This document shows positions 1-64,000 of a stretch of 64,000 nucleotides of DNA, in pieces (positions within the stretch are counted from its first letter, which is position 1; every line of letters begins with the position of its first letter). Below the pieces are notes generated by a model, which saw only the letters and a program-made list of their open reading frames with translations, was not told the DNA's origin and made no database searches. The position numbers and the translations under genes were made by a program. The DNA comes from Aestuariispira insulae (GTDB lineage Bacteria > Pseudomonadota > Alphaproteobacteria > UBA8366 > Aestuariispiraceae). The stretch lies in NCBI RefSeq assembly GCF_003385955.1, contig NZ_QRDW01000001.1, positions 1,059,854 through 1,123,853 on the forward strand, read 5' to 3'.

Positions 1-6
1 AAATTC

Positions 7-300
7 TTATTCAGCAGCCGCAGCAGCTTTCTTCTGGATGCGGCGCTTCAGACGGCGCGCTTCCTCAGGCAGCTTGCGGTTCGGGGTGGAAAGCAGGAAG
101 CCGTCCAGGCCGCCTTTTACTTCCACGGTGCGCAGCGCGCGGGTGGACAGACGCAGGCGAACCGGCTCACCCAGGATGTCGCTGATCAGGCGGGTGGTCT
201 GCAGGTTCGGCAGGAACCGACGACGGGTGCGGTTCACAGCGTGGGAAACGTTGTTACCGGTGCGGACACCCTTACCGGTGAGCATGCATACGCGAGACAT
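7..300 (-). CDS. rpmB: 50S ribosomal protein L28
   Basis: L28 is a small basic protein of the large ribosomal subunit. The 97-residue product is the usual length and opens with the family signature ([11 protein letters not shown], then [14 protein letters not shown]). It ends in a basic helix followed by an Ala-rich tail. The start ATG at 300 follows an AAGGATTAG purine-rich stretch on the minus strand. It stands alone here, without rpmG next to it. The leader of about 110 nt contains a hairpin (see 357-371). Identification by family resemblance is firm. Confidence 0.97.
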
Positions 301-356
301 AATCTCTAATCCTTATGTTTCGGCATCTTTTGACGCCTTTTCTTGCTTAAAAATAA

Positions 357-371
357 AGGGCTTAGCGCCCT
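357..371 (-). promoter_or_regulatory. Hairpin in the rpmB leader
   Basis: On the minus strand AGGGC and GCCCT pair around a GCTAA loop and are followed by TTTATTTTT. The stem is only 5 bp, so it may be a weak attenuator-like structure or chance. It lies about 57 nt upstream of the rpmB start. Confidence 0.3.
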
Positions 372-415
372 ACCCCTGTCCAGATGACTATCAAATATCA
401 CTGGGCAGGCGCGCT

Positions 416-444
416 CTTTTATGCGTTTGACGGCCTCCCGTCAA
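416..444 (-). promoter_or_regulatory. Predicted sigma70 promoter of rpmB
   Basis: On the minus strand TTGACG (444-439) is followed by a 17-bp spacer and TAAAAG (421-416). The -35 is good and the -10 mediocre. It would give a leader of roughly 110 nt. Prediction by eye only. Confidence 0.4.
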
Positions 445-512
445 GCGAAAAAGCCAAGAAAACCGCCATTTCCAGACTTTTCCCGCCCATAGTATGTTGC
501 ACAAATATCACA

Positions 513-562
513 AAAATGTGGCAGAGCACCTTGTGACCGCAATCACAGCTTTGCCACATTTT
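513..562. repeat. Perfect 11-bp inverted repeat enclosing a CRP-like site
   Basis: AAAATGTGGCA (513-523) and TGCCACATTTT (552-562) are exact reverse complements separated by 28 bp. The interval contains the TGTGA-N6-TCACA motif. The right arm overlaps the predicted -35 element of the pagL-like gene, so the dyad may be a second operator or a DNA-looping element. Confidence 0.6.
532..547. promoter_or_regulatory. CRP/FNR-family consensus site TGTGA-N6-TCACA
   Basis: TGTGA at 532-536 and TCACA at 543-547 flank CCGCAA, matching the E. coli CRP half-sites perfectly. Its centre (539.5) is about 41-46 bp upstream of the transcription start expected from the promoter at 551-578, as for a class II activator site. 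Which CRP-family protein binds it in this host is unknown. Confidence 0.6.
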
Positions 563-578
563 GAATCCCCTCTATAAA
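551..578 (+). promoter_or_regulatory. Predicted promoter of the pagL-like gene
   Basis: TTGCCA (551-556), a 16-bp spacer and TATAAA (573-578). Transcription would start near 582-586, leaving a leader of about 70 nt before the ATG at 657. The CRP-like site abuts the -35. Confidence 0.5.
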
Positions 579-656
579 CGGGGGCGAAGTCGCAGCAAAT
601 GCATATGTCGCGTTGCCTGCGAGAGGGGAATATCTAGAACTGGGGTAATATCCGAA

Positions 657-1154
657 ATGAACCGGATCATCTTTGTAATGGTTGCCATGGTCATGGCAAT
701 GGGGTCTCAAATCGCAAGAGCGGAAGAAGACCCGGCCTATTTGCGCGTTGGTGCAGGCTATTATGACCTGAATGACGACAAAGATGCCGGCGAGTTTCAT
801 GTGGAATATATCTCGGATTCAAAATGGTGGGTTTTCAAGCCGTTTGGCGGTGTGATGGCGACAACCGACTCGGCCTTTTATGGCTATGCCGGCATTCGCC
901 TGGACATTTATCTCGGTGACCGCTGGGTTTTCACCCCGCAGTTTGCACCGGGCCTTTACCACGATGGGGATGGTAAAGACCTGGGACATGCCATTGAATT
1001 CCGCAGCGCACTGGAATTGGCATACCGATTTGATGACCGCTCCCGCCTGGGTGTATCCATCTACCATCTGTCAAACGCTTCCATCTCGGACAACAACCCG
1101 GGCACGGAAGTCCTGACGGTCCACTATTCCTATCCGTTCAACAAGCTGTTCTAA
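657..1154 (+). CDS. Acyloxyacyl hydrolase, PagL-type lipid A 3-O-deacylase
   Basis: Predicted outer-membrane beta-barrel esterase that removes the 3-O-linked acyl chain of lipid A and so remodels LPS. The 165-residue product starts with a signal peptide (hydrophobic core, probable cleavage after Ala-Arg-Ala near residue 22). The rest alternates like a small barrel and ends in an aromatic residue. Known PagL uses a His-Ser-Glu triad with Ser at His+2 and Glu at His+14. Here His137, Ser139 (motif HLSNAS) and Glu151 reproduce that spacing exactly. An upstream in-frame ATG at 561 would put arginines and cysteines before the signal peptide and is rejected. The gene stands alone between its own promoter and a terminator, suggesting an independently regulated LPS-modification switch. 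Confidence 0.85.
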   Translation: MNRIIFVMVAMVMAMGSQIARAEEDPAYLRVGAGYYDLNDDKDAGEFHVEYISDSKWWVFKPFGGVMATTDSAFYGYAGIRLDIYLGDRWVFTPQFAPGLYHDGDGKDLGHAIEFRSALELAYRFDDRSRLGVSIYHLSNASISDNNPGTEVLTVHYSYPFNKLF

Positions 1155-1183
1155 TTTGCAGTGACAACGGGTAGAGGTCATTG

Positions 1184-1212
1184 AAAAGCGGGGGGCGACC
1201 TCCGCTTTTTCA
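1184..1212 (+). terminator. Rho-independent terminator after the pagL-like gene
   Basis: AAAAGCGG and CCGCTTTT pair around a G/C-rich loop, followed by a short T run. It starts about 30 bp after the stop codon. Confidence 0.7.
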
Positions 1213-1317
1213 TTTGTGGGTCGTCTCATCCCCCATGTGGCCTGCTTCTGCCTCTGGATAATCGGACCGCAGCTGTTAAAGTGACGGCCTGACAGATAAC
1301 TAACAGGGTCGTACAGC

Positions 1318-2880
1318 ATGCAAGAAAACGGGATGACAGAAGATGTCAGGCGCAGTTGGGGCGAGTCTCTGCGAGCCTTCTTTCACCCCCGCGTGATTAC
1401 CATGCTGTTTCTCGGTTTTTCAGCCGGTATCCCAATTCTGCTGGTTTTTTCCACCCTATCGGTCTGGTTGCGGGAAGCCGGTGTGGAACGGGCTGCAATC
1501 GGCTTCTTCAGCTGGGCGGCACTGGGCTACGGTTTCAAATTTGTTTGGGCCCCGATCATCGACAAAATGCCGCTCCCGCTAATAACCGCTTTGATGGGGC
1601 AACGGCGATCCTGGCTCTTATTGTCGCAACTTTCCGTTATTGCCGCATTGGCGTTGATGGCCATGATTGATCCGGTTGAGAACCTTGTCGGCATGGCTGT
1701 CGCAGCCGTCGCGCTCGGTTTTGCATCCGCCACACAGGATATCGTGATCGACGCCTATCGAATTGATTCTGCCGATGAAGACCTACAGGGCATGATGTCA
1801 GCCACATACATCGCAGGTTACCGGATCGGCATGTTGGTTGCCGGTGCCGGTGCGCTTGAATTGGCCGGCATGATCGATGTGATTGAAGGATATGATTACG
1901 GTGCCTGGCAGATAACCTATTTTTCAATGGCGGCAGTCATGGTCGCAGGCATCATCACAACCTTTCTGATACCCGAACCAAACCGCCCGGATGGTAAATC
2001 CGCGCATTTAAACAGCCTGCTCGACTATCTTCAGTTCCTTGGGCTCTTTATCGCCGTTGCATTTGCTTTTGCCATGACCTTCTTCCTCAGCAGTGATCTG
2101 GCCAATTTGGTGCGTTCCGTTTTAGTGGAAACTGGTATGGCCGAGAGCCTGGCAGGCTTCCTGATTGGTACCGGGCGCCTGGTTACCGCAGTTTCTGCGG
2201 CCGCACTATTGGCCGTCCTGCTGACCAAGACCCATCTGGTCCCCAGGGAAATGGTCAGGGAAACCTATGTCGCGCCTTTTGCGGATTTCTTTGATCGATT
2301 TGGGCGAATCGCCATGGTCATCCTGTTTTTGATTGCCACTTACAGAATTGCCGACGTTGTCATGGGCGTCATGGCCAACGTATTCTATGTCGACCTCGGC
2401 TTTGAAAAGCAGGAAATCGGGCGAATCTCAAAAGGATTTGGACTGGCCATGACCCTGGCTGGCGGATTTTTGGGTGGTCTGTTGATCATGCGTTTCGGCG
2501 TGATGCGGATATTGTTCCTGGGTGGCATATTAGCTGCCGGTACAAACATCCTGTTCGCGGTTATGGCGGGCCTGGGCAATCAGTTATGGATGCTGATGGT
2601 GGTCATCTCCGCCGACAATCTGTCCGCCGGGATCGCATCCGCAGCCTTTGTCGCTTATCTGTCCTCCCTGACGTCGAAATCCTTTACCGCAACACAATAT
2701 GCGCTTTTTTCATCGATGATGCTGCTGCTGCCAAAACTGATCGCCGGCTATTCCGGCGTCGCGGTAGAGGCGCTTGGCTATGCCTCTTTCTTCATTGGCA
2801 CAGCGTTTCTTGGGATTGTTCCATTGGCCTTGATTTTGTATCTGGGCTTCAGAAAACCGCGCCTGTCGCAAGCGACCTGA
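1318..2880 (+). CDS. AmpG-like muropeptide MFS permease
   Basis: Major facilitator family transporter most like AmpG, which imports anhydro-muropeptides for cell-wall recycling. The 520-residue length with about 12-14 hydrophobic segments suits AmpG rather than a typical 400-residue MFS protein. The N-terminal block contains the AmpG-like stretches FSAGIPILLVFSTLSVWLRE and KFVWAPIIDKMPLP, an SATQDIVIDAYRID motif and the GQRRSW loop. A second possible start lies at 1333. No ampD or beta-lactamase neighbours are present. Substrate is inferred from family resemblance. Confidence 0.8.
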   Translation: MQENGMTEDVRRSWGESLRAFFHPRVITMLFLGFSAGIPILLVFSTLSVWLREAGVERAAIGFFSWAALGYGFKFVWAPIIDKMPLPLITALMGQRRSWLLLSQLSVIAALALMAMIDPVENLVGMAVAAVALGFASATQDIVIDAYRIDSADEDLQGMMSATYIAGYRIGMLVAGAGALELAGMIDVIEGYDYGAWQITYFSMAAVMVAGIITTFLIPEPNRPDGKSAHLNSLLDYLQFLGLFIAVAFAFAMTFFLSSDLANLVRSVLVETGMAESLAGFLIGTGRLVTAVSAAALLAVLLTKTHLVPREMVRETYVAPFADFFDRFGRIAMVILFLIATYRIADVVMGVMANVFYVDLGFEKQEIGRISKGFGLAMTLAGGFLGGLLIMRFGVMRILFLGGILAAGTNILFAVMAGLGNQLWMLMVVISADNLSAGIASAAFVAYLSSLTSKSFTATQYALFSSMMLLLPKLIAGYSGVAVEALGYASFFIGTAFLGIVPLALILYLGFRKPRLSQAT

Positions 2881-2894
2881 GAAAGGGCCCCGTT

Positions 2895-3086
2895 TTGCCC
2901 GGCCTTAAGACCAGCATTGCCCTGACCCTCATGTTCCTGATAGCTGCCGTCGCGTCAATGGCCTGTCTTTTGACAGACCTGTCCTTGCTGGCCGATTGGC
3001 CGGTGGCAATACCTGTTGCCTGCCTGGCGGGGGGCTTTTTCCTAGCCCACCACGCCTTCATTCTTTGGGCATCCCGCCAGAAATGA
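2895..3086 (+). CDS. Small two-helix membrane protein, TTG start
   Basis: Unrecognised 63-residue protein with two hydrophobic segments (about residues 8-28 and 36-56) and a short basic tail (ASRQK). I chose the TTG at 2895 because GAAAGG (2881-2886) lies at the right distance and the frame upstream overlaps the permease gene in another register. It begins 14 bp after the permease stop, so the two are probably co-transcribed and perhaps functionally linked. No ATG is available in frame near the hydrophobic region. Confidence 0.5.
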   Translation: MPGLKTSIALTLMFLIAAVASMACLLTDLSLLADWPVAIPVACLAGGFFLAHHAFILWASRQK

Positions 3087-3092
3087 TGCCTG

Positions 3093-3824
3093 TCAGGGTG
3101 TCAGAAGTACACGGGCGCGTTCCAAGTCCGCGGGGGTATCCACACCCAACGGCACGGTTTTGGCCAGGCTGACATCGATGCGCATGCCATTTTCCAGCGC
3201 GCGCAGCTGTTCCAGCTTCTCCCGCTGTTCCAGCACGCCCTGCGGCAGGGCGACAAACCGTTCCAGCGCGGCACGGCGATAGGCATAAAGCCCGATATGA
3301 TGATAGAGCGGGCCATCGCCATAAGGCGCGGTCGCGCGGGTGAAGGTCAGCGCCCGGGTGACCGTCTCACCGGCTTTGAAACCGGCATAGGCCTTGACCA
3401 CGTTCGGATTGGTGCATTCCTCGGCTTCCGTGATTTCACAAACCAGGGTCGCGATATCCACGCCCGGGTCTTTCAGCGGTGCCAGGGAGGCCTGGATCAG
3501 AGACGGGTCCAGGGTCGGCAGATCGCCCTGCACATTGACGATCACATCATGATCGCCATTGGGATCCATGCGCTGAACCGCCTCCCAGACGCGGTCGGAA
3601 CCGCTGGGATGGTTCGGGTCGGTCAAAACGGCCTTGCCGCCAACCTTTTCGATCGCCTCTACAATCTCCGGGTCCCCTGCCGCAATCACCACCTCGCCTG
3701 CCTGCGACTCTATGGCGCGGCGCCAGCAATGAACAATCATGGGCTCGCCGCCAATATCCGCCAGCGGTTTGTTCGGCAGGCGTGACGCGGCCAGCCGTGC
3801 CGGAATCACAATCAGGGATTTCAA
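3093..3824 (-). CDS. kdsB: 3-deoxy-manno-octulosonate cytidylyltransferase
   Basis: Cytosolic enzyme that activates Kdo with CTP to CMP-Kdo for lipid A inner-core synthesis. Motifs visible: [20 protein letters not shown] (nucleotide-binding loop), VNVQGD (metal-binding Asp), and a C-terminal [13 protein letters not shown] stretch typical of KdsB. The product is 243 residues with a TTG start at 3824, preceded by GAGG eight bases upstream. The longer frame to 3944 adds a non-homologous basic leader and would overlap the divergent cytochrome promoter, so it is rejected. It lies convergent to the AmpG/small-protein pair. Confidence 0.92.
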
Positions 3825-4003
3825 GATCTCGACCTCATATTTGAACAGACAGCCCAAATTCTGCCCTTTTGGCATCATCCGGGCGTTGATTTGACCAGGG
3901 CGAGAGGATATACCGCTCCTCGGGTGGAGCAACCGGAAACTCATTCTTTGCCGATAGCGACCACCTCAGAGAGATATATACAGGTTCGAAAAGGCATAGG
4001 GCT

Positions 4004-4546
4004 ATGAACAACCCGTTGGTGAAACAAATTCTCGGCGCGATCGTCCTGGCAGTCGCCGTTGCCGCCTTCTCCGGTGTGTATGGCAGCTTCCTGCACCAGA
4101 CCGACGAGATTGAAAAACCCGCATTCGACATTGCCGCAGCCGGCGGTTCCGGTGGCGGGGATGACAAGCCCAAGAAAGCCTCCGGCCCCGAGCCGATCCT
4201 GGATCTGTTGGCCAGCGCCAATATTGAAGACGGCGCCAAAACCGCCCAGAAAAAATGCGGTGCCTGTCACAGCCTGGAAGATGGCGGCGGCCACAAGGTC
4301 GGCCCGAACCTTTACGACGTGGTCAACAGCGCCAAGGCCCATCATGATGACTTTAAATATTCCGACGCCATGGCCTCTTTCGGCGGCGACTGGTCCTATG
4401 AAGAGCTGAACCTGTTCCTGTTCAAGCCCAAGGCCCATGTGCCCGGCACCAAGATGGGCTTTGCCGGTTTCAAGAAAACCGAAGATCGTGTCAATGTGAT
4501 CGCCTTCCTGCGGACCTTGGCCAGCGATCCGGCGCCGCTGCCGTAA
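4004..4546 (+). CDS. Membrane-anchored class I cytochrome c (CycM-like)
   Basis: Electron carrier held to the inner membrane by an uncleaved N-terminal helix (residues about 9-27), followed by a Gly/Pro/Lys-rich linker and a periplasmic c-type haem domain. The haem-binding motif is Cys85-Gly-Ala-Cys88-His89. The probable sixth ligand is Met151 in TKMGF. Layout and 180-residue length resemble alphaproteobacterial CycM/cytochrome c552 linking complex III to cytochrome oxidase. No oxidase genes are nearby. It is a single transcription unit with its own terminator, divergent from kdsB. Confidence 0.88.
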   Translation: MNNPLVKQILGAIVLAVAVAAFSGVYGSFLHQTDEIEKPAFDIAAAGGSGGGDDKPKKASGPEPILDLLASANIEDGAKTAQKKCGACHSLEDGGGHKVGPNLYDVVNSAKAHHDDFKYSDAMASFGGDWSYEELNLFLFKPKAHVPGTKMGFAGFKKTEDRVNVIAFLRTLASDPAPLP

Positions 4547-4567
4547 GGCCGCGCCATATCATCCAAT

Positions 4568-4604
4568 AAAGGGCGGTTGACCGAACGGTTGCCGCCCTTT
4601 TTTA
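4568..4604 (+). terminator. Rho-independent terminator after the cytochrome c gene
   Basis: AAAGGGCGG and CCGCCCTTT pair around a loop that itself contains a GACCG/CGGTT mini-stem. A T run follows. It separates the cytochrome gene from hisN. Confidence 0.85.
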
Positions 4605-4644
4605 TGTCTCTAATTCCTGTGTATCATCAGCCGGACCCGACATC

Positions 4645-5424
4645 ATGCCGAACGACTTTTCTGCCTGGACCGAACTCGCCAACCGCCTCGCAGATGTGGC
4701 GGGTGCCGAATCGCGCAAATACTTCCGCCAGCCGCTGGATGTGATCGCCAAAGGTGACGCCAGTCCGGTCACCATCGCCGACCGGGATGCGGAAGCCGCC
4801 ATGCGTCAGTTGATCAAAGAAACCGCCCCCGATCATGGTATTTTCGGGGAAGAGCATGGCGTGGAGAATATCGACGCAAAACATGTCTGGGTGCTGGACC
4901 CCATTGACGGCACTGCCGCTTTCATCACCGGCCTGCCCACCTTCGGCAACCTGATCTCGCTGGCCGAGAATGGTGCGCCGGTGCTGGGCGTCATCAACCA
5001 GCCGATCTCAGGCGAACGCTGGTCCGGTGTCACGGGTCAGGGGGCCCGTTTCAATGGCCAGCCGATCAAAACCCGGGATTGCGGCGGGCTTTCCAACGCC
5101 GCCATGTTCATCACCACGCCGGAGATGCTGACCACCGAGGCGGAATTAGAAACGTTCAGCCGCTTGAGGCAGGCGGTGCGCCTGACCCGTTATGGCGGGG
5201 ATTGTTATTCCTACGGCCTGCTGGCCAGCGGCCATGCGGACCTGGTGTTTGAATCAGATCTCAAACCCTATGATTTCATGGCCCTGGTGCCCGTGGTCGA
5301 AGAAGCGGGCGGCATCATGAGCGACTGGCAGGGCAATCCGCTGACCCTCTCTTCCGGCCCGCAGGTGATTGCGGCGGCCAACAAGCGCCTCCATGAGGAG
5401 GCGCTGGAATTGATCAACCGCTGA
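4645..5424 (+). CDS. hisN: Histidinol-phosphatase, inositol monophosphatase family
   Basis: Mg-dependent phosphatase. The family signatures are GEEHG (metal-binding Glu), DPIDGTAAF (the DPxDGT motif) and, near the C-terminus, a YGGDCYSYGLLASG...KPYDFMALVPVVEEAGG block. That last block is characteristic of HisN-type enzymes, which dephosphorylate L-histidinol phosphate in histidine synthesis. Length (259 residues) is normal. No other his genes are present, as is common for hisN in alphaproteobacteria. A general inositol-phosphate or 3'-phosphoadenosine phosphatase role cannot be excluded by eye. Confidence 0.82.
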   Translation: MPNDFSAWTELANRLADVAGAESRKYFRQPLDVIAKGDASPVTIADRDAEAAMRQLIKETAPDHGIFGEEHGVENIDAKHVWVLDPIDGTAAFITGLPTFGNLISLAENGAPVLGVINQPISGERWSGVTGQGARFNGQPIKTRDCGGLSNAAMFITTPEMLTTEAELETFSRLRQAVRLTRYGGDCYSYGLLASGHADLVFESDLKPYDFMALVPVVEEAGGIMSDWQGNPLTLSSGPQVIAAANKRLHEEALELINR

Positions 5425-5434
5425 CCATCAACGG

Positions 5435-6013
5435 CTAAACCGCGTCGCGGCCCAGCATGTCGACCAGCAGCACCACCGCTACCTGATCCGTCCGGTTATG
5501 GATCTCGTGATGCACATCCGCCGCATAGCGCGCGGTCTCGCCCTTGGTCAGCGGTGAGACATTATCAGCCGAGACCACCTCTACCGCGCCCTGCAGTACG
5601 GTCAGATGTTCCACGGTCCGCTCCGAATGCGGATCCGAGATCAGTGAGCCGCCCGGCTGGATCGTCAGCTCATACCATTCAATCTCATTGGCCAGGCTGG
5701 CCGGGCCCAGGACCTTCGCCGTATAGGATCCGTCCTGGCCATGCATCAGGGGATGGGCCGATTCCGAGATAACCGACATCTGGCTGCCCTGCTCACCATG
5801 GCGCAGCAGGCTGTCGATGGTTTGCCCCAGGGCCTCCGCCAGCCGCCAGATGGTGGCCAGGGTCGGATTAGTCTCGTCCCGTTCGATCTGGGAAAGCATG
5901 GATTTCGATACCCCGCTGACCGAGGCCAGCTGATCCAGGGTCATCTGGCGCTCTTTACGCAGTTTATTGATGGTCTTACCGACTGAGGGGGGATTGGAAG
6001 GAATTTTGCTCAT
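5435..6013 (-). CDS. XRE-family regulator with C-terminal cupin domain
   Basis: One-component regulator of 192 residues. Residues about 12-66 form a lambda-repressor-type HTH (MTLDQLASVSGVSKSMLSQI). Residues about 110-185 form a cupin sensor domain (EWYELTIQPGG...EHLTVLQGAVEVV). Proteins of this layout usually repress adjacent catabolic genes and sense a small metabolite. The start is Met at 6013; a longer frame to 6085 would run across the divergent operator region. It is divergent from kbl with a dyad-rich 112-bp gap, so autoregulation and control of kbl are likely inferences. Confidence 0.85.
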   Translation of the reverse strand: MSKIPSNPPSVGKTINKLRKERQMTLDQLASVSGVSKSMLSQIERDETNPTLATIWRLAEALGQTIDSLLRHGEQGSQMSVISESAHPLMHGQDGSYTAKVLGPASLANEIEWYELTIQPGGSLISDPHSERTVEHLTVLQGAVEVVSADNVSPLTKGETARYAADVHHEIHNRTDQVAVVLLVDMLGRDAV

Positions 6014-6025
6014 GAAATCCACTTG

Positions 6026-6077
6026 ACTGGAAAATATTCCGCTATATCGTATTTCCAGTTTAGCGGATATATATCCG
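6026..6077. promoter_or_regulatory. Interleaved dyads between the XRE-cupin gene and kbl
   Basis: Three symmetric elements overlap. ACTGGAAA (6026-6033) pairs with TTTCCAGT (6052-6059). CCGCTA (6039-6044) pairs with TAGCGG (6061-6066). CGGATATATATCCG (6064-6077) is a perfect 14-bp palindrome. On the minus strand a possible promoter for the regulator gene (TTGAGC, 17 bp, TAAACT) overlaps the palindrome. This is the expected layout of an autoregulatory operator. Confidence 0.6.
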
Positions 6078-6125
6078 TCGCTCAAAATCTAAATCAGACA
6101 AAATGAACCCAGCAGGAAAACCGTC

Positions 6126-7307
6126 ATGACCAATCCCGTGCTTGCCCGCATCGCAGGCGAAGTGGAAGCCGCCCGCCAGGATGGCACCCTGAAACTGCTC
6201 AAGACCATGGAAACCCCCATCGGCGCCGAGGTCGACCTGAAAGAGGCCGGTCATGTGATCCTGATGTCTTCCAACGATTATCTGGGCCTGTCCAATCATC
6301 CAGAAATCGTTGAATCTGCGAAACAGGCTCTGTTGAAATACGGGGCGAGCACCGCGTCGGTCCGATTCATATGCGGCACCCAGACCATCCACCAGGAATT
6401 GGAAGAGGCCCTGGCCGACCTGCACGGGACCGAGGCGGCGCTCACCTATTCATCCTGCTGGGCCGCCAATACCGGCCTGATGCCGATCATCGCCGGGCCG
6501 GGTGACGTGCTGATCTCGGACGAGCTCAATCACGCCAGCATTATCGACGGCTGCCGGGCCAGCGCCAAGAATGTGGTGCGCACGGTCTATAAACATTCCG
6601 ATATGGCCTCGCTTAAGGCCAAGTTGGAAGAGCATCGCGACGCCCCCGGCCGGATAATCGTGACCGATGGCGTGTTTTCCATGGAGGGCGATATCGCGCC
6701 GCTGCCGGAGATCGTCGCGCTGGCGGAAGAGTTTGATGCCCTGATCGTCTTGGATGATTCCCATGGTCTCGGCGTATTGGGGCCGAACGGCCTTGGCACC
6801 GCAGACCATTTCGGTGTCCTGGACAAGATTGATATCTTCACCGGTACTTTGGGCAAGGCGCTGGGCGCCGGGACAGGCGGCTTTGTCGCCGGGCCGAAAG
6901 CGGTGCGCGAGCTGTTGATCCACAAGTCCCGACCGCATCTCTTCTCCAACGCATTGCCTGCCAGTGTCGCAGGCGCAGCGATCAAATCCGTGGAACTGTT
7001 GAAAACCCATCCTGAATGGGCGCGCGATACCATTGAAAAGGCGCAGTATTTCCGCGAATTGCTGCAGCGTCACGGGTTGAAGGCATTGGACGGTGACAGC
7101 GCGGTCGTGCCGGTCATCATCGGTGAGACGGCGGCGGCCATCGCGCTTTCATCCAAACTGTTGAAGGACGGGATCTTTGTCACCGGCTTTGGTTTCCCGG
7201 TCGTGCCGGAAGGCGAAGCGCGCCTGCGCTTCCAGATCTCCCATGCCCATAGCCGTGAACAGCTGGAAAAAGTGGCACAGGCGGTCGCCAACGCCATCGG
7301 CGGCTAA
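6126..7307 (+). CDS. kbl: Glycine C-acetyltransferase (2-amino-3-ketobutyrate CoA ligase)
   Basis: PLP-dependent alpha-oxoamine synthase. It cleaves 2-amino-3-ketobutyrate with CoA to glycine plus acetyl-CoA, the second step of threonine breakdown. Motifs: SSNDYLGLSNHP, SVRFICGTQ, LNHASIIDGCR, VLDDSHGLGVLGPNG, and the PLP-lysine loop GTLGKALG (Lys244). The match to E. coli Kbl is close along the whole length (393 residues), including VTGFGFPVVPEGEARLR. 5-aminolevulinate synthase or BioF are less likely given these motifs. Threonine dehydrogenase (tdh), its usual partner, is absent from the window. Expression is probably under the divergent XRE-cupin protein. Confidence 0.88.
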   Translation: MTNPVLARIAGEVEAARQDGTLKLLKTMETPIGAEVDLKEAGHVILMSSNDYLGLSNHPEIVESAKQALLKYGASTASVRFICGTQTIHQELEEALADLHGTEAALTYSSCWAANTGLMPIIAGPGDVLISDELNHASIIDGCRASAKNVVRTVYKHSDMASLKAKLEEHRDAPGRIIVTDGVFSMEGDIAPLPEIVALAEEFDALIVLDDSHGLGVLGPNGLGTADHFGVLDKIDIFTGTLGKALGAGTGGFVAGPKAVRELLIHKSRPHLFSNALPASVAGAAIKSVELLKTHPEWARDTIEKAQYFRELLQRHGLKALDGDSAVVPVIIGETAAAIALSSKLLKDGIFVTGFGFPVVPEGEARLRFQISHAHSREQLEKVAQAVANAIGG

Positions 7308-7329
7308 ACAATATGTTCCGGTTTGCCGG

Positions 7330-7350
7330 GGAGGGCCAATTTGGCCTTCC
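7330..7350. terminator. Bidirectional hairpin between kbl and the solute-binding protein gene
   Basis: GGAGGGCC and GGCCTTCC pair around AATTT between two convergent genes, with outer CCGGTT/AACCGG arms possible. No strong T tract follows, so it may be a modest terminator or mRNA 3' stabiliser. Confidence 0.45.
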
Positions 7351-8172
7351 CTAACCGGCCGGGTTCAGGAAAAAGCGCTCTACGATCCGGTCAATCTGAC
7401 CATCTGCCTTCATTTGGCGCAAAACCTCATTCAATTGACGGACCAGGGCATCCTTGTATGCAAACCTGCCATTGTCTCGATCTGTGAATCCCACATACCC
7501 CCATTCTCCGGATGCTATGGCCCCCTGGATGATCCTGACTTGGACCGGGTCATATTCTCCTCGGCTTTGTAGACGGGCCAGCTCCCATCGGATCGCCTGA
7601 GCATCATTGATGTAACAATCCACCCGCCCCTGGATCAGCATTTTCAAACCGTGCACCGCACTGGTCACCTCATTCAGCTCTATATTTCCCTGTTCGACCG
7701 CATCGAAAAATACCGGTCCCGGCGAGAGATACCCGCGGTTATTGGCAATGCGAAGCCCGAAATAGTCATCCGGCCAGGCCGATTTATCCTGTTGCAAGTG
7801 CGATGCCCTGCAGAAAACCGCCACCTTTTCCAGCAGGATCGGCTCGGAATAGGGTTTCATGAAGGGCCGTTCTTCCGGCTTGTAATAGGGCGGGATGATC
7901 GCCAAGGCATCTCCCGATTCAATCAGCGCAATGGCCCGTTTCCACGGCAACATGCGAAAGGAGACGTCGAAATCCGTCATCTTGGCAAAGGCTGCGGTCA
8001 GGATTCTGACATAAATGCCTTTGGGCAATCCACCTTCCAGATAGGAATAGGGGCGATAGTTTTCCTCGGCCACAAATTCGACAATGACAGGTTCCGCCGA
8101 AGCAGAGTGCCCCGCGAAGATGAACAGCATGCCCGCCAGAATTTTTTTCCAGTTTTCTGCCATGCGGGCCAT
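7351..8172 (-). CDS. Periplasmic substrate-binding protein, family 3
   Basis: Secreted protein of 273 residues resembling the solute-binding family 3 (amino-acid-type) fold. It has a signal peptide ending in HSASA, then VEFVAEENYRPYSYLEGGLPKGIYVRIL, the usual opening strand with a ligand-contact region. The C-terminal LNEVLRQMKADGQIDRIVERFF is the family closing helix. The start at 8172 follows AAGGG eight bases upstream. No cognate permease or ATPase is adjacent, so it is an orphan that may serve a distant ABC transporter or act as a receptor. The ligand cannot be deduced. Confidence 0.78.
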   Translation of the reverse strand: MARMAENWKKILAGMLFIFAGHSASAEPVIVEFVAEENYRPYSYLEGGLPKGIYVRILTAAFAKMTDFDVSFRMLPWKRAIALIESGDALAIIPPYYKPEERPFMKPYSEPILLEKVAVFCRASHLQQDKSAWPDDYFGLRIANNRGYLSPGPVFFDAVEQGNIELNEVTSAVHGLKMLIQGRVDCYINDAQAIRWELARLQSRGEYDPVQVRIIQGAIASGEWGYVGFTDRDNGRFAYKDALVRQLNEVLRQMKADGQIDRIVERFFLNPAG

Positions 8173-8339
8173 GATAGAACCCTTATGTTAAAAAATCGTT
8201 CTCTTGTTAAACGGCCTCATATAAAATTTGACAAGAATAGCAGGCTAAGGTCTTATATTTAACGCTTTTTTTAGAAAAACCGGGCCATACTGGCGATCCA
8301 GTCCAGAATGAACAAAACAGCCTATATGACAGGGGTGAA

Positions 8340-10205
8340 ATGCGGGCCTTCGCAACTTTCCTGACGTCCAGCATCCTATTCATGCTGGCACCGTTCGCTC
8401 TCGCAGCCGACATGATAGACGGCGTTCCCGGCCGCCATGCCATCGCGATGCATGGCATTCCGAAATATCCACCTGGCTTTACCCATTTCGACTATGTGAA
8501 CCCGGATGCGCCCAAGGGCGGCAGCATGAAACAGGCAACGATCAGCGACGGCTTCGACAGTTTTAACCCTATCATTCCCAAAGGCCATACGGCGGTCGGC
8601 CTCTCTTTGATCTATAGCGGCCTGATGACAAAATCAGGTGATGAACCTTTCACCATGTATGGGGAACTGGCGGAACTGATCTATCTCCCCGCCGACAGAT
8701 CCTGGGTGGCTTTCAGGCTTCGCGAAACAGCCAGGTGGCATGACGGCCAGCCCATCACCGCCGATGACGTGATCTGGTCATTTGAAACCATTCTTGAGCA
8801 CGGCTCCCCTCAGGAGAGGCAGTATTATGCGGATGTCGACCGACTGGAAAAGCTCGATGAACGGACCGTCCGTTTCCTCTTCAAGACAAACACCAATAAA
8901 GAACTGCCCCTGATCCTTGGTGATCTGACCATTTTGCCCAAACATTACTGGACCAGCGAAGACAGGGACATCACCAAAACAACGCTCACTCCCCCCTTGG
9001 GAAGCGGCCCCTACAAGATTGAGAAATTCGAGGTCAACCGAAGCATCAGCTACAAGCGCGTGGAGACCTATTGGGGCCGTGACATTCCCGTCCATAAGGG
9101 CCGCTATAATTTTGACCGCCTGCAATATGACTATTACCAGGAGCACAATATCGCCCTGGAAGCCCTGAAGGCTGGCGAGCTGGATTACCGCTGGGAGAAT
9201 ACATCCAAGAACTGGGCCCGCGAATATGAGATTCCGGCTGTCAAAGAAGGCCGCCTGATCAAGTTACGGACTGACGACATCACAACCCAGGTCATGCTGG
9301 GCCTGATCTTCAATCAGAGGAAAGATCTTTTCCAGGATCGAAAGGTTCGACAGGCCCTGTCGTATGTTTTTGATTTCACCTGGGCCAACGAGAATATTTT
9401 CTTCGGACAATACAGCCGTTTGAGAAGCTTTTTCGGTAAAGGGGACCTCGCCGCCACAGGTATCCCGACGGGTCGGGAACTGGAAATCCTCAATCAATAT
9501 CGTGACCGCCTGCCCCCCGAGCTTTTCACCCGGGAATATTCCCCCCCCTCCACCGACAAGCCTGGCGATCAGCGGCGAAATCTTCTAGAGGCGGCCCGGT
9601 TGCTGAAAGAAGCGGGGTGGGTCATTGATCCCGATACATTGATGCTGGTTCACGGTGAAACGGGAAAACCATTTAAATTTGACATTATGATGTCCGGCAA
9701 GACCCTTGAAGCGGTCATGCTGACCATACGGCGCAGTCTGAAGCGGCTCGGCATTGCCGTGGAGCTCAAAATCGTTGATTCCGCACAGTACGGCCAAAGG
9801 GTCCGTAATTATGATTATGACGTCATTTACCTGGGATGGGCCCAGGCGCAGTCCCCCGGCAATGAACAGCGCTTCTATTGGGGCAGCGCGGCCGCAGACC
9901 AGCCGGGGACCCGGAATTACATGGGGCTCAAGGATCCCATTGTCGACGAGTTGATTGAATTGGTCGTCAATGCCCCTGACCGGCAGGAACTGGAAGCGAG
10001 GACCCGAGCACTCGACCGGGTTCTGCAATGGCATTATCTTCTTATTCCAACCTATTATGGCGATTTTGACCGCCACGCCTTTTGGAATAAATACCGTTAT
10101 CCGGAAACTGCGCCCACGATGGGGTATGATCTAACCACCTGGTGGTATGATCCGGACTTGGCCCGCCAAAACGGGCTGTCAGCAACCGACACGGCAGGAG
10201 GGTGA
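8340..10205 (+). CDS. yejA: Peptide ABC transporter substrate-binding protein YejA
   Basis: Periplasmic family 5 solute-binding protein, the receptor of the YejABEF importer, which takes up peptides and, in E. coli, microcin C. It has a signal peptide (residues 1-22, ending FALAA). Characteristic YejA features include the [29 protein letters not shown] opening (shown here only as [11 protein letters not shown]...) and LREDARWHDG-like [10 protein letters not shown]. The 621-residue length is normal. It heads an operon with yejB (3-bp gap), yejE and yejF, confirming the assignment. It is divergent from the orphan binding protein. Confidence 0.93.
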
Positions 10206-10207
10206 CC

Positions 10208-11317
10208 ATGTCTGCCTATATCATCCGCCGTCTTTTCCTTATTGTTCCCACGCTCTTTTTGATCGTCCTGATCAATTTCGCCATTGTCCAATTTGCCCCT
10301 GGCGGCCCGGTCGAACAGGCAATCGCCGAGATTGAAGGGCTCTCAACCTCTGCGACCGCACGCCTCGGCGGCGGTGTGCAGCAAGCGGAACAGGGAACTC
10401 TTCCCGTTGCCAGAGGCAGCGACAGCGAAAGCAGTTATCGCGGGTCACGGGGACTGGATCCGGAAATCATTGCCGAGATTGAAAAACGTTTCGGTTTTGA
10501 CAAACCCGCCCATGAACGCTTCTGGATGATGCTGCGGGATTATCTCACTTTCAATTTCGGCGAGAGCTATTACCAGGATCGCAAAGTGGTCGATCTGGTC
10601 CTGGAAAAAATGCCCGTCTCAATCTCGCTTGGTCTTTGGACCATGCTGATTACCTATCTGGTCTCGATCCCGCTGGGCATTGCCAAGGCGGTGCGCGACG
10701 GCACCCCGTTCGATGTCTGGACCAGCGGCATCGTCATCATCGGTGCGGCAATCCCATCCTTTCTGTTTGCCGTACTGTTGATCGTCCTATTTGCAGGCGG
10801 CCGCTATCTGGACTGGTTCCCCTTGCGGGACCTGGTATCCGACAACTGGGACATGATGAGCTGGCCGGAGAGGATCGTTGATTATTTCTGGCATCTGGCG
10901 TTACCGATCACCGCCATGGTGATTGGCGGTTTCGCCGGTCTAACCATGCTGACAAAAAATTCCTTCCTGGATCAGATCAATATGCAATATGTCGTGACCG
11001 CCAGGGCGAAGGGCTTGACCGAAAGAAGAGTTTTATACGGCCATGTGTTCCGCAACGGTATGCTGATCGTCATTGCCGGTTTCCCGGCGGCATTTATCGG
11101 CATTCTCTTCACCGGTGCCTTGCTGATCGAGATTATCTTTTCGCTCGACGGGCTGGGGCGCCTGGGTTGGGAAGCCGTCATCAACCGGGATTATCCGGTC
11201 ATGTTTGCCAGCCTCTATTTCTTCACCCTGCTGGGGCTGGTCATGGGAATCGTCAACGATGTGATGTATATGCTGATCGATCCCCGCATCGATTTCGAAG
11301 CGCAGGGAGACCGATGA
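10208..11317 (+). CDS. yejB: Peptide ABC transporter permease YejB
   Basis: Inner-membrane permease of the DppB/OppB type, 369 residues with about six membrane spans. It opens [17 protein letters not shown], contains the [15 protein letters not shown] segment, and carries the EAA-like coupling loop near [23 protein letters not shown]. The ATG at 10208 is preferred over an in-frame GTG two codons earlier because AGGAGG ends six bases before it. It overlaps yejE by ATGA, so the two are translationally coupled. Confidence 0.93.
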
Positions 11318-12390
11318 TGGCGACAATCACGAAGCCCCTCCGGCACAGGGTCCTGGGTCTTTCCGTTTCGCCGGTGACCTGGCGCCGGGTCCAGCGTTTC
11401 AAGGCCAACAAAAGAGCTTATTGGTCCCTCTGGATTTTCCTGGCCCTGTTTTTCATCAGCCTGTTTGCAGATTTCATTGCCAATGACCGCCCTTTGGTTG
11501 TCTATCACAATGATCAGCTGTTTTTTCCTGCCGTTAAAGCCTATCCGGAAACCGCCTATGGAGGCGCGTTTGAAACGGAGGCCGATTACAACGACCCCTA
11601 CCTGATTGATCTGATTCAACAGGATGGCTGGATGATCCGGCCAATCATCCCCCATCGTTATGACAGCTATGTCGTCGGACTTGAAACCCCATCGCCTTCC
11701 CCACCGACCCTGAAAAACTGGCTTGGAACCGATGATCAGGCCCGTGATGTTGTCGCCCGCCTAATTTATGGATTTCGGATTTCCGTGCTGTTCGGCCTGA
11801 TCCTGACCCTGCTCAGCTCCGTTGTCGGGATCGCGGCCGGTTTGATCCAGGGATATTTCGGCGGCTACACGGACCTTCTGGGCCAGCGTTTCATCGAAGT
11901 CTGGGGCAGTCTGCCGCAATTGTTCATTCTGATGATCCTCGCCAGCATGATCACACCAACTTTCTGGTGGCTGCTTGGCCTGCTGTTGCTGTTTAGCTGG
12001 ACCGCGCTGACCGGAGTGGTCCGGGCAGAGACCCTGCGGGCCAGAAATCTGGAATATGTCCGCGCGGCCCGCGCGCTGGGCGTGCGCAATCAGGTTTTGA
12101 TGTTCCGCCATATCCTACCCAATGCAATGGTCGCGACCGTCACCTATCTGCCTTTCATTGCCTCAGGCTCTCTGGTCGCGCTAACCTCCTTGGATTTCCT
12201 GGGCTTCGGCCTGCCGCCGGGCTCTCCCTCGCTTGGTGAAATGTTGCAACAGGGGCGTTCCAACCTGTTCGCGCCCTGGCTCACTTTCACTGCATTCTTT
12301 ACGGTGGCAATCATGCTGTCACTGCTGGTTTTTATTGGCGAAGGCGTCCGCGATGCGTTCGATCCCCGCAAATCCGTGATGGAGGGATGA
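11314..12390 (+). CDS. yejE: Peptide ABC transporter permease YejE
   Basis: DppC/OppC-type permease of 358 residues. The N-terminal cytoplasmic segment and first helix ([20 protein letters not shown]) are followed by an unusually long periplasmic loop (about residues 60-130). A five-helix core follows, with the coupling loop [24 protein letters not shown]. This long loop is typical of YejE compared with DppC. The start ATG overlaps the yejB stop (ATGA). A second ATG immediately follows. Confidence 0.93.
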
Positions 12391-12393
12391 TCC

Positions 12394-14025
12394 ATGTCCG
12401 ACACTCTGCTTGACGTTCAAAACCTCTCTGTCGATTTCCGCAGTCCTGCCGGTATCAACCGCGCGGTCGATAATGTCAGCTTTTCCATCAGGAAGGGGGA
12501 GACACTGGCCCTTGTGGGAGAGTCCGGATCGGGCAAATCCGTGACCGCACTTTCGATCCTGCAACTTCTGCCCTACCCCACGGCCATGCATCCCCAAAGC
12601 AGCTCGATCCGGTATCAAGGCGAGGAAATGATCGGCGCGCCTGAGCGCAAATTACGCGGTATGCGCGGCAACAAGGCCGCCATGATCTTCCAAGAGCCGA
12701 TGACCTCACTCAACCCGCTCCACAGCATTGAAAAACAGGTTCGGGAAGCCCTGATCATCCATAAGGGTATGACGGTGTCCCAGGCCCGCCCGCGGGTGCT
12801 GGAACTGCTCCGCCTGGTCGGCATCCGCGCGCCGGAGAAGCGCCTGAACGCCTATCCCCATGAATTATCCGGCGGCCAGCGCCAGCGGGTGATGATTGCC
12901 ATGGCCCTGGCAAATGAACCAGACCTTTTGATCGCGGACGAGCCGACAACCGCGCTGGATGTCACGATCCAGGCGCAGATTCTAAAATTGCTGAAAGAAT
13001 TGCAGGAAAAGTTCGGCATGGCGATTTTGTTTATCACCCATGACCTTGGCATCGTTCGGAAAATGGCCGACCGGGTTTGCGTTATGCAACAGGGTCGCAT
13101 TGTTGAAGCGGATGAAACCGCCGCCCTATTTGCCAACCCCACCCATGACTATACCCGACGCCTTCTGGCCGCCGAACCCAAAGGTCTGAAAGAGCCGGCA
13201 CCGGCCGGATCTCCGGTGGTTATGGAAGGACGCGATATCAAGGTATGGTTCCCGATCAAGCGCGGCGTTTTCCGGCGCACAGTGGATCATATCAAGGCCG
13301 TCAACGGCATCACACTGGAAATCCGCGAGGGCCAGACTGTCGGTGTGGTGGGTGAATCCGGGTCCGGCAAGACCACGTTGGGCATGGCATTGCTGCGGTT
13401 GCTGCCATCAAACGGGCCGATCCTGTTCCAGGGACAGGCCATTGACGCGATGAATGAACGAAGCCTCCGGCCCCTACGTAATGAGATGCAGGTGGTGTTT
13501 CAGGACCCGTTTGGCAGCCTGAGCCCGCGCATGCCGGTGGGGGAGATTATCGGCGAGGGTCTGCGTGTCCATGAAAGCGCGCTGGATGCCGGTGCCCGGG
13601 ATGCTCGGGTGGTCGAAGCCCTGCAAGAGGTTCAATTGGATCCGGAATGCCGGTTCCGCTACCCTCATGAATTTTCCGGCGGCCAGCGCCAGCGCATTGC
13701 CATTGCCCGGGCCTTGATTTTAAAACCGCGCTTCATCGTGCTGGATGAACCCACCTCCGCGCTGGATATGTCGGTTCAGGTCGAGATTGTTGATCTGCTG
13801 CGGGACCTTCAAAAGAAACACAAGCTGGCCTATCTGTTCATCAGCCATGACCTGAAGGTGGTCCGCGCCATGTCCGACCAGGTTATTGTTATGCAACATG
13901 GTGAAGTCGTGGAACAGGGCAGCGCCCAGGAAATATTCGAATCCCCCGCCCAGGAATACACCAAGGCCCTGATGGCTGCCGCCTTTGACCTGGAGGCCGA
14001 TGGAAGCGGTACAGTCGCCGTTTAA
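12394..14025 (+). CDS. yejF: Peptide ABC transporter ATP-binding protein YejF (two NBDs)
   Basis: Cytoplasmic ATPase of 543 residues with two fused nucleotide-binding domains (about residues 1-260 and 275-535), as in YejF, GsiA and DdpD/F fusions. Both halves have Walker A (GESGSGKS and GESGSGKT), the [16 protein letters not shown] signatures and Walker B ([16 protein letters not shown]). An HDL switch follows each. It starts four bases after yejE and completes the importer. Confidence 0.95.
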
Positions 14026-14031
14026 CGCGGC

Positions 14032-14379
14032 CTATTCCGCCTTGGCACCGGCCTGGATAATCAATTCTGCAAATTCGGAGAGATAAACCGAGCCTTTGAC
14101 CGTGCGCTGGACATTGACCGAACGCCGGTCTTTTTCATCCGGCTTGCGCCGGATCATGCCAAGCTCGGACAGACGGTCCAATGCCCGCGTGATCGCAGGC
14201 TTGGACACTTTCAGCTGATCCGCCAGACCGCGCACCGTGTGCGGCGGCTGGGTGAGATAGACTGTGGTCAGAACAGCCATCTGGCGCGCCGACAGGTCCG
14301 GTGCATCGCCCCGGACACTTTCAGTGATGGCCTCTTGCCAGATAGTAAGAGCCTGATTTTGAGATAATTTTACAGTCAT
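14032..14379 (-). CDS. Short MarR-type winged-helix regulator
   Basis: DNA-binding protein of 115 residues. The winged helix is visible as VRGLADQLKVSKPAITRALDRLSELGMIRRKPDEKDRRS, where the basic DEKDRR wing is typical of MarR. It lacks part of the usual N- and C-terminal dimerisation helices (MarR proteins are usually about 140-150 residues). It lies just downstream of the M17 aminopeptidase gene on the same strand. Its target is unknown. It converges on the yej operon with only 6 bp between stops. Confidence 0.8.
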   Translation of the reverse strand: MTVKLSQNQALTIWQEAITESVRGDAPDLSARQMAVLTTVYLTQPPHTVRGLADQLKVSKPAITRALDRLSELGMIRRKPDEKDRRSVNVQRTVKGSVYLSEFAELIIQAGAKAE

Positions 14380-14430
14380 ATCGATTGCGTTATGAAACCC
14401 AGAAAAACTTAAAGACTATCCTTTGGGCTT

Positions 14431-15828
14431 TCAAGACGCTTTGCCGAACCGACTGCGCAAATAGCTGTAAACAGCGCGGATTCCCTGGGCTTCACCGCCT
14501 TCCGGTCGACCATTCTTGGTCGCCGTGTTCCAGGCCATTACATCCAAATGACACCAGCTCTGCCCCTTGGGGAGGAACTCTTTCAGGAACAGGGCAGCGG
14601 TGATCGCCCCCCCATAACCGGATGTGGAACAGTTTGAAATATCAGCGATTTTACTGTCCAGCATCGACCTGTAAGGCTTGTGCAACGGCATCCGCCAGAC
14701 CAGGTCCGAATCGATGGTGGAAAAATCAAACAGACCATCGGCCAACTCATCATCATCGGTGAAGAAGGATGGAACATCGGTCCCAAGGGCCACGCGCGAT
14801 GCCCCGGTCAGGGTCGCGAAATCAAAAATCACTTCCGGTTTTTCCTCACCCGCCAGGTCCAGCGCATCGGCCAGCACCAGGCGCCCCTCGGCATCGGTAT
14901 TACCGATCTCAACGGTCATGCCGTTGCGCGCCTTGATGATATCCATCGGCCGGAAGGCATTGCCTGCAACCGAGTTTTCCACCGCAGGCACCAAGACACG
15001 CAGGCGCACATCCAGCCCTGTGCCCATGATCATGCTCGCCAGACCCAGCACCTGGGCAGCACCGCCCATGTCCTTTTTCATCATCAGCATGTTATTAGAG
15101 GGTTTCAGATCCAACCCGCCCGTATCAAAGCAGACCCCTTTGCCGACCAGGGTCACCTTCGGCGCATCCTCACGGCCCCAGACCAGGTCTATCAGGCGCG
15201 GAGCCCGGTCACTGGCACGGCCCACCGCATGGATCAGTGGGAAATTGTCTTTCAACAGATCCTCGCCCACGGTCACTTTGACAGAGGCATTGAAATTCTG
15301 TGCCAGCGCCTGTGCGGCGGAAGCCAGCTCCTCCGGCCCCATATCGCTGGCCGGTGTGGTCGTCAGGTCACGGGTCAGGTAAATTCCCTCCGCCATTGCC
15401 TGAACCGTGCCTTGATCGGCCTTTTCCGGCCAGATCAGAGCCCTTACATCAGTTTCGTCCTGCTCTTTCTTGTAGCGGATAAAACGGTATGCGCCCATGG
15501 CCCAACCCAATGCAGCCTGATGCGCCTCTTCCGGATCCAAATCGCCAGCAATCCGATAGCTGCCGGCCGGCAGTTTCATCGCCGCCCCGCCCCAGGACCA
15601 GAGCAATTCATCCCGGTCCGTGCCGACCAGCGCCGCCTCAATCCCGTCGCTGCCGGGTAACAGCAAAACCGTGCCGGATGCCGCCTTGAAATCCTGTGCC
15701 TTGACCCAATTCTGATGCGCAGACCCATCTCCCTCGAGCCAATCCGAAAGCCCCTCGCTATCCACAGGAATCAGGGTAACGGTCTTATCGTCGGCTTTAT
15801 CCAGGAAGCAGTTCATCATCAGTCTCAT
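14431..15828 (-). CDS. Leucyl aminopeptidase family protein (M17)
   Basis: Cytosolic dinuclear-metal aminopeptidase, 465 residues. The M17 active-site signature NTDAEGRLVLADAL is present, with the metal ligands in GKGVCFDTGG and MKKDMGGAAQ. The N-terminal domain is shorter and divergent from PepA, as in the PepB-like alphaproteobacterial group. Start choice is loose: ATGs at 15828, 15819 and 15816 are all possible and none has a strong Shine-Dalgarno. It probably provides peptide turnover; pairing with the yej importer is by proximity only. Confidence 0.9.
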   Translation of the reverse strand: MRLMMNCFLDKADDKTVTLIPVDSEGLSDWLEGDGSAHQNWVKAQDFKAASGTVLLLPGSDGIEAALVGTDRDELLWSWGGAAMKLPAGSYRIAGDLDPEEAHQAALGWAMGAYRFIRYKKEQDETDVRALIWPEKADQGTVQAMAEGIYLTRDLTTTPASDMGPEELASAAQALAQNFNASVKVTVGEDLLKDNFPLIHAVGRASDRAPRLIDLVWGREDAPKVTLVGKGVCFDTGGLDLKPSNNMLMMKKDMGGAAQVLGLASMIMGTGLDVRLRVLVPAVENSVAGNAFRPMDIIKARNGMTVEIGNTDAEGRLVLADALDLAGEEKPEVIFDFATLTGASRVALGTDVPSFFTDDDELADGLFDFSTIDSDLVWRMPLHKPYRSMLDSKIADISNCSTSGYGGAITAALFLKEFLPKGQSWCHLDVMAWNTATKNGRPEGGEAQGIRAVYSYLRSRFGKAS

Positions 15829-15893
15829 TTGTTGAAAATCAGTGCGAGGAATTTAGTTATAAGCGCTGCCGGGTGATTTGCAATCACCCTGCC

Positions 15894-16670
15894 TCAGGTA
15901 CCGTTGCAATCCGGTTTGGCGATCTCTTCCACATGGGTCAGCGTACCGACCAGTTTCATTTCCGGCGAATCAAACTGGACCCGGGTCGTCACGCCGTTGG
16001 ACAAAAGATCATATTCAATTCCCATGAAGGGTTCCTGGTCCTGGCCATCCAGTTTGAAATAGCTGCTGAGCATTCTCTTTGGCCTGCCTTCCGCAAGACC
16101 AGTGTCACCAGCCGGATAGGACCCCGGTTCCGGCAATTCCTTCATCACCATCTCGGTCACCAGATAAGGTTCCTCACCATCACCATCATAGATTTTATGG
16201 GATAGGAATTTTTCACCTGCGTCCAAGCCGTCCAGAACCCGGCGCATCGCGGTCACGGGAAAAATCACGTCCTTGGCGATCTTGATCTTTTTCTGTTCCG
16301 GTGCCGTCAGATCAATCTCACCGGTGACCGCTGTACCGGCCACTTCCTCGGTCACCTGGCCATTCAGGATCTGCTGGGTGCGAAACTGCATGCGCCGGCC
16401 GGCCAGGTCTTCCTGAAAGACAGAGATATTCTGGGTATGGATTTCCGGCATGCCCTGCCCCGCCATCAAAATATCCACACGCACAAACTGGGTCCAGCTG
16501 TTGCACCCCTTTTCCAGGCGGGAGATCAACTCGCCCTCCACCTGGCTGACACCGGGAATATTGATCTGTTCTGCCACCATCCGGTAGCGCGCGGAATGGG
16601 AGACAGGATCCGCCAGCGCCGACGCACCGCCCACCAACAACAGCAATAGAATATTTCCAAACACCCTCAT
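15894..16670 (-). CDS. eipB: EipB-like cell envelope integrity protein (DUF1849)
   Basis: Periplasmic protein of 258 residues with a clear signal peptide (ending SALAD). It matches the DUF1849/EipB family, a beta-spiral protein needed for envelope integrity in Brucella. The family has a conserved disulfide joining an N-terminal and a C-terminal Cys. Here the only cysteines after the signal peptide are Cys56 (KGCNSW) and Cys255 (PDCNG), the expected positions. It lies upstream of the aminopeptidase and downstream of yjbQ on the same strand. Confidence 0.85.
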   Translation of the reverse strand: MRVFGNILLLLLVGGASALADPVSHSARYRMVAEQINIPGVSQVEGELISRLEKGCNSWTQFVRVDILMAGQGMPEIHTQNISVFQEDLAGRRMQFRTQQILNGQVTEEVAGTAVTGEIDLTAPEQKKIKIAKDVIFPVTAMRRVLDGLDAGEKFLSHKIYDGDGEEPYLVTEMVMKELPEPGSYPAGDTGLAEGRPKRMLSSYFKLDGQDQEPFMGIEYDLLSNGVTTRVQFDSPEMKLVGTLTHVEEIAKPDCNGT

Positions 16671-16703
16671 GATATGCCCCTTCCTGGATGATCTTTCATT
16701 GTC

Positions 16704-17126
16704 TCAATCTTCGCCCATCAGATGCAGCACCACCTGGCGGTCATGGCGCCGATGGCGATGCTCGAACAGATAAATGCCCTGCCAGGTTCCCAACAGCGCC
16801 TGGCCCCGGTCAACCGGCACCGACAGGCTAACATCTGTCAGAGCGGCTTTTATATGGGCCGGCATGTCATCGGGACCTTCCATGGTATGACGCAGCCATT
16901 CCATGCCTTCCGGCACCAAGCGTTTGAAGAATTCCGAAAGATCCCGCTGCACATCCGGATCGGCATTTTCCTGGATGGTCAAGGAACAGCTGGTATGTCG
17001 GCAAAAAACCGTCAGCAGCCCCTGTTCAATGCCGGTTCCACGTATCCAGGACTGAACCTGGCGGGTCATTTCATAAAGCCTCTGTCCGTCGGTCTGGAGG
17101 GAGATGGTGGTTTGCGCCTGACGCAT
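16704..17126 (-). CDS. YjbQ family protein (UPF0047)
   Basis: Small 140-residue protein of the YjbQ/UPF0047 family, whose E. coli member has weak thiamine-phosphate synthase activity; physiological role unsettled. Family motifs seen: LLTVFCRHTSCSLTIQENADPDV, HTMEGPDDMPAHIKAAL and the closing GTWQGIYLFEHRHRRHDRQV with clustered His residues that bind metal. Start at 17126 with AAGGATC upstream. Probably co-transcribed with the gene at 17141-17479. Confidence 0.9.
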   Translation of the reverse strand: MRQAQTTISLQTDGQRLYEMTRQVQSWIRGTGIEQGLLTVFCRHTSCSLTIQENADPDVQRDLSEFFKRLVPEGMEWLRHTMEGPDDMPAHIKAALTDVSLSVPVDRGQALLGTWQGIYLFEHRHRRHDRQVVLHLMGED

Positions 17127-17140
17127 GATGATCCTTCCGC

Positions 17141-17479
17141 CTAGAGCAAATCATCCTGGTCGGCCACCAGGTTGGACAGCGTGGAGAGGTTGGAACGCAG
17201 CTTTTGTCGGCCGGTCAACTTACGTTGTGCCGGCAACGGCAGATCGGTGAAATTGATGATATTCTTCGAAATCAGCACGTCGATCAAATCCTCGATGATC
17301 CTCGCCATGGCCAAATCACTCTCGAGCAGCTCTTCTTGAGCCGACTTCGAATGACGTGCATTCCGCCGAAAGGCGACGACATCCGGGTGATCATCGGGCA
17401 GAAGTTCAGGCTTGGCACCGACCGGTTCCACTGACAGGCCGATGATCTCATTGGACCCATCCCGAATCACATAAGGCAT
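17141..17479 (-). CDS. Conserved small alphaproteobacterial protein, function unknown
   Basis: 112-residue soluble protein opening MPYVIRDGSNEIIGLSVEP, rich in acidic residues and helices. Similar proteins are common in proteobacteria and are sometimes misnamed as tryptophan synthase beta-like; nothing here supports catalysis. A purine-rich GGGAGATAT stretch precedes the ATG. It is the first gene of the minus-strand group yjbQ-eipB-aminopeptidase and lies downstream of the atp operon terminator. Confidence 0.7.
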   Translation of the reverse strand: MPYVIRDGSNEIIGLSVEPVGAKPELLPDDHPDVVAFRRNARHSKSAQEELLESDLAMARIIEDLIDVLISKNIINFTDLPLPAQRKLTGRQKLRSNLSTLSNLVADQDDLL

Positions 17480-17579
17480 ACATATCTCCCAGCGTTACCG
17501 TTCCGTCCCGTAATCTAGTGCCAAAGAGAGCCCGGAACAATCACCGAGAGTGGCAAATGCCTGACAGGCAGACAAAAAG

Positions 17580-17605
17580 AAAAGGACCGGCGAACCGGTC
17601 CTTTT
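17580..17605. terminator. Rho-independent terminator of the F0 ATP synthase operon
   Basis: AAAAGGACCGG and CCGGTCCTTTT are exact arms around a CGAA/TTCG tetraloop, read from atpF on the minus strand. The hairpin is symmetric and lies 29 bp after the atpF stop. Confidence 0.88.
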
Positions 17606-17633
17606 CAAATCTTCGGCTGTTTGACAGCGCTTC

Positions 17634-18125
17634 TTAGTGAAGCTTGCCAGACAGATCCGCAATCGCGGCATCCACAACCTTATCACCGTCACGGCCGGAC
17701 AGTTTATCGGTCAGGACCTGGGTCGTGGCCGCCATCGCCAGATCAACGGCGAGGTTGCGCACTTCCTGGATTGCGTGGGCTTCCGCCTGGGCGATTTTGT
17801 CAGTCGCCTGGGCTTCACGCCGCTTAATATTTTCTTCCAGCTTCGCCTGGGCTTCAGCCTTCAGATGTGCCACTTCGGCTTTCGCGTTGGCAACAATGTC
17901 CTTGGCCTGAGCCGTGGCATCGCGCTGCTGACGCTGGATTTCGGCCAAAGCCGCCTGGGCCTGGTCACGCAGGTTTTCCGCGTTTTCCAGTTCCTGGCGA
18001 ATGGCTTCCGGACGGGCGTTTACCGCAGAGGCAACCGCACTCCGGAATTTCCAGACAACCAACAGGACAAAGAGGACAAAAGCCAGCGCGGTCCAGAAGG
18101 AGGTATCGTGAATCAAAGCGTCCAT
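17634..18125 (-). CDS. atpF: F0F1 ATP synthase subunit b
   Basis: Peripheral-stalk subunit, 163 residues. One N-terminal membrane helix (FWTALAFVLFVLLVVW) is followed by a long Ala/Glu/Gln/Lys-rich helix that dimerises with b'. The start is ATG 18125, preceded by GGGGAGG. The longer frame to 18167 overlaps atpF' without benefit. Last gene of the F0 operon. Confidence 0.94.
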   Translation of the reverse strand: MDALIHDTSFWTALAFVLFVLLVVWKFRSAVASAVNARPEAIRQELENAENLRDQAQAALAEIQRQQRDATAQAKDIVANAKAEVAHLKAEAQAKLEENIKRREAQATDKIAQAEAHAIQEVRNLAVDLAMAATTQVLTDKLSGRDGDKVVDAAIADLSGKLH

Positions 18126-18138
18126 ATCATGCCTCCCC

Positions 18139-18711
18139 TTAACCGTTAGCCTTGGAAGCCGCGTCAAGCGCCTTGGTCACCGCGGCCTGATCGGCAGCAT
18201 CGCCGGACAGTTTTTCCACAGCGGCCAGAGCCACTTCGCCAGCTACATCCTTGACGCTTTTCAAAGCGGCCTCACGGGCGGCAGAGATACGTTTCTCCGC
18301 CTCTTCCGCTTTGACAGCCATGTCGGCATCAAAAGCTTCCAGACGTTTGGCCTGTTCAGCGGCAATCTCTTCGGAAGCCTTGCGCAGGACGGCCTGGGCT
18401 TCGGCACGGGCGGATGCCAGTGCTTCTTCCAGATCGGCCTGGGCCTTTTCGGCCTCTTCCTTGAGATCAGCAGCTTTCTGCAGGTCTCCGGACAGCTTCT
18501 GCTGACGGTTGGAGAGCGTTTCGCTCACCCGCGGCAGAGCCACTTTCCACATCAGCAGGAACAGGACGGCAAAAGTGACGACAAGCCAGAAGACCTGGGT
18601 CGGGTAGCTGACAGGATTCAGCTGCGGCAGACCACCCTCTGCGAGGGCGACGCCGGGCATCATGGCTGCAGCGGCTGCCGCAATCATCATACCTTTTCGT
18701 GTCTTAGCCAT
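18139..18711 (-). CDS. atpG: F0F1 ATP synthase subunit b'
   Basis: Second stalk subunit of photosynthetic and alphaproteobacterial ATP synthases, 190 residues. It has a leader-like N-terminus (AAAAAAMMPGVALAEGG), one membrane helix (VFWLVVTFAVLFLLMW) and a coiled-coil tail rich in EEAEKAQ-type repeats. It carries the PQLNPVSYPTQVFWL motif of b'. The name atpF' or atpX is also used. Thirteen bases separate it from atpF. Confidence 0.92.
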   Translation of the reverse strand: MAKTRKGMMIAAAAAAMMPGVALAEGGLPQLNPVSYPTQVFWLVVTFAVLFLLMWKVALPRVSETLSNRQQKLSGDLQKAADLKEEAEKAQADLEEALASARAEAQAVLRKASEEIAAEQAKRLEAFDADMAVKAEEAEKRISAAREAALKSVKDVAGEVALAAVEKLSGDAADQAAVTKALDAASKANG

Positions 18712-18792
18712 TTGCCGGCTCCCTAGATCAAATAGTCGTAAAAACGATTCGGGAAGCGGTCCCGTAAGAGACCGCGCCCCGGAAAATCATTC

Positions 18793-19017
18793 TTATCCGT
18801 ACAGAACCAGGAAAGCGATCAGCAGGGCGTAGAGAGCAACTGCTTCCACCAGTGCGAAGCCGAGCATGGCTTTCGGGAAGACGGACTTTTCAGAAGCCGG
18901 GTTGCGGGCGATGGCCGCAATCATGGAGGAGAAGATGTTACCGATACCGATACCAACACCGGAAAGACCGATAACAGCGAGACCAGCACCAATCAGCTTT
19001 GCAGCTTCGAGTTCCAT
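18793..19017 (-). CDS. atpE: F0F1 ATP synthase subunit c
   Basis: Proteolipid of the rotor ring, 74 residues in two membrane helices. The first carries the Gly-rich [10 protein letters not shown] packing motif. The polar loop is ARNP. The ion-binding carboxylate is Glu in [13 protein letters not shown], with no obvious extra Na+ ligands, so proton coupling is likely. Strong initiation region; codon use suits high expression. Confidence 0.97.
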
Positions 19018-19107
19018 TTTACTATCCTTTTCAGATCTGTTTGACCGGCGGGGGATGGTTTATGGCCCACCGGTCAGGTTGAACTTTTTAATAACGGATT
19101 ACGTTAC

Positions 19108-19854
19108 TTAGTGGAGATGCAGTGCATCATTGAGATACAGGCACGTCAGTACGGTAAATACATAGGCCTGCAGGAAGGCTACCAGGACTTCAAACCCTGT
19201 CAGCGCAACATCCATGATCAGCGGGGCAACACCGAAGAAGCCCAGCGGAACGATAAACCCGGCAAACACCTTCATCATGGTGTGGCCTGCCATCATGTTC
19301 GCAAACAGACGAATGGACATGGAGACAGGGCGGGAGAGGTAAGAGATGATTTCGATCGGCACCATGATCGGGATCATGAAGGCCGGAACGCCGGAGGGCA
19401 CGAAGAAGCTGAAGAAATGCAGCCCGTGCTTGGCGATGCCGACCAGGGTCACGCCCACAAACACAAACACCGCCATCACAGCCGTCACAATGATGTGGCT
19501 GGTGAAGGTGAAGCTGTAGGGCAGCAGACCCATCAGGTTGCCGAACAGAACAAACATGAAGAGCGAGAAGATGAACGGGAAGAAGCGGCGGCCTTCGTCG
19601 CCTGCATTATCCCGGATCATGCCGCTGATGAATTCGTAAGAGGCTTCGGCCATGGACTGCCAGGCGCCGGGCACCATTTCCCGTTTGCGCATGCCCAACA
19701 CCATGAAAATGGTGATGGCTGCAACCGTGATCACCATCCAAAGCGCGGAGTTGGTGAAAACGTAGGGAGATTGCTCGGCCAGCGAAACACCTGCTTCACC
19801 ACCGATTGCTTTAATTTCAAACTGAGCTAATGGACCAGCCACGCTAAACCCCAC
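19108..19854 (-). CDS. atpB: F0F1 ATP synthase subunit a
   Basis: Stator proton-channel subunit, 248 residues with five to six membrane spans. The essential arginine is in the SMSIRLFANMMAGHTMM helix, and the C-terminal VLVAFLQAYVFTVLTCLYLNDALHLH is the family end. It lies between atpI and atpE. Confidence 0.96.
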   Translation of the reverse strand: MGFSVAGPLAQFEIKAIGGEAGVSLAEQSPYVFTNSALWMVITVAAITIFMVLGMRKREMVPGAWQSMAEASYEFISGMIRDNAGDEGRRFFPFIFSLFMFVLFGNLMGLLPYSFTFTSHIIVTAVMAVFVFVGVTLVGIAKHGLHFFSFFVPSGVPAFMIPIMVPIEIISYLSRPVSMSIRLFANMMAGHTMMKVFAGFIVPLGFFGVAPLIMDVALTGFEVLVAFLQAYVFTVLTCLYLNDALHLH

Positions 19855-19890
19855 CTCAAGTAATAGTTCACAGATAAGACCCCGACCAGC

Positions 19891-20271
19891 TTAACGCCGG
19901 TTGGGATCGCTCTCGTCTTTGTCGCCTTCTTCCCCGTCGGCCGGGTGATATCCGACTGCGCTATCGTAGCCAAGGGCCGCGCGATAGACATTCATGATAC
20001 CTGAGGCCGCCCCCAGGAAGAAAAAGGCGATCATGAACCACGGGCCGGTCTCCAGCCAGCGATCCAGGAAATACCCTATTCCAACACCGATCATCAAAGC
20101 CGCGACAAGTTCCGTCCCAAGACGGATGGCAAATGAAAGCCCCCGGGCCTGGTCACCGTTTCCGCGATCCTTGCCGAGTTTTTGACGCTGGCTCAGCCCG
20201 GCATGATCTTTTGCCGCCCTGATTTTTGCGTCCAACTCGTCCAAGGAGGGCTTTTTTCCGCCCTCGGTCAT
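19891..20271 (-). CDS. atpI: F0F1 ATP synthase assembly protein AtpI
   Basis: Membrane protein with an AtpZ/AtpI domain: soluble N-terminus, then two spans (AIRLGTELVAALMIGVGIGY and WFMIAFFFLGAASGIMNVY). It helps c-ring assembly in related bacteria. The start is Met at 20271 (MTEGGKKPSLDELDAKI), giving 126 residues. The longer reading to 20355 adds a basic, non-conserved leader. First gene of the operon; the promoter should lie in 20272-20350. Confidence 0.88.
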   Translation of the reverse strand: MTEGGKKPSLDELDAKIRAAKDHAGLSQRQKLGKDRGNGDQARGLSFAIRLGTELVAALMIGVGIGYFLDRWLETGPWFMIAFFFLGAASGIMNVYRAALGYDSAVGYHPADGEEGDKDESDPNRR

Positions 20272-20482
20272 GGTTCCCCGTGCACTCCTGCCTGCCGCGC
20301 CGTAAAAGCGCTGAAATTCGCCGCGCACATTAAAGAGGCGCTTGCCGCAAGTCAAGCTGACTCACACTGCCAATTTCACTCTGCTGCCGAAGCCGTGCCG
20401 GAGGGTCCAAAGTCCCGGTTCGTCCGATTGTCCGGCATTAAATTTTTGGTAGCAAATATCCTCTATGCTGGAAGATGTTATG

Positions 20483-20498
20483 GGCGGGTGCGCCCGCC
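20483..20498 (+). promoter_or_regulatory. Hairpin in the leader of the RsbW-like ATPase gene
   Basis: GGCGGG (20483-20488) and CCCGCC (20493-20498) pair around TGCG, 29 bp before the start codon. It could influence translation; no T tract follows. Confidence 0.3.
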
Positions 20499-20527
20499 TG
20501 TCAGGGAAGAAAAAGACGGTCCGGTAG

Positions 20528-21520
20528 ATGCTCAGGACGATCCTGTTGGTTTTGGAAGATACAGCGGCACGTGAGCGGTTGAACAAGCTGATCACGGAGT
20601 GGGGCTATTTTGTGATTCCCGTCTTTGTGCCGGGTGAACTGCCGACCTTCATCGAAAAATGCAATCCGGATGCCGTGCTGGCCAACGGATTTCTGGTCAA
20701 TAAAGAGCCAGATTGCCTCGCCCGCCTGACCAGGCTATGGGAACGACAAAATCTAAAAGCGGATTTCATCTATCTGGAGGGGCATCAATGCGCGCCCGCC
20801 TACCCCCCCAATAACCTGCCGCCTTTTTTTACCGGGCGCGCCTTCATCGATGACGACAAAAGCCTGCTGCGCGCCTTGAGCGAGGTATTCTCTCTGGCCC
20901 CCCTGCCCAAACGGCGCACCGGCGCGGAACTGACCCAGATATTCAGGATGCTGCAAACCCCCGACGGTGAAAACTTCCTGGATTTCGATCTGGAACAGGA
21001 TGTGACGGAAGGGTTGGAGCGGGTCGGCAAACTGATCGAAAATCCGACCGACCGGCTGAACGAACAGGATCAGGCGGAATTCAAGGTTCAGACCCTCTCC
21101 GAGGCCGAAAATGTTGCCTCGGCGATCGCCAATGTTTGTCCCGATCCGGTCATGGCAGGTCTCGGGCTCCGGGAATTGATGATCAATGCGATCGAACATG
21201 GCAATCTGGGCATCAGCCATGCTGAGAAAGCCCAGCTGGTGCGGGAAGCGACCTGGGAGCAGGAAATAAAGCGCAGGCTGGGTCTGGCTGAAAACCGCGA
21301 AAAATATGTCCAGGTGGAATTTGAGCGCCGGAACGACCGGATCATTGTTGAAATCCGGGATCAGGGCAAAGGCTTTGATTGGCGGATCTATATGGATTCC
21401 GTCATGAACCCGTCATTAAAACCTCATGGGCGCGGCATTTCCATTGCAACCCTCATCGCATTTGATAGTGTGGAATATAAAGGCCGGGGCAATGAGGTCC
21501 AGGTCATGATAAAATGTTGA
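20528..21520 (+). CDS. Pseudo-receiver plus RsbW-type ATP-binding protein
   Basis: Predicted signalling protein of 330 residues. Residues 1-125 resemble a response-regulator receiver (acidic pair Glu10-Asp11), but the phospho-acceptor position in PDAVLANGF is Asn53. After a linker, residues about 190-330 form a GHKL ATPase of the anti-sigma-factor kind: N-box GLRELMINAIEHGN, G1 DQGKGFDW, G2 HGRGI. This layout suggests a partner-switching kinase or binding protein rather than a sensor kinase, since no HisKA domain exists. No sigma factor or PP2C phosphatase is adjacent. The next gene starts 18 bp downstream and may be co-transcribed. Confidence 0.75.
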   Translation: MLRTILLVLEDTAARERLNKLITEWGYFVIPVFVPGELPTFIEKCNPDAVLANGFLVNKEPDCLARLTRLWERQNLKADFIYLEGHQCAPAYPPNNLPPFFTGRAFIDDDKSLLRALSEVFSLAPLPKRRTGAELTQIFRMLQTPDGENFLDFDLEQDVTEGLERVGKLIENPTDRLNEQDQAEFKVQTLSEAENVASAIANVCPDPVMAGLGLRELMINAIEHGNLGISHAEKAQLVREATWEQEIKRRLGLAENREKYVQVEFERRNDRIIVEIRDQGKGFDWRIYMDSVMNPSLKPHGRGISIATLIAFDSVEYKGRGNEVQVMIKC

Positions 21521-21538
21521 ATTTCCAGTTCAAATATC

Positions 21539-22132
21539 ATGAGCACAGCAAATATTAGACGCGTGTTTCTCGGCCTTGCCGCCGCCGTTTTCCTGCAGGC
21601 ACCGGGCCTGGCCCAGGCCAAGCTGTTCCTGTCCCAGGGGACCGATCCGCGCACCAAGAAAGAATATAGCGGGGTTGCGATCCTCTCGGAAGACAAGCGC
21701 GCGCAGCTGCATTTCCAGTGCAATCCGACCAATTCGGTGCCGCGAATCATCTTCAACAACCTGGAACCGCTGGCCGAGCTTTCCCTACCCTTCAAATTTT
21801 TCTACCAGATCGATGACAACGATGTTTATTGGCATTATTTCCTGGTGGAAAACGATCCCAAACGCGGCACTTTTTATGTCCGCCACACCGAGATTTACAA
21901 CGAGCGCTTCGGGGTCGCACCGGAATTCATCGACCAGCAGACAGGCCTGGTTTCCCTCGCTTTTCGCGGCTGGGTCGATGCCATCCATCATTCATTGGTG
22001 GAGGAATTCATGGAAGGCAGCTTTGCCAAGGTCCAGGTGGTCGATGACAAGGACCAACCCCATGACTTCACCTTCGACCTAAAAGGGTTCGGCAAGCTGG
22101 CCAAAGAGCGTATGGATTGTTTGGAGCCGTGA
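21539..22132 (+). CDS. Exported protein of unknown function
   Basis: 197-residue protein with a signal peptide (VFLGLAAAVFLQAPGLAQA). The mature part is mixed alpha/beta, rich in aromatic and charged residues, with two cysteines (one in QCNP, one in MDCLEP at the C-terminus) that could form a disulfide. I do not recognise the family. No strong Shine-Dalgarno is visible, so coupling to the upstream ATPase gene is plausible. Confidence 0.6.
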   Translation: MSTANIRRVFLGLAAAVFLQAPGLAQAKLFLSQGTDPRTKKEYSGVAILSEDKRAQLHFQCNPTNSVPRIIFNNLEPLAELSLPFKFFYQIDDNDVYWHYFLVENDPKRGTFYVRHTEIYNERFGVAPEFIDQQTGLVSLAFRGWVDAIHHSLVEEFMEGSFAKVQVVDDKDQPHDFTFDLKGFGKLAKERMDCLEP

Positions 22133-22229
22133 CGGCGACTGAACCCATCCATTGATTTTTATTTCCGGCAACGTTGCTTACTGCCCGGGATCCAGGGCAA
22201 CGGAACTCCGCTTGCCGGACAATAAAACG

Positions 22230-25200
22230 TTAACCCGCGTCCCGGAAGGCCACAGCCTGCCTGAGATCGACCGAAACCAGCTGGCTGACGCCGCGTTCGG
22301 CCATGGTGACACCGAACAGGCGGTCAACGCGTGCCATGGTCATGCGATGATGAGTGACCACCAGGAACCTTGTGGTGCCGGCATTGGACATTTCTTCCAG
22401 CATGCGGCAGAAGCGATCCACATTGGCGTCATCCAGCGGCGCATCCACCTCATCGAGCACGCAGATCGGGGCCGGATTGGTCAGAAAGACCGCAAAGAGG
22501 AGGGACAGCGCGGTCAGCGCCTGCTCCCCGCCAGAGAGCAGCGACATGATCTGCATGCGCTTGCCCGGCGGGGATGCCATGATCTCCAGCCCCGCCTGCA
22601 GCGGATCCTCCGCCTCGGTCAGCTTCAATTCCGCCTCGCCGCCGCCGAACAGTTTCACGAACAATTCCTTGAAATGCTCGTTCACTTCCTCAAACGCCTT
22701 CAACAGGCGTTCGCGCCCTTCACGATTGAGCGCCGAAATGCCCTGGCGCAGGCGCTGGATCGCGTTGATCAGGTCATCCCGCTCGGTATTCATCGAGGTG
22801 ATTTTCTCTTCCAGCTCGGCCGCTTCCTGTTCGGCACGCAGGTTGACCGCCCCCATATTCTCCCGCTCGCGGGACAGGCGTTCCAGCCTCGCTTCCACCT
22901 CGCCCTTGGGCGGCAGTTCCTCGCCTTCCTCTATGCCGCCTTCGTGCAAAACATCCTTCGGAAAACAGCCCAGCTTTTCCTTGATCCGCTCGGTCACATT
23001 GTCGGCGGCCTGCTGGGCCTGTTCCACCTCGGCCTGGCGGCGCACGCGCAATTCCCGGGCCTCCGCCAGCAGATGCTCGGCATCTTTCAGCGCCCGGTCC
23101 GCATCCATCTGGGTGCGTTCCGCCTCCGACAATTTGTCGGCAACCGTGTTGCGCTTCACCTCCGCTTCCTGGATCGCATCCAGTAGCACCATGCGCTGTT
23201 CGGCGATTTCCTCGGGCCGCGCCTCCAGCCGTTCCTTTTCCTCCGCCGCCTCTTCCATGCGCTGGCTCAGTTCTTCTGTGCGGTTCCCCGCGCCCCCGGC
23301 CCGGTCGCGCCAGGATTGCTCTTCAACCTCAATGGCACTCAGGCGCATCTGGCGGGTTTCCGCCTCCCGGTGTACCCTGTCATAGGCGCTGCGCCGCTCC
23401 ACCTCGATGGTACGCAATTCTGCCAGATTGGCGCGCAGCTGATTCAACCGGTCCCAGGCCGCCTGGGTATCTTCCAACCCTTCCAGCCCTTCTCGTGCGG
23501 ATACTGCCTGTTCCTCGGTTTCCTCGATCTCCGCCTTAGTGCGCTCGGTATTTTCCTCCACCGCGACCACCCGGGACTTTGCCGCCGCCGCCCGGCTGGC
23601 AAGGGCGGAATAGGCCTGACGGGCTTCATTCACCTTGGCAAAGCTTTCCTGCTGGCGCAGGCGGATCTCGCGCAGCCCTTCTTCGGAGGCGGCCTCAACC
23701 TCGCCGGCAGCCTGAAATGCTTGCTGCGCCTCCTCAACTTCGGCTTCAGCCTGCAGGCGGATCTCTTCCTGGCGGTTTTCCATTTCCGCCTTCAAACCTT
23801 CAAGCTCTTCTTCCGCACTAGCCTTTTTCTGTTCCAGGCCCTCCGCCGCCGCGCCAAGCTCCAGTCTCAACTCACTCAGCCGGTTCTGCTGTTCCAGTCG
23901 CTGGGCCGCACTGGTTGGCGCACCTTCCTGAATGACAAACCCATCCCAGCGCCACAGGCCGCCATCCCGGCTGACCAAACGCTGGCCCTGGCCCAGATCG
24001 CCCTGCAGTTTTGCTGCCTCTTTCGCGCCGGCCACCACCCCGATCTGGGCCAGCCTCCGGTTCAGCGCCGCCGGGCCATGGACAAATTTCGTCAGCGGCT
24101 CAGCCCCCTTGGGCAGCCCCATCGCCCCATTTTGCGGCGGCAGTTCGGTCCAATACATGGGATCAGCCGCATCCATCGACGCCGTCAGATCATCCCCCAG
24201 CGCCACACCCAGCGCTTTTTCATAACCAGGCTCCACATCCAGAATATCCGTGATCGGGCTATTGCTGGTGAGGTCGGCCCCTTCTACCAAGGCTGCCAGG
24301 GCTTTTTCTTCCGCAGCCAGGGCGGAATATTGGTTTTCCACCGCCCGGATTTCCTCGCGGATACGTTCTTCATTGACCCGGAACTGGTCCCTTGCCGCCC
24401 GGGTTTGACGCTCGGCATTGACCCGCGAAGCATTTTCCACCTGCTGGAAGGTTATACGCGCCTGTTTTTCCGCTGCTGCCGCCTGGCTATGCGCTTCCTC
24501 CATTTCATCCAGCTGCGCCTGAACATGGGCCAGGGCTTCTTCCGCTGCGGCCACCGCCTCTTCGGCGATCTCCAATTCGGATACCGCATCCATATCGGCA
24601 GCCAGCCCCTGCTTCTCTTCGGCCAGCTCCGCCAGCCGCGCCTGTAGGCGCTCCATCCGCGAAACCGCCTGTTCAGCCTGGCGCTGATAGGCGGTGCGCT
24701 GAGCCTCCAGGCCCGCCACCTCTTCGGTCAGCCGGTTCAATTCCTCTTCCCGGGTCGCCACCTCCTCGGATGCGGTTTGCATCTGCTCGCGCAATTCCTC
24801 AACCATATCCTGCTGACTGTCCTGGTTGGCCGCCAGGTCCTCGCGTTCCGCCACCAGACGTTCCAGGGCAATGGCCGCATCATGGGCCAGCGCCTGTTCG
24901 CGTTCCCTATCCATTGCCATCTGGCGCAGCCGGTTTTCCAGATCCAGTTTGGCCTGCTGGATACGGCTTTCTTCGTTGGTCAGCTCGCGCTCGGCCAGCA
25001 TCAGCCGCTGCAACTCCGCCGCGGCTTCCGCTTCGGCCCGGCGCATTTCAGGGAGGATTTCTGATGTTTTCACCTGAGCGGCAGAGCCACTGGCCACGAC
25101 CCGGGTGCGCTCCTCGACGATGCCTTCCACTTCACCAAGCGCAGTGCCTGCCTGTGCCAGCGCTTCTTTTGCCTCTTGCCAGCGCTGATGCAGCAGGATC

Positions 25201-25889
25201 GCATCAAATCGACGAATCTGTTCAGAGAGACGGCGATAGCGGTTGGCTTGCCTGGCCTGGCGCTGCAGGCCCTGATTCTGGGTATCCAGCGCCCGGATCA
25301 CATCTTCCAGCCGCTCCAGGTTGGTTTCCGCGGCGCGCAGGCGCAATTCCGCCTCATGGCGCCTGGAATGCAGGCCACGGATGCCGGCGGCCTCTTCCAA
25401 CAGGGTTCGGCGTTCCGCCGGTTTCGCACCAATCAGGGCCCCGACGCGCCCCTGGCTGACAATGGCGGTTGAGTTGGCGCCGCTGGCCATGTCGGCAAAC
25501 AGCAATTGCACGTCGCGCGCCCTGACATCCCGGCCGTTGATCCGGTAGGCCGAGCCCCGGCCCCGTTCGATCCGGCGGGTGATTTCCAATTCATCGGCAT
25601 CATTGAAGGCGGGTGGCGCAGTCCGGTCGCCATTGTCGAGGACCACTGACACTTCGGCCAGGTTGCGCGCGGGCCGGTTAGAGGATCCGCCAAAGATGAC
25701 ATCATCCATATCCTTGCCACGCATGCGCTTGGCAGAGGTTTCCCCCATTACCCAACGCAGGCTTTCAATCACATTGGATTTGCCGCAGCCGTTCGGCCCG
25801 ACGACGCCCGTGAGTCCCGGATCGATCAGAAGCTCGCTCTGATCTGCAAAGGATTTAAATCCGGAAACCTTCAGCTTTTTGAACTGCAC
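22230..25889 (-). CDS. smc: Chromosome segregation protein SMC
   Basis: Condensin ATPase of 1219 residues that organises and segregates the chromosome. It has an N-terminal Walker A (GVVGPNGCGKSNV), two long coiled-coil arms (heptad-like Glu/Ala/Arg-rich runs), a central hinge (about residues 500-640, with DILDVEPGYEKALGVALGDDL) and a C-terminal head with the LLSGGEQALTALSLLFAVF signature and Walker B CVLDEVDAPLDDANVDRF. The start is a GTG at 25889 (VQFKKLKVSGFKSF). scpA/scpB are not in the window. It is followed upstream by a thioredoxin-like gene and a DUF721 gene, a common alphaproteobacterial order. Confidence 0.97.
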   Translation of the reverse strand: MQFKKLKVSGFKSFADQSELLIDPGLTGVVGPNGCGKSNVIESLRWVMGETSAKRMRGKDMDDVIFGGSSNRPARNLAEVSVVLDNGDRTAPPAFNDADELEITRRIERGRGSAYRINGRDVRARDVQLLFADMASGANSTAIVSQGRVGALIGAKPAERRTLLEEAAGIRGLHSRRHEAELRLRAAETNLERLEDVIRALDTQNQGLQRQARQANRYRRLSEQIRRFDAILLHQRWQEAKEALAQAGTALGEVEGIVEERTRVVASGSAAQVKTSEILPEMRRAEAEAAAELQRLMLAERELTNEESRIQQAKLDLENRLRQMAMDREREQALAHDAAIALERLVAEREDLAANQDSQQDMVEELREQMQTASEEVATREEELNRLTEEVAGLEAQRTAYQRQAEQAVSRMERLQARLAELAEEKQGLAADMDAVSELEIAEEAVAAAEEALAHVQAQLDEMEEAHSQAAAAEKQARITFQQVENASRVNAERQTRAARDQFRVNEERIREEIRAVENQYSALAAEEKALAALVEGADLTSNSPITDILDVEPGYEKALGVALGDDLTASMDAADPMYWTELPPQNGAMGLPKGAEPLTKFVHGPAALNRRLAQIGVVAGAKEAAKLQGDLGQGQRLVSRDGGLWRWDGFVIQEGAPTSAAQRLEQQNRLSELRLELGAAAEGLEQKKASAEEELEGLKAEMENRQEEIRLQAEAEVEEAQQAFQAAGEVEAASEEGLREIRLRQQESFAKVNEARQAYSALASRAAAAKSRVVAVEENTERTKAEIEETEEQAVSAREGLEGLEDTQAAWDRLNQLRANLAELRTIEVERRSAYDRVHREAETRQMRLSAIEVEEQSWRDRAGGAGNRTEELSQRMEEAAEEKERLEARPEEIAEQRMVLLDAIQEAEVKRNTVADKLSEAERTQMDADRALKDAEHLLAEARELRVRRQAEVEQAQQAADNVTERIKEKLGCFPKDVLHEGGIEEGEELPPKGEVEARLERLSRERENMGAVNLRAEQEAAELEEKITSMNTERDDLINAIQRLRQGISALNREGRERLLKAFEEVNEHFKELFVKLFGGGEAELKLTEAEDPLQAGLEIMASPPGKRMQIMSLLSGGEQALTALSLLFAVFLTNPAPICVLDEVDAPLDDANVDRFCRMLEEMSNAGTTRFLVVTHHRMTMARVDRLFGVTMAERGVSQLVSVDLRQAVAFRDAG

Positions 25890-25913
25890 GGGCGTCCCAT
25901 ATGTGGTTGCGGT

Positions 25914-26516
25914 TTACTCTTCCAAGTATTTTTCCAAGATCTCGTCAAAGGCCTCAATGCCTTCGGCACCGGAAATCTTGTCTTCGCCGTTGATGATGAA
26001 GGACGGGGTTGCATCCACTTTGTAAACCCGGCTGCCTTCAACATAGGATTTCAGCACCCCATCGCGAACAGCCTTGTCATCCACACAGGCGGCAAATTTG
26101 CTTTCACTGACCCCGGCCAGTTTTCCAAGCTTAATCAGATAAGCATCCGGATTTTCTTCCCATGCCCAGCTTTCCTGCTGTTTGAAAAGGACGTCCAGGA
26201 ACTGGAAATAGCGGCTCGGTGCCACACAGCGCGCCAACATGGCCGCCCGCAGAGCTTTGCCACCGATGGGATAATCCTTGTAAACAAGCTTTACCTTGCC
26301 GGTGTCGATATATTTCTCTTTCAGCAGGGGCAGCGTGTTTTTATGGAAACTTGCACAATGCGGGCATGTCAGCGACGAAAATTCCATTATCGTCACCGGC
26401 GCATTGGGATCCCCCAAAACCCGGTCACCCGGCACCGCCAGAGGCGTTTCGGTTTCCTGAGCCTGTGCCATGGCACCGATCAGACAGAAAAACAGAACAG
26501 ACAAGATACGTCGCAT
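25914..26516 (-). CDS. Periplasmic DsbA-like thiol-disulfide protein
   Basis: Secreted thioredoxin-fold protein of 200 residues. A signal peptide (LFFCLIGAMAQAQ) is followed by the thioredoxin strand and the active-site CPHC (SSLTCPHCASFH), then a helical insertion and the cis-Pro region VDATPSFIINGE. It resembles the DsbA/DsbG-like group often found before smc in alphaproteobacteria. I chose ATG 26516 because GGGGA lies five bases upstream; an ATG four codons earlier lacks a ribosome site. An extra Cys pair (ARCVAP, AACVDD) may form a structural disulfide. Confidence 0.88.
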   Translation of the reverse strand: MRRILSVLFFCLIGAMAQAQETETPLAVPGDRVLGDPNAPVTIMEFSSLTCPHCASFHKNTLPLLKEKYIDTGKVKLVYKDYPIGGKALRAAMLARCVAPSRYFQFLDVLFKQQESWAWEENPDAYLIKLGKLAGVSESKFAACVDDKAVRDGVLKSYVEGSRVYKVDATPSFIINGEDKISGAEGIEAFDEILEKYLEE

Positions 26517-26597
26517 AATAGTCCCCATTTTGAGGTTCTGGATAAAAGTTTGCTGGGTAGGCTTTCAGAGAGTCAAGGATTGCCACTACATTTGAAG

Positions 26598-27143
26598 TTA
26601 ATGACCATCCTTTGTGGCTTTTTTGCGGCGCAGGACACTTTCCCCCAGACGTCGCAAAATCTCACGGAATTCAGGGTCTTCCACATCCCCAAGCTCTTCG
26701 TCAAGGACTTTGAGGTCGGTTTTTGAGGCCGGTGGCAGATTTCGGCGCCGCGGCGGCAATTTCACCTCGTCTTTGCGAATCGGTGCCTGGATCAATTTGA
26801 TTTTTGAAACCGCCCCATATCCGAAATGGCCGTTGATCCGGTCCAGAACGACCGGCTCCATATGCTGCATTTCTGTGGCCAGCGGCCCGGTCACACGGAC
26901 ATAGAGCGTCCCCCCCATCCGCTGCCCTTTCGGAAAGACAAGGCGCACCGGCTGGGACTGATCCGCCAGCCCCTGGCCGACAATTTTTTCCCAATCCGTG
27001 ATCACGGATGTATGCGCAAACCCATGCTTGCCCAGCGCCCGGCGTGTCAGCCCCGGAATCATTGAACCAATGGTTTTCATGCCCCCGCCACGGCGCTGTT
27101 TCTGGCCTTTTTGCGAAGATCCGGGTTTTCTGGCTGCCGCCAT
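26598..27143 (-). CDS. DUF721 (DciA-like) protein
   Basis: 181-residue basic protein. The DUF721 core is seen as ALGKHGFAHTSVITDWEKIVGQGLADQSQPVRL and GTLYVRVTGPLATEMQHMEPVVLDRINGHFGY. DUF721 proteins include DciA, which helps load the replicative helicase in bacteria lacking DnaC. The charged C-terminal tail (PPRRRNLPP...LRRKKATKDGH) is lineage specific. Its place between mutY (divergent) and the dsbA-smc pair is the usual alphaproteobacterial arrangement. The helicase-loader role is inferred from the family. Confidence 0.8.
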   Translation of the reverse strand: MAAARKPGSSQKGQKQRRGGGMKTIGSMIPGLTRRALGKHGFAHTSVITDWEKIVGQGLADQSQPVRLVFPKGQRMGGTLYVRVTGPLATEMQHMEPVVLDRINGHFGYGAVSKIKLIQAPIRKDEVKLPPRRRNLPPASKTDLKVLDEELGDVEDPEFREILRRLGESVLRRKKATKDGH

Positions 27144-27190
27144 GACAAGAACTCTTTTCGAAGAATAGAAGTCCCTATATGTAAATCAGC

Positions 27191-28282
27191 ATGACGGCAA
27201 TTAAGCAAATCGAATCCCATCTCGCGACCCGCATGCTGGATTGGTATGACCAGCACCGGCGCAGCCTGCCCTGGCGCGCGGAACCCGGCATACGTCCCGA
27301 TCCCTACCATGTCTGGCTGAGCGAGATCATGCTGCAGCAGACAACCGTTGCCACGGTCCGGGATTATTACCGGAAATTTCTGTCCCTCTGGCCTGATGTG
27401 CGCGAAATGGCCGCCGCGCCGCTGGATGATATTCTGGCCGCCTGGGCCGGACTTGGCTATTACGCCCGGGCCAGGAACCTCCATAAATGCGCACAAACTG
27501 TCGCCAACGAGCATAGTGGCCGTTTTCCCGAGACCGAAGCGGAGCTGATAAAACTGCCAGGGATCGGGCGTTATACCGCCGCCGCCGTCGCCTCCATCGC
27601 CTTTGAAGAACCGGCAACCGTGGTCGACGGCAACATAGAGCGGGTCATGGCAAGGCTGTTTGCCTGTCATGCGGAAATCCCGAAAGAGCGGGAACAGCAC
27701 TATCAGCTGGCCAAAAGCTGCACCCCGGAATTGCGCCCCGGTGATTATGCCCAATCCCTGATGGATCTGGGCGCGACCGTCTGCACCCCCAGATCACCGA
27801 AATGTACACTATGCCCGGCATTGGATCTTTGCCTGGGACGGATGGAGGCGGAAAGCCTGCCTCGCAAGGCCCCGAAAAAAAACAAACCCACCAGACGCGG
27901 GACCTGTTTTTGGATTGAGCGCGCCGATGGCCACGTCCTGTTGGAGAAGCGGCCGGAAAAAGGCCTGTTGGGCGGCATGACTGGCTTTCCAGGCAGTCCC
28001 TGGCAGGAAGAGGATCAGCCGCTGCCCCAGCCACCGCTGCCCCATCTTGCACCCACTCTCCTTGAAGGGCATGTGAAACATACCTTTACCCATTTTCACT
28101 TGGAACTGTCGGTGGCAACGGCAACCCTGGCCGAAAGCCACCTGCCCAACCAGATGGAAGACCAGTTTTTCTGGGCGGCGGAAGAGAAACTGGACAGTCT
28201 CGCCCTGCCGACGGTGATGAAAAAAGTACGCCTGCTTGCCAAACAGGGCGGCAGCAGAAAGAATGGCGAAAATTCGGACTAA
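27191..28282 (+). CDS. mutY: A/G-specific adenine glycosylase
   Basis: Base-excision repair enzyme removing adenine opposite 8-oxoguanine. The HhH-GPD domain has the catalytic Glu in LSEIMLQQT, the hairpin LPGIGRYTAAAVAS and the catalytic Asp in VVDGNIERV. The Fe-S cluster follows as C-x6-C-x2-C-x5-C (CTPRSPKCTLCPALDLC). The C-terminal NUDIX-like domain (residues about 235-350) recognises 8-oxoG. Length 363 is normal. Divergent from the DUF721 gene. Confidence 0.96.
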   Translation: MTAIKQIESHLATRMLDWYDQHRRSLPWRAEPGIRPDPYHVWLSEIMLQQTTVATVRDYYRKFLSLWPDVREMAAAPLDDILAAWAGLGYYARARNLHKCAQTVANEHSGRFPETEAELIKLPGIGRYTAAAVASIAFEEPATVVDGNIERVMARLFACHAEIPKEREQHYQLAKSCTPELRPGDYAQSLMDLGATVCTPRSPKCTLCPALDLCLGRMEAESLPRKAPKKNKPTRRGTCFWIERADGHVLLEKRPEKGLLGGMTGFPGSPWQEEDQPLPQPPLPHLAPTLLEGHVKHTFTHFHLELSVATATLAESHLPNQMEDQFFWAAEEKLDSLALPTVMKKVRLLAKQGGSRKNGENSD

Positions 28283-28303
28283 TCGGGGTATCCGGGGGTA
28301 TCG

Positions 28304-29452
28304 GTGGAACATTTGATAGCATTTTGGGACATTGTCGTTGATGTCTGGCAACATGGATTTATGGGATTTGATTTTGGCCGGGTCTTTACCGCCATCGGCA
28401 TTTTCCTGGCTTTCCTATTCATCCGGCGTATCTTCTCCCGACTTGTCCTGAACCGAATCGCCAGGCTCACGGCCAAGACAAAGACAGAAGCGGATGACCG
28501 GATTATCCGGGCGCTGAAAAACCCGATCCGTCTCGTGCCGATTGTGTTCGGCCTTTTTCTGTCTTTCGAATATCTGCAATTGGAAGGCGATATGTCGATT
28601 ATCGCCAACAATCTGATCCGCACCCTGGTCGTTTTCACGCTGTTCTGGACCCTTTTCCGTGCCTGTAACGAATTTTCCTACATGCTGGAAAAATTGGATC
28701 AGGTCTTTCCCCCCGCCCTCGTCGACTGGCTTGGCAAAACGCTGAAAGTGATTGTTGTGATCATCGGCGGTGCCACCGTCCTGGAGATCTGGGGGGTCAA
28801 TGTCGGCGCCCTGATTGCCGGTCTTGGCCTGTTCGGTGTGGCGGTCGCCCTTGGGGCGCAGGACCTGTTCAAGAATTTGATTGCCGGCATTCTGGTCATT
28901 GCGGAAAACCGCTTTGGCGTCGGTGATTGGGTCCGGGTCGACGGCGTGGTTGAGGGCACCGTGGAAAGCATCGGTTTCCGGTCCACCAGGATCCGTCAGT
29001 TCGATAAGGCGCCGGTCTTTGTCCCCAACACCAAATTGGCCGACAATGCCGTCACCAATTTCTCTGCCATGACCCATCGGCGAATCTATTGGATGATCGG
29101 GGTTGAATACCGCACCACCGTGGAACAGTTGCATCAGATTCGCGACGGTATTGACGCGCTGATCACCGACAATCCGGATTTTGCGCAGCCGCCGGAAGTA
29201 TCTTCCTTTGTCCGGATCGATAAATTCGCCGCCTCCTCGATCGACATCATGCTCTATTGCTTCACCAAGACCACCAATTGGGGGGAATGGCTGGAAATCA
29301 AGGAAAGACTGGCCTGTGACATTAAGGAAGTGGTCGAAGGTGCCGGCAGCGGCTTTGCCTTCCCGAGCCAGTCAATCTATCTCGAAAGCATGCCAGAGGG
29401 CGCGGATACACCGGAAATATTTGTTCCACCGGAAGAGGCTGCAAAAGCCTGA
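28304..29452 (+). CDS. Small-conductance mechanosensitive channel (MscS family)
   Basis: Inner-membrane osmotic safety valve of 382 residues. Several N-terminal helices precede the pore helix, whose Gly/Ala pattern (GALIAGLGLFGVAVALGAQDLFKNLIAG) matches MscS TM3. The beta domain follows (ENRFGVGDWVRVDGVVEGTVESIGFRSTRIRQFDK) and then the alpha/beta cage. The start is GTG 28304, with GGGGG seven bases upstream. It begins 21 bp after mutY and may share its transcript. A strong terminator follows. Confidence 0.9.
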   Translation: MEHLIAFWDIVVDVWQHGFMGFDFGRVFTAIGIFLAFLFIRRIFSRLVLNRIARLTAKTKTEADDRIIRALKNPIRLVPIVFGLFLSFEYLQLEGDMSIIANNLIRTLVVFTLFWTLFRACNEFSYMLEKLDQVFPPALVDWLGKTLKVIVVIIGGATVLEIWGVNVGALIAGLGLFGVAVALGAQDLFKNLIAGILVIAENRFGVGDWVRVDGVVEGTVESIGFRSTRIRQFDKAPVFVPNTKLADNAVTNFSAMTHRRIYWMIGVEYRTTVEQLHQIRDGIDALITDNPDFAQPPEVSSFVRIDKFAASSIDIMLYCFTKTTNWGEWLEIKERLACDIKEVVEGAGSGFAFPSQSIYLESMPEGADTPEIFVPPEEAAKA

Positions 29453-29469
29453 CAATGGATATTTGCCAT

Positions 29470-29505
29470 ACGGCCCTGTCAGTTATCTGCCGGGGCCGTT
29501 TCTTT
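29470..29505 (+). terminator. Rho-independent terminator after the MscS gene
   Basis: ACGGCCC (29470-29476) and GGGCCGT (29493-29499) form the stem, followed by TTCTTT. It lies 18 bp after the stop codon. Confidence 0.8.
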
Positions 29506-29682
29506 CCCCGGTTTTCCGCCATGATTGAAAACGCCGGAAAACCCGCTTCCGCTTGACTCCGATAGCATTCATAGAGACACTCCGCCCCGCGCCGAGGGCA
29601 TACCAGGGTAGGCAGGTCGGACTTTTTTAAAGGCCTGAAGGGTGCATTCTCGGCAAGGTGTCAGCGGGGTACCGTAAAATAT

Positions 29683-31479
29683 ATGTTCAGTTATCGGAAT
29701 CTGGTCTTCATCGTTGTGGTGGTGGTCACCTTCATCCCTATTGCCATTTTCACACTGTGGCCGCATTCGCGCGCGCTCGATAATGCCATCGCCGAGGTCT
29801 CGGAACGCCATCTGGTGATTGCGCGCAATCTGGGAACCGCGCTGGAACGCTATCACAAGGATCTCAGGATCGGTTTTGAGTTCGTCTCCGGCAATATGGT
29901 TTCCGGCAATGAGATTGACGGTTCGGTCCCCTTATTAGCCGGCCTGCATTATCAATCTGTCTGCCTGATTGATCCGGGATCGGGGGCTGTTTCCCAAGCC
30001 TTGCTCCAGCCGGGACGCGCTTGTCCGGATCAAACCGAGCTCAATCGCATCGCGGTCGAAATCGCACAAACCCGCGCTGATGCAACCCGAATGACAGGTG
30101 TGATCCTGGCCGCCTCCGGCGAGCCTGTCCTTTATGCGCTGCGCCGATATGGTGACCTGTTGGCGATCGGCACTTTGACAACGGATTATTTTACCCAGTT
30201 AGGCAAATCCGTTTCCTTTGGCAAAAAAGGACATGCAGCCATTGTTGACCAAACCGGCGCGATCCTGGCCCACCCGCTGGAAAGTTGGCGGCTTTCCGCC
30301 CGCAATATCAATCAGATCGAACCGGTCAGACATATGATGAAGGGCCAGACCGGGGTCGCGCAATTCTATTCCCCCGCCCTCAAAGGAGACATGATCGCGG
30401 GATTCACCTCTGTTGCAGGCCCCGGCTGGGGCGTGATGATTCCACAGCCGTTTTCCGAGCTTGTTGAAGAAGCAAACTCGGTCCGCTGGGACAGCCTTCT
30501 GGTGATTTTGTGGGGCGCCTTGCTGGCGTTATTTGCAAGCTGGATCCTCGCATCTTTTCTAACCCGGCCGATCTCTCGCTTCCTGGCCATTGTCAAACAG
30601 GTCAAGGAAGGCAACCCCGGTCGCCGGGTTCGTTTGAATGATATCTTTACAGCGCGCGAGCTTAACGAGCTGGAACAGGAGTTCAACAGCATGCTGGATG
30701 TGCTGGAGGACCATTCCCATAAACAGCTTCATCTGCTCGACAAGGCGGAAACCGCCAATGCGCTGAAATCCAAATTTCTGGCCAATATGAGCCATGAAAT
30801 CAGAACGCCGCTCAATGCGATCATCGGTTTCTCAGAAGTGCTGGGCAGCCAGTATTTCGGCCCGATGAATGAAAAATATGTCAGCTATTCAAACGACATC
30901 CACAACAGTGGCAAACATATGTTGGCCTTGATCAACGATATCCTGGATCTGTCCAAAATAGAATCCGGCCATGAAGAGCTGGAATTGGAGGAAATCGATA
31001 TCATCGCGCTGATCGACACCACGATACAGATGGTGACCCCACAAGCCACCGCCGGCCAGCTGAGCATTGCCCGCAATGTCAGCCATGACTGCATCCTGTT
31101 GCAGGCGGACGAACGCAAGATACGCCAGGTGCTGCTGAACCTGCTATCAAACGCAGTGAAATTCACCCCGGCGGGCGGCACCATATCGGTCCATGCCGAC
31201 ATGCAGGCGGATGGCGGCCTAAGGGTTGAGATTTGTGATAGCGGCATCGGGGTCAGTCCCAAGGATATCGAAACCATCTTCGAACCCTTCGGCCAGGTGA
31301 AGAACCCCATGGTCAGCCAACAGGGTACCGGCACCGGGCTGGGCCTGCCGCTGGCCCGCGCGCTCTGCACGCTCCATGGCGGCCGCCTGGAATTCTACAG
31401 CACATTGGGCCAGGGATCATCTGTGGTGTTTTATCTCTCCGGGGCAATGGCCCCGGATACCGCCGCCCGGATCGCCTGA
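29683..31479 (+). CDS. Cache/HAMP sensor histidine kinase
   Basis: Membrane-bound sensor kinase of 598 residues. One helix lies near the N-terminus (VFIVVVVVTFIPIAIF). A periplasmic region (about 30-265) resembles a double-Cache ligand domain. A second helix near 270-290 leads to HAMP (SFLTRPISRFLAIVKQVKEGNPGRRV). HisKA has phospho-acceptor His in MSHEIRTPLN (about residue 370). HATPase_c has the N-box LLNLLSNAVKFTP and G boxes DSGIGV and GTGTGLGL. It has no receiver domain and no adjacent response regulator, so its partner is elsewhere. The ligand is unknown. Confidence 0.88.
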   Translation: MFSYRNLVFIVVVVVTFIPIAIFTLWPHSRALDNAIAEVSERHLVIARNLGTALERYHKDLRIGFEFVSGNMVSGNEIDGSVPLLAGLHYQSVCLIDPGSGAVSQALLQPGRACPDQTELNRIAVEIAQTRADATRMTGVILAASGEPVLYALRRYGDLLAIGTLTTDYFTQLGKSVSFGKKGHAAIVDQTGAILAHPLESWRLSARNINQIEPVRHMMKGQTGVAQFYSPALKGDMIAGFTSVAGPGWGVMIPQPFSELVEEANSVRWDSLLVILWGALLALFASWILASFLTRPISRFLAIVKQVKEGNPGRRVRLNDIFTARELNELEQEFNSMLDVLEDHSHKQLHLLDKAETANALKSKFLANMSHEIRTPLNAIIGFSEVLGSQYFGPMNEKYVSYSNDIHNSGKHMLALINDILDLSKIESGHEELELEEIDIIALIDTTIQMVTPQATAGQLSIARNVSHDCILLQADERKIRQVLLNLLSNAVKFTPAGGTISVHADMQADGGLRVEICDSGIGVSPKDIETIFEPFGQVKNPMVSQQGTGTGLGLPLARALCTLHGGRLEFYSTLGQGSSVVFYLSGAMAPDTAARIA

Positions 31480-31495
31480 TACGAACTGACAAAAG

Positions 31496-31963
31496 TCAGC
31501 CGGGCCGGGCCACCATGAGATAAAAAATTGTGATCAGCGCGATAAAGGCCGGCCATCCCAGCCAGAACCAGCGACGCATATAGCGGAAATAGGCCTCTGG
31601 CAACGGCTGGCCTTCGACAACGGCCCGTTCTGCCATGCGGCAGGCCCGAAGTTGCAGCCAGACCACCGGCAACCAGCAACAAAGCGCCAATAGATAAAGG
31701 CCATAGGTCGCCAGCAACCAACCCTCATTCCAATCATAACCCGCCTGCCAGATCAGCACTGCGCCTGAGAGCGGCTGAAAGATGCCGCTGGGCGTGGTGA
31801 ACCACCAATCCGCCCGGACCACGTTGCGCGCGGTCACCGCAATCGCCTTTTCGTTCCCGGTCAGATGGGTCAGCCACATGTGAAGTGCCGTGCCAAGCCC
31901 GGTGCCAAACAGAATCGTGCTGCTCAGGATATGGGCCCATTTCGCGATCAGATAAAGATCCAT
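31496..31963 (-). CDS. DUF2269 integral membrane protein
   Basis: 155-residue protein with four predicted spans, opening MDLYLIAKWAHILSSTILFGTGLGTA with the conserved His of the DUF2269 family. Function is unknown. Its ATG overlaps the stop of the SDR-DoxX gene (TGATG), so the two are translationally coupled. Related genomes often keep these two genes together, which suggests a shared membrane function. Confidence 0.75.
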   Translation of the reverse strand: MDLYLIAKWAHILSSTILFGTGLGTALHMWLTHLTGNEKAIAVTARNVVRADWWFTTPSGIFQPLSGAVLIWQAGYDWNEGWLLATYGLYLLALCCWLPVVWLQLRACRMAERAVVEGQPLPEAYFRYMRRWFWLGWPAFIALITIFYLMVARPG

Positions 31964-33243
31964 CAGCGTTCATCCTCCAACACCATCCAGATCAGGATCA
32001 AAACCAGGATCGGAATGTTTTTCAGCAAGGACCCGAAAGGATCCAGCCAGATATCCGGCTGGGCAAAGGTGATCCCGGCGGTATAGGCAGCGATTGTCGC
32101 CAATTGCAGCGCGCCGGTCCGGACCACTTTATATCGGGCCAGAACCAATCCAGCCAACACCAGGTCCCACAGGCCCGTCACCGGGCCCACCCAGGGGATA
32201 ATTTCCGCGCCCAGGCCCAATGCATCGCCATAGCGGGCCACGAAAGCGTCATCCGTCAGGAAACCGAGCATGCCGGACCAAAGCCAAAGCACAATAAGCG
32301 AAATCCAGACCAAGGGCCGCAGATTATAAAGCCTCGCATGAAGGCGATCCTGCACCTGGGCCGGGTTTTGGGCCAGCGCATCATCCAGGCGCCGGCCTTC
32401 CCAACCGATGGTCTCGCGGAAAGCTCTGGGGTCCGCATCAGTACCGAAATCCAGCTGCGCCAGAGAGGTGCTGGTCAGCGGCCCGACACCGACCCTGTCA
32501 CCAAACCAGGCACCAAGGCCGACCAGCCATCGCGGCACACGCAGAATATGGCCGCCACGGATGCCCAGCCACCGGCGCAGGCGCATGACCAGATCGGCCA
32601 ATTCAATATTCTCCGGACCACAGGGTTCAATGATCCGCCTGTCCAGACCATCGGTTTCAAGCGCCTGCACCACAAGGCGGGCCAGGTCATCGGCATGGAT
32701 TGGTGTGAAACATTGCTCACCGCTGCCAATGACCGGCACGAAAAAAGGCATAACCGCCAGAGCGCGCAACATGCTGGTGCCACCATAGGACCCTTGCGCA
32801 TAAACCAGGGACGGGCGCAGGATGACCCAGTTTTGTGAACCGGCCTGAAGATAATCATCCGCTGCCTTTTTGCTGGCGGCATAATCGGTGGCGGCCTCTG
32901 TGCCGATGGCCGATATCTGGATCACCTTACCAATACCGGCTTCGTCGCATGCTTTGAACAGCGCCACCGGCGCATCCCGGTGGATGGCCCAGATCGATTG
33001 GCCGTGACGCTGTTGCAGGATGCCTGCGCAGTTGATCACCGCGTCAACCCCGTCCAATCGCCCGGCCCAGTCAGCGGGGGAAACATCCCGGTTCATATCA
33101 GCCCGGATCACAGTTACTTTTTCCAGCCTCGGGAAACGGTCGGGGTTGCGCACAGCCGCAACAACCTCATGGCCTGCCACTCGCAATGCCGATAGGATAT
33201 GACCGCCAATAAAGCCATTGGCACCGGTCAGAAGTATTTTCAC
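31963..33243 (-). CDS. NAD(P)-binding SDR protein fused to a DoxX-like membrane domain
   Basis: 426-residue fusion. Residues 1-290 are an atypical short-chain dehydrogenase: Rossmann motif TGANGFIGGHI at the start, AVINCAGIL, and an NDUFA9/YwnB-like layout with TDYAASKKAADDYL, giving a Tyr-x3-Lys pair. Residues about 305-420 contain four hydrophobic helices typical of the DoxX-like family. The domain order suggests a membrane-tethered redox enzyme, perhaps linked to quinone or thiol chemistry. The substrate is unknown. Coupled to the DUF2269 gene. Confidence 0.82.
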   Translation of the reverse strand: MKILLTGANGFIGGHILSALRVAGHEVVAAVRNPDRFPRLEKVTVIRADMNRDVSPADWAGRLDGVDAVINCAGILQQRHGQSIWAIHRDAPVALFKACDEAGIGKVIQISAIGTEAATDYAASKKAADDYLQAGSQNWVILRPSLVYAQGSYGGTSMLRALAVMPFFVPVIGSGEQCFTPIHADDLARLVVQALETDGLDRRIIEPCGPENIELADLVMRLRRWLGIRGGHILRVPRWLVGLGAWFGDRVGVGPLTSTSLAQLDFGTDADPRAFRETIGWEGRRLDDALAQNPAQVQDRLHARLYNLRPLVWISLIVLWLWSGMLGFLTDDAFVARYGDALGLGAEIIPWVGPVTGLWDLVLAGLVLARYKVVRTGALQLATIAAYTAGITFAQPDIWLDPFGSLLKNIPILVLILIWMVLEDER

Positions 33244-33327
33244 GTCTTATCCCCCCATGAATATGACAAGGGCGGCCCGTATGCCGGCGGGCCGCCCCTG
33301 AAAACTCATCCCATAAGAACCATCCGG

Positions 33328-34494
<1,167 letters not shown>

Positions 34495-34597
34495 TTAAAT
34501 TTCAGACGCTATATATAGAGTCCTTCCGCCGATTACATTCACCAGATCTTGATTTACATGTGGTGCGCGTGAAATTACACACCTGTTTTCCATGCTG

Positions 34598-34620
34598 TTT
34601 CCACAACAGCCTGTGGATAA
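34598..34620. promoter_or_regulatory. DnaA-box pair between ccrM and the pyridoxal kinase gene
   Basis: TGTGGATAA (34612-34620) is the exact reverse complement of the DnaA box TTATCCACA. TTTCCACA (34598-34605) is a partial box facing it. They lie about 180 bp upstream of ccrM. DnaA control of ccrM, or a titration site, is possible. Confidence 0.45.
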
Positions 34621-34631
34621 CTTTTCAGGTT

Positions 34632-35486
34632 TCACACAGAACGCGCGTCAAATGGATGGCTGGGCCGGATGATTTCATCCTGAGCCTCGATCAGGGCCAA
34701 CTCACGCTCGCCCCGCTGCCAGCTGGCTTCGAACAGCCCGTAAACCGTGGCTGTGGTCTGCTCCAGAGCCCGTTTCAAATCGCGGTTTTTCAGGAAATGA
34801 CCGGTGAAAAGCGCCGCGCAAATGTCACCCGCGCCATTGGGCATAATGGGGAAATCCAGGCGCGGCGTGTTAACCAGCCAGGCTTCGTCACCGGAAACCG
34901 CCAGCATCTCAATCTGGCCCGCCGGCAGATCGTCGCGCTCCAGGCTGGTCACCAGAAGGGCCGTCACCCCGCGCGCAACAAGATCACGCGCCGCCGCGAT
35001 GGAACTATTCAGATCTTTTACTTTATGTCCGGACAGTAATTCCAACTCAAATTGGTTGGGCGTTAATAGATCCGCCTCCGGCAACAGCTTTTCTTCAATA
35101 AAGGACGGAATGGTTTTTTTGACATAAACATCCTTGCCCACATCCCCCATCACCGGATCACAGCAATAAAGGGTGTTGGGGTTTTCCGCCCGGGCCCTCT
35201 GCACCGCTTCCAACACCACTTCCCCCAGCGCGGCGGAGCCCAGATATCCCGACAATACAGCCCGGCATTTGGCAAAGCATCCGCGTTCGCCCATGCCGGA
35301 TAGAACCGCGCGTAAATCATCGGGTGCCAGAACCGGTCCCTTGAAACTGTCATAGCCCGCATGGTTGGAAAACATCACCGTATGGACCGGCCAGACCTCG
35401 AACCCCAGACGCTGGAGCGGAAAGACGGCGGCGGAGTTGCCCACATGGCCATAACTGACGTGACTTTGAATGGAGAGGATCGACAT
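34632..35486 (-). CDS. pdxY: Pyridoxal kinase
   Basis: Ribokinase-like enzyme phosphorylating pyridoxal to PLP, 284 residues. Opening MSILSIQSHVSYGHVGNSAAVFPLQRLGFEVWPVHTVMFSNH is typical of PdxY/PdxK, as are CDPVMGD and the anion-hole PNGAGDICAALFTGHFL. The start is Met at 35486; upstream residues in the longer frame are not conserved. Specificity between PdxY and PdxK types is not certain. Divergent from the CitE-like gene. Confidence 0.88.
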   Translation of the reverse strand: MSILSIQSHVSYGHVGNSAAVFPLQRLGFEVWPVHTVMFSNHAGYDSFKGPVLAPDDLRAVLSGMGERGCFAKCRAVLSGYLGSAALGEVVLEAVQRARAENPNTLYCCDPVMGDVGKDVYVKKTIPSFIEEKLLPEADLLTPNQFELELLSGHKVKDLNSSIAAARDLVARGVTALLVTSLERDDLPAGQIEMLAVSGDEAWLVNTPRLDFPIMPNGAGDICAALFTGHFLKNRDLKRALEQTTATVYGLFEASWQRGERELALIEAQDEIIRPSHPFDARSV

Positions 35487-35607
35487 GATGACGCTTTTGA
35501 GGTTGTTTTCCCAATCGGGATAGGATTTTACATTATTGAAGAAGTATAACCGGGCAGGCCCTGCCGCCAGAAAATTATTGAAAAAGAATTCGATCGAGAA
35601 CCAGAGC

Positions 35608-36492
35608 ATGACCACCGCCATCCGCCCCCGCCGCTCCGCCCTTTATATGCCCGGCTCCAATCCGCGCGCGCTGGAAAAGGGCCGCAGCCTGGCCGCCGAC
35701 ATACTGATCATGGATCTGGAGGATTCTGTCACGCCGGACAAAAAACAGGCAGCACGCGACAATATTAAGGCCGCCCTGGGTGAAGGCGGTTACGGTGCGC
35801 GGGAAATTATGGTGCGGGTCAATCATCTGGATACGGATCATGGCGCGGAGGATATCCGGCAGATGGCGGCCTGTGGCGCGGATGCTCTTTTGATGCCCAA
35901 AACCGAAGATGCCGCAACCCTGCGATCCGCCCTTGATCTGATGATGGAAGCTGGCGCGCCTGATCACATGAAGCTTTGGTTCATGATTGAAACCCCGAAA
36001 GGGATCCTGCGCGCGGAGGAAATTGCCGGTGCCAGCGACCGGTTGGGCGGCATAGTACTGGGAACGGCCGATCTTACCAAGGAACTGCATTGCCTGAAAA
36101 CCGCCGACCGCCTGCCCTATCTCTACAGTCTCGGCCATTGCATCGTGGTGGCCCGCGCCTATGGGTTGGCCATCATCGACGGGCCGTTCGAGGATCTCAA
36201 CGATGATGCGGGCTTTGCCGCCATCTGCCAACAGAGCTTGGAATGGGGCTTTGACGGCAAGAGCCTGATCCATCCGAAAACCATAGCCACAGCCAATGAA
36301 ACCTTTGGCCCTAGCCCGGCCGATATTGAGCGCGCCAAGCGGGTAATCAGCGCCTTCGCGGAAGCGGAAGCCAAAAGCCAGGGCGTTACCCTGCTGGACG
36401 GCCAGCTGGTCGAGCGGCTGCATGTTGAAGATGCCAGGCGGGTCCTGGCCCTGGCAGAGAAAGCGGCGGAGATTGCTGCCCAGTCAGAATAA
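35608..36492 (+). CDS. CitE/HpcH-HpaI family CoA-ester lyase
   Basis: TIM-barrel C-C lyase of 294 residues, of the citrate lyase beta / malyl-CoA lyase family. Seen: RRSALYMPGSNPRALEK, the metal-binding DLEDSV, MVRVN, and FGFDGKSLIHP near residue 220 (as GFDGKSLIHPKTI). No citrate lyase alpha/gamma subunits lie nearby, so an independent CoA-ester lyase acting on malyl-CoA, methylmalyl-CoA or citramalyl-CoA is more likely than citrate lyase. The start is ATG 35608. Exact substrate unresolved. Confidence 0.82.
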   Translation: MTTAIRPRRSALYMPGSNPRALEKGRSLAADILIMDLEDSVTPDKKQAARDNIKAALGEGGYGAREIMVRVNHLDTDHGAEDIRQMAACGADALLMPKTEDAATLRSALDLMMEAGAPDHMKLWFMIETPKGILRAEEIAGASDRLGGIVLGTADLTKELHCLKTADRLPYLYSLGHCIVVARAYGLAIIDGPFEDLNDDAGFAAICQQSLEWGFDGKSLIHPKTIATANETFGPSPADIERAKRVISAFAEAEAKSQGVTLLDGQLVERLHVEDARRVLALAEKAAEIAAQSE

Positions 36493-36501
36493 GCCGGGCG
36501 C

Positions 36502-37011
36502 TCACCCCACCGGCAGCGGCTCATTCAAGGGCTGAGCCCCTTGCATGGAGACCACATGCATGCCGAAAAACATATCCGGCTTTTTGCCCTCTTCCCCGAG
36601 AGGCGCCAGAATCCGTTCATAAACGGCGGTCGTCACCTCGCTAAGCTGTTTGGTGCGCCGGTCATAATGCGGTTCCAACCGCTCTGCGATCCATTGGTAA
36701 TTTGCCGCCATCATTTCCACTGTCGGCGGGTCAAATACATCATCGATGAATTTGCCGGTCACATCATGGCCGACCATATCGCGGATCCGGGTTCCCGCCA
36801 GGCGGAACCGCACTTTGCAGGCGGGCCGGTCAAGAGCCTCCACATCCAGAAGGCAGATGCCCGGCAGCAGATCGGGTATATCCAAGGGATCAATGTCGGA
36901 TCGCGACGGCATGTCCCGTCCCGCGGATTTCTCAATCCAATAGGAAATAAATCGCATCAAATCCGGATGCAGCGGATCAGGAAAGGTGGAAAACCCGGAT
37001 AAATCATTCAT
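36502..37011 (-). CDS. PAS-domain protein (PAS_5 type)
   Basis: 169-residue soluble protein consisting largely of one PAS domain of the alphaproteobacterial PAS_5 kind: LMRFISYWIEKSAGRDMPSR...LPGICLLDVE, RFRLAGTRIRDMVGHDVTGKFIDDVF. It has no output domain, so it may be a stand-alone sensor or an adaptor. The start is Met at 37011 (MNDLSGFSTF); the frame to 37194 would read through the inverted-repeat element at 37082-37170 and gives a Cys/Arg-rich, unconserved leader. Confidence 0.75.
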   Translation of the reverse strand: MNDLSGFSTFPDPLHPDLMRFISYWIEKSAGRDMPSRSDIDPLDIPDLLPGICLLDVEALDRPACKVRFRLAGTRIRDMVGHDVTGKFIDDVFDPPTVEMMAANYQWIAERLEPHYDRRTKQLSEVTTAVYERILAPLGEEGKKPDMFFGMHVVSMQGAQPLNEPLPVG

Positions 37012-37081
37012 CCGGTGAAGATAGCATGAAAAATATGGCCTGATTAGGGCTTGAATGCCTGCGCCCTTGAAAAAAAACGAG

Positions 37082-37170
37082 ATGAAGCGTCGGTGGCGGC
37101 ATGACAGGGGTTGAGACTGTCTTGCAACCAAATGTCCCGGGCAACCCTGGGGACATTCCCGACGCTTCAT
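37082..37170. repeat. 89-bp inverted-repeat element with three-way-junction potential
   Basis: ATGAAGCGTCGG (37082-37093) and CCGACGCTTCAT (37159-37170) are perfect 12-bp inverted arms. Between them lie two further hairpins: GACAG/CTGTC (37103-37121) and AATGTCCC/GGGACATT (37131-37157). As RNA or single-stranded DNA it would fold into a three-way junction. It lies 71 bp upstream of the PAS gene. No clear target-site duplication flanks it. Confidence 0.6.
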
Positions 37171-37714
37171 GAAGAACGCTTTGGTTCCTCGCACAAGTCA
37201 AAGGGCTGTCTCGCGCACTCAGCCGGGCATTCCGGTCACCCTGGCAAAGCACCTCGACCCGGGCGGAGCGGCATTCGGACACACAGGATATGGGGATCCC
37301 TGGCCCTAAAGACTGAAAAGCGGTGTCAATGTCGACAATATCCAGGAAATCCGGGCCACACAGACGAGGGAGATCGCCTACAACCCAGCACCCTACACCC
37401 CTGGTCTAACCATCCAATCAGAAACCGGTCTGGCTATACCGATCGTGAAAGCAAAAGGCCCAACCTGCTCCGTGAATACACGCAACCATCCCACTTGAAC
37501 CTTTGGACATCCTCTCAAAGACAGAGCAACTTTCCCGCGCTTCGTTCCTGAAGGCATATCTGAACAAAAGCGCCAACCTGGAGTAAAAACACTGCAGAAA
37601 GCAGTATTTCCACCCACCGAAGCCATCTATTCACATTCAAAACCCAGTAATACTGGAATTATATTGAATGATAACTTTGAATTCGGCTTTAACTTGTAAC
37701 AGAAATTTTCACCG

Positions 37715-37823
37715 GAATCGCTTCGGGAGTCGAGTCAAAAGTAATCGAAAAATACAAAAATCTGTGCAAAACTTTTTTACTACCACACAACAGACACACA
37801 TCTTTTCCACAGAATTATCCACA
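37715..37823. other. DnaA-box and GANTC cluster, origin-like sequence
   Basis: GANTC at 37715-37719, 37727-37731 and 37732-37736. DnaA-like boxes: TGTGCAAAA at 37763-37771 (one mismatch, reverse), TTTTCCACA at 37803-37811 (one mismatch) and TTATCCACA at 37815-37823 (perfect). The surroundings are AT-rich. These are features of an alphaproteobacterial origin, but usual neighbours (hemE, parAB, gidA, dnaA) are absent. Confidence 0.35.
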
Positions 37824-38130
37824 AGTATTTATATGCCAAACAGGAGTATAAAGCCCTAATTTAGTTTTTTTTACTGTGAATGCAGTTATTTCTTGCAGTG
37901 CAACACAAAAGCCCTTTACACGCGACGGGCATTGAGTAGTTTAGGAAACTGCATAAAGGCGGTGCGTAATTCACTAATTGCGACACGCTAAGAAAAGAAA
38001 TGCTTCGGCGCGGAAAACTATCTCGCGATCATTTTCGTATCCCCGGTATCAAAACCGGCGGCGTTGAAAATGGTAAAGGACAAGGACTAATGGCGGACAC
38101 ATCCGCTTGTTGCGTATCTAAGGGGCGGTC

Positions 38131-38514
38131 ATGAGCGCAAAAAACAGACCTCTATCCCCGCATCTGCAAGTCTATCGCTGGCAATGGACGATGGCCTACT
38201 CGATTCTGCATCGGGCCACGGGCGTTGCTTTGTCGGTCGGCGCACTGTTTCTGGTGTGCTGGCTGGTGGCGCTGGCAGGCGGAGCGGCGGAGTTTACACT
38301 CGTACAGGATTTCTCGGCTTCCATCATCGGCAAGATCATGCTGCTGGGCTGGACCTGGTCACTCTTTTATCATCTGGCGAACGGTATCCGGCACATGGTG
38401 TGGGACAGCGGTCGCTGGCTGGAGCTGAAGCCGGCTGAACTGTCCGGCCATATTTCGCTGGCCTCATCGGTGGTGCTGACACTGCTGGTGTGGGTCCTGG
38501 CTTATTCATCCTGA
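38131..38514 (+). CDS. sdhC: Succinate dehydrogenase cytochrome b556 subunit
   Basis: Membrane anchor of complex II, 127 residues, three helices. NRPLSPHLQVYRW and SILHRATGVAL near the N-terminus contain the conserved Ser/Arg of the quinone site. The haem ligand His is in SLFYHLANGIRHMVWD. A strong AAGGGG ribosome site precedes the ATG. First gene of the sdhCDAB operon. Confidence 0.95.
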   Translation: MSAKNRPLSPHLQVYRWQWTMAYSILHRATGVALSVGALFLVCWLVALAGGAAEFTLVQDFSASIIGKIMLLGWTWSLFYHLANGIRHMVWDSGRWLELKPAELSGHISLASSVVLTLLVWVLAYSS

Positions 38515-38530
38515 TCGGGAGGCAGATATC

Positions 38531-38911
38531 ATGACATTGAGAACGCCGCTCGCCCAGGTCCGTGGCCTGGGCTCTGCCAAAGAAGGGGTTCACCACTGGT
38601 GGCTTCAGCGCCTTTCGGGTGCCGCCCTGGTGCCGCTGACCCTCTGGTTCATTTTTTCCATCGCCGGGATGTCCGGTGCCGATCATGCGGCCTTTGCCGC
38701 CTGGGCGGCCGATCCCTTCAACGCTGTGCTGCTGATCCTGTTGGTCGCAGCCACCTTCCAGCATGTCCATCTGGGCCTGCAGGTCGTGATCGAGGACTAT
38801 ATTCATGGCGGCGCGGCCAAACTGATCCTGCTGGTCGGTTCAAAATTCGGCTGCTTCATCCTGGCGACTGCGGGGATCTTCGCGATTCTCAAGGTTGCTT
38901 TCGGAGGATAA
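38531..38911 (+). CDS. sdhD: Succinate dehydrogenase hydrophobic anchor subunit
   Basis: 126-residue second anchor of complex II with three helices. VRGLGSAKEGVHHWWLQRLSG and the helix containing TFQHVHLGLQVVIEDYIH (haem-ligand His region and conserved Asp-Tyr) are typical. Sixteen bases after sdhC with GGGAGG before the start. Confidence 0.94.
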   Translation: MTLRTPLAQVRGLGSAKEGVHHWWLQRLSGAALVPLTLWFIFSIAGMSGADHAAFAAWAADPFNAVLLILLVAATFQHVHLGLQVVIEDYIHGGAAKLILLVGSKFGCFILATAGIFAILKVAFGG

Positions 38912-38917
38912 CAGATA

Positions 38918-40711
38918 ATGAGCGAATCCTATTCCATCATTGACCACACTTATGATGTTGTGGTCGTCGGTGCCGGTGGCGCCGGCCTGCGGGCGACCTT
39001 TGGCCTTGCCGAAGCAGGCTTGAAGACCGCCTGCATCACCAAAGTCTTTCCGACCCGCAGCCATACCGTGGCCGCCCAGGGCGGTATCTCCGCCTCACTG
39101 GGCAATATGGGCCCGGATGACTGGCGCTGGCATATGTATGACACCATCAAAGGGTCTGATTGGCTCGGCGACCAGGATGCCATTGAATATATGGTGCGCG
39201 AAGCCGTTCCTGCCGTCATTGAACTGGAACATTACGGCGTCCCCTTCAGCCGCACCGAAGAGGGCAAGATTTACCAGCGCCCGTTTGGCGGTATGACCAC
39301 CCAGTTTGGCGAAGGCCCCCCGGCCCAGCGCACCTGCGCGGCAGCCGACCGGACCGGGCATGCCATGCTGCACACCCTTTACCAGCAGGCTCTGAAAAAC
39401 CAGGCGGAATTCTATATCGAATATTTCGCGCTGGATCTGATCATGAATGACGAAGGTGCCTGTGTCGGCGTCATGGCCTGGAATCTGGATGATGGCACCA
39501 TTCACCGGTTCCGCGCCCAGAAAGTGATCCTGGCCACCGGCGGTTATGGCCGGGCCTATTTCTCGGCAACCTCTGCCCATACCTGCACCGGTGACGGTGG
39601 CGGCATGGTGTTGAGGGCCGGCCTGCCGGCCCAGGATCTGGAATTTGTCCAGTTCCACCCGACCGGCATCTATGGCGCGGGCTGCCTGATCACCGAGGGT
39701 GTCCGCGGCGAAGGTGGTTATCTGACCAACTCGGAAGGCGAACGTTTCATGGAACGTTATGCGCCCTCTGCAAAAGACCTGGCCAGCCGCGATGTGGTCA
39801 GCCGGTCCATGACCATGGAGATTAACGAAGGCCGTGGCGTCGGTGCGGAAGGCGATCATATCCATCTGCATATCGAACATCTGGATCCCAGCCTGATCGA
39901 CGAACGCCTGCCTGGCATCGCCGAGTCCGCCCGGATCTTTGCCGGTGTTGATGTAACCAAGGAGCCGATCCCGGTCATCCCGACCTGTCATTACAATATG
40001 GGTGGCATCCCGACCAATTATCATGGCGAGGTTTTGACCAAGCGCGATGGTGATCCGGATGCGGTCGTGCCTGGTCTGATGGCGGTTGGCGAAGCGGCCT
40101 GTGTGTCGGTCCATGGCGCAAACCGCCTTGGTTCCAACTCCCTGCTGGATCTTGTTGTGTTCGGCCGTGCAGCGGCAATCCGCTGCAAGGATAGCCTGAC
40201 TGCTGGAGCCACCCAGCCGGAACTGCCGAAAGGGGCTGGCGACGAATGCCTGGCACGCCTGGACCGGTTGCGTCATGCGGACGGCGAACATTCAACGGCG
40301 TCCCTGCGCCTGGAAATGCAGAAAGCCATGCAGCAGCATTGCGCGGTCTTCCGGACCGGCGAGAGCATGAATGAAGGCATCGCCAAGCTGAAAGCCACCT
40401 GGGAGAAGAAGGAAAGCATCAAGGTTTCCGACCGCTCCATGATCTGGAACTCTGATCTGGTGGAAACGCTGGAATTGGAGAACCTGATGGCTCAGGCCAT
40501 GGTGACCATCGTTGGCGCGGAAAGCCGCAAGGAATCCCGCGGCGCCCAGGCCCGTGATGATTACCCGGACCGGGATGATGAAAACTGGATGCATCACACC
40601 ATCGCCTGGTGTGACGAGAAGGGCAATGTGAAGCTGGACAAACGTCCGGTCCATATGCAGCCCATGACCAATGACGTCCAGAGCGTTCCGCCCAAGGCAC
40701 GCGTCTATTAA
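38918..40711 (+). CDS. sdhA: Succinate dehydrogenase flavoprotein subunit
   Basis: Catalytic subunit oxidising succinate to fumarate, 597 residues. The FAD-binding Rossmann motif is [20 protein letters not shown]. Covalent flavin attachment is at His in [10 protein letters not shown]. Substrate and proton-relay residues lie in QFHPTGIYG and the [14 protein letters not shown] block, and the C-terminal domain contains [13 protein letters not shown]. It begins six bases after sdhD. Confidence 0.97.
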
Positions 40712-40736
40712 GGATCGGGAAGAGGATTTAAGGACA

Positions 40737-41531
40737 ATGGCTGAATTCCGACTGCCCGCAAATTCCAAAATCCGTGAGGGCAAAAAATGGCCCAAAGCGG
40801 AGGGCAAGAACGTTAAAACCTTCAAGATCTACCGCTGGAGCCCGGATTCCGGGGAAACCCCGCAGGTGGATACCTATGAGATCAACCTGGACGAATGCGG
40901 TCCGATGGTGCTGGATGCGCTGATCAAGATCAAAAACGAGATTGATCCCACCCTCACCTTCCGCCGGTCCTGCCGCGAAGGGATCTGCGGATCCTGCGCC
41001 ATGAATATCGGCGACGGCAAAAAGGGCGGCACCAACACGCTCGCCTGCACCAAATATATATCCGACATGGGCAGCGATGTTGTGATCAACCCACTGCCCC
41101 ACATGGAAGTGGTGAAGGATCTGGTCCCGGATTTGAACAAGGCTTATGCCCAGCTGGCCTCGATCGAACCCTGGATGAAAACCCAGACCCCGCCGCCGCC
41201 GGATCAGGAACGCCTGCAATCGCCGGAGGAACGCAAAAAGCTGGATGGGCTTTATGAATGCATCCTGTGCTTCAGCTGCTCCACATCCTGCCCCAGCTAT
41301 TGGTGGAACGGTGACCGGTATCTCGGCCCGGCCGTCCTGCTGCAGGCTTACCGCTGGATCGCGGACAGTCGCGACGAATATACCGGTGAGCGCCTGGATA
41401 ATCTGGAAGATCCGTTCCGGCTGTATCGTTGCCATACAATCATGAACTGCTCCAACACCTGCCCGAAAGGCCTGAACCCGGCCAAGGCGATTGCGGAGAT
41501 CAAGAAACTGATGATTGAACGCCAGGGATAA
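40737..41531 (+). CDS. sdhB: Succinate dehydrogenase iron-sulfur subunit
   Basis: Electron-transfer subunit of 264 residues. Clusters: [2Fe-2S] [12 protein letters not shown] with a later Cys in NTLAC; [4Fe-4S] [12 protein letters not shown]; [3Fe-4S] [14 protein letters not shown]. The start is ATG 40737 after AAGGAC; the frame to 40671 overlaps the end of sdhA in another register. Last gene of the operon. Confidence 0.97.
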
Positions 41532-41564
41532 CTCGCACTTTTTCCGGCGGGAATATGATCAAAA

Positions 41565-41598
41565 AAGGGGTGGAGCCGTCGGCTTCACCTTTTTTTTT
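41565..41598 (+). terminator. Rho-independent terminator of the sdh operon
   Basis: GGTGGAGCC (41569-41577) and GGCTTCACC (41581-41589) pair with one mismatch around GTC, followed by nine T (41590-41598). Confidence 0.92.
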
Positions 41599-41626
41599 GA
41601 AAGATTCCAAAGAAAAGCCCTAAGCC

Positions 41627-41641
41627 TTAACCGCCAGTTAA
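41627..41641. promoter_or_regulatory. Perfect CtrA motif TTAA-N7-TTAA
   Basis: TTAA at 41627-41630 and TTAA at 41638-41641 flank seven bases (CCGCCAG). This is the full CtrA consensus of alphaproteobacteria. It lies 81 bp upstream of the EAL-domain gene, in range for promoter control. A GANTC site (41603-41607) is close by. No ctrA gene is in the window. Confidence 0.55.
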
Positions 41642-41722
41642 TCTCTTCATGAAATCATTTTTCCGTGAAGGGTTAAGAAGAGATCCTCCCCTATTAACAG
41701 CGGCCAGGCAGATATCACACAG

Positions 41723-43531
41723 ATGATCACCCATGACGATATATGGGAAGAGGCGCGCGTTTCAGCGCTTCATAACCTCCAGCTTCTGGATACCCCAGCA
41801 GAAGCCCGCTTTGACCGGGTCGTTCAATTGGCACGCACGATCTTCCAAGTCCCCATAGCTCTGGTATCCCTGGTTGACAGTGACCGGCAATGGTTCAAAG
41901 CCCATTGCGGGCTGGAAGCGCGGCAGACGCCCCGGAAGGTTTCCTTTTGCAATCATGCCATCAAGACCCCTTCCCAGATTTTTATCGTAGAGAATGCGTT
42001 GGAAGACCCCCGTTTCTGTGACAATCCCCTGGTCTTGGGGCCACCAGACATCCGCTTTTATGCCGGCGCTGTTCTCAGCACGATCGACGGTTTTCCCATC
42101 GGCACCCTGTGCATCATTGACACCAAACCAAGAATATTTGATGAAAATGACCAAACGAAACTGCGCGAAATGGCGGGTTTCATCAGTGCCGAATTGATCA
42201 TGACCCCAGAGACCGAAGCCGGTCGCCAGCTGGCCCGGGTCACCTCCGGCCTGGATCCGGTCACCAGCCTCTATGATTCCGACAGTTTCAAACGCCAACT
42301 GGCCAATCTGCGGGAGGTGATGGATACCAACAGCCAATTCAACCTGATTGCCATTCAATTGCCGTTCTTATTCTCACTGAAACAGCGGTTTAATGTGCAG
42401 ACGGCGGATCTGGTCTTGATCGAACTTTGTTCGCGCATCCAAAAAGAGCTTGCCGCCTATGGCTATGTTGCCGGGCGGATCGGGCCCGACACTTTGGCCT
42501 TTCTAATTTCCGGCGGCACCGCCGTGGAAGAAGGCCTGATGGACCTGATCAATGAAAAGTTGTTGGATCCCGTCTCCACATCCACCGGCCAGATAGCGCC
42601 GAAAGCCAGGGTGGAACTGTTCGAATACCACCCTTATCACCAGGATGCCAACGACCTGATGTTGATGGTCGACAAAGTCTTTTCCCAATCAGAAGAGACG
42701 TATTCCTCGCTTCCCGCTTCGCTGCAGGTCCATTCCGCGCTCAAACTGGCGCGGACCCTGGAACAGGCGATGGCTGAGGGCCAGATCAAGATGTATTACC
42801 AGCCCAAGGTCTGTATCGAGACCGACCGAGTCCGCGGTTTCGAAGCCCTGATCCGCTGGTGGGATGAGGATGGCAGCCCCATCCCGCCCCCCGCCACGAT
42901 CCAGGCGGCGGAAGATAGCGGCCTCTTGGAGGAGCTGACCCTCTGGACACTGAAGGAAACAATGGGCGCATTGCATCGGTGGGTCGAGCGCTTCTCGCCC
43001 CCTGAACCCTTTTCCGTCGCGGTCAATATTCCGCCACGCTTCATTCAATCGGAGCAGTTTGTTGATACCGCGATCGATCTTCGGGAACGTTATGAGCTTC
43101 CTTTCGGCTATCTGGAGTTTGAAATCCTGGAAAACCGCCTGATCAATGATGATCCCATCACCATCCGAAATATCGACCGGTTGGTTGAGGCCGGAATCGA
43201 CCTGGCCGTGGATGATTTCGGCACCGGTTACGGCAGCCTCACCTATCTCTCAAAACTGCCGCTCAAAACTCTTAAAATCGACCGCAGCTTCATCAAAACC
43301 CTCTCCGGGGATCCCACCTCCGATTTCCTGACCCGATCCGTGATCGGGATGGCCCTAAATGCCGATCTCAATGCTGTTGCCGAAGGGGTGGAGACGCTTG
43401 AACAACTGACCCTCCTCAAGGAAATGGGCTGTCAGATCGCCCAAGGGTTCCTTTATGCCCCGGCTGTTTCCGAAGAAGTCGCCACCACCTTCCTGGAACA
43501 TGGCATACAACCAGGCGCCGAAACGTCTTAA
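41723..43531 (+). CDS. GAF - degenerate GGDEF - EAL c-di-GMP phosphodiesterase
   Basis: 602-residue cytoplasmic signalling protein. The GAF domain (about 15-160) has VPIALVSLVDSDRQWFKAHCGL and VSFCNHAI. A GGDEF-type domain (about 175-330) has GPDTLAFL in place of the GGDEF loop, so cyclase activity is not expected. The EAL domain (about 345-595) has GFEALIRW, VNIPPRF, DDFGTGYGSLTYL, LKIDRSFI and AEGVET, the residues expected for c-di-GMP hydrolysis. Predicted role: GAF-gated phosphodiesterase controlling motility/biofilm. A CtrA motif upstream suggests cell-cycle control. Confidence 0.88.
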   Translation: MITHDDIWEEARVSALHNLQLLDTPAEARFDRVVQLARTIFQVPIALVSLVDSDRQWFKAHCGLEARQTPRKVSFCNHAIKTPSQIFIVENALEDPRFCDNPLVLGPPDIRFYAGAVLSTIDGFPIGTLCIIDTKPRIFDENDQTKLREMAGFISAELIMTPETEAGRQLARVTSGLDPVTSLYDSDSFKRQLANLREVMDTNSQFNLIAIQLPFLFSLKQRFNVQTADLVLIELCSRIQKELAAYGYVAGRIGPDTLAFLISGGTAVEEGLMDLINEKLLDPVSTSTGQIAPKARVELFEYHPYHQDANDLMLMVDKVFSQSEETYSSLPASLQVHSALKLARTLEQAMAEGQIKMYYQPKVCIETDRVRGFEALIRWWDEDGSPIPPPATIQAAEDSGLLEELTLWTLKETMGALHRWVERFSPPEPFSVAVNIPPRFIQSEQFVDTAIDLRERYELPFGYLEFEILENRLINDDPITIRNIDRLVEAGIDLAVDDFGTGYGSLTYLSKLPLKTLKIDRSFIKTLSGDPTSDFLTRSVIGMALNADLNAVAEGVETLEQLTLLKEMGCQIAQGFLYAPAVSEEVATTFLEHGIQPGAETS

Positions 43532-43646
43532 AAAACAGCCGGATAAGATCATCCCTGCCATTTCCGTCAAGGATCGCACCGGTTTGGCTCTGTTGCCGCC
43601 GCCATGCAGCGTCTAGCATCGCCGTCCTTTTGCATCAGGGTAAATC

Positions 43647-44264
43647 ATGTACACACCAAAGCATTTCAACGAGCCAAACCGGGATCTGTTGCGGCAGGTC
43701 ATACACGATCATCCTTTCGCGACCCTGGTTACACCAAGCCCCGATCAGGAAGAACCCGTCCAGATCACCCATCTGCCGATGATCCTGGATGGGCAGGATC
43801 GCCTGGTGGGTCATATGGCGCGGATCAATCCCCATTGGAAAATCTTTCCGGACGCCCCCAGCACCGCCATTTTCCATGGTCCCCATGGCTATGTCTCCCC
43901 GACCTGGTACGGTGTGGGAAATCAGGTCCCGACCTGGAACTATCTTTCCGTCCATGTCACCGGCCGGCCGGAGCCCGTCAATACCCTCGGCCAGAGCAGG
44001 GAAATCCTGGATAAGCTGACAGCCATATATGAAGCGGGCCAGGCTTCCCCTTGGTCCACCGAGACCCTGCCGGAAGTTTTCCTATCCGGCATGATGCGCG
44101 GCATTGTGGCCTTTGAAATGACGATCACCGGCTGGCAGGGGAAGTTTAAACTGGGCCAGAACAAGCCGGAAACAGCAAAAGCAAACCTGAAAAAAGCAAT
44201 GGCGCAATCCCCCTTCCCGGACGATCGCGCCATGCTAAATTGGATGGAAAGGCTGGAAGATTGA
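43647..44264 (+). CDS. PaiB-like FMN-binding protein
   Basis: 205-residue protein of the PaiB family (FMN-binding split barrel; Bacillus PaiB is linked to negative regulation). Typical stretches are MYTPKHFNEPNRD, ATLVTP, HLPMILDG, GHMARINPHWK, FHGPHGYVSPTWYG and VPTWNYLSVHVTGRP, then GIVAFEMTITGWQGKFKLGQNK. A flavin-dependent role is more likely than direct DNA binding. GGGTAA precedes the ATG. Converges on ychF with 13 bp between stops. Confidence 0.88.
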   Translation: MYTPKHFNEPNRDLLRQVIHDHPFATLVTPSPDQEEPVQITHLPMILDGQDRLVGHMARINPHWKIFPDAPSTAIFHGPHGYVSPTWYGVGNQVPTWNYLSVHVTGRPEPVNTLGQSREILDKLTAIYEAGQASPWSTETLPEVFLSGMMRGIVAFEMTITGWQGKFKLGQNKPETAKANLKKAMAQSPFPDDRAMLNWMERLED

Positions 44265-44277
44265 TCCAGCCCGCCCC

Positions 44278-45378
44278 TTAAACGTTGAAACGGAAGTGGA
44301 AAACGTCCCCATCCTTGACCAGATAGTCACGCCCTTCCAGACGCATCTTGCCGGCATCCTTTAGCGCCGCTTCGCTGCCAGCCGCTGCATAATCGTCATA
44401 GGCCGCCGTTTCCGCCGCGATGAAGCCGCGCTCAAAATCCGTGTGGATAACACCCGCAGCCTGTGGAGCCTTGGCCCCTTTCTTCACATTCCAGGCCCGG
44501 GCTTCTTTCGGGCCGACGGTGAAGAAGGTGATCTGGTCCAGCAGCTCATAGCCGGCGCGGATCACGCGGGCCAGGCCGGTTTCTTCAAGACCGAGATCGG
44601 CCAGGAATTCCTGTTTTTCCTCTTCATCTTCCAACTGCGCCACTTCCGCTTCAATGGCGGCTGAGATATGAACGCTGCCCGCACCCTGGGCCGCTGCCAT
44701 TTCAGCAACCTTTTGAGAGAGCGCATTGCCGGTGGCCGCATCATCTTCGGAAACATTGCAGATATAGAGAACCGGCTTGGACGTCAGCAATTGCAGGCTG
44801 CGGAACCGCGGGCGCTCTTCTGCGGAGACATCCAGCATCCGGGCAGGCTTGCCGTCCTGTAGCAGTTTCAGAGCCGCTTCCATCAGCTCCATCTCTGCCT
44901 TGGCATCCTTATCACCACCGCGCAGACGCTTGCCCATGTTGGCAATGCGTTTTTCCAGGCTTTCCATGTCGGAAATCATTAATTCGGTTTCGATGGTCTC
45001 TGCGTCCCGGATGGGATCCACCGATCCTTCCACATGTGTAATGTCGCCATCTTCAAAACAGCGCAGCACATGGCAGATGGCATCGACCTCACGGATATTG
45101 CCGAGAAACTGGTTGCCCAGCCCTTCACCTTTGGACGCGCCTTTGACCAGACCGGCAATATCAACAAATTCCAGCTGAGTCGGGATAGTCTTCTGCGAGC
45201 CCGCCAATTCGGCCAGCTTGAACAGGCGCGGATCCGGCACGGAAACCTTACCGGTATTCGGCTCGATCGTGCAGAAGGGATAGTTCGCACTCTCGGCCGC
45301 CTGTGTCTGGGTCAAGGCATTGAACAGGGTGGATTTGCCCACATTCGGCAGGCCGACAATACCACAGTTAAAACCCAT
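44278..45378 (-). CDS. ychF: Redox-regulated ATPase YchF
   Basis: Obg-related P-loop protein binding ATP, associated with ribosomes and oxidative-stress control. 366 residues: P-loop [35 protein letters not shown] (G3), NVSE replacing the NKxD G4 motif, a coiled-coil insert (about 120-200), and a C-terminal TGS-like domain. It is the last gene of rplY-pth-ychF. Confidence 0.96.
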
Positions 45379-45432
45379 CTTCTCTTTTCCCTATCTGCAT
45401 CGGCCCGGATCATCCGGCCGGAATAACATTAA

Positions 45433-46152
45433 TCACTTATCCAGCTTTTCGCGCGCCTTGGCAAAGGCTGCTGCGAAGGCCGAAGACATGTCTTTTGCGC
45501 CGCCCGCTTTGTCTGCCGGCTTTTTCGCTGTCGCCGGCACCTGATCCGGTTCTGCTGCCGCTTTTTCACGCTTCTGGTTTTGCGGCGGTTTCAAAATCAG
45601 GCCAATCTTCGACATGAACTGGCTCATGCCATCCACCAGCAAATCCGGAATTGCTTTGGAAACCGCATCAATCATGTTTTCAATTGTCGGCCATTCGGCC
45701 TTGGAAAAATCCCCCAGCACATGGCTGTGGACCTTTGATTTGTCGCCGGGATGGCCGATGCCAATCCGGACCCGCCAATAATCCTTGCCAATATGGGCAT
45801 CGAGCGAGCGCAGGCCGTTATGTCCGCCATGACCGCCGCCCTGTTTGGTTTTGATTTTCCCCACCGCCACATCCAGCTCGTCATAAATGACGGTGACATC
45901 AGCCGGCTCGAGCTTAAAAAAGCGCATCGCTTCGCCAACGGCGCGGCCTGATTCATTCATGTAAGTTGTGGGTTTGATCGCCAGAACCTTTTCGGTTCCG
46001 ATCCGCCCCTCGGCGACAAGCGCCTGAAAGCGCGCTTTCCAGGGGCCAAAGGAATGGCGGCGGACAATCTCGTCCACCGCCATAAAGCCTACATTATGCC
46101 GGTTCTTTTCGTATTTGGGGCCTGGATTGCCCAATCCGACAAGCAACAGCAT
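45433..46152 (-). CDS. pth: Peptidyl-tRNA hydrolase
   Basis: Recycles peptidyl-tRNA. Motifs: LLVGLGNPGPKYEKNRHNVGF (catalytic His), KPTTYMNESG, YDELDVAVGKIKTKQGGGHGGHNGLRSL, RIGIGHPG. The enzyme core ends near residue 190; about 45 further residues (KREKAAAEPDQVPATAKK...) form a charged, low-complexity tail not seen in E. coli Pth but common in alphaproteobacteria. Twelve bases after rplY. Confidence 0.95.
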   Translation of the reverse strand: MLLLVGLGNPGPKYEKNRHNVGFMAVDEIVRRHSFGPWKARFQALVAEGRIGTEKVLAIKPTTYMNESGRAVGEAMRFFKLEPADVTVIYDELDVAVGKIKTKQGGGHGGHNGLRSLDAHIGKDYWRVRIGIGHPGDKSKVHSHVLGDFSKAEWPTIENMIDAVSKAIPDLLVDGMSQFMSKIGLILKPPQNQKREKAAAEPDQVPATAKKPADKAGGAKDMSSAFAAAFAKAREKLDK

Positions 46153-46164
46153 CGATCTGACTTT

Positions 46165-46821
46165 TTATTCCTCGGTTGCCTCTTCAGCTGCTTCTTCAGC
46201 TGCAGCTTCTTCAGCACCGTCTTCTTCATCCTCAGAAGCTTCAGCAGAAGCCGTCTTCGGCGGAACAACGTTCACAACAACCGGGTCACGGTCGGTGATC
46301 GCGGACTCAACGCCTTTCGGCAGTTCGATATCGGAGATACGAACCGTGTCGCCGATGGCGATTTTGGTCATATCAAATTCGATCTCGGCCGGGATGTTGC
46401 CTGCGGAGCAGACCAGTTCCAGCTCGTGACGGATCACGTTGATGATGCCGCCTTCTTTCGCGCCAACGCAGTCTTCTTCATTCACGAAAACAACCGGAAC
46501 ATTCACATGAACCTGGGTTTTCGCGGAAACGCGGACAAAGTCCACATGCAACGGCTGGTCGGTGACCGGGTGGAACTGAACATCACGTGCCAGAACCTGC
46601 TCCTTGGAACCGCCTTCAACCTCAATGGTGTAAACGGTGGAGAAGAAATGGCCGCTTTCCAGGCTTTTCCAAATGACCCGCGGGTCCATGGAAATCATGT
46701 TCGGCTCTTTGTTGGCACCATAGACAATGCACGGAACCAGGCCTTCACGGCGCGTGGCCCGAGCTGCCCCCTTACCGGCCCGGTCCCGCTGTTTAGCGGG
46801 GATCGTAGAAGTTTCGCTCAT
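46165..46821 (-). CDS. rplY: 50S ribosomal protein L25, CTC type
   Basis: 5S rRNA-binding protein with the two-domain CTC layout: L25 domain (residues about 1-95, GKGAARATRREGLVPCIVYGANKEP) plus TL5 C-terminal domain (about 100-185), then an acidic tail of repeated Glu/Ala (DEEDGAEEAAAEEAAEEATEE). 218 residues. AGGAG precedes the ATG. First gene of rplY-pth-ychF, with a hairpin in its leader. Confidence 0.95.
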   Translation of the reverse strand: MSETSTIPAKQRDRAGKGAARATRREGLVPCIVYGANKEPNMISMDPRVIWKSLESGHFFSTVYTIEVEGGSKEQVLARDVQFHPVTDQPLHVDFVRVSAKTQVHVNVPVVFVNEEDCVGAKEGGIINVIRHELELVCSAGNIPAEIEFDMTKIAIGDTVRISDIELPKGVESAITDRDPVVVNVVPPKTASAEASEDEEDGAEEAAAEEAAEEATEE

Positions 46822-46849
46822 TTTAAGCTCCTAATTTTGGTATCAAACC

Positions 46850-46875
46850 GAGGTGACCTCCAGGGGTGTCACCTC
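46850..46875 (-). promoter_or_regulatory. Perfect hairpin in the rplY leader
   Basis: GAGGTGAC (46850-46857) and GTCACCTC (46868-46875) are exact 8-bp arms, 29 bp upstream of rplY on its transcript. No T tract, so a leader structure (autoregulation or mRNA processing) is more likely than termination of prs. Confidence 0.45.
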
Positions 46876-46944
46876 ATCAAAACGGCAGGGCCCCGATCTT
46901 GTTCAGATCAGAGCCTCTCACCGAATTCGCGCGCCTCTATACAC

Positions 46945-47880
46945 CTATTCAAAGAGGCAGGAAACAGATTTTTCTTCCGAAATGCGTTTAATCGCCTCCG
47001 CCAACAGCGGCGCGATGGAAACCTGACGGATGTTTTGGCACACCCGGATCGCCTCGGTGGCCATGATGGAATCGGTGGTGACCAGCATTTCAAGCGGGGA
47101 AGAAGCCACCCGCGCAACCGCGCCACCGGAGAGCACCCCGTGGCTGATATAGGCGCTGACAGAGCTTGCGCCACTGTCGATCAGGGCCTGCGCCGCATTG
47201 CACAGCGTGCCACCGGAATCGACAATGTCGTCAACCAGCACACAACGTCGGCCTTCCGGCTCACCAATGATGTTCATCACTTCCGAAACACCAGCACGTT
47301 CCCGGCGCTTATCGATGATTGCCAGATCCGCATCCAGGCGTTTCGCCATGGCACGCGCCCGGACAACACCACCCACATCGGGGGAAACCACCAGCAGCTT
47401 GTCATCCTTGTTCACATGCTTTTTGAAATCCTCGCAGAGGACGGGCAAAGCGAACAAATTGTCGGTTGGAATATCGAAGAAGCCCTGAATCTGACCCGCA
47501 TGCAGGTCGATGGTCAGCACGCGGTCCGCTCCGGCCGTTTCCAGCAGGTTCGCCACCAACTTGGCCGAGATCGGCGTACGCGGGCCGGTTTTACGGTCCT
47601 GACGGGCATAACCGAAATAAGGCATCACGCAGGTGATCCGACGGGCCGAGCCGCGCTTGAGCGCGTCGATCATCACCAAGAGTTCCATCAGATTGTCGTT
47701 GGTCGGGAAACTGGTCGGCTGAACGATGAAGACATCTTCGCCGCGGACATTTTCCAGGACCTCAACGAAAATCTCCATATCGGAGAACCGGCGGATCGCC
47801 GCTTTGGTGAGGGGTACGTTCAAATAGGCCGAAATGGCCTCTGCCAACGGCTGGTTTGCATTACCGGAAAGGATTTTCAT
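46945..47880 (-). CDS. prs: Ribose-phosphate pyrophosphokinase
   Basis: Makes PRPP from ribose-5-phosphate and ATP for nucleotides, His and Trp. 311 residues: flexible loop motif [13 protein letters not shown], metal/ATP region [20 protein letters not shown]-binding [13 protein letters not shown]. Length normal for class I. Same direction as rplY-pth-ychF, separated by 123 bp; shared transcription is possible. Confidence 0.97.
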
Positions 47881-47996
47881 TTCGACCGCTCTTTATATAG
47901 TAGCTGTATCGCAAGTGGACCCCTCACATCAGGGTCAATCTCAATATATTAAGGGGCCAAAGATAGTTCCGGCACCCTTGAAACGCGCTTTCTATA

Positions 47997-48016
47997 ACAG
48001 GGGTCTTTGTCCCTGT
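47997..48016. terminator. Weak hairpin between the glutamine-synthetase-like gene and prs
   Basis: ACAGGG (47997-48002) and CCCTGT (48011-48016) pair across an 8-base loop. Read from the glutamine-synthetase side there is no strong T run, so it is at best a poor terminator. Confidence 0.3.
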
Positions 48017-48088
48017 AAACGGACTTGGGACCGATTCCGTCAAGAATCTGTCATATTGCTAATCTTATCGTTTCACCGATCACTTTTA

Positions 48089-49462
48089 TCACAAATACCA
48101 GTCAATTTCCTGCCGTGAGATGGTCGCCATGAATTTTTCCCGTTCCGCTTCCTTGATCGCGCAATAAACCGGCAGGTAATCGGCACCCAGATACTCTTTC
48201 ATAACGGTGCTTTGGCCAAGGATTTCCAGCGCGTCACGCCAATTCAACGGCAGGCCTGTATCCGTGGCTTCCCCGGCATTGCCCGTAACCGGCACGCCAG
48301 GGTCACATTGATGGGCCAATCCATAATCGATTCCTGCCAACACTGCGGCCAGAACCATATAGGGATTGGCATCAGCACCGGCCACGCGATGTTCCAGCCG
48401 CATGGACGAATCTTCACAAAGCGGCACCCGCACCGCCACCGACCGGTTGTTATGGCCCCAACTGCGCCCGACCGGCGCCGTGGCATTGGGCTGGAACCGG
48501 CGGAATGCATTCAGGTTGGGGGCAAAAATCCCCATGCCGTCGGCCATGGTATCGAGCAAGCCCCCCGCCGCATGGGCCAGGGATGCCTTGGCCGTTTCCG
48601 GAAAGGCCGAGGGGTCAAAAAGATTGCGCCCCTGGCCGTCGGGCAGGCTGATATGCAGATGCATGCCGCTGCCGATCTGGTCGATAAAAGGTTTCGAGAG
48701 AAAGCTGGCCTGCAGCCCGTGCTTCCGTGCCACCATTTTCACCAGATGACGAAACAGGCTGCATTGGTCTGCCGCCACCAGCGCGTCGGCGTGATGGGCC
48801 AGGTTGACCTCGAACTGGCCCGGTGCAAATTCACAGATCGTCACCGTCGCCGGGATGCCCATCCCCTCGCAGGAACGATAGAGATCGGAAAAAAACGGCT
48901 GGTAACGGTCCAACTCCATGATGTCATACACCTGCGGCAGCCATTTCCGACCCGCCCCTCCCGGAATATCGGGCAGGTGCGGCATGCCCTCCGCGTCCCG
49001 TTCTTCATCAAACAGGAAAAATTCCAGCTCAAACGCCACCATCGGGGTCATGCCGGTTTTTTCCGTGAATTTTTCCAACGCACCGGCCGCCACCTGGCGG
49101 GGTTCCAGGCGGTTCACCCGGCCATCGCGGTGAAAGGAGGTCATCAGAACCATGCCTGAACGCCCGTGCGCTCCGTCCAGGACCCCCAAAGTGCCAGGAA
49201 CCGGCAGCGCCACTCCATCGGGATCGCCGTCGGAAAACCCGTTGCCCAGCGGGTCGGCGCAATCTCCGGTCACATCCAGAGTGAAAGCGGCGGTCGGATA
49301 ATTCATCCCCTCCGAGAGTAGCTTGGCCGCCTGGTCCATGGGATAGCGCTTTCCCCGGACGATGCCATTGAGATCAACCACCACCGCATCCAGATGGCCA
49401 AGCTCCGCCCCATGATCCTTCAGGAATTCGTTGATTTCTTGGTCCGACAGTCCGGAAGACAT
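48089..49462 (-). CDS. Glutamine synthetase family protein, PuuA-like
   Basis: ATP-dependent glutamate ligase of 457 residues. Catalytic-domain motifs: FELEFFLFDEE, ICEFAPGQFEVNLAH, GSGMHLHISL, and GRSWGHNNRSVAVRVP, which diverges from the classic glnA adenylylation region. This pattern matches the gamma-glutamylputrescine synthetase/GlnT-like group rather than GlnA type I. No polyamine genes are adjacent, so the amine substrate is unknown. Confidence 0.85.
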   Translation of the reverse strand: MSSGLSDQEINEFLKDHGAELGHLDAVVVDLNGIVRGKRYPMDQAAKLLSEGMNYPTAAFTLDVTGDCADPLGNGFSDGDPDGVALPVPGTLGVLDGAHGRSGMVLMTSFHRDGRVNRLEPRQVAAGALEKFTEKTGMTPMVAFELEFFLFDEERDAEGMPHLPDIPGGAGRKWLPQVYDIMELDRYQPFFSDLYRSCEGMGIPATVTICEFAPGQFEVNLAHHADALVAADQCSLFRHLVKMVARKHGLQASFLSKPFIDQIGSGMHLHISLPDGQGRNLFDPSAFPETAKASLAHAAGGLLDTMADGMGIFAPNLNAFRRFQPNATAPVGRSWGHNNRSVAVRVPLCEDSSMRLEHRVAGADANPYMVLAAVLAGIDYGLAHQCDPGVPVTGNAGEATDTGLPLNWRDALEILGQSTVMKEYLGADYLPVYCAIKEAEREKFMATISRQEIDWYL

Positions 49463-49634
49463 GTTGTATCACCTTGCACCTGATTACCGATATTTGCGCC
49501 ATACGCTTTTCAGAGACTAGGCCATGCCTCCGCGGACGGACAAGCCCCTCACATCACCAGCAGGCAACCTATAAGACTTCCCAAGAAAAATATGATACTA
49601 TCGATAATTGTCCACAGCATGCCACGAGGTGATC

Positions 49635-49844
49635 ATGGGCAGAAAAAATGCACCCCAAAAACTGTCTGAAGAGGGCAGGAATCTTCTGCGGGAGCTGCGC
49701 TGGCCCCAAGGCCACGAAAACAAATACCTGAACCAGTTCCAATTGCAGCACCGGCCGCATCTGGCCGCACCGGAAAGTGCCTATGATGGCTGCACCCTGA
49801 TCCGGATGCAGGATCACCCCATTTTGAACCGGCACCGGCTGTGA
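49635..49844 (+). CDS. Small protein of unknown function (69 residues)
   Basis: Basic, hydrophilic 69-residue protein opening MGRKNAPQKLSEEGRNLLRE, with one Cys and a His/Arg-rich tail (HPILNRHRL). I prefer the ATG at 49635 because GAGGTGAT directly precedes it; an upstream alternative at 49608 lacks a site. It is followed after 4 bp by another tiny gene. No family recognised. Confidence 0.55.
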   Translation: MGRKNAPQKLSEEGRNLLRELRWPQGHENKYLNQFQLQHRPHLAAPESAYDGCTLIRMQDHPILNRHRL

Positions 49845-49848
49845 CCTC

Positions 49849-50016
49849 ATGACCGACCGACCGGAAAACAAGGAAACCGACAGCCGCATCACCCTGGAAG
49901 GCATCGAGGGTAAGATGGAGGCCTCCACCTGGCGGAAGATTCACCGCCTGCTGGACAAACATCCGGAACGGTTCACCGCCGTCTTACGCAATTGGATGAA
50001 TGAAAAACGGCGCTGA
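49849..50016 (+). CDS. Tiny helical protein of unknown function (55 residues)
   Basis: 55-residue ORF with the pattern ITLEGIEGKMEASTWRKIHR and LDKHPERFTAVLRNWM, amphipathic and probably two helices. Its ATG lies 4 bp after the stop of the 69-residue gene. Translational coupling is likely. Codon choice (GGC, CTG, CGC) matches neighbours. It slightly recalls small flagellar/adaptor helices but no family is recognised. Confidence 0.45.
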   Translation: MTDRPENKETDSRITLEGIEGKMEASTWRKIHRLLDKHPERFTAVLRNWMNEKRR

Positions 50017-50045
50017 CTTGACAGCCATTCACTGATTTTCAGATG

Positions 50046-50939
50046 TTATCGAGAAAGACTGGATTGCTCATGCAGCATAACCAAGGTCTGGCGCACCGCA
50101 GCTACCAGGGCTGAAGTCACTTCGAACGCCGTATCGCCCCAGCGCCCGTCCAGGGAACCGTGCGGGATCTGGTTGGACTGGTTGATCCGGGCCAGTTCTC
50201 CACCTTCCGGTTTGGAAAAAATCCAGGTCAGCGTGATCGCATCGGTTCGACCATCCAGCGGCTCCAGGGAAACCATGCCTGAGACATGCACCGCGGCCTG
50301 GCCGCTATCCTCGGTGAAGGGCAGTCCCGCCGTTCGCAGGTGATGCCGCAGGGAGCGCGCCAGCGACAAGTTGCCATCACCCGGCGCGCCAATAACCTCG
50401 GTCACGGCGACCCGCGCCTGTTTAACCTCAACCGCCTTGCTGGCCGCCTCATAGGCGGCCGGTTTTAAGATCTGTGCCACCTTGGCAGCCACCTGACCGG
50501 ACAAGTCCTCCAGAAGGCCCTCGCGGCCCTGCCGCCAATCCGCATCACCAGCCTTGGCCGCCACCACACCTTTACCACGGGTGATGTCATTATAGTCGCG
50601 TAGAACCCAGGCCAGGCGCACGGTCTGACCATCATGGTCCAAAAGACCGCTCAGGATCAGATTATGAACCTTTTCCGCATCGGTGCTGGCCAGAACATCC
50701 AGGCGGTGCAAACCCTCTTTTAGATCTTCCGCCAGCCCCTGGGCCACGAGATCATCAGGCGCACCTTCCGGCACGGCCACCAAAACCCCTCGCCCGGACC
50801 GAATGGCCAGAAGATTATTGGCCTGCTTTTCCTCTAGTTCCTGTGTTTGAAAGGGCCTGGGAAGCTTACCGCATCCCGACTGCATCAACACCGCCAGCAA
50901 CAGCAGTGCCACAATCCGCCAATTACAAAAGAACGACAC
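50046..50939 (-). CDS. Putative lipoprotein of unknown function
   Basis: Exported protein with a lipobox (LMQSGC) after a hydrophobic core. GTG at 50939 gives 297 residues with Arg8 before the core and the lipid-attachment Cys at residue 23. GTG at 50912 (288 residues) lacks a basic n-region; a TTG at 50999 is also in frame. The mature part has repeated alpha/beta segments (LVAQGLAEDLKEGLHRLDVLAS, LSLARSLRHHLRTAGL) resembling periplasmic domains with a TolB-N/LpoB-like look, not firmly assignable. It is downstream of the M24 peptidase and a possible 23-residue leader. Confidence 0.65.
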   Translation of the reverse strand: MSFFCNWRIVALLLLAVLMQSGCGKLPRPFQTQELEEKQANNLLAIRSGRGVLVAVPEGAPDDLVAQGLAEDLKEGLHRLDVLASTDAEKVHNLILSGLLDHDGQTVRLAWVLRDYNDITRGKGVVAAKAGDADWRQGREGLLEDLSGQVAAKVAQILKPAAYEAASKAVEVKQARVAVTEVIGAPGDGNLSLARSLRHHLRTAGLPFTEDSGQAAVHVSGMVSLEPLDGRTDAITLTWIFSKPEGGELARINQSNQIPHGSLDGRWGDTAFEVTSALVAAVRQTLVMLHEQSSLSR

Positions 50940-50994
50940 AGCCGACCAACAGCCCCAGCAACATAATAGCGAATAATTGAATGAGATGCGGCAT
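50923..50994 (-). CDS. Possible 23-residue hydrophobic leader peptide
   Basis: An ORF of 23 codons starts at ATG 50994, with AGGAAA nine bases upstream, and ends TAA inside the lipoprotein N-terminal region. The peptide is a single hydrophobic stretch (IMLLGLLVGCVVLL at the end). It begins 12 bp after the M24 peptidase stop and overlaps the lipoprotein start in another register. It may couple translation of the lipoprotein; coding status is uncertain. Confidence 0.35.
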   Translation of the reverse strand: MPHLIQLFAIMLLGLLVGCVVLL

Positions 50995-51006
50995 GGCAAC
51001 CGTTTC

Positions 51007-52158
51007 CTATCTGACGATCAATTCCGGATTGCTATGGCAAACGGGTTCGGATTTCAAGTCCCCGACAATAGAGGTACGCCCCAACGTCTGGGCCAGGCCG
51101 GTTTCAGAATTCACAATGATGATATGAATGAAAAACACCATGCCAGGCATCGCCACAACCGGATTGCCTTCATACAACATCGGCCAATCCATCCAGTTTG
51201 GCGAGAATGTGGTGCCTTGTGAATAACCACAGGCATTGAGCCGGTGTTTCTGATAGCCCGCATGATCGAGGATCCGGGCATGGGCATCAAACACCTCGCC
51301 GATCGGACGGCCGGGCGTCAACGCCGCTTCGCACCCCTGTAACGCGTCATGGGCGACCTGGAACATCTCTTCATGGGCGGGGTCCGGCTGACCGATGATC
51401 AGGGTATTCATGGCCGCCGCATGATAATGCCGGTAGACCCCGGCATATTCCAAGGTCAGTTGGTCCTGCGCGGACAAGACCCGCCGGCCGCTTTTATACC
51501 GGCAGAGCAAGGCATCACGGTCAGAGCCGATGATAAATTCGTTGGCGGGATAATCCCCGCCCCCGGCAAATATCGCCCCCTGCATGGCCGCCAGGATATC
51601 CCCCTCATCAACACCGGCACCGGCCAGACGCTTCGCCTCACCCAGCGCCGCATCACTCAATTCACCGGCGCGGCGCACATAGGCCAGTTCCGCCTCGCTC
51701 TTGACCAGCCGGAAACCACTGATGAGGTGAGAGGCATCCTTAAGAGTGACGAATCCATCCAGCGCCGCCTCCAACCTGCGGCCGTTATTGGCGGTCAGGC
51801 CATAAGCCTCCCACTCAATGCCGATTGATTTGCCGGACAGCCCCTTGTCCGCCAGCATATCCTTCAGCTCTGCCACTGGATCAGCCCCCTGCCGATCGAC
51901 CCAGATACGGATATCCTGGATAACGGAGGTCTGTTGGGCCTGGCGCAGATCCGGCGCCCGTGTCAACAGAAAGAACTCGCCGTCCGTCCCCAAATAGAGA
52001 CATTGGAACCAGACATAACCGAATGTGTCATAGCCGGTCAGGTAATACATGCTTTCCTGGCGGAAGATCAAAAGCCCGTCCAGGCCATCGGCTGCCAACT
52101 GCTCGCATACGCGCGCGCGTCTGGCCGCCAGCTCCGATTCCGTAAAATGAATGGCCAT
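51007..52158 (-). CDS. M24 family metallopeptidase (Xaa-Pro peptidase-like)
   Basis: 383-residue pita-bread-fold protein. N-terminal creatinase-like domain (about 1-145; LDGLLIFRQESMYYLTGYDTFGYVWFQ) and C-terminal M24 domain. The metal-site region differs from the classic aminopeptidase P: YAGVYRHYHAAAMNTLIIG and AMPGMVFFIHIIIVNSE suggest some ligands are not the standard Asp/Asp/His/Glu/Glu set, so catalytic activity is uncertain. Related to Xaa-Pro dipeptidase and ectoine-hydrolase-type proteins. GGAGGG precedes the ATG and overlaps the end of pgeF. Confidence 0.82.
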   Translation of the reverse strand: MAIHFTESELAARRARVCEQLAADGLDGLLIFRQESMYYLTGYDTFGYVWFQCLYLGTDGEFFLLTRAPDLRQAQQTSVIQDIRIWVDRQGADPVAELKDMLADKGLSGKSIGIEWEAYGLTANNGRRLEAALDGFVTLKDASHLISGFRLVKSEAELAYVRRAGELSDAALGEAKRLAGAGVDEGDILAAMQGAIFAGGGDYPANEFIIGSDRDALLCRYKSGRRVLSAQDQLTLEYAGVYRHYHAAAMNTLIIGQPDPAHEEMFQVAHDALQGCEAALTPGRPIGEVFDAHARILDHAGYQKHRLNACGYSQGTTFSPNWMDWPMLYEGNPVVAMPGMVFFIHIIIVNSETGLAQTLGRTSIVGDLKSEPVCHSNPELIVR

Positions 52159-52161
52159 AAC

Positions 52162-52950
52162 CTATCCCTCCAACATGATGGCTGAAATCTGCCGGCCATA
52201 ATCCGGCTCGCCCGCCAGCGTGGTCCTGCGATAGCTGAAGAACAGTTCCGGTGCCTCTCTGGTATCCCGGTTGAGAGCCTCAACCTGACCGATGCCATCC
52301 GCCTGAAGGCGGCTGACAATATAGCCTGCCATGTCAAACATATGATGGCCCGCCCGGGAGGACGATTTGAAAAAACGGGCGTTATCGGGATCCTGTTCCA
52401 GAAACGGCAGGGGGAAATCCGGCCCAACCTCATAAGACTCCTGCGCGATACAGGGGCCCAGCACGGCCACAATATTCTCCCGCGCCGCGCCCAGCGTCTC
52501 CATCGCGTCAATGGTGGCACCACCGACCCCGCCCAGCGCGCCCTTCCAACCCGCATGGGCTGCGCCCACCACACCCGCCTTCCGGTCGGCGAATAGCAGC
52601 GGCCCGCAGTCAGCCGTCAGGATTCCCAATAAAATACCCGGCCTGTCGGTCACCATGGCATCAGCCCTGGGCGCATCCACGCGGTCCCAGACCGTATCGA
52701 CAGTAACAACATCCGCGCTATGAATTTGATAAAGAGTGGCAAGATCACCGGGGTCCGCCTGCATCGCCCGGGCGACACGGGCGCGGTTCTCCCGCACATG
52801 GTCCGGATCATCATCAGAACCCGGTCCGCAATTAAGGCCCTGGTAAATGCCTTCGCTCACGCCTCCTTTGCGGGTGAAAAACCCATGGCGAACGCCTTCG
52901 CATTCCTGCAGGTTGGTTTCAGTCAGAAAATGCGCATGGGTTGCGGTCAT
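52162..52950 (-). CDS. pgeF: Peptidoglycan editing factor (YfiH, laccase-domain)
   Basis: Multicopper-polyphenol-oxidoreductase-like fold, 262 residues. In E. coli PgeF removes wrongly inserted L-Ser from UDP-MurNAc precursors. The His/Cys/His metal residues appear in IHSAD, ILTADCGPLLF and GAAHAGWKGAL. It follows midA and precedes the M24 gene on the minus strand. The lgt-midA-pgeF order is common in alphaproteobacteria. Confidence 0.93.
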   Translation of the reverse strand: MTATHAHFLTETNLQECEGVRHGFFTRKGGVSEGIYQGLNCGPGSDDDPDHVRENRARVARAMQADPGDLATLYQIHSADVVTVDTVWDRVDAPRADAMVTDRPGILLGILTADCGPLLFADRKAGVVGAAHAGWKGALGGVGGATIDAMETLGAARENIVAVLGPCIAQESYEVGPDFPLPFLEQDPDNARFFKSSSRAGHHMFDMAGYIVSRLQADGIGQVEALNRDTREAPELFFSYRRTTLAGEPDYGRQISAIMLEG

Positions 52951-53056
52951 CAGAGCGGCCTTTTCAAGTCTGGGTTATCACCAGCAGCCTGCCCATTCAT
53001 CCGCGTGTGATCAAGCCCTGTTATGAGGCCCTGTTATCAGGCCCGGGCAATGCTGC

Positions 53057-54145
53057 TCAGTCAAAGCCCGGCAGATCCGGATGATCCCGGCTCCCCACAC
53101 CCAGCACCTTGAAAAGCTCGCCCATCTGTTCCGGCCCGACCAGGCGGTCATAAGCCGCCTGTAAGTTTTCAATCCGGGCCGCATCCGCATTGCGGGCCAG
53201 CGACTGCGCCCGCATGGCAAGCCCCAGCCGGCCAAGGAACTCCCCCTGGGTCAGGACCGGTGCCGGGCGTGCGCCCGTCAGCCGGAAAGACAGGCCCAGA
53301 TTTTCAAAATCCACATGGGCGGTCAGGTCGGCCTCCCCCGGTTCCGCCAGGGGATCTGTATATTGATGGCCTTTCAGGGCCTGCAGGCTGTCGCCACAGG
53401 CGGATTTTACATACCCATAATCAATAAACAGACCGACCCCATCAGTTTCGTTGATCCGCCGCCCCAGTTCGCGCGCCAATCCCAGGCCCGCCGGACAAAT
53501 CTCTGCTATATCGCCGGGATTTGCCTCGCCGGAAAGACGCGGATTCATCTGGGCGATCAATCCCGGCACGCCGGGCGACAGCCCCCAGACCAACCGGCTC
53601 CGCTCGGTATCCAGCCCGATCATGCGTTCGCGCCAGCCCGTCTCTGTCATCATCAGCTGATGGATCGGCAGGGCGTCGAACAGCTCATTGGCCACGGCAA
53701 ATAGCACGCCTTCCTGCGGCACGCTGTCCATGCTGTCATGCCAGGTGACTGTATGGTTTTTCAGCGTTTTTTCCTGATGCCCGCGCAGAACCGGGCTGGT
53801 TTCCACCAAATGGATCGTGAGGGCCTCGAGGAAATCAGGGGCCATGCGGGCCGCGCGCAGCATATCCGCCATCAAGGTGCCCCGGCCCGGCCCCAGTTCG
53901 ACCAACGTGATATTGCCCGGACAATCGCGCTGTTTCCAGCATTCCACCAGCCACAGGCCGAGCAATTCACCAAACATCTGGCTGACTTCCGGGGCTGTGA
54001 TGAAATCGCCAGCCACACCAAACGGGTCCCGGGTCATGTAATAGCCATGCTCCGGATGGCCCAGGCATTCGGCCATGTAATCCGCAAGCGACATAGGACC
54101 GTCCAGGGTGATCCTGCGTCTAATCAGGTCCATCAGGCCCGTCAT
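53057..54145 (-). CDS. MidA/NDUFAF7-like SAM-dependent methyltransferase
   Basis: 362-residue class I methyltransferase, the bacterial relative of mitochondrial NDUFAF7, which methylates an arginine of complex I subunit NDUFS2. SAM-binding VELGPGRGTLMADMLRAA is visible, plus GDFITAPEVSQMFGELLGLWLV and LFIDYGYVKS. Its ATG overlaps the lgt stop, so the two are coupled. Confidence 0.92.
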   Translation of the reverse strand: MTGLMDLIRRRITLDGPMSLADYMAECLGHPEHGYYMTRDPFGVAGDFITAPEVSQMFGELLGLWLVECWKQRDCPGNITLVELGPGRGTLMADMLRAARMAPDFLEALTIHLVETSPVLRGHQEKTLKNHTVTWHDSMDSVPQEGVLFAVANELFDALPIHQLMMTETGWRERMIGLDTERSRLVWGLSPGVPGLIAQMNPRLSGEANPGDIAEICPAGLGLARELGRRINETDGVGLFIDYGYVKSACGDSLQALKGHQYTDPLAEPGEADLTAHVDFENLGLSFRLTGARPAPVLTQGEFLGRLGLAMRAQSLARNADAARIENLQAAYDRLVGPEQMGELFKVLGVGSRDHPDLPGFD

Positions 54146-54960
54146 CAGGCTTTTTTCTCCACCAAACGCGGCTGCTTCAACGCCCAGCCGATCAGGAACA
54201 ATCCAAAGAGCAGCATCGGCAGGCTGAGCAATTGGCCGTAGGTCATGAAGGGCAGGAAATCGATCGGGATCTCTTCTTCCCGGAAGGTTTCACCGGTTAT
54301 CCTGGCCAGCCCATAAAGGGCACAGAAAGTACCGGTCAAAAGCCCCGGCCGGAAACGTGCCTTGAAGACATGCGTCAGAATGAACAGCACCACGAAGGGG
54401 ATCAAACCTTCCATGACGGCTTCGTAAAGCTGGCTTGGGTGGCGCGGCAGGCCGCCCGCGTTGGGATGAGTGAAAATCACCGCCCATGGCACATCGGTGA
54501 CCCGGCCCCATAATTCCTGATTGATGAAATTGGCAATCCTGCCAAAGAAAATTCCCACCGGCACCGCGGCGGACACCAGATCGGACAACGCAAAGACACT
54601 GAATTTATTTTTCCGGGCAAAGACCAGCATCGCCACGATCACCCCCAGCAAACCGCCATGGAAGGCCATGCCGCCCTCCCAGACCTTGAAGATCTCGATC
54701 GGATTGGCGAGATAGTGCCCTGGATAATAGAAGAATACATGACCCAGCCGTCCGCCCAGGATCACGCCCAGCACCGCCCAAACCATGAAATCATCCACCT
54801 GTTTGACGGTGATGTTATTGGGCACTGAGCGGGCTAGCCGCATACAGTACCACCAGCCGAAAACCAGCCCGGATATATAAGCCAGCGCATACCAGCGGAT
54901 TTGGAAAAAACCCAGATCCAGCAGGACGGGATCAATATTCGGGAAAGTGAAATAGTCCAT
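54145..54960 (-). CDS. lgt: Prolipoprotein diacylglyceryl transferase
   Basis: Inner-membrane enzyme adding diacylglycerol to the lipobox Cys. 271 residues, about seven spans. Motifs: GGMAFHGGLLGVIV (essential His region) and GRIANFINQELWGR (conserved Asn/Arg), plus RHPSQLYEA. Overlaps midA by one base. Provides the machinery needed for the lipoprotein nearby. Confidence 0.96.
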   Translation of the reverse strand: MDYFTFPNIDPVLLDLGFFQIRWYALAYISGLVFGWWYCMRLARSVPNNITVKQVDDFMVWAVLGVILGGRLGHVFFYYPGHYLANPIEIFKVWEGGMAFHGGLLGVIVAMLVFARKNKFSVFALSDLVSAAVPVGIFFGRIANFINQELWGRVTDVPWAVIFTHPNAGGLPRHPSQLYEAVMEGLIPFVVLFILTHVFKARFRPGLLTGTFCALYGLARITGETFREEEIPIDFLPFMTYGQLLSLPMLLFGLFLIGWALKQPRLVEKKA

Positions 54961-55003
54961 GGATGCAGCCTGTCTGGAACTCGGTTTGACAAAAAATACC
55001 GGA

Positions 55004-55987
55004 TTACCGGAAACGGTCTTCCTGCATTAAATAATCGCGCACGTAACGTTCAACCCCCTCTTCCAGGGAAACGCCATTGGCGGCATAGCCGGCCTGCTGG
55101 ATCTTGGCCATATTGGCTTCCGTAAAATACTGATAATGCTTGCGAATGTTTTCCGGCGTCTCCCGGAAGGAGATATTTTCCTGCTCTCCCATGGCGGCAA
55201 AAGTCGCCTTGGCCAGATCCAGGAAGCTGCGGGCCTTGCCACTGCCACAGTTGAACACCCCGCTGACAGTTTCATTATCCGCCAGCCAAAGCATCATATT
55301 CACACAATCACCGACCCAGACAAAATCGCGCATCTGGCCACCATCCGCGTAATCGGGGTGATGGGATTGGAACAGTTTGGCACCGCCGGTTTCACGGATC
55401 TGATCAAACAACTGGGCCACCACGGAACGCTGGCCACCTTTGTGATACTCGTTGGGACCATAAACATTGAAAAACTTCAGGCCCGCCCATTGTTTTGGTG
55501 CCTTGCCTTCTCCCGCCAGCCGCACCGCCTGGCAATCCACCACCTGTTTCGACCAACCATAGGGGTTAAGCGGCCGCAAGCCATCAAGCGTCGCCAGATC
55601 CTGATTGTCATCAAACCCCTGTTTGCCGTCACCATAGGTCGCAGCCGAAGACGCATAAATCAAACGGCGGCCGTTTTCCGCGCACCAATGCCACAGCTTC
55701 ATGGTGAAATCGACATTATTGCGCCAGATGAAATCCGCATCGGTTTCCGTGGTCGACGAACAGGCCCCCATATGGAAAATTACCTGGGTATCCCTGCCCT
55801 CGCCCGCAAGCCAATCCATGACATGATCCGGATCCACCAGGGCGCAGATCGGGTGTTTGGCAAGGTTCCGCCATTTTTCCCCCGACCGAAGCCGGTCGGA
55901 TACGGCAACCGGGCCAAGCCCCCGGGCATGCAGCTCTGCAACAATGTTTGAACCGATAAAGCCCGCGCCGCCGGTCACCAGATACAT
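55004..55987 (-). CDS. hldD: ADP-glyceromanno-heptose 6-epimerase
   Basis: Last step of ADP-L-glycero-D-manno-heptose synthesis for the LPS inner core. 327 residues: Rossmann TGGAGFIGSNIV, MGACSSTTETDADF, catalytic Tyr-x3-Lys in NPYGWSK, and FFNVYGPNEYHKGGQRSV, all characteristic. Together with kdsB it indicates a Kdo-heptose LPS core. No other hld or waa genes are adjacent. It stands between lgt and the divergent ubiK. Confidence 0.94.
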   Translation of the reverse strand: MYLVTGGAGFIGSNIVAELHARGLGPVAVSDRLRSGEKWRNLAKHPICALVDPDHVMDWLAGEGRDTQVIFHMGACSSTTETDADFIWRNNVDFTMKLWHWCAENGRRLIYASSAATYGDGKQGFDDNQDLATLDGLRPLNPYGWSKQVVDCQAVRLAGEGKAPKQWAGLKFFNVYGPNEYHKGGQRSVVAQLFDQIRETGGAKLFQSHHPDYADGGQMRDFVWVGDCVNMMLWLADNETVSGVFNCGSGKARSFLDLAKATFAAMGEQENISFRETPENIRKHYQYFTEANMAKIQQAGYAANGVSLEEGVERYVRDYLMQEDRFR

Positions 55988-56144
55988 GGAAAGCCCCTTT
56001 CAGGTCTCGCAAAGATCTCAAAAGAAAATATCAAACCAAAGAGACCTTCTTATAGGCGGCGTTGATATCAATCGCAACCGTTGCACTGCACTATGAGAAA
56101 GCCTATATCAGGGGCAGAGCCATTCCGTTTCCAGGAGATCCCTT

Positions 56145-56438
56145 ATGCAGACCCGAAACCGCTTGCTTGATGATGTTGCCCGTGTCGCCAACGGTGCCAC
56201 CGGCGTTTTTTCCGGCCTGAAAGGCGAAGTGGAAGGCCTGGTCAAGGACCGGCTGGAAAAGATCCTGGTTGAAATGGACCTGGTGCCGCGCGAGGAATTT
56301 GAGGTTGTGAAGGCCATGGCCATCAAGGCACGGGCTGAAAATGAGGCCCTGCTTGCGCGAATCGAGGCGTTGGAAACCGCCCAGAAGAAACCGACCGCCA
56401 AGAAAACACGGGCCGCCAAGCCGGCAAAAGCGGACTGA
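56145..56438 (+). CDS. ubiK: Ubiquinone biosynthesis accessory factor UbiK
   Basis: 97-residue coiled-coil protein of the BMFP family. It opens MQTRNRLLDDVARVANGATGVFSGLKGEVEGLVKDRLEKIL, then a long helix (EEFEVVKAMAIKARAENEALLARIEALE) and a Lys/Ala-rich tail. UbiK helps organise the aerobic ubiquinone complex. It lies upstream of ybjN and proC on the plus strand, with hldD divergent. Confidence 0.88.
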   Translation: MQTRNRLLDDVARVANGATGVFSGLKGEVEGLVKDRLEKILVEMDLVPREEFEVVKAMAIKARAENEALLARIEALETAQKKPTAKKTRAAKPAKAD

Positions 56439-56488
56439 CCCGCTCCCGGCGCAAAACGCCTATATTCCCTAAAAGCCACGCATTACAA

Positions 56489-56525
56489 GGCGTTCGGACA
56501 TCCATCCGGACGCCATGTCGTTTTT
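56489..56525 (+). terminator. Possible terminator after ubiK
   Basis: GGCGTTCGGAC and a near-complement CCGGACGCC (56489-56514) pair, followed after a few bases by TTTTT. The gap between stem and T run lowers confidence. Confidence 0.4.
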
Positions 56526-56586
56526 CGAAAAGTTTAATACGAATTGCAGAAAAAGCCGCTTGTTCCCGATTCAGGCCTGTGGCATG

Positions 56587-56646
56587 CTAATTCTTGTATT
56601 GAAAAACGGCCCGCACACCAGATCTCGGGTCTGGCACTAGAATTAG
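56587..56646 (+). promoter_or_regulatory. Nested hairpins in the ybjN leader
   Basis: CTAATTCT (56587-56594) and AGAATTAG (56639-56646) are perfect outer arms enclosing an inner CCAGA/TCTGG hairpin (56618-56634). A structured 5' UTR of unknown function 60 bp upstream of ybjN. Confidence 0.35.
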
Positions 56647-56705
56647 TTGCGTGGCCGCTTCACAGGCGGGACCGGTCGTAAACAGACCAAGTAGGGGAAA
56701 AACAA

Positions 56706-57209
56706 ATGTCCTTTGCGCAACTCGACACCATCCACTCCGTCCCTAATCCACTGGATATTCTCGAAGCGATGTTCATGGCGAATGACTGGCCTTTCGACCG
56801 GTCCGAAACCGACGAAATCGTGGTAGAAACGACCGGTGGCTGGTGTGACTACCGGCTTTTCTTCGCCTGGCGCGAGGATCTGCACGCGCTCTATTTCACA
56901 TGCTCTTTCGACATGAAGATCCCGCGTGAGAAACGCACAGGCCTGGCCGATCTTCTGGCCCTCATCAATGAAAAGATGTGGATGGGCCATTTCGACCGCT
57001 GTTCGGAGGAAGGCACCCCGATTTACCGCCAGACCATCCCGACCCGGGGCCTGCAATCCTTGAGTGTCGAATTGCTCGAGGATATGATGGACATCGCCCT
57101 GGCGGAGTGCGAGCGTTTTTATCCGGCCTTCCAATTCCTGCTCTGGGGCGGACATAGCCCGGAAGAAGCCGTGTCCGCCGCGCTGTTGGATTGCGTCGGA
57201 GAAGCCTGA
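56706..57209 (+). CDS. YbjN-domain protein
   Basis: 167-residue cytosolic protein of the YbjN fold (resembles type III secretion chaperones structurally). Seen: NPLDILEAMFMANDWPFDRSETDEIVVETTGGWCDYRLFFAW and the C-terminal ALAECERFYPAFQFLLWGGHSPEEA, typical of alphaproteobacterial members encoded beside proC. Function in this lineage unknown; E. coli YbjN affects stress and motility. GGGGAAA precedes the ATG. Confidence 0.82.
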   Translation: MSFAQLDTIHSVPNPLDILEAMFMANDWPFDRSETDEIVVETTGGWCDYRLFFAWREDLHALYFTCSFDMKIPREKRTGLADLLALINEKMWMGHFDRCSEEGTPIYRQTIPTRGLQSLSVELLEDMMDIALAECERFYPAFQFLLWGGHSPEEAVSAALLDCVGEA

Positions 57210-57255
57210 TCCTTCATCCGGGGTGAATGGTACATTCATAACGGAGAATAATCAC

Positions 57256-58083
57256 ATGACGGGGACGGTTTCCCGCCCACTGGTGCTTGTCGGATGCGGC
57301 AAGATGGGCGGCGCGATGCTTGATGGCTGGCTGAAAAGCGGCATCACCAAAGGGGGCGTTGTCATTGTCGACCCCTATGGCGGCGGCGATTTCCTGGACA
57401 AGGGACATGATGTTAGCCGTTTTGCAACAGTTGATGACCTGCCCGACGATCTGAACCCCGAAGTCATCATTCTGGCGGTCAAACCCCAGCAGATGGATGA
57501 CACCATCGATTCTTACAAACGTTTCGCCGGACCGGACACCATTTTCCTATCGATCGCCGCCGGCAAGACCATCGGCTTTTTTGAAAACCATCTAGGCGGA
57601 GCGGCCGCTGTCGTGCGCGCCATGCCCAATACTCCGGCCGCGATTTCCCAAGGCATAACGGTTTGCTGTCCGAACCGGAATATTACCGCCGACCAGCTCG
57701 CCCTCTGTCTTGCCCTGCTGGAAAGTGTGGGCGAGGCCATGTCGGTTCAGGATGAGGGGCTGATCGATGCAGTCACGGCCCTTTCCGGCGGCGGGCCCGC
57801 CTATGTTTTCCTATTGATCGAAGCCATGACCAAGGCGGGGATTGCCGCTGGCCTGTCGGACGATATGGCCGCCAGGTTGGCCCTGGTAACGGTTGCCGGT
57901 GCGGGACAGTTGGCCCTGGCCAGCGAGGATGACCCCGCACAGCTGCGCAAGAATGTCACCAGCCCCAATGGCACGACCCAGGAGGCCCTCGCAGTTCTGA
58001 TGCGCCAAGGGGACGGCCTGCCCGACCTGATGGTCGAAGCCATCGCCGCAGCCACGGCCCGGTCAAAGGAATTGGCCGGCTGA
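57256..58083 (+). CDS. proC: Pyrroline-5-carboxylate reductase
   Basis: NAD(P)H-dependent final step of proline synthesis, 275 residues. Rossmann LVGCGKMGGAMLDGWL, ILAVKPQQMDD, RAMPNTPAAISQGIT and the signature TALSGGGPAYVFLLIEAM with a C-terminal VTSPNGTTQEAL. The start is ATG 57256 after GGAGAA; an earlier ATG at 57223 lacks conservation. Followed by a terminator. Confidence 0.96.
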   Translation: MTGTVSRPLVLVGCGKMGGAMLDGWLKSGITKGGVVIVDPYGGGDFLDKGHDVSRFATVDDLPDDLNPEVIILAVKPQQMDDTIDSYKRFAGPDTIFLSIAAGKTIGFFENHLGGAAAVVRAMPNTPAAISQGITVCCPNRNITADQLALCLALLESVGEAMSVQDEGLIDAVTALSGGGPAYVFLLIEAMTKAGIAAGLSDDMAARLALVTVAGAGQLALASEDDPAQLRKNVTSPNGTTQEALAVLMRQGDGLPDLMVEAIAAATARSKELAG

Positions 58084-58132
58084 AGGGCTGAGAAACAGCC
58101 GACATATTGCTGTCATATTGCTTTTTTAAGAT

Positions 58133-58165
58133 GCGGGATGTGCCCTAAAGGTACATCCCGCTTTC
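58133..58165 (+). terminator. Rho-independent terminator after proC
   Basis: GCGGGATGT and ACATCCCGC pair (with GCC/GGT inner bases) around CTAAA, followed by TTTCT. Confidence 0.8.
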
Positions 58166-58199
58166 TATTGTATCTCAGCAAGTCCTGACAATTTCATTA

Positions 58200-58237
58200 T
58201 GCTGCAACGCAATATAGTTGTTGACGCAGCGCAACAT
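58200..58237. promoter_or_regulatory. TGC/GCA-repeat region overlapping the phasin promoter
   Basis: GCTGCAACGCAA and GACGCAGCGCAAC share ACGCA/GCGCAA elements and surround the -35 box. PhaR-type repressors of phasin genes recognise TGC/GCA-rich sites in other bacteria, so this is a candidate operator; no PhaR gene is in the window. Confidence 0.35.
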
Positions 58238-58249
58238 ACCACCTACATT
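58221..58249 (+). promoter_or_regulatory. Predicted sigma70 promoter of the phasin gene
   Basis: TTGACG (58221-58226), exactly 17 bp, TACATT (58244-58249), about 50 bp before the phasin ATG. One of the clearest promoters in the window. Confidence 0.65.
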
Positions 58250-58302
58250 ACAGGTACCGGTTTCGTATATTGGCTAACCGATGCACGCCACGGAGGTCCA
58301 AA

Positions 58303-58776
58303 ATGGCGCAATCCAACCCATTCTTTGATGTAAAAAATAACCCGTTCCTGAATACCGAGCTGAACCCGTTCATGCCGAAAAATTTCGGCGACATGATGAA
58401 TGGCTATAATGTACCGACGTTTGACTTTGGAGAATATGCCGAAGCACAGCGCAAAAATATGGAAGCTCTTGCCGAAGCACAGAGCAAAGCTTTCAACGGC
58501 ATGAAAGACGCCATGGACCAGCAGGTTGGTGTGATCCGTGAAATGATCAGTGAAACCACCGACGCCTGGAAAGCCCTGGCTGAAACGGAAGCTCCCCAAG
58601 ATAAATTGGGCAAACAGGCCGATCTGGCCAAGAAAAGCATCGAGCGTGCCGCCACCTCCATGCAAAAAGCGTCCGACACGGTGATCAAATCCCAGAAGGA
58701 AGCCATGAACATCCTGCAGGCCCGTACCGGTGCCAACATTGATGCCTTCAAGGCCAGCCTGAAAGTATCCAAGTAA
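58303..58776 (+). CDS. Phasin family protein
   Basis: 157-residue amphipathic, coiled-coil protein coating polyhydroxyalkanoate granules. The phasin domain (about 45-150) is Ala/Lys/Met-rich with EAYAEAQRKNMEAL-like repeats (YAEAQRKNMEALAEAQSKAF) and VIKSQKEAMNILQARTGANIDAF. GGAGGTCC precedes ATG 58303; the frame to 58270 is not supported. Implies PHA storage, although no phaC/phaA genes are adjacent. Followed by a duplicated terminator. Confidence 0.88.
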   Translation: MAQSNPFFDVKNNPFLNTELNPFMPKNFGDMMNGYNVPTFDFGEYAEAQRKNMEALAEAQSKAFNGMKDAMDQQVGVIREMISETTDAWKALAETEAPQDKLGKQADLAKKSIERAATSMQKASDTVIKSQKEAMNILQARTGANIDAFKASLKVSK

Positions 58777-58837
58777 CCATCACGGTTAGTACCCTCCGTT
58801 GCACCCTCCCAGTTTTTCCCGCTTCGGAGTTCTTACA

Positions 58838-58864
58838 GGCCGGTTTCCAACCGGCCTTTTTCTT
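58838..58864 (+). terminator. First copy of tandem terminator after the phasin gene
   Basis: GGCCGGTT and AACCGGCC pair around TCC, followed by TTTTTCTTT. Confidence 0.85.
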
Positions 58865-58878
58865 TCCAACTATCCTGG

Positions 58879-58906
58879 GGCCGGTTTCCAACCGGCCTTT
58901 TCTTTT
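58879..58906 (+). terminator. Second copy of tandem terminator after the phasin gene
   Basis: The same GGCCGGTT-TCC-AACCGGCC hairpin followed by TTTTCTTTT, 41 bp downstream of the first. The two copies match over about 23 bases, so a local duplication is likely. Confidence 0.85.
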
Positions 58907-58964
58907 GTCCTATCGCCGGGCAAGATGCCACCCCACAGAAGCTTGCAACCGGCGAGAGGCAAAA

Positions 58965-59300
58965 ATGACCATAACTTTTGATGATTTTTTGAAAGTGGAT
59001 ATTCGGGTCGGTACCGTGATCAGGGCCGAACCTTATCCGGAAGCCCGCAAGCCAGCACTTAAGCTCTGGATCGATTTCGGACCAGAGATCGGCGAACGCA
59101 AAACATCCGCCCAGATCACCGATCACTATGATGTGGACAGCCTGGTTGGCCGGCAGGTTTGTGCCGTGGTCAATTTCCCGCCCAAACAGATCGGCAAATT
59201 CATGTCCGAATGCCTGACCCTGGGCTTTGCCGACGAAGCCGGTGCCATCTCCCTGATCGCGCCGGGCCATAAAGTGCCAAACGGCCAGAGGCTTCATTAA
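58965..59300 (+). CDS. csaA: CsaA-like tRNA-binding protein
   Basis: 111-residue OB-fold (EMAP/Trbp111-type) protein. Seen: FDDFLKVDIRVGTVIRAEPYPEARKPALKLWIDFG and NFPPKQIGKFMSECLTLGF. Dimeric CsaA proteins bind tRNA and have been called secretion chaperones in Bacillus. GAGAGG precedes ATG 58965. Single gene between the phasin terminators and the convergent wcaJ-like gene. Confidence 0.93.
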   Translation: MTITFDDFLKVDIRVGTVIRAEPYPEARKPALKLWIDFGPEIGERKTSAQITDHYDVDSLVGRQVCAVVNFPPKQIGKFMSECLTLGFADEAGAISLIAPGHKVPNGQRLH

Positions 59301-59350
59301 GCCACTGGCCGTTCCGGTCATTTAGTTCTGATCTTATATGCAGAAGGCGC

Positions 59351-60784
59351 TTAGCGCGCACCTTCGCCAAACAACACAACACGCACGGTCTGTACCAGGA
59401 TCACCAGATCCAGAAAAATGCTGATGTTTTTCAGGTAATAGAGATCATAGGAATGTTTCTGCCGGGCATCCTCGATGGTTGCTCCATAGGGATAATTGAT
59501 CTGAGCCCAACCCGTGATGCCCGGTTTCACCCGATGGCGCTCACTGTAATAGGGCACTTCACGCTCCAACTCTTCCATGAAATCCGGGCGTTCGGGACGC
59601 GGCCCGACAAAGCTCATCTCGCCACGGAAGACATTGAGGATCTGCGGAATCTCATCAATGCGGGTCTTGCGGATGAATTTACCGACACGGGTCACGCGCG
59701 AGTCGGATTTTGACGCCCATTGCGCACCGTTCTTTTCTGCATCTGTACGCATGGAACGGAATTTCAGCACCGGGAACAGATTGCCATTCAGGCCCACACG
59801 TTTCTGGCTGTAGAAAACCGGACCGGCGCTGTCCAGCTTGATCGCAAGAGCCGTCAGCAGCAGGACCGGCAGGGTCGCCAGCAAGAACAGAGAAGAAAAC
59901 AGAAGATCAAACGCACGCTTCATGACGCGCTTGACGGCACTCACCTGGAAACCGTCGGAGAAAATAATCCAACTGGGGCGGATCGTGCTCAGTTCAACCT
60001 TGCCAAACTCCCGCTCCCAGAAGCAATCAAACTCCGTGATCTGGATGCCGCGCAATTTGCAGTCCATCATTTCCCAAACCGGCAGACCGCCGCCAAGGCC
60101 GCCTTCCGGACGCCGGCGGTCCGCCAGCGTAACCACAATCTCGTCAATGTTATTTTCCTGCGCATAATCAGCCAACGCATAGCGGCTGTTATGCAGCAGA
60201 TCGGGTAGAAGAGGCCGGACCGGGCCACTATCCTGGCCGTCCAGGCCGACAAAGCCGACAACATTCACATTGGCTTTTTTGTCTTCAAGGCTGCCCCGGA
60301 AAATCTTCTGCGCTTGCGGACCGGTGCCCAGCACCACAACACGTTTACGGAAAATCTCGCTATCACGGAAAACCTGGGAAAAGGCAAAACGCAGGCCCAA
60401 ACCAATCCCGCTATACATTGCAACAGTGGCCGCCCAGAAAGAAAACGGAAAACGCTCTTCCGGCATGAAGGACCACCAGAAAACAAACAGGCCGATCCCC
60501 AGAACGCCCGACATCAGGGCAAAAACCGTGACCCACTGACTGGCTTGAAAACCGTTATGGAAGATCACCCGGCGCGAATATAGTCCGACAGAGCAGACAA
60601 CAAGGAAGACAGCCAAGGGTAGACTGGCGACCAGCACTTCGCCCCCGTCATTCACCAAAGACGCCCCCACATGAATTGGCATCAGTTCCATCAGCAGGAA
60701 CCCACCCACAATCAGCAAAGCGACCTCGGTTGCAGCCAGCAGAATCGCATGCAATGAAATATGGTGGTTGAATAGTTTTATCAT
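59351..60784 (-). CDS. Undecaprenyl-phosphate sugar phosphotransferase (WcaJ/exopolysaccharide type)
   Basis: Polyprenyl glycosylphosphotransferase that starts exopolysaccharide or capsule repeat units on undecaprenyl phosphate. 477 residues: four N-terminal spans, a central CoA-binding-like domain (about 135-250, VVVLGTGPQAQKIFRG), one further helix, and the catalytic C-terminal domain with KFRSMRTDAEKNG, RKTRIDEIPQILNVFRGEMSFVGPRPERP and PGITGWAQINYPYGA. ATG 60784 chosen (MIKLFNHHISLH). The enzyme normally sits in an EPS cluster; here it stands alone. Confidence 0.93.
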   Translation of the reverse strand: MIKLFNHHISLHAILLAATEVALLIVGGFLLMELMPIHVGASLVNDGGEVLVASLPLAVFLVVCSVGLYSRRVIFHNGFQASQWVTVFALMSGVLGIGLFVFWWSFMPEERFPFSFWAATVAMYSGIGLGLRFAFSQVFRDSEIFRKRVVVLGTGPQAQKIFRGSLEDKKANVNVVGFVGLDGQDSGPVRPLLPDLLHNSRYALADYAQENNIDEIVVTLADRRRPEGGLGGGLPVWEMMDCKLRGIQITEFDCFWEREFGKVELSTIRPSWIIFSDGFQVSAVKRVMKRAFDLLFSSLFLLATLPVLLLTALAIKLDSAGPVFYSQKRVGLNGNLFPVLKFRSMRTDAEKNGAQWASKSDSRVTRVGKFIRKTRIDEIPQILNVFRGEMSFVGPRPERPDFMEELEREVPYYSERHRVKPGITGWAQINYPYGATIEDARQKHSYDLYYLKNISIFLDLVILVQTVRVVLFGEGAR

Positions 60785-61055
60785 CTCACAGCCTATCTCA
60801 TGTCCCGTAGACTGCCCCTTCATATATAATATGAAGACGAAAATTTTATTGCACCGCACACAAATTCCTTAGCCCAATTAGGCTAGAACCTACAAGCGGC
60901 CCTTAATCGCAATAAAATGGATCCCCATCCGGGTGGAGTTATAGCACAGTCCGAATGGAAAAAAATAGATGTAATTTTAGCTAAACTGCAAATTTTTCAA
61001 CTGAAACCGATGTGTTTCGTTTTTTATCAACGACTTATTGCTTAACGAATTTTAA

Positions 61056-62372
61056 CTAAATCGGTAATCTGACCCTAGCCCTTAAGCCTCCATGCGGTGA
61101 ATCCTCCAGCAGAAGATCCCCTCCATGAACGCGCACCACATCGCGTGAAATCGCCAGCCCCAATCCGGTGCCGCCGGTTTTTGGATTGCGCGACCGGTCC
61201 AGCCGATAGAAAGGCCGGAAGACTTTTTCGCGTTCATCTTCCGGAATGCCAGGACCATCATCATCAACCGTCACCTCGATGAAGTCGCCGCGCCTGCCCG
61301 TTGTCACCCAAATATTCCCGGCATAACGATTCGCGTTTGAAATCAGATTGTCGATACACCGACTGAAGGCTTCAGGCTTCAGCCAAACCATGATCGATCC
61401 TTCCACATGACAGTCTATACTCACACCGCCCATTTTCCACTTATGCGCGATTTCAGAAACCAATGCAGTAATTTCCGTTTCAACCGAGGGCTCTCCCCCT
61501 TCCCCCCGAGCAAAAGTAAGATAGCCTTCAATCATTTTTTCCATTTCCGAGACATTTCCCTTGATGGCTTCGGTCTCGGGGCTCTGTTCCAGAAGAGCCA
61601 GCTGCAGCTTGATCCGGGTCAGGGGCGTTTTCAGGTCATGGCTAACGCCAGACAGCATATCCGTGCGCTGTCGGATCTGGCGCCGGATTCGGTGCATCAT
61701 CCGGTTGAAGGCTGCCGCAGCCAGCCGGACCTCAGCCGCCCCTTCGGGCTTAAAATCGCTGCCGGGGTCCCGGCCCTTGCCAAACCGGTCCACCGCATCA
61801 GACAAACGCCGGATCGGCTTGACCTGGTTCCGCATGAAGATGGAAGCCACTGCAAACAGCACCAAAGAAGTGCCGATCATCCACATCAGGAAGATGTAAG
61901 TCGTGGAACTGAACAGGCGTTTGCCCGGTACAACAACGGTCAAAACCGAATCCGCCAGCTGGATATCGATGATCACCTCTTCCTGGAAAGAGGAGCTGTC
62001 GATCTGAAACGGGCGTTTTATACGCTCTTCCAGAGCCTGTGCCAGCATGCGGTCGATCAGTCCATCATCCATCAGCCGTTCGTTGGGCAGGATCTCACCC
62101 GGCTGCAGAATCAAACTCAGTCCCATGGAGTGCTGGGCCTGGGCAAATATCTCGGGAATCTTGTCCGGCGCATCCCGCATCTGCTCGGTGATATATTGCA
62201 GATCGCCGGCGATGGTTGTGGCCAGCCGCCAGGTGATTCGGTCCCAATGGCGATCATAGAAAATCCAGGCTGACACCAACTGCAGCAGCACCAGCGGCAT
62301 CACAATGATCAAGAGCGACCGCCCGTAAAAACTGCGGGGCAACACGCGCTTCACATAATGCCTGACTTTCAT
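61056..62372 (-). CDS. EnvZ-like sensor histidine kinase
   Basis: 438-residue membrane kinase with two helices (about 17-37 and 160-180), a periplasmic domain between, HAMP (NQVKPIRRLSDAVDRFGKGRD), HisKA with His in GVSHDLKTPLTRIKLQL, and HATPase_c (ISNANRYAG, DDGPGIPEDE, GGTGLGLAI). It starts 12 bp downstream of the OmpR-type gene, forming a two-component operon of the FeuQ/EnvZ kind in alphaproteobacteria. The sensed signal is unknown. Confidence 0.9.
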   Translation of the reverse strand: MKVRHYVKRVLPRSFYGRSLLIIVMPLVLLQLVSAWIFYDRHWDRITWRLATTIAGDLQYITEQMRDAPDKIPEIFAQAQHSMGLSLILQPGEILPNERLMDDGLIDRMLAQALEERIKRPFQIDSSSFQEEVIIDIQLADSVLTVVVPGKRLFSSTTYIFLMWMIGTSLVLFAVASIFMRNQVKPIRRLSDAVDRFGKGRDPGSDFKPEGAAEVRLAAAAFNRMMHRIRRQIRQRTDMLSGVSHDLKTPLTRIKLQLALLEQSPETEAIKGNVSEMEKMIEGYLTFARGEGGEPSVETEITALVSEIAHKWKMGGVSIDCHVEGSIMVWLKPEAFSRCIDNLISNANRYAGNIWVTTGRRGDFIEVTVDDDGPGIPEDEREKVFRPFYRLDRSRNPKTGGTGLGLAISRDVVRVHGGDLLLEDSPHGGLRARVRLPI

Positions 62373-62384
62373 TGCCCTGCCACC

Positions 62385-63077
62385 CTATCCGTCCGGCCGC
62401 AAAACGTAGCCGCGCCCGCGCACGGTATGCAAATATCTTGGAACCTTTGGGTCCTCTTCAATCTTGCGGCGAAGCCGGGTTACCTGGACATCCACGGTCC
62501 GGTCTCCCCCATCGATCTGACAGGTCTCAGTCAATTCCTCGCGACTCATGATCCTCCCGGCTGCGGTTGCCAGAGCCTTCAGCAAGGCTGTTTCTGTGGT
62601 GGTCAGCTTGACCGGCAGATCCCCGCGCAACAGCATTTCCCGCGTCAGGTCGAATTCCGCATTGCCAAGCCTGATTGTATCCGCCTGCTCCACATCATCC
62701 GATGCAGGCTGCGCCCGGCGCAGAATGCTTTGAATACGCAGCACCAGTTCCAATGGCTCAAACGGCTTGGGGAGATAGTCATCCGCCCCGGCCTGCAACC
62801 CTTCGATCCGGGCTTCCGTCTCGGTCATGGCCGTCAGCATCAAAATGGGGACGGCGCTGTTTGCGCGCAGTGAACGGGTGAATTCCAGGCCACTTTCACC
62901 AGGCATCATCACATCCACAACCATCAGGTCGAATTGAAAGGCGCGCATTTTCTCCCGCGCTTCCTGCGTATCCGCCGCCGTGGTGACCCGAAAACCCTCT
63001 TTACTCAGAAACCGTTGCAGAAGATCACGGATTTCCGTGTCATCATCCACAACCAGAATATGTACCTCATCCATCAT
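62385..63077 (-). CDS. OmpR-family response regulator
   Basis: 230-residue regulator. Receiver domain with acidic pocket VDDDTE, phospho-acceptor Asp in MVVDVMMPGESG and Lys in LPKPFEPLE; C-terminal winged helix ending RTVDVQVTRLRRKIEEDPKVPRYLHTVRGRGYVL. Start taken as ATG 63077 (a second ATG follows; upstream TTG at 63098 possible). Partner of the EnvZ-like kinase downstream. This pair beside a MarR gene and ilvE recalls petR-petP of Rhodobacter. Confidence 0.92.
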   Translation of the reverse strand: MMDEVHILVVDDDTEIRDLLQRFLSKEGFRVTTAADTQEAREKMRAFQFDLMVVDVMMPGESGLEFTRSLRANSAVPILMLTAMTETEARIEGLQAGADDYLPKPFEPLELVLRIQSILRRAQPASDDVEQADTIRLGNAEFDLTREMLLRGDLPVKLTTTETALLKALATAAGRIMSREELTETCQIDGGDRTVDVQVTRLRRKIEEDPKVPRYLHTVRGRGYVLRPDG

Positions 63078-63139
63078 AGAGAGCAGTATATCCCGCAAAA
63101 AATTCTTTTAAATCTGTAACTTCACTAAAAAGAACACCG

Positions 63140-63640
63140 TCAGCGGCGTTTTCGTATGGCCGCATCAAAACGATCGCGATCCTCCGCCGCGTTGACGATC
63201 CCCAGCATCACCTTGCGAAAGCCATCCACCGCTTCGGCGCCCGCATCCCGAAAGGCGCGTTCGATCCGCTGCCTCTGGTTCTCGGTAAGCTCTTTTTCCA
63301 ACTGTGCGCCCTTGTCCGTCAGCCGAAGTAGACGCTGGCGCCGGTCTTCCACGCCCTGATCCTGGTGAATATAGCCTTCCCGGACCAACTGGCTGAGCAC
63401 CCGGCTCAGCGATTGTTTTGTGATTTTCAGGATGCTCAGCAAATCAGAAACCGTCATGCCGGGATAACGGCCAACAAAATAAATCACCCGGTGATGGGCG
63501 CGGCCCAAGCCCCGCTCGGCGAGGATCGCATCCGGCTCCGCGGTAAAGTCCCGATAGGCAAAGAACAGCATTTCTATGCCCTGCCGCAATTCTTCATCAC
63601 GGAGAAACAAGGGATTGGCGCCGGATTTCATCAAGGTCAT
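63140..63640 (-). CDS. MarR-family regulator, PetP-like
   Basis: 166-residue winged-helix regulator: GLGRAHHRVIYFVGRYPGMTVSDLLSILKITKQSLSRVLSQLVREGYIHQDQGVEDRRQRLLRLTDKG contains the full MarR fold with the VEDRRQR wing. It is similar to PetP of Rhodobacter, placed beside an OmpR gene. Transcribed away from ilvE, with palindromes between them that are probable operators. Ligand unknown. Confidence 0.88.
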   Translation of the reverse strand: MTLMKSGANPLFLRDEELRQGIEMLFFAYRDFTAEPDAILAERGLGRAHHRVIYFVGRYPGMTVSDLLSILKITKQSLSRVLSQLVREGYIHQDQGVEDRRQRLLRLTDKGAQLEKELTENQRQRIERAFRDAGAEAVDGFRKVMLGIVNAAEDRDRFDAAIRKRR

Positions 63641-63685
63641 GGATCTGCTCTAACGTAACTGCAAAAAAAACGGGTATGAAGAAAC

Positions 63686-63706
63686 TATGTCAGTTATATT
63701 GACATA
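63686..63706. promoter_or_regulatory. Probable MarR operator (TATGTCA-N7-TGACATA)
   Basis: TATGTCA (63686-63692) and TGACATA (63700-63706) form a perfect 7-7-7 palindrome 46 bp upstream of the MarR gene. A further half-site TTGACATA recurs at 63743-63750. MarR proteins usually bind such 16-22 bp dyads near their own promoter. Confidence 0.55.
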
Positions 63707-63835
63707 TATACCTCACGATGTTACACCGCAACCGGGTCTCGATTGACATATTGTGTTTTTTGAACCCTTGTTTTGGTAATATTATTTCCGAGTCTTTTAT
63801 AAGGCTCTGATTCCATTACCGTTTGATTAGAGAGT

Positions 63836-63857
63836 TATACCAGCTTTAACTGGCATA
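63836..63857. promoter_or_regulatory. Palindrome upstream of ilvE
   Basis: TATACCAG (63836-63843) and CTGGCATA (63850-63857) pair with one mismatch around CTTTAA, 33 bp before the ilvE ATG. It may be an operator or a leader hairpin near the ribosome site. Confidence 0.4.
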
Positions 63858-63890
63858 ATGATAGCAACTTGTTAACCGGAGCACGCGACC

Positions 63891-64000
63891 ATGGCGCTCA
63901 TTCCTTTCGATGACCGGGACGGCTTTATCTGGCTGAACGGTGAAATGGTTCCCTGGCGGGATACGAAACTGCATATGCTGAGCCACGCGCTGCATTATGC
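63891..64000 (+). CDS. ilvE: Branched-chain amino acid aminotransferase, 5' part only
   Basis: The window ends 36 codons into this gene. FDDRDGFIWLNGEMVPWRD and MLSHALHY match the start of class IV (IlvE/BCAT) aminotransferases. A PLP enzyme transferring amino groups to branched-chain keto acids. ACCGGAG precedes the ATG. Divergent from the MarR gene, the usual alphaproteobacterial order. Confidence 0.85.
   Translation, partial: MALIPFDDRDGFIWLNGEMVPWRDTKLHMLSHALHY

Follow-up and report, generated by a model that had tools for sequence, protein, structure and literature searches.

Our analysis suggests that phosphorylated CtrA probably activates a gene for a predicted c-di-GMP phosphodiesterase from a perfect TTAA-N7-TTAA box upstream of its start codon; we infer CtrA binding, activation, the start site, and enzyme activity from the DNA sequence. 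The gene and its box lie in a 64-kb stretch of DNA (hereafter the window; GC content 56%) that is part of contig C1 of a 4.82-Mb genome in 49 contigs. The sequence-only reading of this region had described a perfect 4-7-4 motif 81 bp upstream of a gene for a GAF-pseudoGGDEF-EAL protein, and had proposed that CtrA controls it. The motif is indeed present as TTAACCGCCAGTTAA at 41627–41641, the sole one in the window. Exactly 81 bp lie between it and the ATG at 41723, and the 602-aa ORF has Pfam matches to all three domains. The features of the region are as follows.

41559–41600, + strand: terminator-like hairpin with a T-run, 3' of sdhB and 5' of the box (-22.5 kcal/mol, z -5.18 versus shuffles)
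41627–41641, + strand: CtrA-type box TTAA-N7-TTAA, TTAACCGCCAGTTAA (pattern match)
41653–41658, + strand: candidate -10 hexamer AATCAT, 11 nt past the box, weak, 4/6 to TATAAT (pile-up offset)
41723–43531, + strand: GAF/degenerate GGDEF/EAL protein, 602 aa, predicted c-di-GMP phosphodiesterase (ORF, Pfam, alignment)
41801–42196, + strand: GAF domain, aa 27–158 (Pfam PF01590, E 4.9e-14)
42251–42694, + strand: degenerate GGDEF domain, aa 177–324 (Pfam PF00990, E 9.9e-8)
42482–42496, + strand: GGDEF signature, reading GPDTL (motif position, alignment to 5m3c)
42752–43462, + strand: EAL domain, aa 344–580 (Pfam PF00563, E 1.5e-61, 208 bits, cut-off 31.3)

The sdhB gene ends at 41531. The hairpin that follows it is absent from the output of a consensus terminator scanner, probably because its stem extends into A/T pairs. 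The box itself is intergenic, and its target is unambiguous since no divergent gene is nearer. It can also be read as TTAAC-N5-GTTAA, an inverted repeat whose arms match perfectly across a 5-base gap. The single perfect 4-7-4 match in the window compares with an expectation of 0.25, and when the window was dinucleotide-shuffled 100 times, 24 of the shuffles held at least one such motif; within the window alone, the box is no rarer than chance.

The motif scan that the sequence-only reading had proposed as a check, run genome-wide, found N7 sites enriched at their own spacing, in intergenic DNA, and upstream of EAL genes. There were 49 perfect N7 sites among the 149 sites with spacings of 5–9 bp. 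The other four spacings (5, 6, 8, and 9) had 100 sites in total or 25 each on average (21 for N6), so the N7 excess was ~2-fold (binomial p = 1.5e-4). By simple ORF calling, 43/49 N7 sites were intergenic; of the sites with control spacings on contig C1, 21/34 were (p = 0.008). We set aside the reversed pattern AATT-N7-AATT (93 matches) as a control. N7 is not enriched by that yardstick, but TTAA and AATT are different words with different frequencies, hence the other spacings were taken instead. Of 43 genomes of the order (the source genome included), 32 had more N7 sites than the other spacings had on average, 24 of the 43 did so with p below 0.01, and 11 had no excess. The excess was uneven, being ~10-fold in genome G023 (31/43) and 8-fold in G007 (10/15), slight at most in G004 and G013, and absent in G005 (ratio 0.74). 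This spread between genomes may go along with AT content or with how large the CtrA regulon is.

A CtrA orthologue is encoded at C1:370288–370965. It is 71% identical over 226 residues to a Caulobacter CtrA query, compared with only 34–36% for the next-best response regulators, and has the domains Response_reg and Trans_reg_C. A TTAA-N6-TTAA pair 51 bp upstream of the ctrA start suggests autoregulation. By eye, ctrA (locus L106 of genome G000) adjoins genes resembling fliI and cheR/cheB. About 6 kb from ctrA, a gene for a ChpT-like phosphotransferase (L007, G000 C1:375900–378914) has a perfect box 58 bp upstream. Since this gene carries a perfect CtrA box, the phosphorelay may control itself.

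We then listed ORFs with a perfect N7 site at most 260 bp upstream. There were 52 with the focal gene excluded, of which 48 were scanned against Pfam and four under 93 aa were omitted. The scanned set included the ChpT-like phosphotransferase (PF10090), four histidine kinases (HisKA), two HAMP proteins, two PAS_5 proteins, one STAS protein, one sigma-54 activator, and three SBP_bac_3 proteins. It also held a partial-EAL protein and two GGDEF proteins in which an EAL domain follows. Many of the remaining ORFs were metabolic or had no family match. No flagellar structural family was matched among the 48, which counts against the CtrA reading.

To quantify the excess at EAL genes, we counted sites in 300-bp windows upstream of the 21 EAL matches in the genome, with ten other spacings (3 to 13) as controls. 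Distances to gene starts are approximate here because the first ATG/GTG/TTG was used as the start. A perfect N7 site was found at 4/21 EAL genes, namely the focal gene and those starting at C5:359301, C1:235152, and C7:41625. Allowing one mismatch raised this to 11/21, the four perfect ones included. The other spacings gave 0–1 perfect (mean 0.3) and 1–5 near sites (mean 3.3). Because the focal gene had been picked for its motif, the fair figure is the count without it: 10 of 20 EAL genes with a near site (p = 3.7e-4) and three with a perfect one (p = 0.004). For comparison, a site was present at 4/61 other genes of the window, and at 3/27 of those with an upstream gap of at least 60 bp. The targets of the C1:235152 and C7:41625 sites are unsure because a divergent gene is nearer; the C5 site has no such ambiguity. 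Genes with a GGDEF domain only had no significant excess (0/15 perfect; 5/15 near against an other-spacing mean of 2.7; p = 0.12).

With about half of the EAL genes behind boxes or near-boxes and no significant excess at GGDEF-only genes, CtrA might be wired one-sidedly to c-di-GMP breakdown, a generalization that we find possible but doubtful. If so, newly acquired EAL genes, the focal one included, would also come to lie behind boxes or near-boxes, and CtrA would act as a general switch for lowering c-di-GMP. In Caulobacter, c-di-GMP is described as pushing CckA to its phosphatase state, which turns CtrA off (PMC7200025). Should the same hold here, the one-sided wiring would close a feedback loop. 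A lineage with CtrA boxes at many phosphodiesterase genes and not at cyclase-only genes would lend itself to testing whether CtrA lowers c-di-GMP, and whether newly gained enzymes join the network via their promoters.

By its sequence, the focal protein has the marks of a phosphodiesterase capable of catalysis, and its GGDEF domain appears dead. Its best solved-structure matches were 5m3c (GGDEF-EAL), 4zmu (GAF plus part of GGDEF), and EAL domains such as 2r6o. The sequence-only reading had held that the EAL catalytic residues are kept, and an alignment with the genome's 20 other EAL matches agreed, with the expected letters at 13/13 columns examined. The residues kept include E374, R378, N435, E467, E470, D497, D498, K518, D520, E554, E557, and Q574. 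The examined columns were picked from EAL biochemistry as metal- and substrate-binding positions. The other 20 EAL matches divide into 15 that share this active-site set and five that differ (L229–L233). In L231–L233, the Pfam EAL match begins only at profile position 54–69, which is presumably as expected of TipF-like proteins.

The GGDEF match was weak yet above the cut-off (32.4 bits versus 23.8). Here, too, the earlier claim of a lost GGDEF loop held: the signature reads GPDTL, and the 5m3c stretch FIDLDRFKHIND aligned to AIQLPFLFSLKQ, indicating that the catalytic stretch is replaced as well. Neither a GG[DE]EF signature nor the metal and GTP residues of a diguanylate cyclase were present in the focal protein on alignment to 5m3c. 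Given both changes, cyclase activity is likely lost and GTP binding probably lost too. Caulobacter PdeA is a phosphodiesterase with a degenerate GGDEF domain plus an EAL domain, in which the EAL domain is active and the GGDEF signature is changed. The focal protein resembles it in combining an EAL domain with an altered GGDEF signature, and differs in its signature of GPDTL, in the GTP-binding stretch being changed too, and in the GAF domain in front. Activation by GTP of the PdeA type is unlikely because that GTP-binding stretch is also changed.

We next looked for conservation of the gene and its box. No full-length orthologue of the focal protein was found among the matches listed for 58 other genomes (42 of the same order), where the best foreign match scored 174 bits versus 1356 for the focal protein itself. 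A pattern search of a wider contig collection, from which very near records were possibly left out, gave 12 matches, none of them a relative. The best partial matches were to the GAF domain at 53% and to GGDEF-EAL at ~30%. In the source genome, the EAL gene sits between sdhB and an FMN_bind_2 gene (41532–43646). In four relatives (L056, L063, L070, and L075), sdhB and FMN_bind_2 are separated by a gap of ~120–160 bp that holds neither an EAL gene nor a site at up to two mismatches. Since the two genes adjoin there, the EAL gene looks like a lineage-specific insertion. Three relatives had a longer gap (620–800 bp), with a one-mismatch site in L052 and L060 and none in L053. An FMN_bind_2 match was seen at 14 of the 110 SdhB loci listed, many of which are too short to judge.

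Among eight relatives of the family, 0/75 EAL genes had a perfect site; near sites occurred at 17/75, where other spacings averaged 7.3. Non-EAL genes on the same stretches had near sites at 16/154 (other-spacing mean 7.5), placing EAL genes modestly above them (p = 0.016). These counts (0/75 perfect, 17/75 near) weaken the case for an old, conserved CtrA-EAL circuit. Of the proposed CtrA control, what stands is the CtrA orthologue, the N7 enrichment, and the EAL-gene excess; conservation lends it no support, and both the gene and the site are missing from that spot in four relatives.

We also inspected the promoter layout downstream of N7 sites. A -10-like hexamer was defined as at least 4/6 to TATAAT, with A2 and T6. 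Such hexamers lay 11–12 nt after N7 sites in 15 cases, against ~2.8 expected from other offsets. Control spacings shared this bias (6/68 versus 15/106 for N7; difference p = 0.35), which rules out the pile-up as N7-specific proof. The control-spacing set is partly N6, a described variant of the CtrA site (PMC11264516). A sigma-70 promoter scan recognized no promoter in the focal upstream region. The layout is suggestive only, because control spacings are biased alike and no sigma-70 promoter was recognized. A start ~7 nt past the candidate -10 would put the start of the box near -38.

The reading we favor is that the box at 41627–41641 is a CtrA site that replaces the -35 region, with a -10 near 41653 and transcription starting near 41665. 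Bound phosphorylated CtrA would recruit RNA polymerase and switch the downstream gene on, and the EAL domain of the product would lower c-di-GMP. The GAF domain might sense a ligand. The dead GGDEF domain would have no role beyond a structural or regulatory one. The outcome would mainly be motility or surface behavior rather than the cell cycle.

Alternatively, the box could be a chance TTAA pair in an AT-rich intergenic stretch, with an unrelated promoter driving the gene. The frequency of such motifs in shuffles of the window agrees with this, as does the ~2-fold N7 excess, under which chance could account for roughly half of the 49 sites, and no orthologue emerged from the 58 other genomes (among the matches listed) or the contig collection to show conservation. 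The box is, however, intergenic and at a usual distance from the gene, and the EAL class has a clear N7 excess even minus the focal gene; we regard a chance pair as unlikely. It is improbable, in our view, that the box is real but serves CtrA as a repressor site, or is read by another factor that recognizes TTAAC-N5-GTTAA, e.g. a dimeric Crp/Fnr-type regulator. Full CtrA sites are reported to repress at Caulobacter hemE Ps and ctrA P3 (PMC4287350, PMC11264516), the focal box is a perfect inverted repeat, and the Dinoroseobacter Dnr/Fnr site TTAAC-N4-GTCAA has a half-site in common with CtrA (PMC7232146). On the other hand, the focal box fits the Dinoroseobacter CtrA motif TTAAC-N5-GTTAAC except for the last base (PMC7232146), and full CtrA sites in Caulobacter are described as mostly near -35 and activating (PMC4287350).

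A further alternative leaves CtrA in control of the gene and concerns the protein, which might act mainly as a c-di-GMP-responsive trigger or partner, with hydrolysis being minor. Trigger phosphodiesterases are a described class (PMC5052742), and here a GAF and a degenerate GGDEF domain precede the EAL domain. Nevertheless, all EAL columns examined are kept, and we consider this very improbable. Activation by CtrA of a working phosphodiesterase remains our preferred reading.

In several Alphaproteobacteria, CtrA and c-di-GMP influence one another. The suggestion that CtrA control would tie c-di-GMP hydrolysis to the cell cycle found no support. In the Rhodospirillales covered by PMC8116508, a group near which the source genome may or may not fall, CtrA is tied to motility and is dispensable, its loss being harmless to growth. 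Flagellar genes are described as common CtrA targets in all studied orders (PMC8116508, PMC4046655). The terms GGDEF, EAL, and cyclic-di-GMP are absent from the main text of a comparative study of CtrA regulons (PMC2877005), and among titles and abstract openings of the open literature we found no report of a CtrA-site excess at EAL but not GGDEF genes.

In Caulobacter, TTAA-N7-TTAA lies near -35 at activated promoters, with a full site at -39 of ctrA P2 (PMC4287350, PMC11264516). The focal gene has the TTAA-N7-TTAA box upstream too, with a predicted start and, for a -10, only a weak hexamer. CtrA control of c-di-GMP genes has been published for Dinoroseobacter and Rhodobacter (PMC7232146, PMC6473078, PMC9756655). 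In Hyphomonas neptunium, CtrA is reported to regulate eight genes for predicted enzymes of c-di-GMP synthesis or breakdown, of which six are direct and two indirect targets (PMC7200025). The likeness to H. neptunium lies in c-di-GMP enzyme genes that CtrA controls there and may control here. Its targets were measured, whereas the source genome belongs to another lineage and offers motif evidence alone; it also differs in having a significant excess at EAL genes and not at GGDEF-only genes. Dinoroseobacter likewise has c-di-GMP signaling genes within its CtrA network, with the CtrA motif TTAAC-N5-GTTAAC (PMC7232146). By that account, D. shibae has only five c-di-GMP signaling genes, in contrast to the 21 EAL matches of the source genome, about half of them with N7 or near-N7 sites. 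Other Alphaproteobacteria are thus already known to place c-di-GMP enzymes under CtrA, and the focal gene would be a further sound, mostly ordinary example.
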